Of a stretch of DNA of 45,686 bases, positions 1 through 45,686 are shown one piece after another. This DNA comes from Methylotenera sp. (GTDB lineage Bacteria; Pseudomonadota; Gammaproteobacteria; Burkholderiales; Methylophilaceae), in assembly GCA_020035195.1 (NCBI GenBank), contig JAIQBT010000058.1, forward strand, positions 1 to 45,686. Reading direction: 5' to 3'. The position numbers and the translations under genes are program-made. How positions within the stretch are numbered: position 1 is the stretch's first letter; each line of letters opens with the position of its first letter. The notes beneath the pieces are model-generated. The model did not search any database, was not told the DNA's origin, and was given only the letters and a program-made list of their open reading frames with translations.

Positions 1-270
1 TTGCTTGTAGTCGCCGGTTCCTGAAGCCAAGTCTTCCTTAGCACGGGCATAACTTAGGCCAGATTGTATGTCCCAATGTGGGCTCAACTCTTTACCTAAG
101 CGTATGGAAGCGCCAGCGCCATTTTTGGCAGCCAAGTCTTTATCCGTGTCCATCAGGCTTACGCCTGGCACGGCATACCAAGCACCGCTGTAAGCCTCTT
201 CTGCTGTGGCATTGAATGCCAGCAAGCTCATGGTAACCATTAGTGTCAAATGCATACGCATATTTTTCAT
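1..270 (-). CDS. Partial outer-membrane beta-barrel protein (OmpA-like N-terminal barrel), 3' end beyond window
   Basis: Manual minus-strand translation from ATG at 270: MKNMRMHLTLMVTMSLLAFNATAEEAYSGAWYAVPGVSLMDTDKDLAAKNGAGASIRLGKELSPHWDIQSGLSYARAKEDLASG; signal peptide then barrel-like strands; open to window edge. Confidence 0.55.
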   Translation of the reverse strand, partial: MKNMRMHLTLMVTMSLLAFNATAEEAYSGAWYAVPGVSLMDTDKDLAAKNGAGASIRLGKELSPHWDIQSGLSYARAKEDLASGTGDYKQ

Positions 271-358
271 ATTTTACTCCTTAAGCCATCCGCACTGGCG
301 ACCCTGGTCAGCCAAACAGACAACAACTTATTTAATATGGGGCCATTTTAGCAAAAAA

Positions 359-1075
359 TTATAGCATCTCACGAATTACTTTGATCTTCTCAGCATCCAG
401 CCGAGATTGGCGATGGTAGGCATGACAGACCCCACCTCTAAAACCGATGTAGCTGGGCTGCAAGCTTTTCGCTGCCGCAACGTGGTTTTGCCTCAATGAA
501 CCAGCCAGGCCCAATAATAAGCCTTGCTGCAACACCTGCTGAGCGAAGGCGCTGGCTTGCTTGTCGGCGTAGTGATCAAACAGACTTAAGCCATTTTTAT
601 GCTGCGTATCCAACATAATGCCTATCAATCCAGCATGCTTAATGGCGGCAATTAAACTGTCCGGGTACAGCGTTTCTGCAAACAGCACGGCGATGATCTG
701 ATGGCCAGACTGCGCATAGGGCTTTAGCGCATCCAAGCAAACTTGGTAATCCTCGCTAGGGAAAAAGCCGATTTTAACGATGTCCACACCACTGGCTAAG
801 ACTTGTTTCAATTGAGGGATCAGCCGATCAACTTGCATGGGTAAGTCACCCAATGTGGCGCTGCATAACTTTCTGCTCGCGGCTGGTTGGCGCTTGATTA
901 GCGCCACTATGGCTTTGATATCGTCTAGCGGCAAAGCACCTAAGGCGCCAAGCGCCGGATCTTTCAGGTCTACGATGTCGGCGCCCTGGTCTATGGCAAT
1001 TTGCGCCTCAGGGAGCGTACTCACACTGATTAATAATTGCGGGCTTTTCTTCTTACTGGCTAAGGCTAAGCTCAT
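359..1075 (-). CDS. mfnB: (5-formylfuran-3-yl)methyl phosphate synthase (MfnB/DUF556 family), methanofuran/methylofuran biosynthesis
   Basis: QLLISVSTLPEAQIAIDQGADIVDLKDPALGALGALPLDDIKAIV and FRGGVCHAYHRQSRLDAEKI are typical of the family; 4-nt overlap with upstream gene; C1-gene context. Confidence 0.88.
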   Translation of the reverse strand: MSLALASKKKSPQLLISVSTLPEAQIAIDQGADIVDLKDPALGALGALPLDDIKAIVALIKRQPAASRKLCSATLGDLPMQVDRLIPQLKQVLASGVDIVKIGFFPSEDYQVCLDALKPYAQSGHQIIAVLFAETLYPDSLIAAIKHAGLIGIMLDTQHKNGLSLFDHYADKQASAFAQQVLQQGLLLGLAGSLRQNHVAAAKSLQPSYIGFRGGVCHAYHRQSRLDAEKIKVIREML

Positions 1076-1647
1076 GCAATATTTTCGCCCGCCATCAAGG
1101 CATAATGCGTTTCTATTTTATCGATCAGCCAACCCCAGGCCTGCAACTCACGCTCACCCGCGGTTTTATCTATGGCTATTTGTAAATACTGTCTTTCCGC
1201 CTGCACCTTTTCTTTAGGCAAGCGGTTTAATCGACTGACTAGGACAGCCAACTCAATCACGGCGGCTTGCGCACGGTTAAAGCCGGCGAAGGCTTGGTGT
1301 TGTTCACGGTGCTGCACTTGCATAAACAATTGCGGACGAAGGGCATCGTCTTCCACCTTAAGCAAGGTCAATTCCTCATGCGCCAAACAGTTGGCCAATC
1401 TAAAGCCAACCACCTTCTCGGTGGGCAATAAGGTCCACGCTTGCCTGTTAGTCAATGCCGCAGCAAACACCCGCACGTCATCACTTAAACTTAGGACGGC
1501 CTGTTGGCTTGCTAAAATATTGCTCAAAGTCAGCGAGGGCTTATACGGGGAAATAATGACCATGCCATCACACCTTTGTATGCCAAATGGAGCGACATGC
1601 ATGTCCCCTTGGCTACTCATGCTGGTGATGATGGTCTCAAATATCAT
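1072..1647 (-). CDS. DUF447-family protein, H4MPT-pathway associated
   Basis: IFETIITSMSSQGDMHVAPFGIQ...VIISPYKPSLTLSNI resembles DUF447; overlaps neighbours by 4 nt; context with dihydropteroate synthase-like and mfnB. Confidence 0.8.
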   Translation of the reverse strand: MIFETIITSMSSQGDMHVAPFGIQRCDGMVIISPYKPSLTLSNILASQQAVLSLSDDVRVFAAALTNRQAWTLLPTEKVVGFRLANCLAHEELTLLKVEDDALRPQLFMQVQHREQHQAFAGFNRAQAAVIELAVLVSRLNRLPKEKVQAERQYLQIAIDKTAGERELQAWGWLIDKIETHYALMAGENIA

Positions 1648-3074
1648 GATTTGGCCTTCTTAGCCGCCAGTTTACGGGCAGTCAAGGCCGCCTCCCTATG
1701 GGCTATTTTCGCTTCAGATGTTAACGGAGTCGCACTCACTCCCCAATCCAAAGCTTGATCTTGCACATAGCGTTTTTTCAGTTGCCAAGCGATTTGCGCG
1801 CGCGCTAATTCCACCCCCAAATAAAAAGCGTGCGACGCATCTTCATGCACATCCAAGCTTGGGTATAAGGCAAACGGATCGGTGGCTTGGTGTAGGCCAC
1901 TTCTGTTGTATACGTGCACACCCTGTTCGCTGACTTGTATGCGAAAGTTGGGGTCTTTCACTAGGCTGGCTATTTCCGCAATTTCATCTGGCTTATAGCT
2001 AAATGGTCGCCTGTCGTGCAAGCCCATCAAGCCATGGCTGTAACCGCGAGGCAAGCGGTCGTCGGTTTTTGCCGCGTGCATGACGCGTCTGGCTAAATCG
2101 GCTTCAGCGATGGCATTGACCGCGTGCGGACTGACCGACGTGGCCAACACGGCATTGATGTTTAACTCACTGATAATGCCAAATAACAAGGTGTTGATGC
2201 CTGTGGTGTCGGCATCGGTCAATTCGGTCAGGTTACCTATTCCCATCATGATGGTGATATCGGGGTATTTTTTGCGTAAAGCCTGGTAACGCACGATAGA
2301 TTGGGTCAGCCCAAAATGGATGGGATCCAGAATAGCATCGGCAATAAATGGCTTGCCGGCTTTTTTACACGCTTCTATCGCCCGGTAAAGCGATGGCAGG
2401 TTGTGTGGCTTGGCTGGAATCAAGACCGGCGTGGCTGCCACCTCATGGGCTATCCACAGGGTCTTTTCCGTCAAACTCAGTAGAAAATCTGCCCCCGCAT
2501 GGCCGGCTGTGAGCAAATCATCGCTACTTAATGAATCCACGCTGACTTTAAAATCCAGGCCTTTGAGGGCTTGCACGGCTTCTTTTAAATGCGGGAAAGG
2601 CACACCAGGCAAACAACCCAAATCAATCACATTGGCGCCTTGCGCTTGGTAGCTTTGCGCTTTGGCCACGATAGCGGCCACACTTAACACGGGCGCATCG
2701 ACAATTTCTGCAAATATCTGCACCCGGTAATCGCTTAAATCCGGCGTCAAACCCACTTGGCCAAAATACTGCGGTAAATCTTTTAAATCGGCTGGGCCCC
2801 GCTCAACCGGCACACCATACTGCGCAGCCAAAGGAGCAATGTCGCCCAAACACAGGCCTGGGACGATGACTTTATCAGCATCGCCCGTGTCTTTTAGTCG
2901 CCTAGCGATTAAATCAGGGGTCATGAGTGCGGCTACCGATATGCCTATTTGCTCAATGCGGTATTTGAACGGTGGGGTGTTGCCACCTTGCTGGGACTGA
3001 ATTTGCGTCAAGACTTTAGCCAAGCTTTTTTCAGCCAATTTACCCGTTAAAAAAAGTAAATTTTTTGCCGACAT
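1644..3074 (-). CDS. Dihydropteroate synthase-like protein (DUF6513-type), H4MPT biosynthesis
   Basis: Family-like sequence: LFLTGKLAEKSLAKVL...PGLCLGDIAPL...RGPADLKDLP...GANVIDLGCLPG...MMGIGNLTELTDADTTGIN. Confidence 0.85.
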   Translation of the reverse strand: MSAKNLLFLTGKLAEKSLAKVLTQIQSQQGGNTPPFKYRIEQIGISVAALMTPDLIARRLKDTGDADKVIVPGLCLGDIAPLAAQYGVPVERGPADLKDLPQYFGQVGLTPDLSDYRVQIFAEIVDAPVLSVAAIVAKAQSYQAQGANVIDLGCLPGVPFPHLKEAVQALKGLDFKVSVDSLSSDDLLTAGHAGADFLLSLTEKTLWIAHEVAATPVLIPAKPHNLPSLYRAIEACKKAGKPFIADAILDPIHFGLTQSIVRYQALRKKYPDITIMMGIGNLTELTDADTTGINTLLFGIISELNINAVLATSVSPHAVNAIAEADLARRVMHAAKTDDRLPRGYSHGLMGLHDRRPFSYKPDEIAEIASLVKDPNFRIQVSEQGVHVYNRSGLHQATDPFALYPSLDVHEDASHAFYLGVELARAQIAWQLKKRYVQDQALDWGVSATPLTSEAKIAHREAALTARKLAAKKAKS

Positions 3075-3083
3075 GCTAAAGAA

Positions 3084-3641
3084 CTAGGCCGCCAATGCTT
3101 GCAAGCGTTGAGCGATGGCAGCAGACAATGCCGGGATATCTGCGTAGACGGTGGTGGCTTCGAAATTAGCCAATTTAGCCACGTTATCTAAATCGATTTG
3201 CCTAGGATAAACCTGCACGGTTTTTTGCCGTGGCGCTTCCGATTCTATGGCGCCTAGAGATTCTTCAGGCACGGTATCGCAAGCAAACACCAAACTGGGC
3301 ACACGGGTTTTACCTGCTTGCGCATACAAATTGGTGACCAATGAGTCAGAAAAGCCGTAGGCCATTTTTGCGATGGTATTGGAAGTGGCTGGGGCAATCA
3401 CCAAGCTGTGGTAGTGGCCGCTGTATAGCATGCCCACAGGTACACTGCTGGCAGTTTTATCATAATAAACACGGTGCTGAGTAGCCTCTAGCTTAGACTG
3501 AAAACCGTATTGAACAATAATTTCTGCAGCCGCTTTACTTAGGAATACATCGACATCCGACAATCTGGCCAGCAAGTCCAGCGTCTCTCTTAGGTAATGC
3601 CCAGAGCCCGATATTGCCCAAGCTAAGCGCTGCTTCTGCAT
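3084..3641 (-). CDS. Flavoprotein, DmrB/AfpA-like (putative dihydromethanopterin reductase)
   Basis: LAWAISGSGHYLRETLDLL...VDVFLSKAAAEIIVQYG...LVIAPATSNTIAKMAYGFSDSLVTNLYAQAGKTRVPSLVFACD; flavoprotein fold motifs and H4MPT gene context. Confidence 0.78.
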   Translation of the reverse strand: MQKQRLAWAISGSGHYLRETLDLLARLSDVDVFLSKAAAEIIVQYGFQSKLEATQHRVYYDKTASSVPVGMLYSGHYHSLVIAPATSNTIAKMAYGFSDSLVTNLYAQAGKTRVPSLVFACDTVPEESLGAIESEAPRQKTVQVYPRQIDLDNVAKLANFEATTVYADIPALSAAIAQRLQALAA

Positions 3642-3647
3642 GGCTAC

Positions 3648-4979
3648 TTAAGCGAAAGGGTGTTCGATCACGATGGTTTCATCGCGCTCAGGGCCGGTTG
3701 AAACGATGGCCACTGGCACACCACACAAAGCCTCCAAGCGTTTAAGGTAGTGCTGCGCATTTTTAGGCAAGCCATCCCAGGTTTTTACACCAAAGGTATT
3801 TTCCGTCCAACCTTGTACGCTTTCGTATATGGGTTTACAGCAGGCTACGTCGTCTGCACCTATGGGCAACAAGTCAATTTTTTTGCCGTCCAATTCATAA
3901 CCGGTGCAAATCTTAAGCTCGGCAATGCCGTCCAACACATCCAATTTAGTGATGCATAAACCGGTTAAGCCATTAATCATGGCCGAGCGACGTAAGGCTG
4001 CAGCATCAAACCAACCGCAGCGACGCTTGCGTTTAGTCACCGTACCAATCTCTTGGCCTTTGGTCGACATTTGATAGCCAGGCACGCCAACGGTTTCAAT
4101 GTCTAACTCGCTAGGGAATGGGCCGCCGCCGACACGCGTGGTGTAGGCTTTGGTAATACCCAACACATAATGCAACATATTGGCGCCAACACCAGTACCG
4201 GCGGATGCTTGGCCGGCTATGCAATTGCTTGAGGTGACATAAGGGTAAGTGCCATGATCGATGTCCAACAAGGTGCCTTGTGCGCCTTCGAACAATAAAT
4301 TATCACCGCGTGCATTGGCTGCGTACAGCTCGGCAGAAATATCGCTAATCATAGGTTTTAATGCAACAGCATGCTGCATGCTGGCATCGTATTGCTGATT
4401 AAAATCCACCGGCTTGGCATCTAAGTAATGGCTTAACACAAAATTATGGTAATCCATGACTTCGCGTAATTTTTCAGAAAAACGCGCTGGGTAGAACAAA
4501 TCGTAAACGCGTAAAGCACGACGCGCCACTTTATCTTCGTAAGTAGGGCCTATGCCTTTACCCGTCGTGCCTATCTTTTTCTCCGCACTGCGTTTGGCTT
4601 CACGCGCCACATCCACAGCCACATGGTGGCTCAAAATCAAGGGGCAGCCTGAGCTGACTTTTAAACGGCTTTTGACTTCCAAGCCGTCTTTTTCCAGCGC
4701 AGCAATTTCACCCAACAAGTGGCCGGCATCCAACACCACGCCATTGCCTATGTAACAATTAATGCCTGAGCGCACTATGCCTGACGGCACGAGATTTAAC
4801 TTGTAGACACGCTGCGCATCGCCCTGCCCCACCACCAAGGTGTGGCCTGCGTTATGCCCGCCTTGAAAACGCACCACGCCTTGTGCGTGGTCGGTTAGCC
4901 AGTCGACGATCTTGCCCTTGCCTTCATCGCCCCATTGCGTGCCTATAACGACGACATTTTTTGCTGCATTGTTTGCCAT
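3648..4979 (-). CDS. purA: Adenylosuccinate synthetase
   Basis: [22 protein letters not shown]...[11 protein letters not shown]...[14 protein letters not shown]. Confidence 0.98.
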
Positions 4980-5014
4980 AACATTAACTTTATAATTTTA
5001 GTTTAAGAGTGTGC

Positions 5015-6184
5015 TTAGTTTTTATCGCTATCGATGGACACCACATGCCAACCGGAGTTGTAATGGGCCAGCTTTCTATTGCAATTTAATTCTTTAAAAT
5101 CGCTGCCTGCATCAGGCAGCGCTTGTATAACTATTTGCCCCTCTGCCCTTAATGCAGAAATTTTTTCGCGCAAGCTTGCATCGTCTTGGGCTGGTGCAAA
5201 AATAGCCAAGGGCAATTGCGCAGGGGCTAATGCCGTCACTACCCCGCGTAAATCCAAGCTAAATCCAGTGGCTGGGCGTGCCCGACCAAACGCCGAACCC
5301 ACTTCATCGTAACGACCGCCTAAGGCCAAGGGTCCTTTGTAGCCATGGGCATAGGCAGCAAACACCATGCCACTGTGGTAGTGGTAGCCGCGCAATTCGC
5401 TTAAATCAAAACTCAAGCTGACCTCTAAATCGGCCAAGGCGCTACTGACGGTCGTTAGGCTCGCCAAGGCCGTTGTTATCGCAGGTATTGCAGGCAAGAC
5501 CTTGGCGGCTTTAATTAATACGGCTTTATCGCCATTTAACTCGGTCAAGTGCAACAAGGCCTCGCGGGTGACTTTATCCAAGCTTTGCGCTAGGCTAGCC
5601 ACGCTTGCCTGGTCTTTACTTTGCAAGGCGGCGTATAGATCCTGCTCCAATTGAGGCGCGATTTGGCTAGCGTTAATTAAACTGCCAAAAATATTCACGT
5701 GACTAAAATCCATGTGCACGCGATTCACGCCCATGGCATGCAAGGCTTGTATCAATAGCCACTGAATTTCGATGTCACTGGCCACGCCAGCATGGCCGTA
5801 CAATTCTGCGCCTAATTGCAAAGGCTCACGCGTTTGGGCTAAGCCGTCCGGCTTGGTGCGAAGCACGCTACCGGCGTAGCACAAACGGGTTATGCCTTGC
5901 TGATTTAGCAAATGGGCATCAATACGGGCGGCTTGCGGTGTCATGTCGGCACGCACCCCCATCAAACGGCCGCTTAACTGATCCACCACTTTATAGGTAG
6001 CCAAGTCTAAATCGTGACCAGCTCCGGTGGTTAGCGACTCCATGTATTCCAGCATGGGTGGAATGACGTACTGGTAACCGTGCACGCGAAATAAATCCAA
6101 TAGCGTGCGGCGCAAGGATTCAATCCGTGCCGCCTCAGCCGGCAACACGTCTTCTATGTATTCTGGAAGTAGCCAATTACGCAT
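5015..6184 (-). CDS. hisZ: ATP phosphoribosyltransferase regulatory subunit
   Basis: HisRS-like: WLLPEYIEDVLPAEAARIESLRR...RADMTPQAARIDAH...GGRYDEVGSAFGRARPATGFSLDLR; next to purA. Confidence 0.93.
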   Translation of the reverse strand: MRNWLLPEYIEDVLPAEAARIESLRRTLLDLFRVHGYQYVIPPMLEYMESLTTGAGHDLDLATYKVVDQLSGRLMGVRADMTPQAARIDAHLLNQQGITRLCYAGSVLRTKPDGLAQTREPLQLGAELYGHAGVASDIEIQWLLIQALHAMGVNRVHMDFSHVNIFGSLINASQIAPQLEQDLYAALQSKDQASVASLAQSLDKVTREALLHLTELNGDKAVLIKAAKVLPAIPAITTALASLTTVSSALADLEVSLSFDLSELRGYHYHSGMVFAAYAHGYKGPLALGGRYDEVGSAFGRARPATGFSLDLRGVVTALAPAQLPLAIFAPAQDDASLREKISALRAEGQIVIQALPDAGSDFKELNCNRKLAHYNSGWHVVSIDSDKN

Positions 6185-6196
6185 TTTTTCTCATCT

Positions 6197-6385
6197 TTAA
6201 CGGTTAGTTATCCAAATCAACAACAGCCCAGCCAGCACCGATAACAAGCCAACAAACCTCAGTTGACCGTCCTTAAACGCAATCAAACGTATAAAAGCCT
6301 CGCGCCAAGCTTGCGGAAAAAGCAATGGCATCAAGCCTTCCAACACCAGCATCAAACCTAAGGCAGTTAATAGACTGGGCTGCAC
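6197..6385 (-). CDS. DUF2065 family small membrane protein
   Basis: 62 aa, LMLVLEGLMPLLFPQAWREAF...RFVGLLSVLAGLLLIW; between hflC and hisZ. Confidence 0.82.
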   Translation of the reverse strand: MQPSLLTALGLMLVLEGLMPLLFPQAWREAFIRLIAFKDGQLRFVGLLSVLAGLLLIWITNR

Positions 6386-6414
6386 TTTTTATACCATCGC
6401 CTTATTTAATCGAA

Positions 6415-7287
6415 TTATTTTTTATTTGGGCTGCGCATGTATTTAAAAAAGTCTGAGCTTGGGTCTAAGACCATGACATCGCTCTTGCTTTTGAAGGTGT
6501 TTTTATAGGCTTCGGTGCTGCGGTAAAAAGCATAAAACTCAGGGTTTTTACCGTAGGCTTGATTGTAAATAGCCGCGGCCGTAGCATCGCCCTCACCTTT
6601 TGTTTTTTGCGCTTCGCGGTAAGCTTCGGCAATAATCACCTCACGCTGCTTATCGGCATCCGCACGAATTTTCTCTGAAGCAGCCGACCCTTCTGAGCGC
6701 AATTGATTGGCTAAGCGCTTACGCTCGGCTATCATACGGTCGAACACGGACTTGCTGATTTCTTCAGCATAATCAACGCGCTTCAAGCGCACATCGACCA
6801 CTTGTATACCAATTTGGCGAGCTTCCATGTCCGCCCGTTTACGTAAATTATCCATAATCGTGCCACGCTCGCCGGCAATCACATCGTGCACCGTGCGTTT
6901 ACCAAATTCAGCACGCAAGCCAGCATTCACCACCTTGGACAACCGGTCTTCCGCTGCCGCTTCACCGCCGTCTTTAATCGACACATAGTATTTAGCCGGA
7001 TCAATGATGCGCCATTTCACGAATGAATCGACCATCATGTATTTGTTTTCACTGGTAATGAATTTAGCCGGCTGTTCCCAATCCAGGGTCAGGATGCGGT
7101 TATCAAAGTACTTTAAATTATCCACCATGGGTAATTTAAAATGCATACCGGGTTGTTTTTTAACCGCAACAATTTCACCCAAGCGTTGCACGATGACGTA
7201 CTGAGTTTGATCAACCGTGAACGCCGAACTGGAGAACAACACCAATACGGCCACCAGCACTACAAGACTATTCGTTATGTTTCTCAT
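6415..7287 (-). CDS. hflC: HflC, SPFH-domain modulator of FtsH protease
   Basis: FTVDQTQYVIVQRLGEIVAVKKQPGMHFKLPMVDNLKYFDNRILTLD; adjacent to hflK. Confidence 0.96.
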   Translation of the reverse strand: MRNITNSLVVLVAVLVLFSSSAFTVDQTQYVIVQRLGEIVAVKKQPGMHFKLPMVDNLKYFDNRILTLDWEQPAKFITSENKYMMVDSFVKWRIIDPAKYYVSIKDGGEAAAEDRLSKVVNAGLRAEFGKRTVHDVIAGERGTIMDNLRKRADMEARQIGIQVVDVRLKRVDYAEEISKSVFDRMIAERKRLANQLRSEGSAASEKIRADADKQREVIIAEAYREAQKTKGEGDATAAAIYNQAYGKNPEFYAFYRSTEAYKNTFKSKSDVMVLDPSSDFFKYMRSPNKK

Positions 7288-7295
7288 TACGGCTC

Positions 7296-8495
7296 CTACC
7301 TGCTTTCTCTGTCACGACTGCGAAACGCGTCGCGTGTACGGTCTGTGGTTGGCGCCGGCTCTGCCGCGACAGGCGCCTGTGGGTTGAGGGATTGCAGGGA
7401 TTGTGATTTTTGCACTGCCGCATCCTGGGTGGTATTCATCAATTTATCCAATGGTAAATACAGCATGCTGTTGCCGCCTTTTTGATCCACCACTACTTTG
7501 CTGACGCTGGATAAGATTTGTTCTTGTGCTTCTAAAAACAAACGCTGACGGGTCACTTCCGGCGCTTTTTTATACTGCACTAAAATTTGCTCAAAACGAC
7601 TGGCATTACCCTTGGCTTCGCTTTCTACCTTTAATTTGTAGCCAGCCGCTTCAGCCAGCAACCTAGACGCCGTACCGCGCGCCTTAGGGATGATGTCATT
7701 AGCGTAAGCTTGGCCTTCATTAATTTGCCTTTGGTTATCTTGATTGGCGCGGTTAACGTCTTCAAACGCTTCTTGCACTTGCTCAGGTGGCTGTGCACTC
7801 TGCAAAGACACGCTGGTGATATTCACACCGGTTTTATAACTGTCCAAAATAATTTGCATGCGCTCTGACGTATCGGCCAAGCCTTTTTGCAACAGGTCGT
7901 CCAGCTTACTTTTACCCACCACTTCTCGTATAGCGGTTTCAGCCGCAGACATCACGGCCTCATCGGTAGAGCGGTTGTTAAACAAATAGTCTTTGGCATT
8001 TTTTACGTTGTATTGCACGGCAAATTGTAAATCGATGATGTTTTCATCTTCGGTCAGCATCAAGGCTTCTTTAGGCTGCTTCACTTTGCTGCCACTGCCT
8101 TCACCGGCACTTCTGTAACCCACTTCCAATCGACGCACCTGCTCCATATTAACCACGTCGGCGGATTCAAATGGGTAGGGAAAATGCCAGCGTGGGCCAG
8201 GCTCAGACGTTTCAACAAAGTTACCAAAACGCTTCACCACGCCCAAGGAACCTTGATCCACAATATAAAAACCTGCGCCTAACCAGACTAAGGCCAGCAC
8301 CGCAACAATAGGCAGAACCGGTAATGCAGGCGCTTCCATTGGCTCAGCAGGCTGCTTGCCTGAAGGTGGCTTAGGCTGATTGCCACCGCCTTTGCCAAAT
8401 AAATTATTGATTTTGCGGCTTAAATCACGCATCACTTGGTCCAAATCGGGCGGACCGTCGTTATTACCCTGTAACCAGCCAGGAAATTTAATCAT
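7296..8495 (-). CDS. hflK: HflK, SPFH-domain modulator of FtsH protease
   Basis: GFYIVDQGSLGVVKRFGNFVETSEPGPRWHFPYPFE...NRANQDNQRQINEGQAYANDIIPKARG. Confidence 0.96.
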   Translation of the reverse strand: MIKFPGWLQGNNDGPPDLDQVMRDLSRKINNLFGKGGGNQPKPPSGKQPAEPMEAPALPVLPIVAVLALVWLGAGFYIVDQGSLGVVKRFGNFVETSEPGPRWHFPYPFESADVVNMEQVRRLEVGYRSAGEGSGSKVKQPKEALMLTEDENIIDLQFAVQYNVKNAKDYLFNNRSTDEAVMSAAETAIREVVGKSKLDDLLQKGLADTSERMQIILDSYKTGVNITSVSLQSAQPPEQVQEAFEDVNRANQDNQRQINEGQAYANDIIPKARGTASRLLAEAAGYKLKVESEAKGNASRFEQILVQYKKAPEVTRQRLFLEAQEQILSSVSKVVVDQKGGNSMLYLPLDKLMNTTQDAAVQKSQSLQSLNPQAPVAAEPAPTTDRTRDAFRSRDRESR

Positions 8496-8531
8496 TTAAC
8501 ACTCCAAAATCCATCATTAGCCGAGCTTAAC

Positions 8532-9668
8532 TTAAGCGTATGCACTCTCTTCAGTGCTTAATTTTTGTAAATACTGCCCATGTTCAGCAATGGCCAGTCT
8601 TAATAAATCCATGCCTTCACCCGTTTTAGCAGAAACGTGCAGGCTGCTAATTCTACCATATTCATCCCGGCTAATAGCGGGCAACAAACCCACCCGGTCT
8701 ATCTGATTGTGCACTAAAATTTGTGGCACTTGGGCGGCCCCTATCTCCGATAAAACCTTATTTACTTGCGCTATCTGCTCATCGCGGTTGCTACTGGCCG
8801 TGTCGACAATGTGCAATAAGAGGTCGGCTTGGACGGCCTCCTCCAATGTCGCACTAAACGCCTCCACCAAGGCGTGCGGCAAGTGTTTAATAAAACCCAC
8901 CGTATCGGACAGCACAACCGAGCCACAATCAGCGATGTAAATTTTATGGGTGGTGGTATCCAAGGTAGCAAACAATTGATCGGCCACGTAAATGTCGGCT
9001 TTGGTCAGGCGATTAAACACGGTGGACTTACCGGCATTGGTGTAACCGACCAGCGACACGGTCATGACATTAGAACGTTTGCGCGCCCTGCGCTGCATGC
9101 CGCGCTGGGCTTTTAGCTTGATTAACTTTTCACGCAATTGCTTGACCCGCACACGCAGCATGCGTCTATCCAATTCCAACTGGGTTTCACCAGGACCGCC
9201 ACGCACGCCTATGCCGCCTTTTTGCCTTTCTAGGTGGGTCCAACCTCGGACCAAGCGGGTAGACAAGTGCTCCAACTGAGCCAATTCAACTTGTAATTTC
9301 CCCTCGTGACTTTGCGCACGCTGACTAAATATATCCAGTATTAAACCGGTTCTGTCCACCACACGCGCTTGCAATAGGCGTTCTAAATTACGCTGCTGTG
9401 AAGGCGAAAGGTCGTGATTAAAAACGGCAATATTGGACTCACTGGCCTGCATCATTTGCGCCAATTCGTCGGCTTTGCCACTGCCTATAAAGTACTTGGC
9501 ATCGGGCGCAACCCGCTTAGCTTCTACGGTACCGCGTATGGCCAAGCCTGCCGTTAAACTTAACTGCCTAAGTTCGTGCAAACTTTCCTGGTAATCGTGA
9601 TCACCAAAATCAACGCTCACCATGATGGCAGCATCAAAGCCGCCGGGGCGCTCAAACAAGTCTTTCAA
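8532..9668 (-). CDS. hflX: GTPase HflX
   Basis: GGIGVRGGPGETQLELDRR and G-domain VSLVGYTNAGKSTVFNRLT...DTVGFIKHLPHALVEAF. Confidence 0.96.
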   Translation of the reverse strand: MKDLFERPGGFDAAIMVSVDFGDHDYQESLHELRQLSLTAGLAIRGTVEAKRVAPDAKYFIGSGKADELAQMMQASESNIAVFNHDLSPSQQRNLERLLQARVVDRTGLILDIFSQRAQSHEGKLQVELAQLEHLSTRLVRGWTHLERQKGGIGVRGGPGETQLELDRRMLRVRVKQLREKLIKLKAQRGMQRRARKRSNVMTVSLVGYTNAGKSTVFNRLTKADIYVADQLFATLDTTTHKIYIADCGSVVLSDTVGFIKHLPHALVEAFSATLEEAVQADLLLHIVDTASSNRDEQIAQVNKVLSEIGAAQVPQILVHNQIDRVGLLPAISRDEYGRISSLHVSAKTGEGMDLLRLAIAEHGQYLQKLSTEESAYA

Positions 9669-9699
9669 GGTTTACAGGACCACGCTAATAATAGGATTC

Positions 9700-9936
9700 T
9701 TATGCGGCATCTTCAGTTGGATTGAACGCCACCATGCGTGCAGGCACTATGGTTGAAATGGCATGCTTGTAGACCATTTGCGTGACGGTATTTTTCAGCA
9801 AAATCACGTATTGATCGAAGGAATCAACCTGACCTTGCAATTTAATGCCATTGACAAGATAGATGGATACAGCAACATGCTCTTTGCGTAAAGCGTTAAG
9901 GAATGGGTCTTGTAACATTTGCCCTTTGTGATTCAT
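9700..9936 (-). CDS. hfq: RNA chaperone Hfq
   Basis: 78 aa; [59 protein letters not shown]. Confidence 0.98.
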
Positions 9937-10114
9937 GGTGTCTCCTATTGTTTGGAGTTAAATAAAAACTGCATAAGTTATGTTGCATAAGTAATAGTAC
10001 GCTGCTTACAATTTAGAACAATGGCTAGCTGCGCACATTTAATACTATTACTGCCCTTGCTATCACATGTGCGGCAATATGCCGCAAAATTCAAGCCCTA
10101 CTGATGTTGAGTCC

Positions 10115-11524
10115 CTAATGAAGAGCGGCATTCAGTCTAGCCAACACTTCATCTTTACCCAACAAAGCCATGACCTGATCTATGCTAGGCGACTGCGCTA
10201 TGCCCGTCAGTATCACACGCAGTGGCATGGCTAATTTAGGGAATTTTAATCCGTTAGTAGTCACTGCTGAGTCTATCGCCTGGTGTATGGTTTCAGCCTG
10301 CCAATCACAGCCATTTAAGGTGCTGGCTAAGGCCGCCAGCACAGGCTTAATTTCAGGCGTGAGGTGTTTTTCTAGCGCCACGGCATCCATGCTGGGGGGT
10401 TCGAAGAAATAGACTAGGCTATCGGCCAATTCGTTCAAGGTATTCACCCGCTCTTGGTATAAAGCCATGCTGGCGCATAATTTTTCCTCATCTGGTGCCA
10501 TAACACCGCGTTGCGCCAAACGTTGCACCAGGTCATTAAGCAGCGACTTAATGTCTGCCTGCTTAATGTAATGCGCATTCAACCAGTTGAGTTTTTCGGT
10601 ATTAAATTGCGCAGCCGATGGCGTGATGTGATCCAAATCAAACCACGACGCAAACTGTTGCTTGCTGAACACCTCTTCGTCACCGTGGCTCCAACCTAAT
10701 CTGGCCAAGTAATTGATGAGCGCTTCCGGCAGATAACCGTCTTCATGGTATTGCATGACGCTGACAGCACCATGGCGTTTGGATAATTTTTGCCCATCGC
10801 TACCCAATATCATGGACAAATGCGCGTATTGCGGCACTTGTATCGCGCCGTCTATGGCGGCCAAGGCTTGCAACATATTGATTTGGCGTGGGGTGTTGTT
10901 CACGTGATCGTCACCGCGTATGACTTGGGTAATGCCCATGTCGCTGTCGTCCACCACCACACAAAAGTTATAGGTGGGGGTGCCATCAGCACGGGCGATA
11001 ATCAAATCATCCAATTCGCTATTGGCGATTTCTATGCGGCCTTTAACCATGTCATCCCAAGCCACCACGCCGTCTTGCGGATTCTTAAAGCGTATCGCCG
11101 GGGCAATACCGGACGGTGGATTGGGCAATACTTTGCCTGCTTCTGGCCGCCATTTACCGTCGTAGCGTGGCTTTAATTTTTGTGCCATTTGTTGTTCACG
11201 CAAGGCATCTAACTCTTCCTTGCTGCTGTAACAATAATAAGCGCTGCCTGCCGCTAGCATGGTTTGCAGAACCGCTTTGTAACGGTCCATGCGCTGCATT
11301 TGATAAAACGGGCCTTGATCGTAATCCAAGCCCAGCCAATGCATACCATCCAATATAGCCTGCACAGCTTCTGGTGTGCTGCGCGCCACATCGGTGTCTT
11401 CTATACGTAAAATAAACTCACCGCCGTGCTTTTTAGCATAGGCCCAGGAAAATAAGGCGGTACGTGCGCCGCCTATGTGCAAGAAACCGGTGGGGCTGGG
11501 GGCAAATCGAGTACGAACTGTCAT
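10115..11524 (-). CDS. gltX: Glutamyl-tRNA synthetase
   Basis: TVRTRFAPSPTGFLHIGGARTALFSWAYAKKHGGEFILRIEDTD; KLSKRHGA motif; start taken at the internal MTVRTRF (11524). Confidence 0.97.
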   Translation of the reverse strand: MTVRTRFAPSPTGFLHIGGARTALFSWAYAKKHGGEFILRIEDTDVARSTPEAVQAILDGMHWLGLDYDQGPFYQMQRMDRYKAVLQTMLAAGSAYYCYSSKEELDALREQQMAQKLKPRYDGKWRPEAGKVLPNPPSGIAPAIRFKNPQDGVVAWDDMVKGRIEIANSELDDLIIARADGTPTYNFCVVVDDSDMGITQVIRGDDHVNNTPRQINMLQALAAIDGAIQVPQYAHLSMILGSDGQKLSKRHGAVSVMQYHEDGYLPEALINYLARLGWSHGDEEVFSKQQFASWFDLDHITPSAAQFNTEKLNWLNAHYIKQADIKSLLNDLVQRLAQRGVMAPDEEKLCASMALYQERVNTLNELADSLVYFFEPPSMDAVALEKHLTPEIKPVLAALASTLNGCDWQAETIHQAIDSAVTTNGLKFPKLAMPLRVILTGIAQSPSIDQVMALLGKDEVLARLNAALH

Positions 11525-11595
11525 AGTAAACAAGGCTTATAAATAATGGGCCATTTTACCATGACCGGGCACGCCACTGGCGACATAAAAGCAAC

Positions 11596-13014
11596 TTAGT
11601 TGGGCGCTTGCCAACCGCCGCCCAAGGCTTTAAATAAAGCCACCGTGGCCTGCAATCTAGCCTCACGCGCTTGCACAAAACTTAATTCAGCCGCGTGGTA
11701 AACACGCTGCGCATCAAGCACATCCAAATACGCCGAGTAACCCGACTGATAGCGGTGCATAGCAATCTCTAAAGCTTTTTTGGCGGCCAATTGGCTGTCC
11801 TTTAACGCCGATTCACGTGCTGCGTTTTGTCGCACCGCGACCAAGGCGTCATTGACTTCAGTGAACGCCGTTTGTATGGCTCGCTCGTAACTGGCTAAGG
11901 CTTGCTTTTGCTGTGCGCTGGCTTGATCCACTTGCGCGCCGCGCTTGCCCGAATCGAAAATCGGTAAATTCAAATTTAAACCACCGGTCCATATGCGCGA
12001 CGAAGCCTTCAGCACATCACTCAAGGCCAAACTTTCACCGCCCAGCGCGGCGGTGAGTGAAATGCTTGGGTACAAGGCCGCTTTGGCCACCCCTATATTG
12101 GCATTCGCAGCTATCAATTGCTGCTCCGCTTGGCGCACGTCCGGTCGCGCTTCCAATAAACTGGACGGCAAACCGGCAGGTGGTGTTGGCGCTACGGGCA
12201 AGCCGTCTAGGGCGGCCACCGCTATGCTTAAATCCAATTGACCGGTCAGCAAGGCCAGTTGGTGCAGGGTTTGCGCCCGCAGTTTATCGAGTTCAGCCAA
12301 CTGCGCCTTAAGGTTGGCGCTGGCCACTTCCGCTTGATGCACATCCAAACCTGACGCCACTCCACCTTCAAGCCGTCGGCGAGTTAAGGCCAAACTGTCT
12401 TCACGGGTTTTTAAGCTGGCGCTCGCTATGGCCAGTTGCGCATCCAAGCTACGCAACAGCCAATACTGCTGAGTGAGCAAACCGGTCAGCGATAAATCCA
12501 CGGTGGCTTTAGCATAGTGACTGGCTAGCGCCAGAGCGCGGGCAGATTCCTTAGCGCGGCGCAATTTGCCCCAAAAATCCAATTCAAAAGACGTGCCTAG
12601 TTGCGTGTTGAAATTGTTGCGCGGGTTCTCGCCAAAAACGGGAAAAGGCCCTGACTGCGTGACGCGCGTGCGGGTAGCCCTGGCATCTAGGTTGACACTA
12701 GGCAAGGTCTCCGCCCCTACTTCGCGCGCAGCCGCTTCGGCTTCTTCTATACGCGCCACTGCTTGCTTAATGTCGGCATTGTTTTCTTGCGCCAAACGCA
12801 CCAAATCATTAAGCCTTGGGTCTTGGAATAAAGTCCACCATGATGCCACCAGAGGGGTGGTGGCTGAGCCCGGATGGTCTTGTGCAAACTCAGCCGGCAC
12901 AGCCACCTTGGGGCGCTGATAATCCAAACCCAAGGGCGCGCAAGCCGCCATAGACAATACCAGCAATGACCATAGCCATAAGCGAGCAGCTGCAAGGATG
13001 TTTAAGCGCTTCAT
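11596..13014 (-). CDS. Outer membrane efflux lipoprotein (OprM/NodT family)
   Basis: Lipobox SMAACAPLG; LDYQRPKVAVPAEF...WWTLFQDPRLNDLVRLAQENN; overlaps RND gene by 4 nt. Confidence 0.93.
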   Translation of the reverse strand: MKRLNILAAARLWLWSLLVLSMAACAPLGLDYQRPKVAVPAEFAQDHPGSATTPLVASWWTLFQDPRLNDLVRLAQENNADIKQAVARIEEAEAAAREVGAETLPSVNLDARATRTRVTQSGPFPVFGENPRNNFNTQLGTSFELDFWGKLRRAKESARALALASHYAKATVDLSLTGLLTQQYWLLRSLDAQLAIASASLKTREDSLALTRRRLEGGVASGLDVHQAEVASANLKAQLAELDKLRAQTLHQLALLTGQLDLSIAVAALDGLPVAPTPPAGLPSSLLEARPDVRQAEQQLIAANANIGVAKAALYPSISLTAALGGESLALSDVLKASSRIWTGGLNLNLPIFDSGKRGAQVDQASAQQKQALASYERAIQTAFTEVNDALVAVRQNAARESALKDSQLAAKKALEIAMHRYQSGYSAYLDVLDAQRVYHAAELSFVQAREARLQATVALFKALGGGWQAPN

Positions 13015-16000
13015 GGCGTTTCCTTAGTGCTGGCTTGCAACGCTAACTGACCGTGGTGCCTGACGTGTTTGCCACTTAACCAAGTAAAGAACAGCGGGAT
13101 AAATATGGTCGCCACAAAAGTGGCCAGTAGCATGCCACCAAACACCCCTGTGCCCATGGAGCGCCGCGCTGCAGCCCCTGCACCAGTGGCTAGGACCAAG
13201 GGCACAATGCCTAAGACGAAGGCCATGGAGGTCATGACTATGGGTCTAAAGCGTAAGCGGGCCGCTTCTAAAGCCGCTTCAGCAACAGGCATGCCCTGCT
13301 CCATTTTTTGGCTGGCAAACTCAACGATCAATATGGCATTTTTAGCCGCCAAGCCTATCAAAGTAATCAAGCCAATTTGAAAGTAAATGTCATTTGGCAT
13401 GCCGCGCAGCAAGACCGCCAAGAAAGCGCCGGCCAAGGCAAACGGCACGGCCATGATCACAGCCAATGGCAGCGCCCATGTTTCGAATTGCGCTGCCAAT
13501 ATCAAGAACACCATGATGATGGCAAACCCAAAAGCAAACACAGCGGCCGAGCCGGTGCGTTTTTCTTGGTAGGCTTGCGCTGTCCAAGCAATTTGGTAGC
13601 CGTCAGGCAGGTTGCTAGCGGCGGTGCGCTCCACCGCCTTAATAGCATCCCCCGAACTCACCCCTGGCGCGCCGGCGCCAAACACCTTAGCCGACAGCAA
13701 GCCGTTGTAGCGTTCCAACTGTTCCGCACCCACCCGATTGCTCACCTTGCTTAAGGCCGACAAAGGGATCATGTTGCCGTTCGGAGCGCTGGCTGTGGCT
13801 TGACTGCGCACATAGACTTTACCTAAGTCCGCAGCCTGCATCCTAAACTGCGCCTCGGCCTGCAATTGCACGCGGTAGGTACGTCCATTTTTATTAAAGT
13901 CGTTGACGTAATACGAGCCCATGGTGCTTTGCAAGGTGGTGTAGATATCGGCAATGCGCACGCCTTGCGAAATCGCCTTGGCCTCGTCCACCTCAATGAG
14001 CAATTGCGGGACGGTGGGCCGGAAAAAGGTTTTTGGCGGCGTTAAGCTAGGATCCTTAGCCATGGCCTCCATCAAATTATTCATCACGGCCGCCAACTTA
14101 ATGGGGTCTGTATCGCGCTGGCTTTGTACGTAGACCTCAAAGCCAGCCGCTGCCCCCAAGCCCCTAATGGCCGGCGGATTAACCGCAAAAGCCAAGCCAT
14201 CGAGCTGACTCATGCCTATGCCAAACAATTTACCCACTATTTGGTCGGCGCTGGTTTCACGCAAACTCCAGTCCTTGAGTCGCACAAACATGGTCGCCGC
14301 ATTGGTTTTATTTGCCCCAGTGAGCAACTCCAAGCCGTTGACAGCAAACTCATGGGCTACGGCTGGGTCTTGAGCAATCGCTGCGCGTATGTTCTCCGTG
14401 GTTTTTGTGGTGCGACTTAAGGTGGCGCCATCTGGCATCACCACGATGGTCACCACATAACCTTGGTCTTCGGCCGGCACAAAACTACCAGGCACTTTCA
14501 TGAACAGAACGGCACATACCAGCAAAATACCGGCAAAGGCCAGACCACCGACCACTTTATGCTTAAGCGTCATGGCCACGGTTTGAGTGTAAAAATGCGA
14601 GAATCGACTGAAGCCCCGATTAAATGCCTGGAAGAAGCGATTTTCTGCCTGATGTTTCTGCAATATCATGGCGCACAGCGCCGGCGTTAAGGTTAACGCC
14701 ACCACCCCAGAAATAACTACGGCAATGGCTACCGTCACGGCAAACTGCCGGTACAACTCGCCGGCAATACCGCCTTGAAAAGCTACCGGCACAAACACCG
14801 CGCACAGCACCAAAACAATGGCAACCACCGCTGCAGACACTTGTTTGATGGATTTGATAGCGGCTGGTAAAGGGGCCAGATTCTCTTCACGCATTAAGCG
14901 TTCGGTGTTTTCCAATACCACGATGGCATCGTCCACCACGATACCTATGGCCAATATCATGGCGAACAAGGTGAGTAAATTGATGGAGAAGCCAAACAGG
15001 TATAAACCGGCAAAGGTGCCTATCAAGGAAATGGGTACCGCAATGATAGGTATCAAGGTGGCGCGCCAACTTTGTAAAAATAGGAAGACCACCAATACCA
15101 CCAAGACCAAGGCTTCAGCAAAGGTTTTAAACACTTCCTCTATGGTCGCTTTAACAAAATCGCTGGTGTCGTAAGGGATGGTATACACCATGCCCGCAGG
15201 GAAACGGGCTTGCAATTCCGCCATTTTTTCTTTGATGCCTTGCGCCGTATTTAAGGCATTGGCACCGCTTTGTAAAAAGATAGGAATGGCCACGCCAGGT
15301 TGACCGTCCAGCGCCGAGGTCACATTATAGCTTTGAGCACCCAACTCAATGCGAGCTACGTCTTTGAGATAAAGCATGCCACGAGGACCATCGGCCCGAA
15401 TAATGATGTTGCCAAACTCGGCGGGGTCTAGCAACCGACCCTTAGCACTAACGGTATAAACCAATTGCTGGCTGCTAGGTGCCGGCTCTTGGCCTATTTT
15501 ACCGGCCGCGTACTGGTTGTTTTGTGCGGCAATCGCGGCCGCAATGTCACTGCTACTGACGCCCAGTTGCGCCATGCGATCGGGGCGCAACCAAATGCGC
15601 ATGGCGTAATCTTGACCGCCAAATATAAGGGCATCGCCCACGCCTTTAATACGTTTTAATTCATCCAAGACATTTAAGGTAGCGTAATTACTGAGGTATA
15701 ACCTATCGTGCTTCAAGTCTTTAGACGTGAGCATGACCACCAACAGGATGTCATTGGATTTTTTCTGCACTATCACACCGTTGCGCCTAACGTCATCGGG
15801 CAACCTTGGGCTAGCGATGTTGACGCGGTTGCTGACATTAAAAGTGGCCTGATCCACATTGGTGCCGACTTCAAAGGTGGCGGTAATCACCAAGGTGCCG
15901 CTGGAATCGGCACTGGAATTGAAATACAAGAGATTGTCCACGCCGCTTAACTGCTCTTCTATTGGTCCTGCCACCGTTTTAGCCAAGGTATCGGCGCTGG

Positions 16001-16154
16001 CGCCAGGGTAGTTAGCGGTAATGGTAACGGTGGGTGGGGCAATTTGCGGGTACTGGGCGATGGGCAGCTTAAATGCCGCCGCCAAACCAGCCAGCACAAT
16101 AATGATGGACAGCACGGAAGCAAAAATCGGCCGGGTGATAAAAAACTTGGTCAT
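13011..16154 (-). CDS. RND multidrug efflux transporter (AcrB/MexF-type HAE1)
   Basis: 1047 aa; MTKFFITRPIFASVLSIIIVLAGLAAAFKLPIAQYPQIAPPTVTITANYPGASADTLAKTVAGPIEEQLSGVDNLLYF. Confidence 0.96.
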   Translation of the reverse strand: MTKFFITRPIFASVLSIIIVLAGLAAAFKLPIAQYPQIAPPTVTITANYPGASADTLAKTVAGPIEEQLSGVDNLLYFNSSADSSGTLVITATFEVGTNVDQATFNVSNRVNIASPRLPDDVRRNGVIVQKKSNDILLVVMLTSKDLKHDRLYLSNYATLNVLDELKRIKGVGDALIFGGQDYAMRIWLRPDRMAQLGVSSSDIAAAIAAQNNQYAAGKIGQEPAPSSQQLVYTVSAKGRLLDPAEFGNIIIRADGPRGMLYLKDVARIELGAQSYNVTSALDGQPGVAIPIFLQSGANALNTAQGIKEKMAELQARFPAGMVYTIPYDTSDFVKATIEEVFKTFAEALVLVVLVVFLFLQSWRATLIPIIAVPISLIGTFAGLYLFGFSINLLTLFAMILAIGIVVDDAIVVLENTERLMREENLAPLPAAIKSIKQVSAAVVAIVLVLCAVFVPVAFQGGIAGELYRQFAVTVAIAVVISGVVALTLTPALCAMILQKHQAENRFFQAFNRGFSRFSHFYTQTVAMTLKHKVVGGLAFAGILLVCAVLFMKVPGSFVPAEDQGYVVTIVVMPDGATLSRTTKTTENIRAAIAQDPAVAHEFAVNGLELLTGANKTNAATMFVRLKDWSLRETSADQIVGKLFGIGMSQLDGLAFAVNPPAIRGLGAAAGFEVYVQSQRDTDPIKLAAVMNNLMEAMAKDPSLTPPKTFFRPTVPQLLIEVDEAKAISQGVRIADIYTTLQSTMGSYYVNDFNKNGRTYRVQLQAEAQFRMQAADLGKVYVRSQATASAPNGNMIPLSALSKVSNRVGAEQLERYNGLLSAKVFGAGAPGVSSGDAIKAVERTAASNLPDGYQIAWTAQAYQEKRTGSAAVFAFGFAIIMVFLILAAQFETWALPLAVIMAVPFALAGAFLAVLLRGMPNDIYFQIGLITLIGLAAKNAILIVEFASQKMEQGMPVAEAALEAARLRFRPIVMTSMAFVLGIVPLVLATGAGAAARRSMGTGVFGGMLLATFVATIFIPLFFTWLSGKHVRHHGQLALQASTKETP

Positions 16155-16163
16155 GGCCGTGTC

Positions 16164-17345
16164 CTAGCTTGCTTTAGCTGCTACAGGGGACGTTTCTTGG
16201 TAAGGATGAGGTAGCACCTCCGCGCCTGGCCGCATTTTAATTAAATTATCCACAATGACTTGTTCACCAGCTTTTAAGCCACGCAAGACCACCCAAGATT
16301 GGCCTTGCCAGCCACCTTCAACGATGGGTCGAATGGCCGCCAGCACTTTGCCTTGCGAATTTTTTTCTGCCACAAACACGAACCTCCCTTGATCGCCGGT
16401 CAGCACGGCTGTTTGCGGCAACAAAAATACGCCTTTACGGCTACCGGTGGTCACACGCACGCGCACAAACTGCCCAGGCAACAATGTTTTATCGTCGTTG
16501 GCAAAACTGGCACGCAACTGCTGAGTTCCCAATTGCGGGTCTATGCTGCTGGCAGCAAAATTCAATTGGCCTTTTTGTGGGTACTCATGGCCGTTAGCTA
16601 AAATTAGATTCAATTGCTTGACCCGTGCGGGCGTCAAATAACCCCCAAGCAAAGCCAATTCACTGTCGGACAAGCTAAACCTCACCCATATTGGGCTGAT
16701 TTGGCAAACCTTAGTCAATAGACTGGTGTTGGCATTGACCAAAGCCCCTTCCGACAACTCGAAACGCCCCGCCATGCCAGACAAGGAGGAAGTCACGGTG
16801 GTGTAGGATAAATTTAACTGCGCCTCGCGCACATTGGCCTGAAATTGCGCCAGCGCTGCCCGTGCCATGCTGTTGTCCGATGCGGCATTGTCCGCCTCAC
16901 GCTGACTGACAGACTCCGTGGACAGCAAGCCTTTTAAACGCTGTGCCTCACGCTCGGTTTGCTCAACCCTGGCTTGCTGCTGGGCTAACTGGGCTTTTGC
17001 ATGGCTTAGTGCAATTTGAAAAGGGGCCGGGTCTATTAAAAATAAAGCTTGCCCTTGTTTGACCGGCGCACCCTCTTCGTACAATTTTTTCAGCACTATG
17101 CCTCCCACGCGCGGGCGTATCTCCACCTCTTTTGCCCCCTCGGTCTGCGCCACGGTCTCAGCACTGATGGGCACATTGGTGGCTTTCAGACTAAGCACAC
17201 CGACTGGCATGGCAGGCATCGCCATGCCATTGGCCGATGGGTCTTGCTTACCACAAGCGATCAAGCCAAAGCACAAGATTAGGCTAAGCGCCGAATGGCA
17301 TAAAAATGACGGCAGCCCAACTGCCGTCTTGGCGTTTGATGTCAT
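16164..17345 (-). CDS. RND periplasmic adaptor (AcrA/MexE-type)
   Basis: Lipobox LIACGKQ; VEIRPRVGGIVLKKLYEEGAPVKQGQALFLIDPAPFQ; operon with RND pump. Confidence 0.94.
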   Translation of the reverse strand: MTSNAKTAVGLPSFLCHSALSLILCFGLIACGKQDPSANGMAMPAMPVGVLSLKATNVPISAETVAQTEGAKEVEIRPRVGGIVLKKLYEEGAPVKQGQALFLIDPAPFQIALSHAKAQLAQQQARVEQTEREAQRLKGLLSTESVSQREADNAASDNSMARAALAQFQANVREAQLNLSYTTVTSSLSGMAGRFELSEGALVNANTSLLTKVCQISPIWVRFSLSDSELALLGGYLTPARVKQLNLILANGHEYPQKGQLNFAASSIDPQLGTQQLRASFANDDKTLLPGQFVRVRVTTGSRKGVFLLPQTAVLTGDQGRFVFVAEKNSQGKVLAAIRPIVEGGWQGQSWVVLRGLKAGEQVIVDNLIKMRPGAEVLPHPYQETSPVAAKAS

Positions 17346-17498
17346 GCTTCACTCCATGCGGCAGCGCCTGCCGCATTCATTAATTTAAAAATACCAGGTT
17401 TCATTTTTACACAAAATCCGCCCAGACGCACGGCTAAAACGCTTGTTAATTGGCGATTGTAGCGATACCATAAGCAAACATTAATGCTGGGAGGCATA

Positions 17499-17822
17499 GT
17501 GGAAATTCATACAGGCGAGATTTACGGTAAACAAACCGCGGCTAAATTTACCATGTATAACGTGCTAAAAGTGAGCAAAGCCATCGTCACCCTGCAAAAC
17601 ATAGACAACCCACTCAGTCTATTCGAAACCACCGCCGAAAAATTAGCCAACTCAGGTTACGTACGCATCAGCCAAACACCCTACATAGACTTGCAAGCCA
17701 GCACAGCGAAAAAACGCAAAGCCGCAAAAAAACCGACGCGCTGCCCACTGACTTTTGATTTTTTAGAAGAACGCGCAGACAGCCAACGCCCGGCGGCCAT
17801 CATGCCGGATTTATTTAATTAG
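17499..17822 (+). CDS. Hypothetical protein (~107 aa) with basic linker
   Basis: ORF 17484..17822; GTG at 17499 preceded by GGGAGG (17489-17494) is the better start; C-terminal basic stretch [14 protein letters not shown]. No family recognised. Confidence 0.5.
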
Positions 17823-19155
17823 CGCGCGGCGGACCGCCACGTAAATCGTGGCCATCGGCACTGTATATCTCCACCTCAACAAAATCACCCGGCGTCAATC
17901 CTTCAGCATCCTCTAAATACACCACGCCATCTATTTCTGGCGCGTCTGCTTTGGTTCGACCTATGGCTTCTACGTTGCCGTCCGCATCAGTGGCCAAGGC
18001 ATCCACCAACACCGTTTGCATGCTGCCCACTTTGCCTTGCAGTTTTGCCGCGCTAATGCGCTCTTGAACTTGCATGAAGCGGCTTAAGCGTTCTTGTTTA
18101 AGCTCTTCCGGCACTGGGTTCGCCAACGCATTGGCGGCAGCCCCATCGACGGCGGAATAGGCGAAACAACCAACGCGGTCTAATTGCGCCTCTTCTAAGA
18201 AATCCAACAGCATCTGGAAATCGTCTTCAGTCTCACCGGGGAAGCCGGCAATAAAGGTGCTGCGCACAGTAATGTCTGGGCAGATGTCACGCCAAGCCTT
18301 GATGCGCGCTAAATTGTTTTCCGCATGGGCCGGCCGCTTCATGGCTTTTAAGATACGCGGACTAGCATGCTGAAACGGCACGTCCAAATACGGCAGAATT
18401 AAGCCATCGGCCATTAAGGGAATTACTTCATCCACGTGCGGATACGGGTAGACATAGTGCAAGCGCGTCCATACGCCCAAGTCACTCAAACTCTGACACA
18501 ACTCGGTCATGCGCGTTTTGACCGGTCTGCCGTTCCAAAAACCGGGGCGGTATTTAACGTCAACGCCATAGGCCGAGGTGTCTTGAGAAATGACTAAAAT
18601 TTCAGAAACGCCCGCATTGACTAGGTTCTCTGCCTCGTTCAACACCTCACCTATAGGACGACTGACTAAATCACCACGCATGCTAGGTATGATGCAAAAA
18701 CTGCAGCGGTGATTGCAACCTTCGGAGATTTTTAAATAGGCGTAATGGCTAGGCGTTAAGCGTATGCCCTGAGCCGGCACCAAATCGACAAAAGGCTCAT
18801 GCAATTTGGGTAAATTGGCATGCACTGCCGCCATCACTTCTTCCAAGGCATGCGGGCCGGTCACGGCTAAAACACTGGGGTGAGCCGCTTCCACCACGCC
18901 TTTTTTAGCCCCTAGGCAACCGGTCACGATCACCTTACCGTTCTTTTTAATGGCTTCACCAATCGCGTCCAGCGATTCCTCTACCGCGCTATCAATGAAG
19001 CCGCAGGTATTGACCACGACCAAATCGGCATCCGCATAACTGCCTGAAATTTCATAGCCTTCTGCACGCAATTGGGTGAGAATACGCTCTGCATCTGAGC
19101 CGGCTTTGGGACAACCGAGTGAAACGAAGCCCACCTTAGGATTGGATAAACTCAT
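17815..19155 (-). CDS. rimO: Ribosomal protein uS12 methylthiotransferase RimO
   Basis: [30 protein letters not shown]; radical [18 protein letters not shown] region; start taken at MSLSNPK (19155). Confidence 0.96.
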
Positions 19156-19182
19156 GAACACTACCTATCGATAAATTAAATT

Positions 19183-19410
19183 ATGTACATCATTGCCATA
19201 GCTTGGCTATACCTAGTGACCTTGATGGCGGCTACTGAAGCCAGCCTAACCGCCGGCTTACTTACTTTTTTCTTTTACGGGCTATTACCCTGCGCGCTTT
19301 TGTTGTGGCTGCTTGGCGTCAAACACCGACGCCACATGCAGCACAAAAAAGCCTTACTCCAAGACGACGTGAACGATCCAGATGGTGGCCACACCGATAG
19401 AGATGAGTAA
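19183..19410 (+). CDS. Small membrane protein (75 aa), hypothetical
   Basis: Two hydrophobic segments and basic tail: MYIIAIAWLYLVTLMAATEASLTAGLLTFFFYGLLPCALLLWLLGVKHRRHMQHKK. Confidence 0.65.
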   Translation: MYIIAIAWLYLVTLMAATEASLTAGLLTFFFYGLLPCALLLWLLGVKHRRHMQHKKALLQDDVNDPDGGHTDRDE

Positions 19411-20247
19411 AATTTGCGCTAAAGTGGCCTTGAGTTCTGTGCGCTTATGCAAGCCAGGAATTAAATCGGCCACCGCCACATAGAGCAAACTGGACGCCGC
19501 TAAAGCCAAAATAATAGGCACCCAAGATTGCACGTATTGCAAGGCATAATAAGCCATCAAGCCACCGACCAAGGTGGCCACACTGGACACCAGGTTAAAA
19601 ATCAACGCTTGTTTTTTGCTGTATCCGGAATGCAGTAAGATTAAGAAATCGCCTACTTCCTGTGGGATTTCATGGGCAATAATGGCCAGGGCCGTCACCA
19701 CCCCCAATTTAATGTCGGCGGTAAATGCCGCCGCAATTAAAATCCCATCTATAAAATTATGAAAAGTATCGCCTATCATTATCATCAAGCCACTGCGGCC
19801 GCTGTCGTGGTTGTGCACATGGCCATGACTTAGTAAAACAGACGGCGCCTGATGCTGGGCTACCGCCTTGTATTTGGTATCACCCTGCTGCGCTTGGCCA
19901 GATTGACCTACAGAGCAATCTTGCTCGCTGTGCAAGGCATGCACTTCGCAGTGATCACCGTGACAATGTCGCCATATCACCAACTTTTCCAACACAAAAA
20001 ACACCAGCAAACCCAACAACAAGGTGGCCGACACTTTATCCACACTGCCGGCCAAACTAAAAGCGTGTGGCAATATTTCCAAGAAGACCGCACCCAGCAT
20101 AGCGCCTATGGCGTAACTCACCAGCATAGGCACCCAAGCCGAGCGTAAACTTAAGGCAAACAAAGCCGCCAATGCTACGCTGAGCAAGCCACCTAAAAAG
20201 GTGAAGCCTACGATGTAAGTCAGTACGGAGTAATCAGAAAAATGCAT
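19354..20247 (-). CDS. ZIP-family divalent metal transporter
   Basis: His-rich loop HCHGDHCEVHALHSEQDC...HGHVHNHD; GDTFHNFIDGILIAAAF and AIIAHEIPQEVGDFLIL, typical ZIP TM4/TM5 motifs. Confidence 0.92.
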   Translation of the reverse strand: MHFSDYSVLTYIVGFTFLGGLLSVALAALFALSLRSAWVPMLVSYAIGAMLGAVFLEILPHAFSLAGSVDKVSATLLLGLLVFFVLEKLVIWRHCHGDHCEVHALHSEQDCSVGQSGQAQQGDTKYKAVAQHQAPSVLLSHGHVHNHDSGRSGLMIMIGDTFHNFIDGILIAAAFTADIKLGVVTALAIIAHEIPQEVGDFLILLHSGYSKKQALIFNLVSSVATLVGGLMAYYALQYVQSWVPIILALAASSLLYVAVADLIPGLHKRTELKATLAQILLISIGVATIWIVHVVLE

Positions 20248-20340
20248 GAATGTGTATCAACCACTCTTAATATGAACGCACAAGCGCTGCTTGCATGGTC
20301 TCATTATAGTTTAGAAATGGCTGACTGACTCGCTAAATTG

Positions 20341-21102
20341 CTAGGCTTCCAGCCAAATCAAACTGGCCATGCGGCCGGTCACAGGCTCTCGCCGGTAAGA
20401 GAAAAAGCGCTGCGCATCGGTGTAGCTACAAAAATCTTGGCTAATGCCGGCGCCATACAGGTGTTTAATGCCCAGCGTATTTAACCGCTGCTGGGCAAGC
20501 ACATATAAATTAGCCAGCCATTTATCGGCGTGCGGCTTAAACGCCAAGGCCGCTTGCGCATCACGCTGTATAAATTGCGCCCGCACGTCGTCGCCCACCT
20601 CAAACGCATTGGGCCCTATGGCCGGGCCTAGCCAAGCCAATAATTCACTAGGGGCGACAGGCATCTTGGCCACGGCCGCTTCTACGACCCCGTCACAGAG
20701 GCCACGCCAACCCGCATGCACGGCCGCCACCACCGTGCCGGCTTTATCGCAGAGCAATACCGGCAAGCAGTCGGCCGTCATGCTGACACACACCACATTG
20801 GACATGGTGGTAAACGTTGCATCGGCATCTAGCACACCACATACCTGCGATGCATCCAGCACCGTGGTGCCGTGCACCTGATTTAGCCAAACCGGTTCAC
20901 TGGGCAATACCGATCGCAAGCATTGACGGTTCTCTTGCACGGCTGCCGGCGCATCTTGAACGTGCATGGCCAAGTTAAAACTGCTATAAGGTGGCAAACT
21001 GACGCCGCCTTGCCTGGTGGTTTGCATGGCCCGCACATTGGCCGGCGCTGGCCAATCGGGGCTAATAACAGCTAAATCCAGCAAGGCCTTAGTCTTCGTC
21101 AT
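20341..21102 (-). CDS. pgeF: Peptidoglycan editing factor PgeF (YfiH / multicopper polyphenol oxidase family)
   Basis: FNLAMHVQD...WLNQVHGTTV...TADCLPVLLCD...VAAVHAGWRGLCDGV. Confidence 0.93.
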   Translation of the reverse strand: MTKTKALLDLAVISPDWPAPANVRAMQTTRQGGVSLPPYSSFNLAMHVQDAPAAVQENRQCLRSVLPSEPVWLNQVHGTTVLDASQVCGVLDADATFTTMSNVVCVSMTADCLPVLLCDKAGTVVAAVHAGWRGLCDGVVEAAVAKMPVAPSELLAWLGPAIGPNAFEVGDDVRAQFIQRDAQAALAFKPHADKWLANLYVLAQQRLNTLGIKHLYGAGISQDFCSYTDAQRFFSYRREPVTGRMASLIWLEA

Positions 21103-22210
21103 CTAAGGATAAATCGCCATCCAAGTCGTCGTCATCGAAATCATCGTCGTAATCTTCATCGGCCAAATACGGCTCGGTTTGCAAGCCGCCGAAGTCAAAC
21201 GCTTCATCGTCCTCATCACGCGGGTCTTCATGGCGCATGGCCTCCAGCAACACTTTCATGTCATCGGCCAATTCTATTTGCCATTCAACAAATTCATTGG
21301 TGGCCGGGTGTAACAAGCCCAATTTAATGGCATGCAAAGCTTGCCGCTTGAATTGACTGACGGCATCACGCAGGGTTTGCGTCATGGCCCGTATCGGCAC
21401 GATGCCTCGAAACCCATAGACCGGATCACCGACGATGGGGGCTTTCAAATACTGCATGTGCACACGAATTTGATGGGTACGGCCAGTTTCTAAATTACAA
21501 CGCATATAGGTTTGTACGGAAAAGCGTTCCAGCATTTCATAGCGGGTAATGGCTGGCTTACCGGCCCGATTAATCGCCATCTTAGTGCGTGACCTTGGGT
21601 CCCGACCTATGGGCTGATCTATCATGCCATTGCGCCAAATCTGACCCCAAACGATGGCGCGGTATTCACGTTTGACCGTACGCGCCTGCAATTGCCGCAC
21701 CAAATTGGTTTGTGCGGCTAAGGTCTTGGCCACCACTAATAAACCGCTGGTGTCTTTGTCCAACCTATGCACGATGCCGGCACGCGGTATGTCTTTCAAT
21801 TCAGGCGCATGGTGCAGCAAGGCGTTGAGCAAGGTGCCTGACCAATTGCCGGCTGCCGGGTGCACCACCATGCCAGCAGGTTTGTTGATGACCAGAATGT
21901 GCGGGTCTTCAAAAACAACGTCCAAGGGAATGTTTTCTGCTTGAAATGCTTGCTGCTCAGGCTTGGCTTGCACCTGAACCAACACTGCCTCGCCCCCCCA
22001 AACCTTGGTCTTAGCCGTGCTGCTTAGGCCTGATACCGTGACTAAGCCATCTTTGATCCAAGCTTGCAGCCTGGAGCGAGAATGCTCGGGCAACAAGCGC
22101 TGCAAAGCGACGTCCAAGCGCAAGCCACCTAACTCGTTAGGAATGGTCAGTGCTAGGGCTGGATTGAGGTGGTCTGAATTGCTAAGAGAAGCTTGAGTGG
22201 TGTCTGTCAT
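21089..22210 (-). CDS. rluD: 23S rRNA pseudouridine synthase RluD
   Basis: S4 domain SRSRLQAWIKDGLVTVSG; GIVHRLDKDTSGLLVVAKT; RTHQIRVHM. Start taken at MTDTTQ (22210). Acidic C-terminal tail. Confidence 0.95.
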   Translation of the reverse strand: MTDTTQASLSNSDHLNPALALTIPNELGGLRLDVALQRLLPEHSRSRLQAWIKDGLVTVSGLSSTAKTKVWGGEAVLVQVQAKPEQQAFQAENIPLDVVFEDPHILVINKPAGMVVHPAAGNWSGTLLNALLHHAPELKDIPRAGIVHRLDKDTSGLLVVAKTLAAQTNLVRQLQARTVKREYRAIVWGQIWRNGMIDQPIGRDPRSRTKMAINRAGKPAITRYEMLERFSVQTYMRCNLETGRTHQIRVHMQYLKAPIVGDPVYGFRGIVPIRAMTQTLRDAVSQFKRQALHAIKLGLLHPATNEFVEWQIELADDMKVLLEAMRHEDPRDEDDEAFDFGGLQTEPYLADEDYDDDFDDDDLDGDLSLDDED

Positions 22211-22220
22211 CGGGTATAAT
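22193..22220 (+). promoter_or_regulatory. Predicted sigma70-type promoter for bamD
   Basis: TTGAGT (22193-22198), 16-nt spacer, TATAAT (22215-22220); about 30 nt upstream of bamD ATG (22251). Confidence 0.5.
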
Positions 22221-22250
22221 TGGGCAACATTCTTAAAGGTCGTTTTCAGT

Positions 22251-23054
22251 ATGAAGTATATCTTAGTTTTAATGTTTGCTTGCTTACTCAATGCTTGCGC
22301 CATCTTTGGTGACCCCACCGAACTCGACGACACCAAAGGTTGGACGGCAGAACGCATATACGCCGAAGGTCAAGCAAAAATGTTTGATAAGGACTATGAA
22401 AAAGCCATCAAGTATTTTGGCAAACTGGAATCGCGTTACCCGAATGGCCGCTATGCCACGCAAGCCCAATTGGAAACGGCTTACGCCCACTTCAAAAAAC
22501 AAGACCCCATCCTCTGCGTAGCGGCGGCTGATCGGTTTATCAAACTACACCCCAATCACCCTAACGTTGACTACGCTTACTACCTTAAAGGCTTGGCGGT
22601 GTTCAACGAACGCGGTTTCATCGAAAAAACCACCGAGCAACAAATCAGCGACCGTGACCCCCGTGGTTTACGCGACTCGTTCACCAGTTTTAAAGAATTG
22701 GTGACGCGCTACCCCAACAGCAAGTACACAAAAGATGCCACGCAACGCATGATCTACCTAGCCAATAGCTTATCCGACCACGAACTGCACGTTGCCCGCT
22801 ACTACATGAAACGCCATGCCTACTTGGCAGCGGTTAATCGCTGTAAATACGTGCTGGAGTATTTCCCGCAATCACCGGGCGTTGAACAAGCCTTGGTCAT
22901 CATGATCAGTGCTTACGACTTATTAAGCCTGGATGACCTTAAGAACGACACCTTACGCATTCTTAAAACCAATTACCCGAACAGCGAAATGTTTGGCAAA
23001 AATTTCACCGAAGACGAACGGGTGTGGTGGAAATTCTGGGAAAGTTTGTATTAA
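22251..23054 (+). CDS. bamD: Outer membrane protein assembly factor BamD
   Basis: Lipobox LLNACAIFG; AERIYAEGQAKMFDKDYEKAIKYFGKLESRYPNGRYATQAQLETAYAHFK. Start taken at MKYILVL (22251). Confidence 0.95.
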   Translation: MKYILVLMFACLLNACAIFGDPTELDDTKGWTAERIYAEGQAKMFDKDYEKAIKYFGKLESRYPNGRYATQAQLETAYAHFKKQDPILCVAAADRFIKLHPNHPNVDYAYYLKGLAVFNERGFIEKTTEQQISDRDPRGLRDSFTSFKELVTRYPNSKYTKDATQRMIYLANSLSDHELHVARYYMKRHAYLAAVNRCKYVLEYFPQSPGVEQALVIMISAYDLLSLDDLKNDTLRILKTNYPNSEMFGKNFTEDERVWWKFWESLY

Positions 23055-23089
23055 GCAGCTTTTCATTAACAGCTAGCTTAGCGTTTTTG

Positions 23090-23133
23090 TAGGCCTGCCA
23101 CTTTAGCCATAGCTAGGCTAACTGGCAGGCCTA
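23090..23133. terminator. Putative bidirectional terminator between convergent bamD and der
   Basis: Perfect 11-bp inverted repeat TAGGCCTGCCA (23090-23100) / TGGCAGGCCTA (23123-23133) with nested TAGCC...GGCTA; flanked by GTTTTT and AATTAATTTTAAT. Confidence 0.75.
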
Positions 23134-23144
23134 ATTAATTTTAA

Positions 23145-24599
23145 TCAACGCTTTTTCGCACTGCGGTCTTTATCTTCTACGGCTTTCTTGGCTTTCAATT
23201 CGGCTCGGTGGGCGGTTTTACGTCTACGCATGCTCACGATACCTTCGCCCGGTTTACGCTTATCTTCGTCCTCAGCAAACGGGTTGCTGCCTTGCTTGTA
23301 TTGCACGCGCAGTGGGGTACCCGACAATTGAAAGGTACGGCGGAAAGTTTTTTCTAAGAAGCGGGTGTAGGCATCTTTTACGCCATCCACGTGGTTGCCG
23401 TGTATCACGACTATCGGTGGGTTGCTGCCGCCTTGGTGGGCATAGCGCAATTTAGGGCGTATGCCTTTGCTGATAGGCGGTTGATGTTGCTGCAAGGCGT
23501 CAATCAGCACTCGGGTTAATTGCGGCGTGGCTAATTTAGCAAACGCGGCTTTAAAAGCAATGTCCACGGATTTGAATAACTCTGGCAGGCCTTTTTTACG
23601 CAAGGCAGAAATGTAGTGAAACTCGGCAAAATCCAAGAACATTAATTTTCTATCGATTTCACGCTTAACCCAATCGCGCTCTTCTTCTTTCAAGCCGTCC
23701 CATTTATTAATGGCGACCACCAGTGCTCGACCCGCATCCAATATGTAGGCGGCTACGTGGGCATCTTGTTCGGTGATGCCTTCTTGCGCATCAACCACCA
23801 AAATCACCACGTTGGCCTCTTCTATCGACTGTATGGTTTTGATGACAGAGAATTTTTCTATGGCCTCCAACACACGACCACGCTTACGCACGCCCGCGGT
23901 GTCAATCAGCGTGTAGTGTTTGCCGTTCTTTTCCAAATCTATGGAAATCGAATCACGCGTAGTGCCAGGTTCATCAAAGGCAATCACGCGGTCTTCCCCG
24001 AGCAAGGCATTGACCAAGGTCGACTTGCCAACATTAGGCCGGCCTACTATGGCCACCTTAGGTATTCTGTCGTCGTTTTGATCAAGCTCAGGCTCGTCCT
24101 CTTGCACATGGAAGCTCTCTAGGGCTAAATCAATGATGTCTTTGACACCTTCGCCATGTGCAGATGAAATAGACAGCGGATCACCCAAGCCCAGTTCATG
24201 GAATTCGGCACTGACCACGGCTTTGTTCATGCCTTCGGTTTTATTTACTGCCAGCAACACTGGGCACTTACAACGGCGCAAGCGATTAGCGATCTCCATG
24301 TCTTGCGGCGTGGCCCCTTGACGGCCGTCCACGATAAACATGATGACATCAGCCTCATCTATGGCCAGCAAGGTTTGCACGGCCATAGCTTTAAGAATGC
24401 CACTGTCGGTATTGGGTTCAAACCCACCGGTGTCCACCACCAAATAAGGCTGACTGGCGCCCACGCCGCGGCCATAATGCCGGTCCCGAGTTAGGCCAGG
24501 CAAGTCTGCGACTAAGGCGTCACGGCTTTTGGTTAGGCGATTGAATAAGGTGGATTTGCCGACATTAGGCCGGCCAACCAAAACTAAGGTAGGTAACAT
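23145..24599 (-). CDS. der: Ribosome biogenesis GTPase Der (EngA)
   Basis: Two G domains: [24 protein letters not shown] and [24 protein letters not shown]. Confidence 0.98.
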
Positions 24600-24656
24600 G
24601 CATTTCTTCTATGTGTGTGCTGTAAGGTCAAGCTGGCAGAGCGATCTGTCGGCTGA

Positions 24657-25841
24657 TTATTTAACTTGTATGGCATACAGTCCGCCATCACGGGCTTGCA
24701 CAACCAGGCTATTGCTGTTGAGTAAGGCCATTCTTGGCATGACGGCACTGCTGCCAATTTGTATTCTAGAGGCCATCACCCCGTCATCTCGGCTTAGAAA
24801 ATGTACGTAACCTTCCAAATCACCGACGGCCAGCAAGCTGCCCATGGTCAAAGGTACGGACAATTTACGGTTTTTTAGTACGGCTTGACGCCAAAAAGAC
24901 TTACCGGTGGTGTAATCCAGGGCATACACCGCACCAGCAGCATGAGCTAGGTATATACGCCCGTCTTCCATGCTTAAACCAGTTAAGCTGGATATGTCTC
25001 TGTTCCAAACGATGCGGCCGCTCATGCGATCCACCGCGGCTATTTTGCCTTGGTAGGCCACTGCGTAAACCAAGGGGCCTTCAACCACTGGCGAGCTAGT
25101 GATGTCAGCGATGCGCTCTATCTCAGTCACGCCTTTAGGTTGAGCCACCGACGCTTCCCACAACATCTTGCCGTTATCTGCTCGAAGTGCGACCAACTTG
25201 CCCCCGCCAAAACCAGCGTAAACAGCGCCACCGTCTACCACCACCCCAACCGAACTGCGCAGGGTCAGTGCAGGCCCCGTGCGGTCATACACCCATTTGC
25301 GTGTGCCGTCATTGGCATTCAAGCCGTAGATATGATTATCGCCGCTGCGAGCGATGACCAAGCCATCAAAATACTTAGGTGCACTTAAGACCTCACTGCT
25401 TAACTTGGCTTTCCATAAAAACTTACCCGCGATGTCGTAGGCATAAACCAAGCCTTTTTGCGTGCCTACCAGCACAAGGCTGCCGCCAACGCCCACACCG
25501 CCAGACAAGACTTCGCCGGCATTCACACGCCATTCTTGCTTGCCACTGACGGCATCCAATTTGACGATTTCGCCATTGCTACTGGCCGCATAGACAAAGC
25601 CAGCATCCACCACAGGCACAAAATCAAAGTCTTGCGCGGGGCCTAACTTAGCTTGCCATAACAGCTTGCTGGCATAAATCTCTTTGAAATCCACCAAAGG
25701 GTCCGGCGCATCGGCTGGCACACGACCGAACAAGGTGTCAGTCAAATTATCTTTGACATCGCCTATCACACTGCAAGCGCTGAGCAAGAGCAAGCTAAGC
25801 GCCAATAGGCAGGTGGTTTTTTTTGATAATGGTGAGAACAA
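24657..25841 (-). CDS. bamB: Outer membrane protein assembly factor BamB
   Basis: Lipobox LLLSACSVIGD; PQQ-like beta-propeller repeats (GSLVLVGTQKGLVYAYDIAGKFLWKAKL); adjacent to der and yfgM. Confidence 0.95.
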   Translation of the reverse strand: MFSPLSKKTTCLLALSLLLLSACSVIGDVKDNLTDTLFGRVPADAPDPLVDFKEIYASKLLWQAKLGPAQDFDFVPVVDAGFVYAASSNGEIVKLDAVSGKQEWRVNAGEVLSGGVGVGGSLVLVGTQKGLVYAYDIAGKFLWKAKLSSEVLSAPKYFDGLVIARSGDNHIYGLNANDGTRKWVYDRTGPALTLRSSVGVVVDGGAVYAGFGGGKLVALRADNGKMLWEASVAQPKGVTEIERIADITSSPVVEGPLVYAVAYQGKIAAVDRMSGRIVWNRDISSLTGLSMEDGRIYLAHAAGAVYALDYTTGKSFWRQAVLKNRKLSVPLTMGSLLAVGDLEGYVHFLSRDDGVMASRIQIGSSAVMPRMALLNSNSLVVQARDGGLYAIQVK

Positions 25842-25884
25842 GGCAGTACCCCAGCTTTTTTATTTAATATGTCCGTGGCTTAAT

Positions 25885-26508
25885 TTAAGCCACGGATTCC
25901 AGTTTCTTTTGCGTCAAGGCACGCATTTTTCCAGCAGGGTCTAATTTATCCAGCGCCTCTTGGTAGGCCGCTTTGGCTTCTGCATTCTTACCTAAGCCAG
26001 CCAATACATCGCCTTTTAAATCAGCAAACAAGCCATCAAAACCGGCATCATGGGAGGTGTTAAGCAAGTCTAGTGCTGCCTTTAAATCTTTCTCCTCTAC
26101 TAAGATGCTGGCTAACTGCAAGGTGGCCAAGGCAGCAACACTGGTTTCACTGGCATGCTTGGCCGCCCATTCCAACTGCGCCTTCGCACTTTTTACCTGC
26201 TTAGCTTGGTAATTGGCTTTGGCTGCCAACAATGCAGCACGACCGGCGTACGGTGTGCCACTGTAATCGTCCATCAATGTAGCCGATTTCGCTTGTATGG
26301 TTGTGAGGTCTTTTTGATCGCTCACCACCAATTCCTGGTACAGACTAGACCCAGCCAAAGACTGTTTGTTTTGGTAGTAATGCCATGCTTGATAAGTCAC
26401 GTAAGCCACTAGCAGCGCTAAAAATGCGCGACTAATCAGCTTGCCGTGTTGCTTCCACCAGGCTTTAAATTCGTCTAATTGTTCTTGCTCTTCTAAATCG
26501 TATGCCAT
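25885..26508 (-). CDS. YfgM-like tetratricopeptide membrane protein
   Basis: MAYDLEEQEQLDEFKAWWKQHGKLI then TM helix and TPR-like repeats; next to bamB. Confidence 0.9.
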   Translation of the reverse strand: MAYDLEEQEQLDEFKAWWKQHGKLISRAFLALLVAYVTYQAWHYYQNKQSLAGSSLYQELVVSDQKDLTTIQAKSATLMDDYSGTPYAGRAALLAAKANYQAKQVKSAKAQLEWAAKHASETSVAALATLQLASILVEEKDLKAALDLLNTSHDAGFDGLFADLKGDVLAGLGKNAEAKAAYQEALDKLDPAGKMRALTQKKLESVA

Positions 26509-26561
26509 GCTTTTTTCCTAAACTAATTTAATCTAATTTTAATCAATCCCTTAACCCGCCA

Positions 26562-27365
26562 TCAACCGCTTTGCGCCTTTTTTCCAGGTATGGCCGCCAA
26601 CAAACTCTGCGTGTATGGGTGTTGAGGCTGTTGGTACACCGCCTCAACCGATCCTTGCTCGACCACCTTACCTTGGTGCATCACCACCATGTCGTCGGCA
26701 ATATGGCGTACCACACGCAAATCATGGCTGATGAATAAGTAACTTAAGGCCATTTCCGCTTGCAACTCTTTTAACAGCAACAGTATTTGCGCTTGTATGG
26801 AGACGTCCAAGGCAGACACCGGTTCATCACACACCACTACTTTGGGCGCCAGCACCAAAGCACGGGCTATGCCTATGCGCTGACGCTGCCCACCGGAAAA
26901 TTCGTGCGGGTATTTTTGCATGTCGGACTCGCTTAAACCAACGCGCTTTAACATGGCGATGACTTTTGCTTGCTGCTCGGCAGCACTGCCTAAACCATGG
27001 ATTAACAAGCCTTCGCCGACTATCTCGCCAACCCGCATGCGTGGATTTAAGGAAGCAAAGGGGTCTTGAAAGACCATTTGCAGATTTTTACGCACCTGCC
27101 TCAGCGCAGCGCCGTCTAACTTAGCCAAATCTTGACCCGCGAATAACACCTCGCCGCTGTCTAAGGCTTGCAATTGTAACAGACAACGGGCCAAGGTGGA
27201 TTTGCCACTGCCAGACTCGCCCACCACGGCCAAGGTTTTACCCGCTTTTAATGCTATGCTGACATCATCCAAGGCCTTAACCAAGCGCGTGCCAAAGCCG
27301 AATTTTCCACTGCGTTGCGTGTAGGTTTTAACCAGGTGATTGGCTTGCAGCAGGATGTCGCTCAC
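26562..27365 (-). CDS. Oligopeptide/dipeptide-type ABC transporter ATP-binding protein (DppF/OppF-like)
   Basis: VVGESGSGKSTLARCLLQL...FQDPFASLNPRMRVGEIV...EFSGGQRQRIGIARAL. Confidence 0.92.
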   Translation of the reverse strand: MSDILLQANHLVKTYTQRSGKFGFGTRLVKALDDVSIALKAGKTLAVVGESGSGKSTLARCLLQLQALDSGEVLFAGQDLAKLDGAALRQVRKNLQMVFQDPFASLNPRMRVGEIVGEGLLIHGLGSAAEQQAKVIAMLKRVGLSESDMQKYPHEFSGGQRQRIGIARALVLAPKVVVCDEPVSALDVSIQAQILLLLKELQAEMALSYLFISHDLRVVRHIADDMVVMHQGKVVEQGSVEAVYQQPQHPYTQSLLAAIPGKKAQSG

Positions 27366-28261
27366 GATGGCACCTTTCTTTGCGCCTGCACTTGTGTTTG
27401 GCTTTCTGCCAACCAGGCGTAATCAATCGGCTTTAATGGTTTTTTGCCTTCGGCATCCGGCACACAGGCAAGCAAGGCTTTGGTGTATGGGTGTTGCGGA
27501 TGCTGCAAGACTTGTTGTTTGCTGCCCGCTTCCACTATTTCGCCGCGAAACATTACCACCACTTGATCGGCGATATCCGCCACTACGCCAAAATCGTGGG
27601 TAATAAATAACATGCCCATGTTCATGCGCGTTTTAAGCTCATCTAGCAGGGTCAGAATTTGCGCCTGCACTGTCACGTCTAAAGCCGTGGTCGGCTCATC
27701 CGCAATCAGCAAACATGGTTCACACGCAATGCTCATGGCTATCATAACTCGCTGCCGCTGACCACCGGACAATTCGTCTGGGTAGCTATTCGCTCTGTTT
27801 TCAGGGATGCCTACCATGCTGAGTAAGCTGGCAATTTTAGTTTGCAAGGCCTCGCCCTTAAGGCCTAAATGGGTGGTCAGACTTTCACCAATTTGATAGC
27901 CCACGGTTAACACTGGATTAAGCGAGGTCATGGGCTCCTGAAAAATCATAGCAATTTTGGCGCCACGAATTTTGCGCAGAGCGGCCTGATCCAGCTTGCT
28001 TAAATCTTGCTCGCCAGAATGGCCGTCGTTAAACAGCACTTGGCCGCTGGTCAAACAAAGTTGCTTGGACAACAAGCCCATGATGGACAAGGCCGTCAGG
28101 CTTTTGCCGCTGCCTGATTCACCCACCACACATGTGGTTTCACCCGGCGCTATGCTAAAGCTTACCTGCTTTACCAATAAACGCGCTGGGGTGTTTTTAG
28201 GGGCGATGCTTATGCCCTGTAGCTGCAATAATGGCGCCACTTTATTCATAGTAAGGCCCAA
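27362..28261 (-). CDS. Oligopeptide/dipeptide-type ABC transporter ATP-binding protein (DppD/OppD-like)
   Basis: VVGESGSGKSLTALSIMGLL...FQEPMTSLNPVLTVGYQIGE...ELSGGQRQRVMIAMSIACEPCLLIADEPTTALD; 4-nt overlap with downstream ATPase. Confidence 0.92.
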   Translation of the reverse strand: MGLTMNKVAPLLQLQGISIAPKNTPARLLVKQVSFSIAPGETTCVVGESGSGKSLTALSIMGLLSKQLCLTSGQVLFNDGHSGEQDLSKLDQAALRKIRGAKIAMIFQEPMTSLNPVLTVGYQIGESLTTHLGLKGEALQTKIASLLSMVGIPENRANSYPDELSGGQRQRVMIAMSIACEPCLLIADEPTTALDVTVQAQILTLLDELKTRMNMGMLFITHDFGVVADIADQVVVMFRGEIVEAGSKQQVLQHPQHPYTKALLACVPDAEGKKPLKPIDYAWLAESQTQVQAQRKVPS

Positions 28262-28263
28262 TA

Positions 28264-29565
28264 TTAAGCCGCATGTTGATGGGCTTGCAGGTAAGCAACA
28301 GCCGCTTCTAGACTTAACTGTTGCTGCTCGCCTGGCACCGATGCCAGCATGGGTTTTAACGTTATTTGCTGCGTAGCCACTTCGTCATCCCCTAAAATAA
28401 GCGCAAAGCGCGCTTGGCTTCTATCGGCTTTTTTCATTTGCGATTTAAAGCTGCCACCACCGGCGTGCAAAATAACCTGCAAACCAGCTTGACGTAAGCT
28501 TTCCGCTAGACCGAACGCCGCTTGCTCGGCCAACTCGCCTAGGTTCACTAAATACACGTCCGGTGCATCGTCCACCACTGTGCCGTACTCTTGCATTAAT
28601 AAAAATACCCGTTCCAGGCCTATGCCAAAACCACAGGCTGGCGTCGCTTCGCCGCCCAATCGCTCAACCAAACTGTCGTAGCGACCGCCGCCGGCTATGG
28701 TGCCTTGCGCGCCCAACTTGGTCGTCACCCATTCAAACACGGTGCGGTTGTAGTAATCCAAGCCCCGCACCAAACGCGCATTGATGGTGAAGTCCACACC
28801 GGCTTCCCTTAACAATGCACACAGACCATCAAAATGCGCGCGGGTTGCATCGCCCAAGCAATCAATTAATTTGGGCGCCGCTTCACACAAGGCTTGCATG
28901 CTTGGGTTTTTGCTGTCCAGGATACGCAATGGGTTGCTGTGCAAGCGGCGTTTTGCATCCTCGTCCAATGCATCGGCGTGTTGCTCAAAATAAGCAACCA
29001 GCACGTCGCGGTAAGCCGCGCGCTCGTGCGCATCGCCTATGCTGTTGATTTGCAGAGCCGCATCACTGATACCCAGTTCGCGCCACAATCTAGCTAGCAA
29101 TACAATTTGTTCGGCGTCCACCTGCGGGTTATCAAAGCCAAAGGCTTCCACCCCAATCTGATGGAATTGGCGTTGCCGGCCTTTTTGCACGTTCTCATGC
29201 CTAAACATGGCGCCGCTGTACCACAAGCGCACAGGCCCGTTGTAGGTGAGGTTGCTTTCTATTACCGCACGCACACAACCGGCCGTGCCTTCTGGGCGCA
29301 AAGTTAATTTATCGCCGTTCAAGGCATCTTGCCAAGCGTACATTTCTTTTTCAACGATGTCGGTGTGTTCGCCGACCGAGCGCACAAACAAGTCGGTGCT
29401 CTCGACCAAGGGCATGCGTATATTTTTGTAGCCGTATTGCGCTAATACCCGGCGGGCGGTGTCTTCCAATTTAAACCAGAGCGGCGTGTGCTCGGGCAAA
29501 ATATCGTAAAAACCTTTGATGCTTTGAAATTTACTGGGCTTAGTTTTACTTGTGTTGTCTGACAT
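28264..29565 (-). CDS. hisS: Histidyl-tRNA synthetase
   Basis: FQSIKGFYDILPEHTPLWFKLE...RPEGTAGCVRA...GLDYYNRTVFEW...GGRYDSLV. Confidence 0.97.
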   Translation of the reverse strand: MSDNTSKTKPSKFQSIKGFYDILPEHTPLWFKLEDTARRVLAQYGYKNIRMPLVESTDLFVRSVGEHTDIVEKEMYAWQDALNGDKLTLRPEGTAGCVRAVIESNLTYNGPVRLWYSGAMFRHENVQKGRQRQFHQIGVEAFGFDNPQVDAEQIVLLARLWRELGISDAALQINSIGDAHERAAYRDVLVAYFEQHADALDEDAKRRLHSNPLRILDSKNPSMQALCEAAPKLIDCLGDATRAHFDGLCALLREAGVDFTINARLVRGLDYYNRTVFEWVTTKLGAQGTIAGGGRYDSLVERLGGEATPACGFGIGLERVFLLMQEYGTVVDDAPDVYLVNLGELAEQAAFGLAESLRQAGLQVILHAGGGSFKSQMKKADRSQARFALILGDDEVATQQITLKPMLASVPGEQQQLSLEAAVAYLQAHQHAA

Positions 29566-29567
29566 GC

Positions 29568-30893
29568 TTAGATGGCTTTAATGACTATGGTTTTTTGGCT
29601 GTGCTTGTTGGCAGCAGACTGATGTAATTTTCCGCCAAGGGCGTAATGCGTTTGCACGTAATCTTCGACGATGGCTTGGAATTCTTCTGCGATGCGCTCG
29701 CCTTTCAGGGTCACTGTTTTTTCCCCGTCAACAAACACTGGTGCCACCGGTGTCTCGCCAGTGCCGGGCAAGCTAATGCCTATGTTGGCTAATTTAGATT
29801 CGCCCGGGCCGTTGACCACACAGCCCATGACAGCCACACTTAAATTCTCCACGCCGGCATAACGGCCGCGCCAAACAGGCATTTGCTGCCTTAAATAGGC
29901 TTGGATTTGCATGGCCAATTCTTGGAAATAGGTCGACGTGGTGCGGCCGCAGCCTGGGCAAGCCGTGACCAATGGGGTGAACGACCGTATGCCCATAGTT
30001 TGCAATATCTCTTGCGCCACGATCACTTCTTTTGTGCGCGACTCTTTGGGTTCTGGCGTGAGGGACACACGTATGGTGTTACCTATGCCGCGCTGCAACA
30101 ACAAGGCCAATGCGGCTGTCGAAGCAACGATGCCTTTTGAGCCCATGCCGGCCTCGGTCAAACCCAAATGCAAGGGGTAATCGCAACGCCCCGCCAAGTC
30201 GGTGTAGACCGTGACCAAATCTTGCACATTGCTCACCTTGCAAGAAATGATAATTTGATTCGGCGATAAACCCAGGGCCACGGCTTGTTCTGCACTTTCA
30301 ATGGCGGACTGAATTAAGGCCTCACGCATGAGCGCATCGGCGGCCAGTGGGTTGGCTAACTTAGCGTTATCGTCCATCATTTGCGCCATCTTCACTTGAT
30401 CCAAACTACCCCAATTCACCCCTATGCGCACGGCTTTTTTGTAGGTGACGGCGGCTTCTATCATGGCGGCAAACTGCTCATCGCGCTTAGAGCCTTTACC
30501 CACATTGCCTGGATTGATGCGGTATTTAGCAAGCGCCATGGCACAGCCTGGGTATTGCGCTAATAATTTATGGCCGTTGTAGTGAAAATCACCGACCAAG
30601 GGCACATTGCAGCCTAAGGCATCCAAGCCTTGGCGTATATTAGCGACTTGCGCTGCTGCTTCAGGCGAGTTCACGGTAATGCGCACCACCTCGCTACCGG
30701 CTTGCCACAGCTCAAACACTTGCGCTATGGTCGCCTTAGCATCCGCGGTATCGGTATTGGTCATGCTTTGCACCACCACCGGGCTGGCTAGTGTTCCGGC
30801 CAAACCACCGCCTACGGGCACGTGGGCTATCATCACCTGCAAGGTGGGGCGTGGGGCATGCAATTGCGATAAATTCATCTTGGATACCGTCAC
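29568..30893 (-). CDS. ispG: 4-hydroxy-3-methylbut-2-en-1-yl diphosphate synthase IspG
   Basis: [20 protein letters not shown]...[16 protein letters not shown]...[25 protein letters not shown]. Confidence 0.97.
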
Positions 30894-31859
30894 TTACTCA
30901 AGGGTCAAACGAGCTGTGTTATTAAAGGTTTTGCTGGCTAGGTCTACCGGCTTACCCATGTAGCTTAAGGATGTGGCTTTGGCATTGCCTAGCCATAGGT
31001 ACAAGGGCGGCTGGGCTTCTAGGCTATCGCTGCTATTGGCCGTCAACATTTTTTCATACAGCACGGCGCCGGCTTTATCTTTTACCTGCACCCAGGCTTT
31101 ATCGGTCACTGACAAATCGAGGCGCGCACGGCTAACACCAGCGCTTGGTTTGGCTTCGCTTATTTTAGTCTCACTGCTCGCAGCCATGCCCGACGACGGT
31201 CTTAACTGCAAGCCAACATTGGCTGTCGCCAGCATAGGCTTGTCTTTAGGCTTTACTGACTCGGCCGTGGGGGTGCTCTGAACGGTACTCACTTGCACGG
31301 CATTTGTCTGATCGCTAGGCGCCGGATTGGCGGATTGCTCAGTCGCGCCTAAACCGGCGACATCGGCTTCTCGCTCAGCCGGTGGCAATGCTGCCTCGGG
31401 CAAGGCCAAGACCGGCACATCCTCACTCACGGAGACCGGCGCTGCGGTCGGCGCTTCTGCCTGCTCGACTTGGAAGTACCAAACGACTAAAACCAGCAGC
31501 GTCAAGACCGCGGCGTATTTCAGCCAAGGACGGTTCTTTTTCACCAAATGCACATGCGGAATGGAAGTTTGCACATTGAGGCTGGTAGGTGTGTTATCCG
31601 GCACACGCAAGCGGTAGCTATCCAGTAAAGATTGTGCGTCAAGTTCCAGCAAGCGCGCGTAGTTACGAATAAAGCCGCGGGTGGCCATGGGCTGTGGCAA
31701 GACAGAAAAATCATCGCTTTCCAAAGCGCTGATTTGTTTGACGCTTAAACGCAAGGTGTCCGACACCTCTTGCAAACTTAAGCTTTTAGCATTTCTAGTG
31801 GCGGCCAACACCGCACCGAGTGGTGGCAATTCGCCGACCTGGCTGATATCGTCTGTCAT
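30894..31859 (-). CDS. rodZ: RodZ-like cytoskeletal/HTH membrane protein
   Basis: N-terminal HTH LGAVLAATRNAKSLSLQEVSDTLRLSVKQISALESDDFSVLPQPMATRGFIRNYARLL, TM segment, C-terminal DUF4115-like domain. Confidence 0.9.
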   Translation of the reverse strand: MTDDISQVGELPPLGAVLAATRNAKSLSLQEVSDTLRLSVKQISALESDDFSVLPQPMATRGFIRNYARLLELDAQSLLDSYRLRVPDNTPTSLNVQTSIPHVHLVKKNRPWLKYAAVLTLLVLVVWYFQVEQAEAPTAAPVSVSEDVPVLALPEAALPPAEREADVAGLGATEQSANPAPSDQTNAVQVSTVQSTPTAESVKPKDKPMLATANVGLQLRPSSGMAASSETKISEAKPSAGVSRARLDLSVTDKAWVQVKDKAGAVLYEKMLTANSSDSLEAQPPLYLWLGNAKATSLSYMGKPVDLASKTFNNTARLTLE

Positions 31860-32269
31860 GGTCTGGTACCCTGTAATAACTGAGCTTGCGCCGATTCTGG
31901 ATAATTACGCTTCAATTCTAACGCATAACTGGCCTCAAGGTCCGCATCGCCCAGCTCGCGTTCTATCTGTATAGCCAACCACAGCATCTCGGCACTGGCC
32001 TTTGATAACAAGGCCGTTTGCAAGGTTTTTTTGGCCGTCAGCGCATCCTTGCGGTTAAATTGCATGGCCGCCAGTTGGTAGGCCGCCATGCTAGCGCCTG
32101 AGTCTAACTGCAAGGCACGCTGCAAATACACAGCCCCTAAATCGGCGTGGGCTTGAGCGCGCTCTTTGCGTTTGTCGTTAAAGTTTTCTGGTTGCGTAGT
32201 ACAGGCTGCTAGCAAAACCCATGCGCACAGCATCAAGAACAGGCTTTTAGGCGTTAACGCTGGTCTCAT
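31856..32269 (-). CDS. pilW: PilW/PilF-like type IV pilus stability lipoprotein, internally shortened (137 aa)
   Basis: Lipobox [24 protein letters not shown] at the N-terminus and [40 protein letters not shown] at the C-terminus, with few TPRs between; between rodZ and rlmN. Confidence 0.72.
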
Positions 32270-33369
32270 TCTACGGCCTCAATCGCGATGTACTTTTCGC
32301 TGCGCTTGGTTTTATCCAAGACTTTACCGGCCAACTGACCGCAGGCCGCGTCTATGTCTTCACCGCGGGTTTTACGCACCGTCACCACGTAACCGGCTTG
32401 CATGAGCATGTCTCTAAACACGCGTATTTGATGCGGTTTAGAGGTGCCATAACCGCTATTGGGGAATGGGTTGAACGGAATTAAATTGAGCTTGCAAGGC
32501 ACTTGCCTGAGCAATGCAATCAATTGCTGCGCATGCTCCAGCGTATCGTTGACGCCATCTAGCATCACGTATTCGAAGGTGACAAAATCACGCGGGGCTT
32601 TTTCTAAATAGCGGTTGCACGCCGCCATCAGGTCTTTAAGTGGGTATTTTTTATTGATGGGCACGATCACATCGCGCAACGCATCGTTGGGCGCATGCAA
32701 GCTGACCGCAAGCGCCACTGGGCAATCTTCTTTTAGCCTATCCATGGCTGGCACCAAGCCACTGGTGGACAAGGTGACGCGGCGGCGGCTCAAACCGTAG
32801 GCATTATCATCGAGCATGATTTGCATGGCCGTGACCACGTTGTCGTAATTGGCCATGGGCTCGCCCATGCCCATCATTACCACATTACTGATAATGCGCT
32901 CATCCGCTGGCAGTAAATCGTAACCAGGTTCCAAGCGCAATGAACGGTTGGCAATGGCCAATTGGCCTATGATTTCCGACACGCTTAAATTGCGATTAAA
33001 GCCTTGTCGGCCAGTACTGCAAAAGGTGCATTCCAGCGCACAACCGACTTGCGAGGAAATGCATAAAGTGCCTCTGTCGTCTTCCGGTATGAACACGGTC
33101 TCTATGCTGTTGGCGGTATCGGTGCCTATCAACCACTTACGCGCGCCGTCATTGGACACCTGCTCCAACTGCACCTGCGGCAAGCGAATTTCAGTTTCAC
33201 GCGCCAACTTATCGCGCAAGACCTTAGCGATGTCCGTCATCCGCTCAAAATCATGCACGCCAAAGCGGTGCATCCAGCGCATTAACTGCTTGGCACGAAA
33301 TGGTTTTTCACCTTGTTCGGCAAACCAGGCGGCCAGTTGCGGCTGATTAAAATCGAGGAGATTAAGCAA
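32266..33369 (-). CDS. rlmN: Dual-specificity RNA methyltransferase RlmN
   Basis: [39 protein letters not shown]. Confidence 0.97.
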
Positions 33370-33409
33370 TTGTGTTTTTACCCATTCATAGCTTCGTTTA
33401 AATCTTCAA

Positions 33410-33445
33410 GTCAGGCCAGCCGCGCTCAACACATTTAGGCCTGAC
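33410..33445. terminator. Inverted repeat between ndk and rlmN, possible terminator/attenuator
   Basis: GTCAGGCC (33410-33417) / GGCCTGAC (33438-33445); 20-nt loop; no clear T tract. Confidence 0.4.
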
Positions 33446-33501
33446 CTACATTGAGGCAGAGCGTTTGTATTGGGCGCGAAGGGCCTGGCGAGGAAGCTTA
33501 A

Positions 33502-33909
33502 TTATTTACCGAAAAAGTAAGCGATTTCGATGGCTGCGTTTTCTTCAGAATCTGAACCGTGAATGGCATTGGCGTCTATGCTTTCTGCAAAATCAGCGCG
33601 TATGGTACCGGCGGCCGCTTCTTTAGGATTGGTAGCACCCATTAAATCACGGTTAACTTGCACAGCGTTTTCGCCTTCTAAGGCTTGTATCATCACTGGG
33701 CCAGAAATCATGAATTTAACCAAGTCATTGAAGAATGGGCGAGCCGCGTGCACAGCGTAGAAACCTTCAGCTTCTGCTTTCGTTAATTGCGCCATTTTAG
33801 CTGCCACGACTTTTAAGCCGGCGTTTTCAAAACGGGTGTAAATTTTACCAATGACATTTTTTGCCACGGCATCAGGTTTGATGATAGAAAGCGTGCGTTG
33901 AACAGCCAT
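33502..33909 (-). CDS. ndk: Nucleoside diphosphate kinase
   Basis: [35 protein letters not shown]...[20 protein letters not shown]. Confidence 0.98.
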
Positions 33910-34041
33910 AAATACTCCATTTAATTAATACATTGAAAAGAACGATAAAATACCATTTTTAGCGCTTAAAATAAACCTAAATTGCATGGTCAACACCTGT
34001 TTTAAGCGCGAACATGCACAATGTGGCAAAATTACGATTAA

Positions 34042-35295
34042 ATGAATTTATCCAACACAGCCTCCACCAGCTCGCACCATGCATGCCCTGCCTGCGGTCT
34101 GCTATGCGATGACTTAGTCGTCGACCCAACAAGCGGCTTGAGTCCTGCCACCCCTTGCAAAAAAGCCCAGCGCTTTTTTGCAGCCGCCTTAGTCGTCTCA
34201 AACAGCAGCCCTAGCTTGGCTGGTAAAGCCTGCGATTTAAACACGGCCGTGCAAGCCGCCGCTGACATTCTAAGCACTAGCCAACAAGCGCTGTTTGCTG
34301 GCTTAGGCACCGAAGTGCAAGGCATGCGCGCCCTCTTAAGCTTAGCCGAAAAATGCCAAGCCACACTGGACCACATGCACAGTGAGGCCAGCGTACGCAA
34401 CACCTTGGCCATGCAAAACAGCGGCTGGCAAACCACCACTTTAAGCGAAGTGAAGAATCGTGCCGACCTAATCGTGGCCATAGGCACAGACATCGTCAGC
34501 AGCCACCCGCGCTTTTTTGAAAAACTGGTGTGGAATGCAGACAGCTTATTCAATAAGGGCAAGCCCAGCGTCGTATACCTGGGCGTGGATAAGGCAGACA
34601 CGGCAGCCTTGGTCGTAGCCGCAGACCAGGCGCGGCTGCCAGAGATCTTAAATGCTCTTAATGCCCTAAGCCAGGCTGACAGTCGCTTGTCTAAACTGGA
34701 CGATACGGCCTTAATCGGCGGCGTGCCCTTGGCCTCCTTAAAGCGCATACTCGAAAAAATTCAGGCCGCCGAATACGCAGTGCTGGTCTGGTCTGCCAGC
34801 CAATTAGATTACCCGCACGCCGAACTGACCGTGCAAAGTATCACACAATGGATAGCCCAATTAAATGAAAGTAAACGGGTCGCCGGTTTAAGCCTAAACG
34901 CGGGCGATGGCGATATCAGCATTAACCAAACCTGCACCTGGCTGAGCGGCTATCCCAGCCGCAGTCGATTTTTAGCCGACCACCTTAGCTACGACACGCA
35001 GCAATTTTCCAGTGCCCAACAGCTTAAAAGTTGCGATGCCTTACTTTGGGTCAGCACCTTTAATGCGCATCAGCCACCTGCCTACGCTGGCCCCATCATT
35101 GCCATAGGCCACCCCAACACGCAGTTTGAGCGTCCACCCGAAGTGTTCATTCCGGTTGGCGTACCCGGGGTTGATAACACCGGCACACTCTTTAGGATGG
35201 ACGGTTCAATTGCCCTGCCACTAAAAAAATGTCGCGACAGCCACTTGCCGCGCTTGGACCACGTGATACGGCAAATAGAGGCGGCGCTCAATTGA
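34042..35295 (+). CDS. fhcB: Formyltransferase/hydrolase complex subunit FhcB (formylmethanofuran dehydrogenase subunit B-like)
   Basis: N-terminal ACPACGLLCDDLVV motif, FwdB/FmdB-like body; first gene of fhc operon. Confidence 0.88.
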   Translation: MNLSNTASTSSHHACPACGLLCDDLVVDPTSGLSPATPCKKAQRFFAAALVVSNSSPSLAGKACDLNTAVQAAADILSTSQQALFAGLGTEVQGMRALLSLAEKCQATLDHMHSEASVRNTLAMQNSGWQTTTLSEVKNRADLIVAIGTDIVSSHPRFFEKLVWNADSLFNKGKPSVVYLGVDKADTAALVVAADQARLPEILNALNALSQADSRLSKLDDTALIGGVPLASLKRILEKIQAAEYAVLVWSASQLDYPHAELTVQSITQWIAQLNESKRVAGLSLNAGDGDISINQTCTWLSGYPSRSRFLADHLSYDTQQFSSAQQLKSCDALLWVSTFNAHQPPAYAGPIIAIGHPNTQFERPPEVFIPVGVPGVDNTGTLFRMDGSIALPLKKCRDSHLPRLDHVIRQIEAALN

Positions 35296-36974
35296 TTATA
35301 CGGCTCAAAAATGCGCGGGTCTTTGATCCTACCCACAAAAAAGATGGCGTGGTAGAGGACATCTACATCAGCCAGGGCCGCATCGTGGCCCAACCATCCG
35401 ATGCCAGCAAAATAACTAGTAGCATGGACTTAAGCGGCAAAGTGGTGATGGCCGGCGCCATCGACATGCACAGCCACATAGGCGGTGGCAAAAGCAACAT
35501 TGCCCGCATGCTGCTGCCGGAGTTTCAAGCCAGTAAACACTACAGCGAGCCCGAGGCGCATGTGTGTTCCCCGCATTGCGGCCACCATGCCACGCCCAAC
35601 ACCACCGAGACTGGCTTTCGCTACATAGAAATGGGTTACACGGCCGCGTTTGAGCCGGCTTTAATGCCGGTTAACGCCAGGCAAGCGCACTTGGAAATGG
35701 CCGACACGCCCATGATAGATAAGGGCGCGTATGCCATGCTGGGCAACGACGATTACTTTTTACGCATGCTCGCCAGCCAACAAGATCAAAAAGCCATCAA
35801 CGATTACGTGGCCTGGATATTGCACAGCACCCAATCCATAGGCATTAAAGTGGTGAATCCGGGCGGCATCAATGCCTTTAAATTCAATCAACGCAAATTG
35901 GATTTGGACGAGAACAACCGCCACTACCAAGTCTCACCAAGGCAAATCTTATCGAGCTTAAGCCGTGCGGTGCACGAGCTGGGCATAGCCAAACCGCTGC
36001 ACGTGCATTGCAATAATTTGGGCGCCGCCGGTAATTTTCAAACTACGCTGGACACCATGAGTGCCTCCGATGGCTTGCCCATGCACTTAACCCATATCCA
36101 GTTTCACAGCTACGGTAAAGAAGGCGACAAGCAGTTTTCCTCGGCCGCGGCAGAAATTGCGGAAGCCTTAAATAAACACAAACACATCACCGCCGATGTT
36201 GGGCAGATCCTGTTTGGCCAAACCGTTACCGCTTCCGGCGACAGCATGGTGCAACAGCGCAACGCCCGCCATGCCAACCCAAAAAAGTCGGTCTTGATGG
36301 ACATAGAATGCGATGCCGGCTGCGGCGTTCTGCCATTTAAATACCGCGACCAAAACTACGTGAATGCCTTGCAATGGGCCATAGGCTTGGAGTTATTCTT
36401 ATCGGCGGACGACCCGTGGCGCATTTTCTTAACCACCGACCACCCAAATGGGGCGCCATTCACCAGCTACCCGCATTTAATTCGCTTATTGATGGACAAA
36501 CACTTTAGAAACGAGGCCTTTGCCAAGCTTAATTTTGACGCGCAAGCCATGAGCAATTTGCTCAGCTTAGACCGCGAATACAGCCTCTACGACATCGCCG
36601 TTATGACCCGCGCTGGCGCGGCTGGCTTGATAGGCTTGAACGACAGAGGCCATCTCGGCATAGGCGCCGCCGCCGACATCACAGTCTACACTGACCAAGC
36701 CGATCGCGAAGCCATGTTCAGCAAACCCGATTACGTCTTTAAGAACGGTGAATTAGTGGTCAAAGACGGCAAAGTGATTAAAGTCGTTTGGGGCGCCACC
36801 CACACCACCAAACCGGCATTTGATCTAGGCGTGGAAAAAGACTTGAGCGCCTATTTTGCCAAATACCAGACCATGCAATTGGCCAACTTTAAGATCAGCA
36901 ACGATGAAATAGCCGATGACGGCCGTGGTAGCATCGTGGTGCATAACAAGCAAGCGACTAGCCCACAGGCTTAA
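35292..36974 (+). CDS. fhcA: Formyltransferase/hydrolase complex subunit FhcA (formylmethanofuran dehydrogenase subunit A-like)
   Basis: IIRLKNARVFDPTHKKDGVVEDIYISQGRIV...AGAIDMHSHIGGGKSNIARMLLPE. TTG at 35292 in frame, overlapping fhcB stop (TTGA), fits the family N-terminus better than ORF start 35229. Confidence 0.93.
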   Translation: MIIRLKNARVFDPTHKKDGVVEDIYISQGRIVAQPSDASKITSSMDLSGKVVMAGAIDMHSHIGGGKSNIARMLLPEFQASKHYSEPEAHVCSPHCGHHATPNTTETGFRYIEMGYTAAFEPALMPVNARQAHLEMADTPMIDKGAYAMLGNDDYFLRMLASQQDQKAINDYVAWILHSTQSIGIKVVNPGGINAFKFNQRKLDLDENNRHYQVSPRQILSSLSRAVHELGIAKPLHVHCNNLGAAGNFQTTLDTMSASDGLPMHLTHIQFHSYGKEGDKQFSSAAAEIAEALNKHKHITADVGQILFGQTVTASGDSMVQQRNARHANPKKSVLMDIECDAGCGVLPFKYRDQNYVNALQWAIGLELFLSADDPWRIFLTTDHPNGAPFTSYPHLIRLLMDKHFRNEAFAKLNFDAQAMSNLLSLDREYSLYDIAVMTRAGAAGLIGLNDRGHLGIGAAADITVYTDQADREAMFSKPDYVFKNGELVVKDGKVIKVVWGATHTTKPAFDLGVEKDLSAYFAKYQTMQLANFKISNDEIADDGRGSIVVHNKQATSPQA

Positions 36975-36985
36975 GGAGAAGCAAC

Positions 36986-37645
36986 ATGAGTAAATTATAC
37001 GGCGAGCAACACCGCCTTATTCAAGATGCCTTTGGCACTCGCGGCATGGCCGATCGGGTGGAAGAATTGGTTTGCCGCAGCGAATTTGACGACGGTGCCA
37101 AAGGCTTTATCGAAAGCGTAAACATGTTTTTTTTATCCAGCATAGACCACCAAGGCCGTCCTACGGTTTCGTTTAAAGGCGGCGATGCGGGCTTTGTCAA
37201 AGTACTGGACAGCACCACCTTAATTTTTCCAAGCTACGACGGCAACGGCATGTTTTTCTCCATGGGCAACATCAGCACCAACCCGCAAGTAGGCTTGCTT
37301 TTCATCTCTTTTGAAACGCCTAATCGTTTGCGTGTACAAGGCAGCGCCAGCCTATCAAAAGACCCGGCTTTACTAGCGCATTATAAAGAAGCCGACTTCG
37401 TGGTCACAGTGAAGCTGTCTGAATTTTGGCAGAACTGCCCACGCTACATTCCTAAATACAAAAAGGTCCGCGATTCACGCTATGTGCCACGCGCGGATTG
37501 CGAAACCCCTTTGGCCGGCTGGAAACAAGTGGATTTGGTGCAAGACATTCTATTGCCAAGCGATGCAGAAAAAGCGCAAAAAGTCGGCATCATCCCCATC
37601 GAAACCTGGGTGGGCAAAATCATGACCGGCGATGAAACGGCTTAA
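36986..37645 (+). CDS. Pyridoxamine 5'-phosphate oxidase-type (FMN split-barrel) flavoprotein inside fhc operon
   Basis: SVNMFFLSSIDHQGRPTVSFKGGDAGFVKVLDSTTLIFPSYDGNGMFFSMGNISTNPQVGLLFI; AAGGAG upstream; 11-nt gap after fhcA. Confidence 0.85.
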   Translation: MSKLYGEQHRLIQDAFGTRGMADRVEELVCRSEFDDGAKGFIESVNMFFLSSIDHQGRPTVSFKGGDAGFVKVLDSTTLIFPSYDGNGMFFSMGNISTNPQVGLLFISFETPNRLRVQGSASLSKDPALLAHYKEADFVVTVKLSEFWQNCPRYIPKYKKVRDSRYVPRADCETPLAGWKQVDLVQDILLPSDAEKAQKVGIIPIETWVGKIMTGDETA

Positions 37646-37666
37646 GGCCAAACAGGTGCAAGCTAG

Positions 37667-38575
37667 ATGTTAATTAACGGGATACAGATAGACGACAGCT
37701 TCGCTGAAGCCTTCAACATGCGGGGCACGCGGGTCATCATTACCGCGCAAACGCTGACCTGGGCCTACCACGCAGCTAATGCCATGACAGGCTTTGCCAC
37801 CTCGGTGATAGGCTGCGGCGTAGAAGCGGGCATAGAAGGCGAATTGTCCGCAGAGCAAACCCCGGACGGCCGTCCGGGGTTAAGCGTCTTACTGTTCGCC
37901 ATGGGCAGCAAAGTGCTGATGCAACAACTGGAAACGCGCATGGGCCAATGCGTGCTGACCTGCCCCACAGCAGCGGCTTTTGCCGGCATAGCCAGCGACG
38001 AACCCATCAATTTAGGTAAAAATTTACGTTTCTTTGGCGACGGCTACCAAACCAGCAAACTGATAGGCGGTAAACGCTATTGGCGCATCCCGGTCATGGA
38101 CGGCGAATTTTTATGCGAAGAAAGCACAGGTATGGTGCGTGCCATCGGTGGGGGCAATTTCTTAATCCTTGCCACCTCGCAAAGCGCCGCTTTAGCCGCC
38201 GCCGAAGTGGCCGTGGCCGCCATGAAAAATCTGCCCAACATCATCATGCCGTTTCCGGGTGGCGTGGTCAGATCCGGCTCCAAAGTGGGCAGCCGTTACC
38301 AAAGCCTATTTGCCTCAACCAACGATGCTTTTTGCCCCACTTTAAAAGGCGTGACGCAAACCGAACTGTCGGCTGACATAGAAAGCGTGATGGAAATTGT
38401 CATCGACGGCTTAAGCTTTGACGACATTGCCTTAGCAATGCAGACCGGCATCGCCGCCATTTGCGCACTGGGCACAGGCAGTGGCGTTAAACGCATTTCT
38501 GCCGGCAATTACGGCGGCAAACTGGGTCCACACCACTTTAAATTGCACGCCATTATGGGGGGCAACCGCCCATGA
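37667..38575 (+). CDS. fhcD: Formylmethanofuran:H4MPT formyltransferase subunit FhcD (Ftr)
   Basis: INGIQIDDSFAEAFNMRGTRVIITAQTLTWAYHAANAMTGFATSVIGCGVEAGIEGEL...TPDGRPGLSVLLF. Confidence 0.96.
   Translation: MLINGIQIDDSFAEAFNMRGTRVIITAQTLTWAYHAANAMTGFATSVIGCGVEAGIEGELSAEQTPDGRPGLSVLLFAMGSKVLMQQLETRMGQCVLTCPTAAAFAGIASDEPINLGKNLRFFGDGYQTSKLIGGKRYWRIPVMDGEFLCEESTGMVRAIGGGNFLILATSQSAALAAAEVAVAAMKNLPNIIMPFPGGVVRSGSKVGSRYQSLFASTNDAFCPTLKGVTQTELSADIESVMEIVIDGLSFDDIALAMQTGIAAICALGTGSGVKRISAGNYGGKLGPHHFKLHAIMGGNRP
37858..37881. repeat. 24-bp perfect palindrome within fhcD
   Basis: AACCCCGGACGGCCGTCCGGGGTT read directly; equals its own reverse complement; encodes TPDGRPG(L). Confidence 0.97.
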
Positions 38576-39381
38576 GCGCGCTGACCTTTAGCTTAAAAAT
38601 ACCTTTGCAATTTGCCGTCAACTGCGCCGTGCTGAGCCCAGCTTATTTAGCCGGAAAATCCTTAGCGCAAATTGCCGCCCTAAGCATCGAGCACGGCAGA
38701 ACACGGATGCGCCTAGATCAAGTGTTCGTCATAAGCGGCCATGACACGCAAGACCTGCACATAAAAAACAGCAGCAGCCAACTTGATTACCTAGGCGCCA
38801 ACATGGGCAGCGGCAGCCTGCTGGTAGAAGGTGATGCAGGCATGTATTTGGGCTTTGGCATGAAAGGCGGCGAAGTGCATTGCCTAGGCAACACGAAAAG
38901 TTTTGCTGCCTGCAATATGCAAAATGGCCTACTGATCATAGACGGCAATACCGTCGATTTTTTAGCGGGCGCCTCAGCCGGTTTACGCAAAGGCATGGCC
39001 GGTGGCACGGTAGTGCTTAAAGGCAATGCCGGTGATCGCGTGGCAGACCAAATGCGCCGCGGCTTAGTGTTAATAGAAGGCAATGTTGGGGATTATTGCG
39101 GCAGCCGCATGATCGCAGGCACGGTAGGCGTGCTCGGCAACGTCGGTCTGTACGCAGGCTTTAGCATGCGCCGCGGCACCTTATTGTTTAGCCGTGAACC
39201 CCAACTGCATGCCACCATGCAAGCTTGTGGCAGCCACACCTTGCCTTTTCTTACATTGCTGCTTAAATCCTTTGCGCCCTATTCCACGCGCTTTGCCAAT
39301 TCAAACGCTCAACGCGTGAAACGCTGGTTGGGCGATGCCGCTAACAATGGCATGGGTGAAATTTTACTGATTAGCGATTAA
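38572..39381 (+). CDS. fhcC: Formyltransferase/hydrolase complex subunit FhcC (FwdC/GltS-alpha-like beta-helix)
   Basis: Repeated GxxGxxxG motifs (GMAGGTVVLKGNAGDRVADQMRRGLVLIEGNVGDYCGSRMIAGTVGVLGNVG); ATGA overlap with fhcD. Confidence 0.92.
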   Translation: MSALTFSLKIPLQFAVNCAVLSPAYLAGKSLAQIAALSIEHGRTRMRLDQVFVISGHDTQDLHIKNSSSQLDYLGANMGSGSLLVEGDAGMYLGFGMKGGEVHCLGNTKSFAACNMQNGLLIIDGNTVDFLAGASAGLRKGMAGGTVVLKGNAGDRVADQMRRGLVLIEGNVGDYCGSRMIAGTVGVLGNVGLYAGFSMRRGTLLFSREPQLHATMQACGSHTLPFLTLLLKSFAPYSTRFANSNAQRVKRWLGDAANNGMGEILLISD

Positions 39382-39385
39382 TGTC

Positions 39386-39417
39386 AGTCTGCGCGCGTCT
39401 TAACAGACTTGTTTTTT
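39386..39417 (+). terminator. Putative intrinsic terminator of fhc operon overlapping 3' end of convergent MASE1-like gene
   Basis: AGTCTG (39386-39391) / CAGACT (39404-39409), 12-nt loop, followed by TGTTTTTT. Confidence 0.55.
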
Positions 39418-39966
39418 GCCTAGCCAACTTAAGCATTTGAGTGCTTTCGAGACCAGTAAGAAAATAAGCAAGGTGCCAAGCATATCACCCATAAACATAG
39501 GAAAGAGGGCAGCGAAGAATTCCGCGGTGTTGGTGTAGAAAAAATAGCAATTGCTGAGCACGGCATTCATCAAGGCGCCTACTAAAGCAAACACCAGCAA
39601 TTGCCTAGCCGACAAACCTGCTAAAGATTTCGGTAGCGCAAAAAACCAGCGGCAGACCAATAAGGCCAGCATGGGCGACAGCGCCGAAATAGCCGACAAA
39701 CCAAAAACATAATGGCCCAATAGTGCTTCATTGGTTAAGGCAGAGCTGATAAATAGGCCTACTACACCTGACCACCCGAAAATAAACACAGCCATCATGC
39801 GTATGCCAGCAGGCAGGAACACCCAATAGACCCGTGGATTGTATTCAAAATAAGAAAAAGCCCATAGGCTAAGGTGGTAAAGCAACACCCAGACCAGTGT
39901 CACGCTCAGTACCTGAGCGAGCATGGTTTTAATAGCCCGGCGTGATGGCGTGCTGAAGTGCTGCAT
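39400..39966 (-). CDS. MASE1-like integral membrane sensory domain protein without output domain
   Basis: VYWVFLPAGIRMMAVFIFGWSGVVGLFI...LLVFALVGALMNAVLSNCYFFY...ALFPMFMGDMLGTLLIFLLV; 188 aa; ends after membrane module. Confidence 0.72.
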   Translation of the reverse strand: MQHFSTPSRRAIKTMLAQVLSVTLVWVLLYHLSLWAFSYFEYNPRVYWVFLPAGIRMMAVFIFGWSGVVGLFISSALTNEALLGHYVFGLSAISALSPMLALLVCRWFFALPKSLAGLSARQLLVFALVGALMNAVLSNCYFFYTNTAEFFAALFPMFMGDMLGTLLIFLLVSKALKCLSWLGKKQVC

Positions 39967-40317
39967 TTAGCTGTTGGCGGTTTGGCTGATGCATTTCTCT
40001 AGCATAGAGAAATACTGTTCAGATAATGGCGTATGCGTGATGTATTTAATGCGGTTATCCCGCTCGTCCACAGTCAAACTAAGAAAGCCTTTAATTCTCA
40101 GTGATTTTAAATGCCGGTGCACGGAACTGGGTGTCATGGCCACATTCGAATGCATGGTTTCAGAAACACTGAGGTTCTTATCGGCCTGCCATGATAAGGC
40201 GACGTAGTTTAATAAGCACTCTTCCATGGGGTTGAGGCAAGGAAAGGCAGTCAGCTCGCGTATGGCTTTAGCTAAGTTTAAGAACTTGATGTAACTGCTT
40301 GAGGATAGGGTATTCAT
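39967..40317 (-). CDS. Winged-helix (MarR-like) transcriptional regulator
   Basis: MTPSSVHRHLKSLRIKGFLSLTVDERDNRIKYITHTPLSEQYFSMLEKCI; stop codon directly abuts MASE1-like ATG (TAAATG). Confidence 0.75.
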   Translation of the reverse strand: MNTLSSSSYIKFLNLAKAIRELTAFPCLNPMEECLLNYVALSWQADKNLSVSETMHSNVAMTPSSVHRHLKSLRIKGFLSLTVDERDNRIKYITHTPLSEQYFSMLEKCISQTANS

Positions 40318-40442
40318 GAGGTTTGATTATTCAGCTTTTCCCAAGATAATACAAGTCCGTGCATAGCAGGCAGGCATAAAAATTCCTGCCGTCGCCAAAG
40401 GCGGCTAGTGATACCATAGCGTTTTGCAAAAAACAGATAGCC

Positions 40443-41453
40443 ATGACAGCCGCCACAACCCTACCCACTTACCTAACAGCCGCCTTGTATAAATTTGTCA
40501 GCCTGCCTAATTACCAAGCACTGCAAGCCCCCCTGCTAAAAGCCTGCCAAGACAATCGCATTAAGGGCACATTGTTGCTGGCTGAAGAAGGCATTAACGG
40601 CACCATCGCCGGCTTGCCAGACGATGTGCAACGCTTGTTGGCTTTTCTACGCAAGGACACGCTGTTTGAATCTCGCTTTGCTGACTTAGAGCACAAAGAA
40701 TCTTTCGCTAACGACCATCCGTTTTACCGCATGAAGGTAAAGCTGAAAAAAGAAATCGTCACCCTAGGCGTGCCTGGGGTAAGCCCGACCAAAAAAGTGG
40801 GTACCTACGTTAAAGCCGAGGATTGGAATGCGCTGATTTCGGACCCCGAGGTGTTGTTGATAGACACGCGTAACGGTTACGAGGTCGACATAGGCACATT
40901 CAAAGGAGCAATTGATCCTAAGACCACCACCTTTCGCGAGTTTCCAAACTACATCGCCGAGCACGTGGATAAAACCAAACATAAAAAAGTGGCGATGTTT
41001 TGCACCGGCGGCATACGTTGTGAAAAAGCGTCGTCGTATATGCTGGATCAAGGCTTTGAAGAGGTTTACCACCTGCAAGGCGGCATTTTAAAGTACCTAG
41101 AAACCGTGCCGGAAGCGTCCAGTATGTGGCAAGGCGAGTGCTTTGTGTTTGACCAACGGGTAGCGGTTAAACACAACTTAGCCGTGGGTGATTTTGACCA
41201 ATGCTATGCCTGCCGGCACCCCCTATCGCCTGCCGAAATGCAGAGCGAACATTACAGCGCCGGCATCTCATGCCCCTACTGTTTTGATCATTTATCAGCC
41301 GACAAACGCGCACGCTTGAGCGAACGGCAAAAGCAAGTGCAGCTAGCCAAACAGCGCGGCGAAACGCACATAGGCGAAAGCCAATTAGGCGAAAAAAGAA
41401 AAAATTACCCCCCCGTGCTTCGCCAAAAAACCCATGTCTTATATAAAACATAA
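40443..41453 (+). CDS. trhO: tRNA uridine(34) hydroxylase TrhO (YceA, rhodanese-like)
   Basis: [25 protein letters not shown]...[23 protein letters not shown]...[36 protein letters not shown]. Confidence 0.95.
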
Positions 41454-41670
41454 GATATCTGTAAAAAGACAGGAAATCATTTAATTATCGCTTGATTTGC
41501 CGGCATCTAAGGTTTATTGTTTAAGTCGCGCCTTTATTCTTAAAGCCTTAACCACTAAGGGCTTGCAAAGGATAAAGCTAACTTATCAGTAACAAGAAAT
41601 TGTCTACAGAACAATGTGGGTTACCCAATAGAAACACTACATAAACAACAGCAAAACTAGAGGAGTCAGT

Positions 41671-43191
41671 ATGAGTTTAGATCTTTTAAAAGGCCTTGGT
41701 GTAAAAATACCTTACAAAGCCAAATACGATAATTTTATTGGCGGCAAATGGGTTGCGCCAGTAAAAGGTGAATACTTTGATGTCATCACGCCTATCACTG
41801 GCAAACCCTATACCAAAGCGGCTCGCTCAAGTGCAGAAGACATTGAATTAGCCTTGGATGCTGCGCACGCTGCCGCAGACAAATGGGCAAAAACAGCTCC
41901 TGGCGAACGTGCTAACTTGCTACTTAAAATTGCCGATCGTTTAGAAGCCAACCTAGAATTGTTAGCTACCGCAGAAACCATAGACAACGGTAAACCTATC
42001 CGTGAAACATTGAATGCCGATATTCCATTGGCCATCGATCATTTCCGCTACTTTGCCGGTTGCATGCGCGCACAAGAAGGCAGCTTGAGTGAAATTGACG
42101 ACAGCATGGTGGCTTACCACTTCCACGAGCCTATCGGCGTGGTCGGCCAAATTATTCCTTGGAACTTCCCAATTCTAATGGCGGCATGGAAGCTTGCACC
42201 AGCCGTGGTTGCCGGTAACTGCGTGGTATTAAAACCAGCAGAATTCACACCGATCAGCATCTTGATTTTAATGGAAACCATCGCTGACATCTTGCCACCA
42301 GGCGTCATCAACATCGTTAACGGTTACGGCCGCGATGTAGGCGCACCATTGGCCAACAGCCGTCGTATCGGTAAAATTGCCTTTACTGGTTCAACCGGTA
42401 CCGGTCGTGTGATTGCGCAAGCAGCGGCATCTAACTTAATTCCTGCTACATTGGAATTAGGCGGCAAATCACCTAACGTGTTCTTTGAAGACATTGCCGA
42501 TGCAGACGATGACTTCTTTGATAAAGCCGTTGAAGGCTTGGTCTTGTTTGCCTTTAACCAAGGTGAAGTGTGTACCTGCCCATCTCGTGCATTGATACAA
42601 GAATCCATCTACGACAAATTCATGGAACGCGTATTACCACGCGTGGCAGCCATCAAACAAGGCAACCCATTGGATCCAAACACCATGATAGGTGCGCAAG
42701 CCTCACAAGACCAGTTAAACAAAATCATGTCTTACATGGACATTGGTAAGCAAGAAGGCGCGAAATTATTAATTGGTGGCGAGCGCAACATGTTAACTGG
42801 CGCGTTGGCTGACGGTTATTACATTCAGCCTACTCTGCTTAAAGGCCACAACAAAATGCGCGTGTTCCAAGAAGAAATTTTTGGCCCAGTGCTTGCCGTA
42901 ACAACCTTTAAAGACGAAGCAGACGCCTTAGCGATTGCCAACGACACCATATTCGGCCTAGGTTCAGGCGTATGGACACGTGATGGCAGCCGCGCTTACC
43001 GCATGGGCCGTGGCATCAAAGCCGGTCGCGTTTGGACCAACTGCTACCACGCCTACCCTGCCCACGCTGCATTCGGTGGTTACAAAGAGTCAGGCATCGG
43101 TCGCGAAACACACAAAATGATGCTAGACCATTACCAACAAACCAAAAACTTATTGGTAAGCTACAGCCCGAAAAAACTAGGTTTCTTCTAA
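41671..43191 (+). CDS. NAD(P)-dependent aldehyde dehydrogenase (AldB/ExaC-like)
   Basis: [55 protein letters not shown] (catalytic Cys region); RBS AGAGGAG upstream. Confidence 0.94.
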
Positions 43192-43243
43192 TTTTTGGGA
43201 ACCTAGCTTAGGCTTGTTTTGAAATTTAAACGGGCTTAGAATC

Positions 43244-43273
43244 AAGAGGCGGATTAATTCCGCCTCTTTTTTT
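43244..43273 (+). terminator. Strong intrinsic terminator downstream of aldehyde dehydrogenase
   Basis: AAGAGGCGGA (43244-43253) - TTAAT - TCCGCCTCTT (43259-43268) followed by continuous T run to 43273. Confidence 0.92.
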
Positions 43274-43313
43274 GTGCCTTGATATTGCCATTTACTTTAA
43301 TACGGAATCCATC

Positions 43314-43694
43314 ATGCCTACAGCACGCGTATCCGCCACCCCATCTGCCATAGGGCTCATACAAAAACTCACCGCCGAACACGGCCCCATCCTGTTTTTT
43401 CAATCGGGTGGCTGCTGTGAAGGCAGCGTGCCATTGTGCATGCCGGTCCACGAGTTCAAACCCAGCCCATCCGATGTGGTGGTGGGCGAAATTGAGGGCG
43501 CAGTATTTTACATGGGCCACAACCACTTTCAATTTTCAGAGAACACCCACACCATCGTTGATGCCTTGCCAGGTTCCAGCGGCTCTTTCTCATTGGACTG
43601 CGGTAGCGGCTTGGCATTTATCACCCGGGGTCGCTTGTACAACGACGATGAGTTGAAGAATCTAGCGTCTGTCCTCACCTATGGCTACAGGTAG
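43314..43694 (+). CDS. DUF779 family protein
   Basis: ATPSAIGLIQKLTAEHGPILFFQSGGCCEGSVPLCMP...GHNHFQFSENTHTIVDALPGSSGSFSLDCGSGLAFITR; start taken at ATG 43314, beyond the terminator. Confidence 0.92.
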   Translation: MPTARVSATPSAIGLIQKLTAEHGPILFFQSGGCCEGSVPLCMPVHEFKPSPSDVVVGEIEGAVFYMGHNHFQFSENTHTIVDALPGSSGSFSLDCGSGLAFITRGRLYNDDELKNLASVLTYGYR

Positions 43695-43702
43695 TTAAAG
43701 GC

Positions 43703-43966
43703 CTACTCCAAATCGCGCGATGCGATGTAGTAACTGTCATCAAATAACGCCGGCTCAGCCACTGCATAACCTTGAGCATAATCGATGCCTATGGCTTGAG
43801 TTATCGCCAAAGCTTGCTCATCCTCAACGAATTCCGCTATGGTGCTTAGGCCCGCAAAGAACAACAGGATGGCAAGGGCTGCGGCTAACAGCAGCTTATC
43901 GCGCAACCCTATGAAATTTTTCTCTGCCATGTCTATCCACAAAAAATTAAGCTTGAACGCCACCAA
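43703..43966 (-). pseudogene. Remnant/mini-ORF carrying only the C-terminal end of an EAL domain
   Basis: GLSTIAEFVEDEQALAITQAIGIDYAQGYAVAEPALFDD matches the EAL C-terminal pattern (TIAEFVE..., DYAQGY); no EAL/metal-binding motifs within 87 aa. Confidence 0.6.
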
Positions 43967-44061
43967 GGTTTATGCCCTTTATCCTAGCAGTCAAGCACAG
44001 CCACACTATAGCACTAGTCTTTGCAACTGGGATTTTTGCTAGCGCAGGCTATAATACAAGC

Positions 44062-44778
44062 ATGGGTAAAAAACTAGCATTAGAACGCATCATTCACAAC
44101 CAAGGTTTTGGGGCACGGAAGTTATGCCGACTCATGGTATGGGACAATGAAATCACGGTCAATGGCAGCCCGTGCGATGACCCCAATGCCGAATTTGACT
44201 TAGAAAATTTGTCTTACACCGTCAAAGGCGAGGCTTGGGACTACCGTGAAAAATCGTATTTGATGATGCACAAACCTAGCCATTACGAGTGCTCACACAA
44301 AACCCAACACCACCCCACCATATACAGCTTACTGCCGCAACCCTTGGTCGTGCGCGACGTGCAATGCATAGGTCGACTGGACGAGGACACCACGGGTTTA
44401 ATCCTCATCTCCGATGACGGGCAATTCATACACCGCATGAGTTCGCCTAAACACAAAGTGCCAAAAGTCTATGAGGTCACCTGCAAACACCCGTTGACCG
44501 ACGAGCAAATTGAGCAGCTCTGCCAAGGCGTGCAATTGATTGATGAAGACGCGCCCATAGCCGCCCTCAAATGCACCCGCATCGACGCCCATATCATCCA
44601 CATGACCTTAGCCGAAGGCAAATACCATCAAGTAAAACGCATGGTGGCCGCCATCAGCAACCGTGTTGATGCACTCAAACGTATCCAAATTGGCGACTTA
44701 GCCTTACCATCTGATTTGGCCGTGGGCCAATGGCGCTGGTTAAGCGAAACAGACATGAAAAAACTAGGGGCCTTATAA
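44062..44778 (+). CDS. RsuA/RluB/E/F-family 16S/23S rRNA pseudouridine synthase
   Basis: S4-like KKLALERIIHNQGFGARKLCRLMVWDNEITVNG; LMMHKPSHYECSHK; CIGRLDEDTTGLILISDDGQFIHRM; EGKYHQVKRMVAA. Start taken at MGKKLA (44062). Confidence 0.9.
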   Translation: MGKKLALERIIHNQGFGARKLCRLMVWDNEITVNGSPCDDPNAEFDLENLSYTVKGEAWDYREKSYLMMHKPSHYECSHKTQHHPTIYSLLPQPLVVRDVQCIGRLDEDTTGLILISDDGQFIHRMSSPKHKVPKVYEVTCKHPLTDEQIEQLCQGVQLIDEDAPIAALKCTRIDAHIIHMTLAEGKYHQVKRMVAAISNRVDALKRIQIGDLALPSDLAVGQWRWLSETDMKKLGAL

Positions 44779-44782
44779 AACC

Positions 44783-45370
44783 ATGACACGCCTAAATGCA
44801 GTGCGCTATTTGCTAATTTGCCTTAGCGCCTTGCTAGTCAATGCCTGCATGGGTGTGCCAGATAAGGTGAAGGTGGTGCCTAGCATCGATGCGAGGCAAT
44901 ACTTAGGCACTTGGTATGAAATTGCCAGACTCGACCATACCTTCGAACGCGACTTGGATTATGTGACGGCCAATTACAGCCTGCGTGAGGACGGCGGTAT
45001 TAAAATCATCAATCGTGGCTTTAATAGCAAAACAAAAACTTGGCAAGAAGCGGAAGGCAAAGCTTACTTTGTCGATCCGGCCAATGCCGACAAAACTAAC
45101 ACCGGCAAATTAAAAGTGTCGTTTTTTGGGCCGTTTTACGGCGCTTACAACATCATGGTATTGGACAAGCCTTATTACAATTACGTCATGGTGTGTGGGC
45201 CGGATAAATCCTATTTATGGATACTGTCACGCACCCCGCAACTCACTTATCCGATTAAGCAACACCTGATTGCGCAAGCGCAGGAGCTAGGCTTTACCAC
45301 CGAGAAGCTGATACACGTTAATCAATCGAGTGAAATCATCCAATACAAAGCCGGCCCGCACGTTAATTGA
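44783..45370 (+). CDS. blc: Outer-membrane lipocalin Blc-like lipoprotein
   Basis: Lipobox LLVNACMG; ARQYLGTWYEIARLDHTFERDLDYVTANYSLREDGGIKIINRGFN. Confidence 0.94.
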   Translation: MTRLNAVRYLLICLSALLVNACMGVPDKVKVVPSIDARQYLGTWYEIARLDHTFERDLDYVTANYSLREDGGIKIINRGFNSKTKTWQEAEGKAYFVDPANADKTNTGKLKVSFFGPFYGAYNIMVLDKPYYNYVMVCGPDKSYLWILSRTPQLTYPIKQHLIAQAQELGFTTEKLIHVNQSSEIIQYKAGPHVN

Positions 45371-45374
45371 GCGG

Positions 45375-45686
45375 CTACTTAAGCGGACTCAAACGATAGC
45401 CTGCCGCGCGCAGGCGAGCTAACAAACCACCCTGCCCAGCCAAATGCGAAGCGCCCACAGCCACAAAGACCTTATGCGTGTTCGCTTCTTCTATGATGCG
45501 CTTGGCCATCACCACATTTCTATCGTCCACCAATTTAGTGCGCATTTTGTCCCACAAGGCTTTAGGTAACATATTGCCGGTTATTTTATCGTCTAATGCG
45601 GCAATGGCCTCGCTGTCACCGGCCAAGTAAGCTTGCACCAGCAAAGCAAACCCCTGTTCTTTCTCTGCAGCGCTGCGCTTTAATAC
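45375..45686 (-). CDS. TraB/GumN family protein (C-terminal part; 5' end beyond window)
   Basis: NMLPKALWDKMRTKLVDDRNVVMAKRIIEEANTHKVFVAVGASHLAGQGGLLARLRAAGYRLSPL; frame open to the window edge. Confidence 0.82.
   Translation of the reverse strand, partial: VLKRSAAEKEQGFALLVQAYLAGDSEAIAALDDKITGNMLPKALWDKMRTKLVDDRNVVMAKRIIEEANTHKVFVAVGASHLAGQGGLLARLRAAGYRLSPLK

Follow-up and report, generated by a model that had tools for sequence, protein, structure and literature searches.

In the DNA of Methylotenera sp. analysed here (a stretch of 45,686 nucleotides, hereafter called the window), the fhc operon contains an additional gene for a pyridoxamine-phosphate-oxidase-like (PPOX-type) protein, so that the gene order reads fhcB-A-[PPOX]-D-C, with all genes on the forward strand (Table 1). 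In our favoured interpretation, to which we assign a probability of about 0.6, the gene for an FMN redox enzyme became lodged in the fhc operon once and is a selected, co-expressed and dispensable accessory, not a subunit of Fhc. The FhcABCD formyltransferase/hydrolase complex, which serves formaldehyde oxidation in these methanol-using bacteria, is composed of four subunits, and the first-pass annotation had rightly remarked that a flavoprotein is not one of them. The operon for the complex is described as fhcABCD only (PMC8141765), and no report of a PPOX insertion in it was found in the open-licence literature.

Table 1 Features of the fhc operon and the inserted gene (positions refer to the window)
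Feature	Position	Strand	Basis
fhcB	34042..35295	+	TIGR03129, 248 bits; under 327.8 cut-off
fhcA	35286..36974 (true start about 35290)	+	TIGR03121, 713.9 bits
fhcA-PPOX spacer, 11 nt	36975..36985	+	Shine-Dalgarno-like GGAG in sequence
PPOX-type (COG3576-like) FMN split-barrel gene, 219 aa	36986..37645	+	PF01243 54.4 bits; AF2; Foldseek
PPOX-fhcD spacer, 21 nt	37646..37666	+	sequence
fhcD (formyltransferase)	37667..38575	+	TIGR03119, 445.3 bits
fhcC	38572..39381	+	TIGR03122, 237.9 bits

The inserted reading frame is intact, with an ATG start and a TAA stop, and the position, length, spacers and fold class that had been assigned to it before are correct. The mechanically predicted reading frame of fhcA begins at position 35229, within fhcB and ahead of the true start. 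Promoter-like and terminator-like sites were no more frequent in the operon than in shuffled sequences. The operon is neighboured on the reverse strand by two genes (39400-39966 and 39967-40317) for proteins of 188 and 116 aa, which match neither Pfam nor PHROG and have relatives only in L101 among the loci searched. In the operons of loci L002-L042 and L101-L140, FhcB and FhcC form two rough divergence classes, about 55-65% identical to the window proteins in one and about 37-47% in the other, and FhcA and FhcD are near 80% identical to those of the window.

According to the structural model, the window protein belongs to the fold class of PNPOx-like FMN split barrels of the COG3576 type. It matches PF01243 (PNPOx_N) over residues 36-133, well above the cut-off of 28.1 bits, as do all 45 relatives, and it is the sole PF01243 protein found in its own genome (80.5% complete). 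A PDB search with the single sequence returned no match, and the best match in a profile search was COG3576 with the structure 2htd (E 3.9e-5). The AF2 model, built on the alignment of the 45 relatives, reached a pLDDT of 92.6, and Foldseek retrieved PNPOx-like folds with it, again with 2htd as the best (E 3e-9). The TM-score on the query is only about 0.45, as the matched structures contain nothing equivalent to the N-terminal or the C-terminal extension, and at this value the transfer of function from known split barrels is weak. Two regions lie outside the 2htd match, namely helices at the N-terminus (residues 7-29) and a helical tail at the C-terminus (residues 178-214). This helical pair, the tail and an NCPRYI motif following the barrel are the traits of the sub-branch, and the invariant positions include K64-G65-G66, G86-N87-G88-M89 and N150-C151-P152-R153-Y154. 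Family membership leads us to infer that the protein binds flavin in the form of FMN. As for the source of electrons, loci L229, L231 and L232 encode PNPOx-like barrels that are fused to a reductase module consisting of NAD-binding (FNR) and 2Fe-2S (Fer2) parts. The fusion barrels, which occur in other bacteria, carry an NCPxYI motif and are paralogous to the window barrel, a likeness which suggests that the stand-alone form draws its electrons from a separate reductase.

Other cofactors and functions known for this fold were weighed against the same data. F420, which the first-pass annotation had considered alongside flavin, is an unlikely cofactor because the gene for F420 synthesis, cofD, was not found in 52 genomes of the window's genus, and an F420-dependent PPOX (FDOR) enzyme was therefore rejected, since its host would have to make F420. 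A haem-binding or haem-degrading protein of the HutZ/HupZ kind comes to mind because the nearest folds include HupZ and HutZ, which also appear as weak profile matches. However, the sequence similarity is marginal (E 0.015-0.05) and the HutZ model is matched by just one of the 45 members, and weakly so; this candidate was dropped as very unlikely. The PNPOx-like protein might instead complete PLP synthesis in the Methylophilaceae in place of a missing PdxH. None of 187 genomes of the family contains PdxH (TIGR00558) above the cut-off, the window's own genome gives no match, and PdxJ is present in all 34 good genomes of the genus, with a strong PdxS match in only 4 of 52. On the other hand, G112, G114, G117, G123 and G124 possess PdxJ but neither a strong PdxS match nor a PF01243 protein. 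In addition, the window protein has PF01243 alone and lacks the C-terminal substrate domain PNP_phzG_C, and its hhalign alignment with E. coli PdxH extends over 62 columns only, in which the RIVLLK and SRKAHQ stretches are not kept. In view of the PdxJ genomes devoid of PF01243 and the weak, partial alignment, we reject PdxH replacement as a general role and strongly doubt it altogether.

The insertion is not restricted to the strain at hand, as a survey of fhc operons, proposed in the first-pass annotation, revealed. In the Methylophilaceae, fhcD was found in 136 of 187 genomes and the window PPOX query had matches in 118. The two genes adjoin each other in 51 of the 136 fhcD-bearing genomes, a count obtained by matching the fhcD table with the PPOX table by hand, and one decayed copy comes in addition. 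Loci from a separate collection agree with this survey. By group, the insertion is present in 40 of 52 genomes of the window's genus, 5 of 22 in g15 and 6 of 14 in g19 and in none of the remaining 48; gene order is identical in all carriers and the gaps mostly measure 1-50 nt. Within the genus it occurs in 5 of 12 genomes of up to 1.6 Mb compared with 35 of 40 larger ones (Fisher p 0.003, uncorrected for kinship). Note that three loci bear the titles Sulfuritalea (L002), Klebsiella pneumoniae (L051) and Desulfurellaceae (L054), with which the positions of their genes in the trees disagree; they are likely mislabelled MAGs.

The PPOX gene is under strong purifying selection. Its pairwise dN/dS values of 0.02-0.07 are close to those of fhcA and fhcD and rule out an artefactual open reading frame, and the insertion has been retained across distances at which dS is saturated. 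Together with the recurrence of the arrangement in 51 genomes, this selection places the insertion far beyond what chance would give. The window's nearest relatives G108, G112, G114, G123 and G124 have kept fhc with fhcA joined to fhcD, and neither PPOX nor any other PF01243 protein was found anywhere in these drafts (73-86% complete); despite their draft status, the empty fhcA-fhcD junctions were seen directly. A broken and decayed copy resides in the fhc operon of G125 (L070). Since many relatives live without the gene, its product is probably a passenger or a helper and not a part of Fhc. A strictly neutral passenger, whose position is a historical accident and which is kept only for the protein's own usefulness, would fit the stand-alone orthologues in unrelated contexts and the repeated changes between presence and absence, but 51 genomes have kept the gene at an identical joint, which points to some advantage of co-expression, and we regard such neutrality as highly improbable.

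In a tree of 89 PPOX proteins, the 44 fhc-linked copies form one cluster, interrupted only by two nested long-branch rows, and the stand-alone copies of the Methylophilaceae form their sister group. As the fhc-linked copies thus constitute essentially one clade, the insertion probably arose once. On a tree of FhcA and FhcD from 69 operons, PPOX presence and absence change 10 times, and at least 8 of these changes are forced by starred branches. In the window's nearest PPOX-less relatives, fhcA and fhcD are 3-32 nt apart; in several other PPOX-less operons, they overlap by 4 nt (ATGA) like those of the outer relatives. Judging from these differing junctions, the PPOX gene seems to have been deleted from some operons, and in others the ancestral junction may have survived or been brought back by exchange; the FhcA+FhcD tree and the junctions do not tell gains from losses. 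A recent transfer into the window was rejected, because nucleotide identity between the window and L002 is alike for PPOX (79%), fhcA (78%) and fhcD (77%). Sliding identity for the window and L107/L007 showed no local transfer tract.

The first-pass annotation had gone further and suggested that the protein may bind Fhc or act on the methylofuran/H4MPT branch. While the split barrel, its standing outside the known subunits and its occurrence beyond one strain held up, this functional link was not supported by the distribution. Intact PPOX orthologues are encoded by G083 (a single contig, 99% complete) and G092, both without fhcD, which agrees with a report that Methylophilaceae with small genomes lack the H4MPT pathway (PMC6794327). 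Outside the family, 20 of 26 carriers are without fhcD and 6 possess it. In 48 distinct fhcD loci there, no PPOX gene was seen within about 1.5 kb of fhcD, and fhcA neighbours fhcD in 45 of them; of 63 fhcD-bearing genomes, 27 contain a PPOX family match, adjacent to fhcD in none. An operonic link with fhc in other bacteria was also discarded, as in the one near case (G715) PPOX is 8.5 kb away from fhcD, beside an ilvC-like gene and on the strand opposite to pqq-like genes (named by eye). Away from fhc, no conserved partner genes common to different groups were found. In L058, proteins encoded beside PPOX look by eye like subunits of a nitrile hydratase. For a subunit of Fhc, co-occurrence with fhc across carriers would be expected; instead, some carriers lack fhcD, and some genomes with fhc lack PPOX.

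The same evidence bears on a helper confined to the Methylotenera/Methylophilus branch that keeps the redox state of H4MPT or methylofuran or repairs Fhc. The short gaps inside the operon, retention over dS-saturated distances and divergence of PPOX at the pace of its neighbours are all consistent with such a function. It is nevertheless unlikely, given close relatives that keep fhc without PPOX, orthologues in fhcD-less genomes and the lack of PPOX from every outside fhc locus examined. Still, the gene has stayed at one precise position for a long time under strong selection, which could signify a real functional tie to Fhc in these lineages. PPOX may have been recruited in this branch as a redox guardian of the methylofuran/H4MPT pathway, with the coenzyme or the active site of Fhc as its target, and the sisters without it may use an altered coenzyme chemistry or no longer need such a guardian; we consider this quite doubtful. 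The protein may also have a facultative role connected with C1 flux, or an Fhc-specific one, which we do not favour.

Under the accessory interpretation preferred here, PPOX would be a redox protein with an FMN-binding split barrel, belonging to the uncharacterised COG3576 / MSMEG_1061-like group. It would most likely function as a dimer and as a flavin reductase or oxidoreductase of general purpose whose substrate is a small molecule, and receive its electrons from a separate reductase of the NAD(P)H/2Fe-2S type. In the Methylotenera/Methylophilus branch, most likely on a single occasion, the gene would have become inserted between fhcA and fhcD. Selection would have kept it in many lineages, probably through useful co-expression with C1 metabolism, and it would have been recurrently absent or lost in others where fhc stays. 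A stable, selected insertion is documented inside a central C1 operon, and the 51 genomes that carry it, set beside the many relatives that do not, form a comparative set that can test whether operon membership reflects function. Operon position should not be read as subunit membership.

Among known systems, the four-subunit FhcABCD complex shares operon and strand with the window PPOX gene, but in the fhc loci examined outside the Methylophilaceae no comparable gene flanks fhcD. PdxH has PF01243 in common with the window protein and differs by its additional PNP_phzG_C domain. The closest curated family is TIGR04025 (MSMEG_1061/DR_2398 FMN-dependent PPOX-type flavoproteins), which is matched by all 45 aligned relatives; with 85.9 bits, under the cut-off of 170, the window protein falls outside this subfamily and is a distant relative of it, not a member. 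The structure 2htd (Lactobacillus delbrueckii LDB0262; COG3576, predicted flavin-nucleotide-binding) is a PNPOx-like split barrel, as is predicted for the window protein, but with 140 residues and about 21% identity it covers the barrel only and neither the helical pair nor the NCPRYI motif and C-terminal tail. The PNPOx-FNR-2Fe-2S fusions (L231 and L234 aligned) share about 30% identity across the barrel, with the N-terminal region and the NCPxYI motif included; unlike them, the window gene stands alone, and any reductase that serves it would be encoded at another locus.
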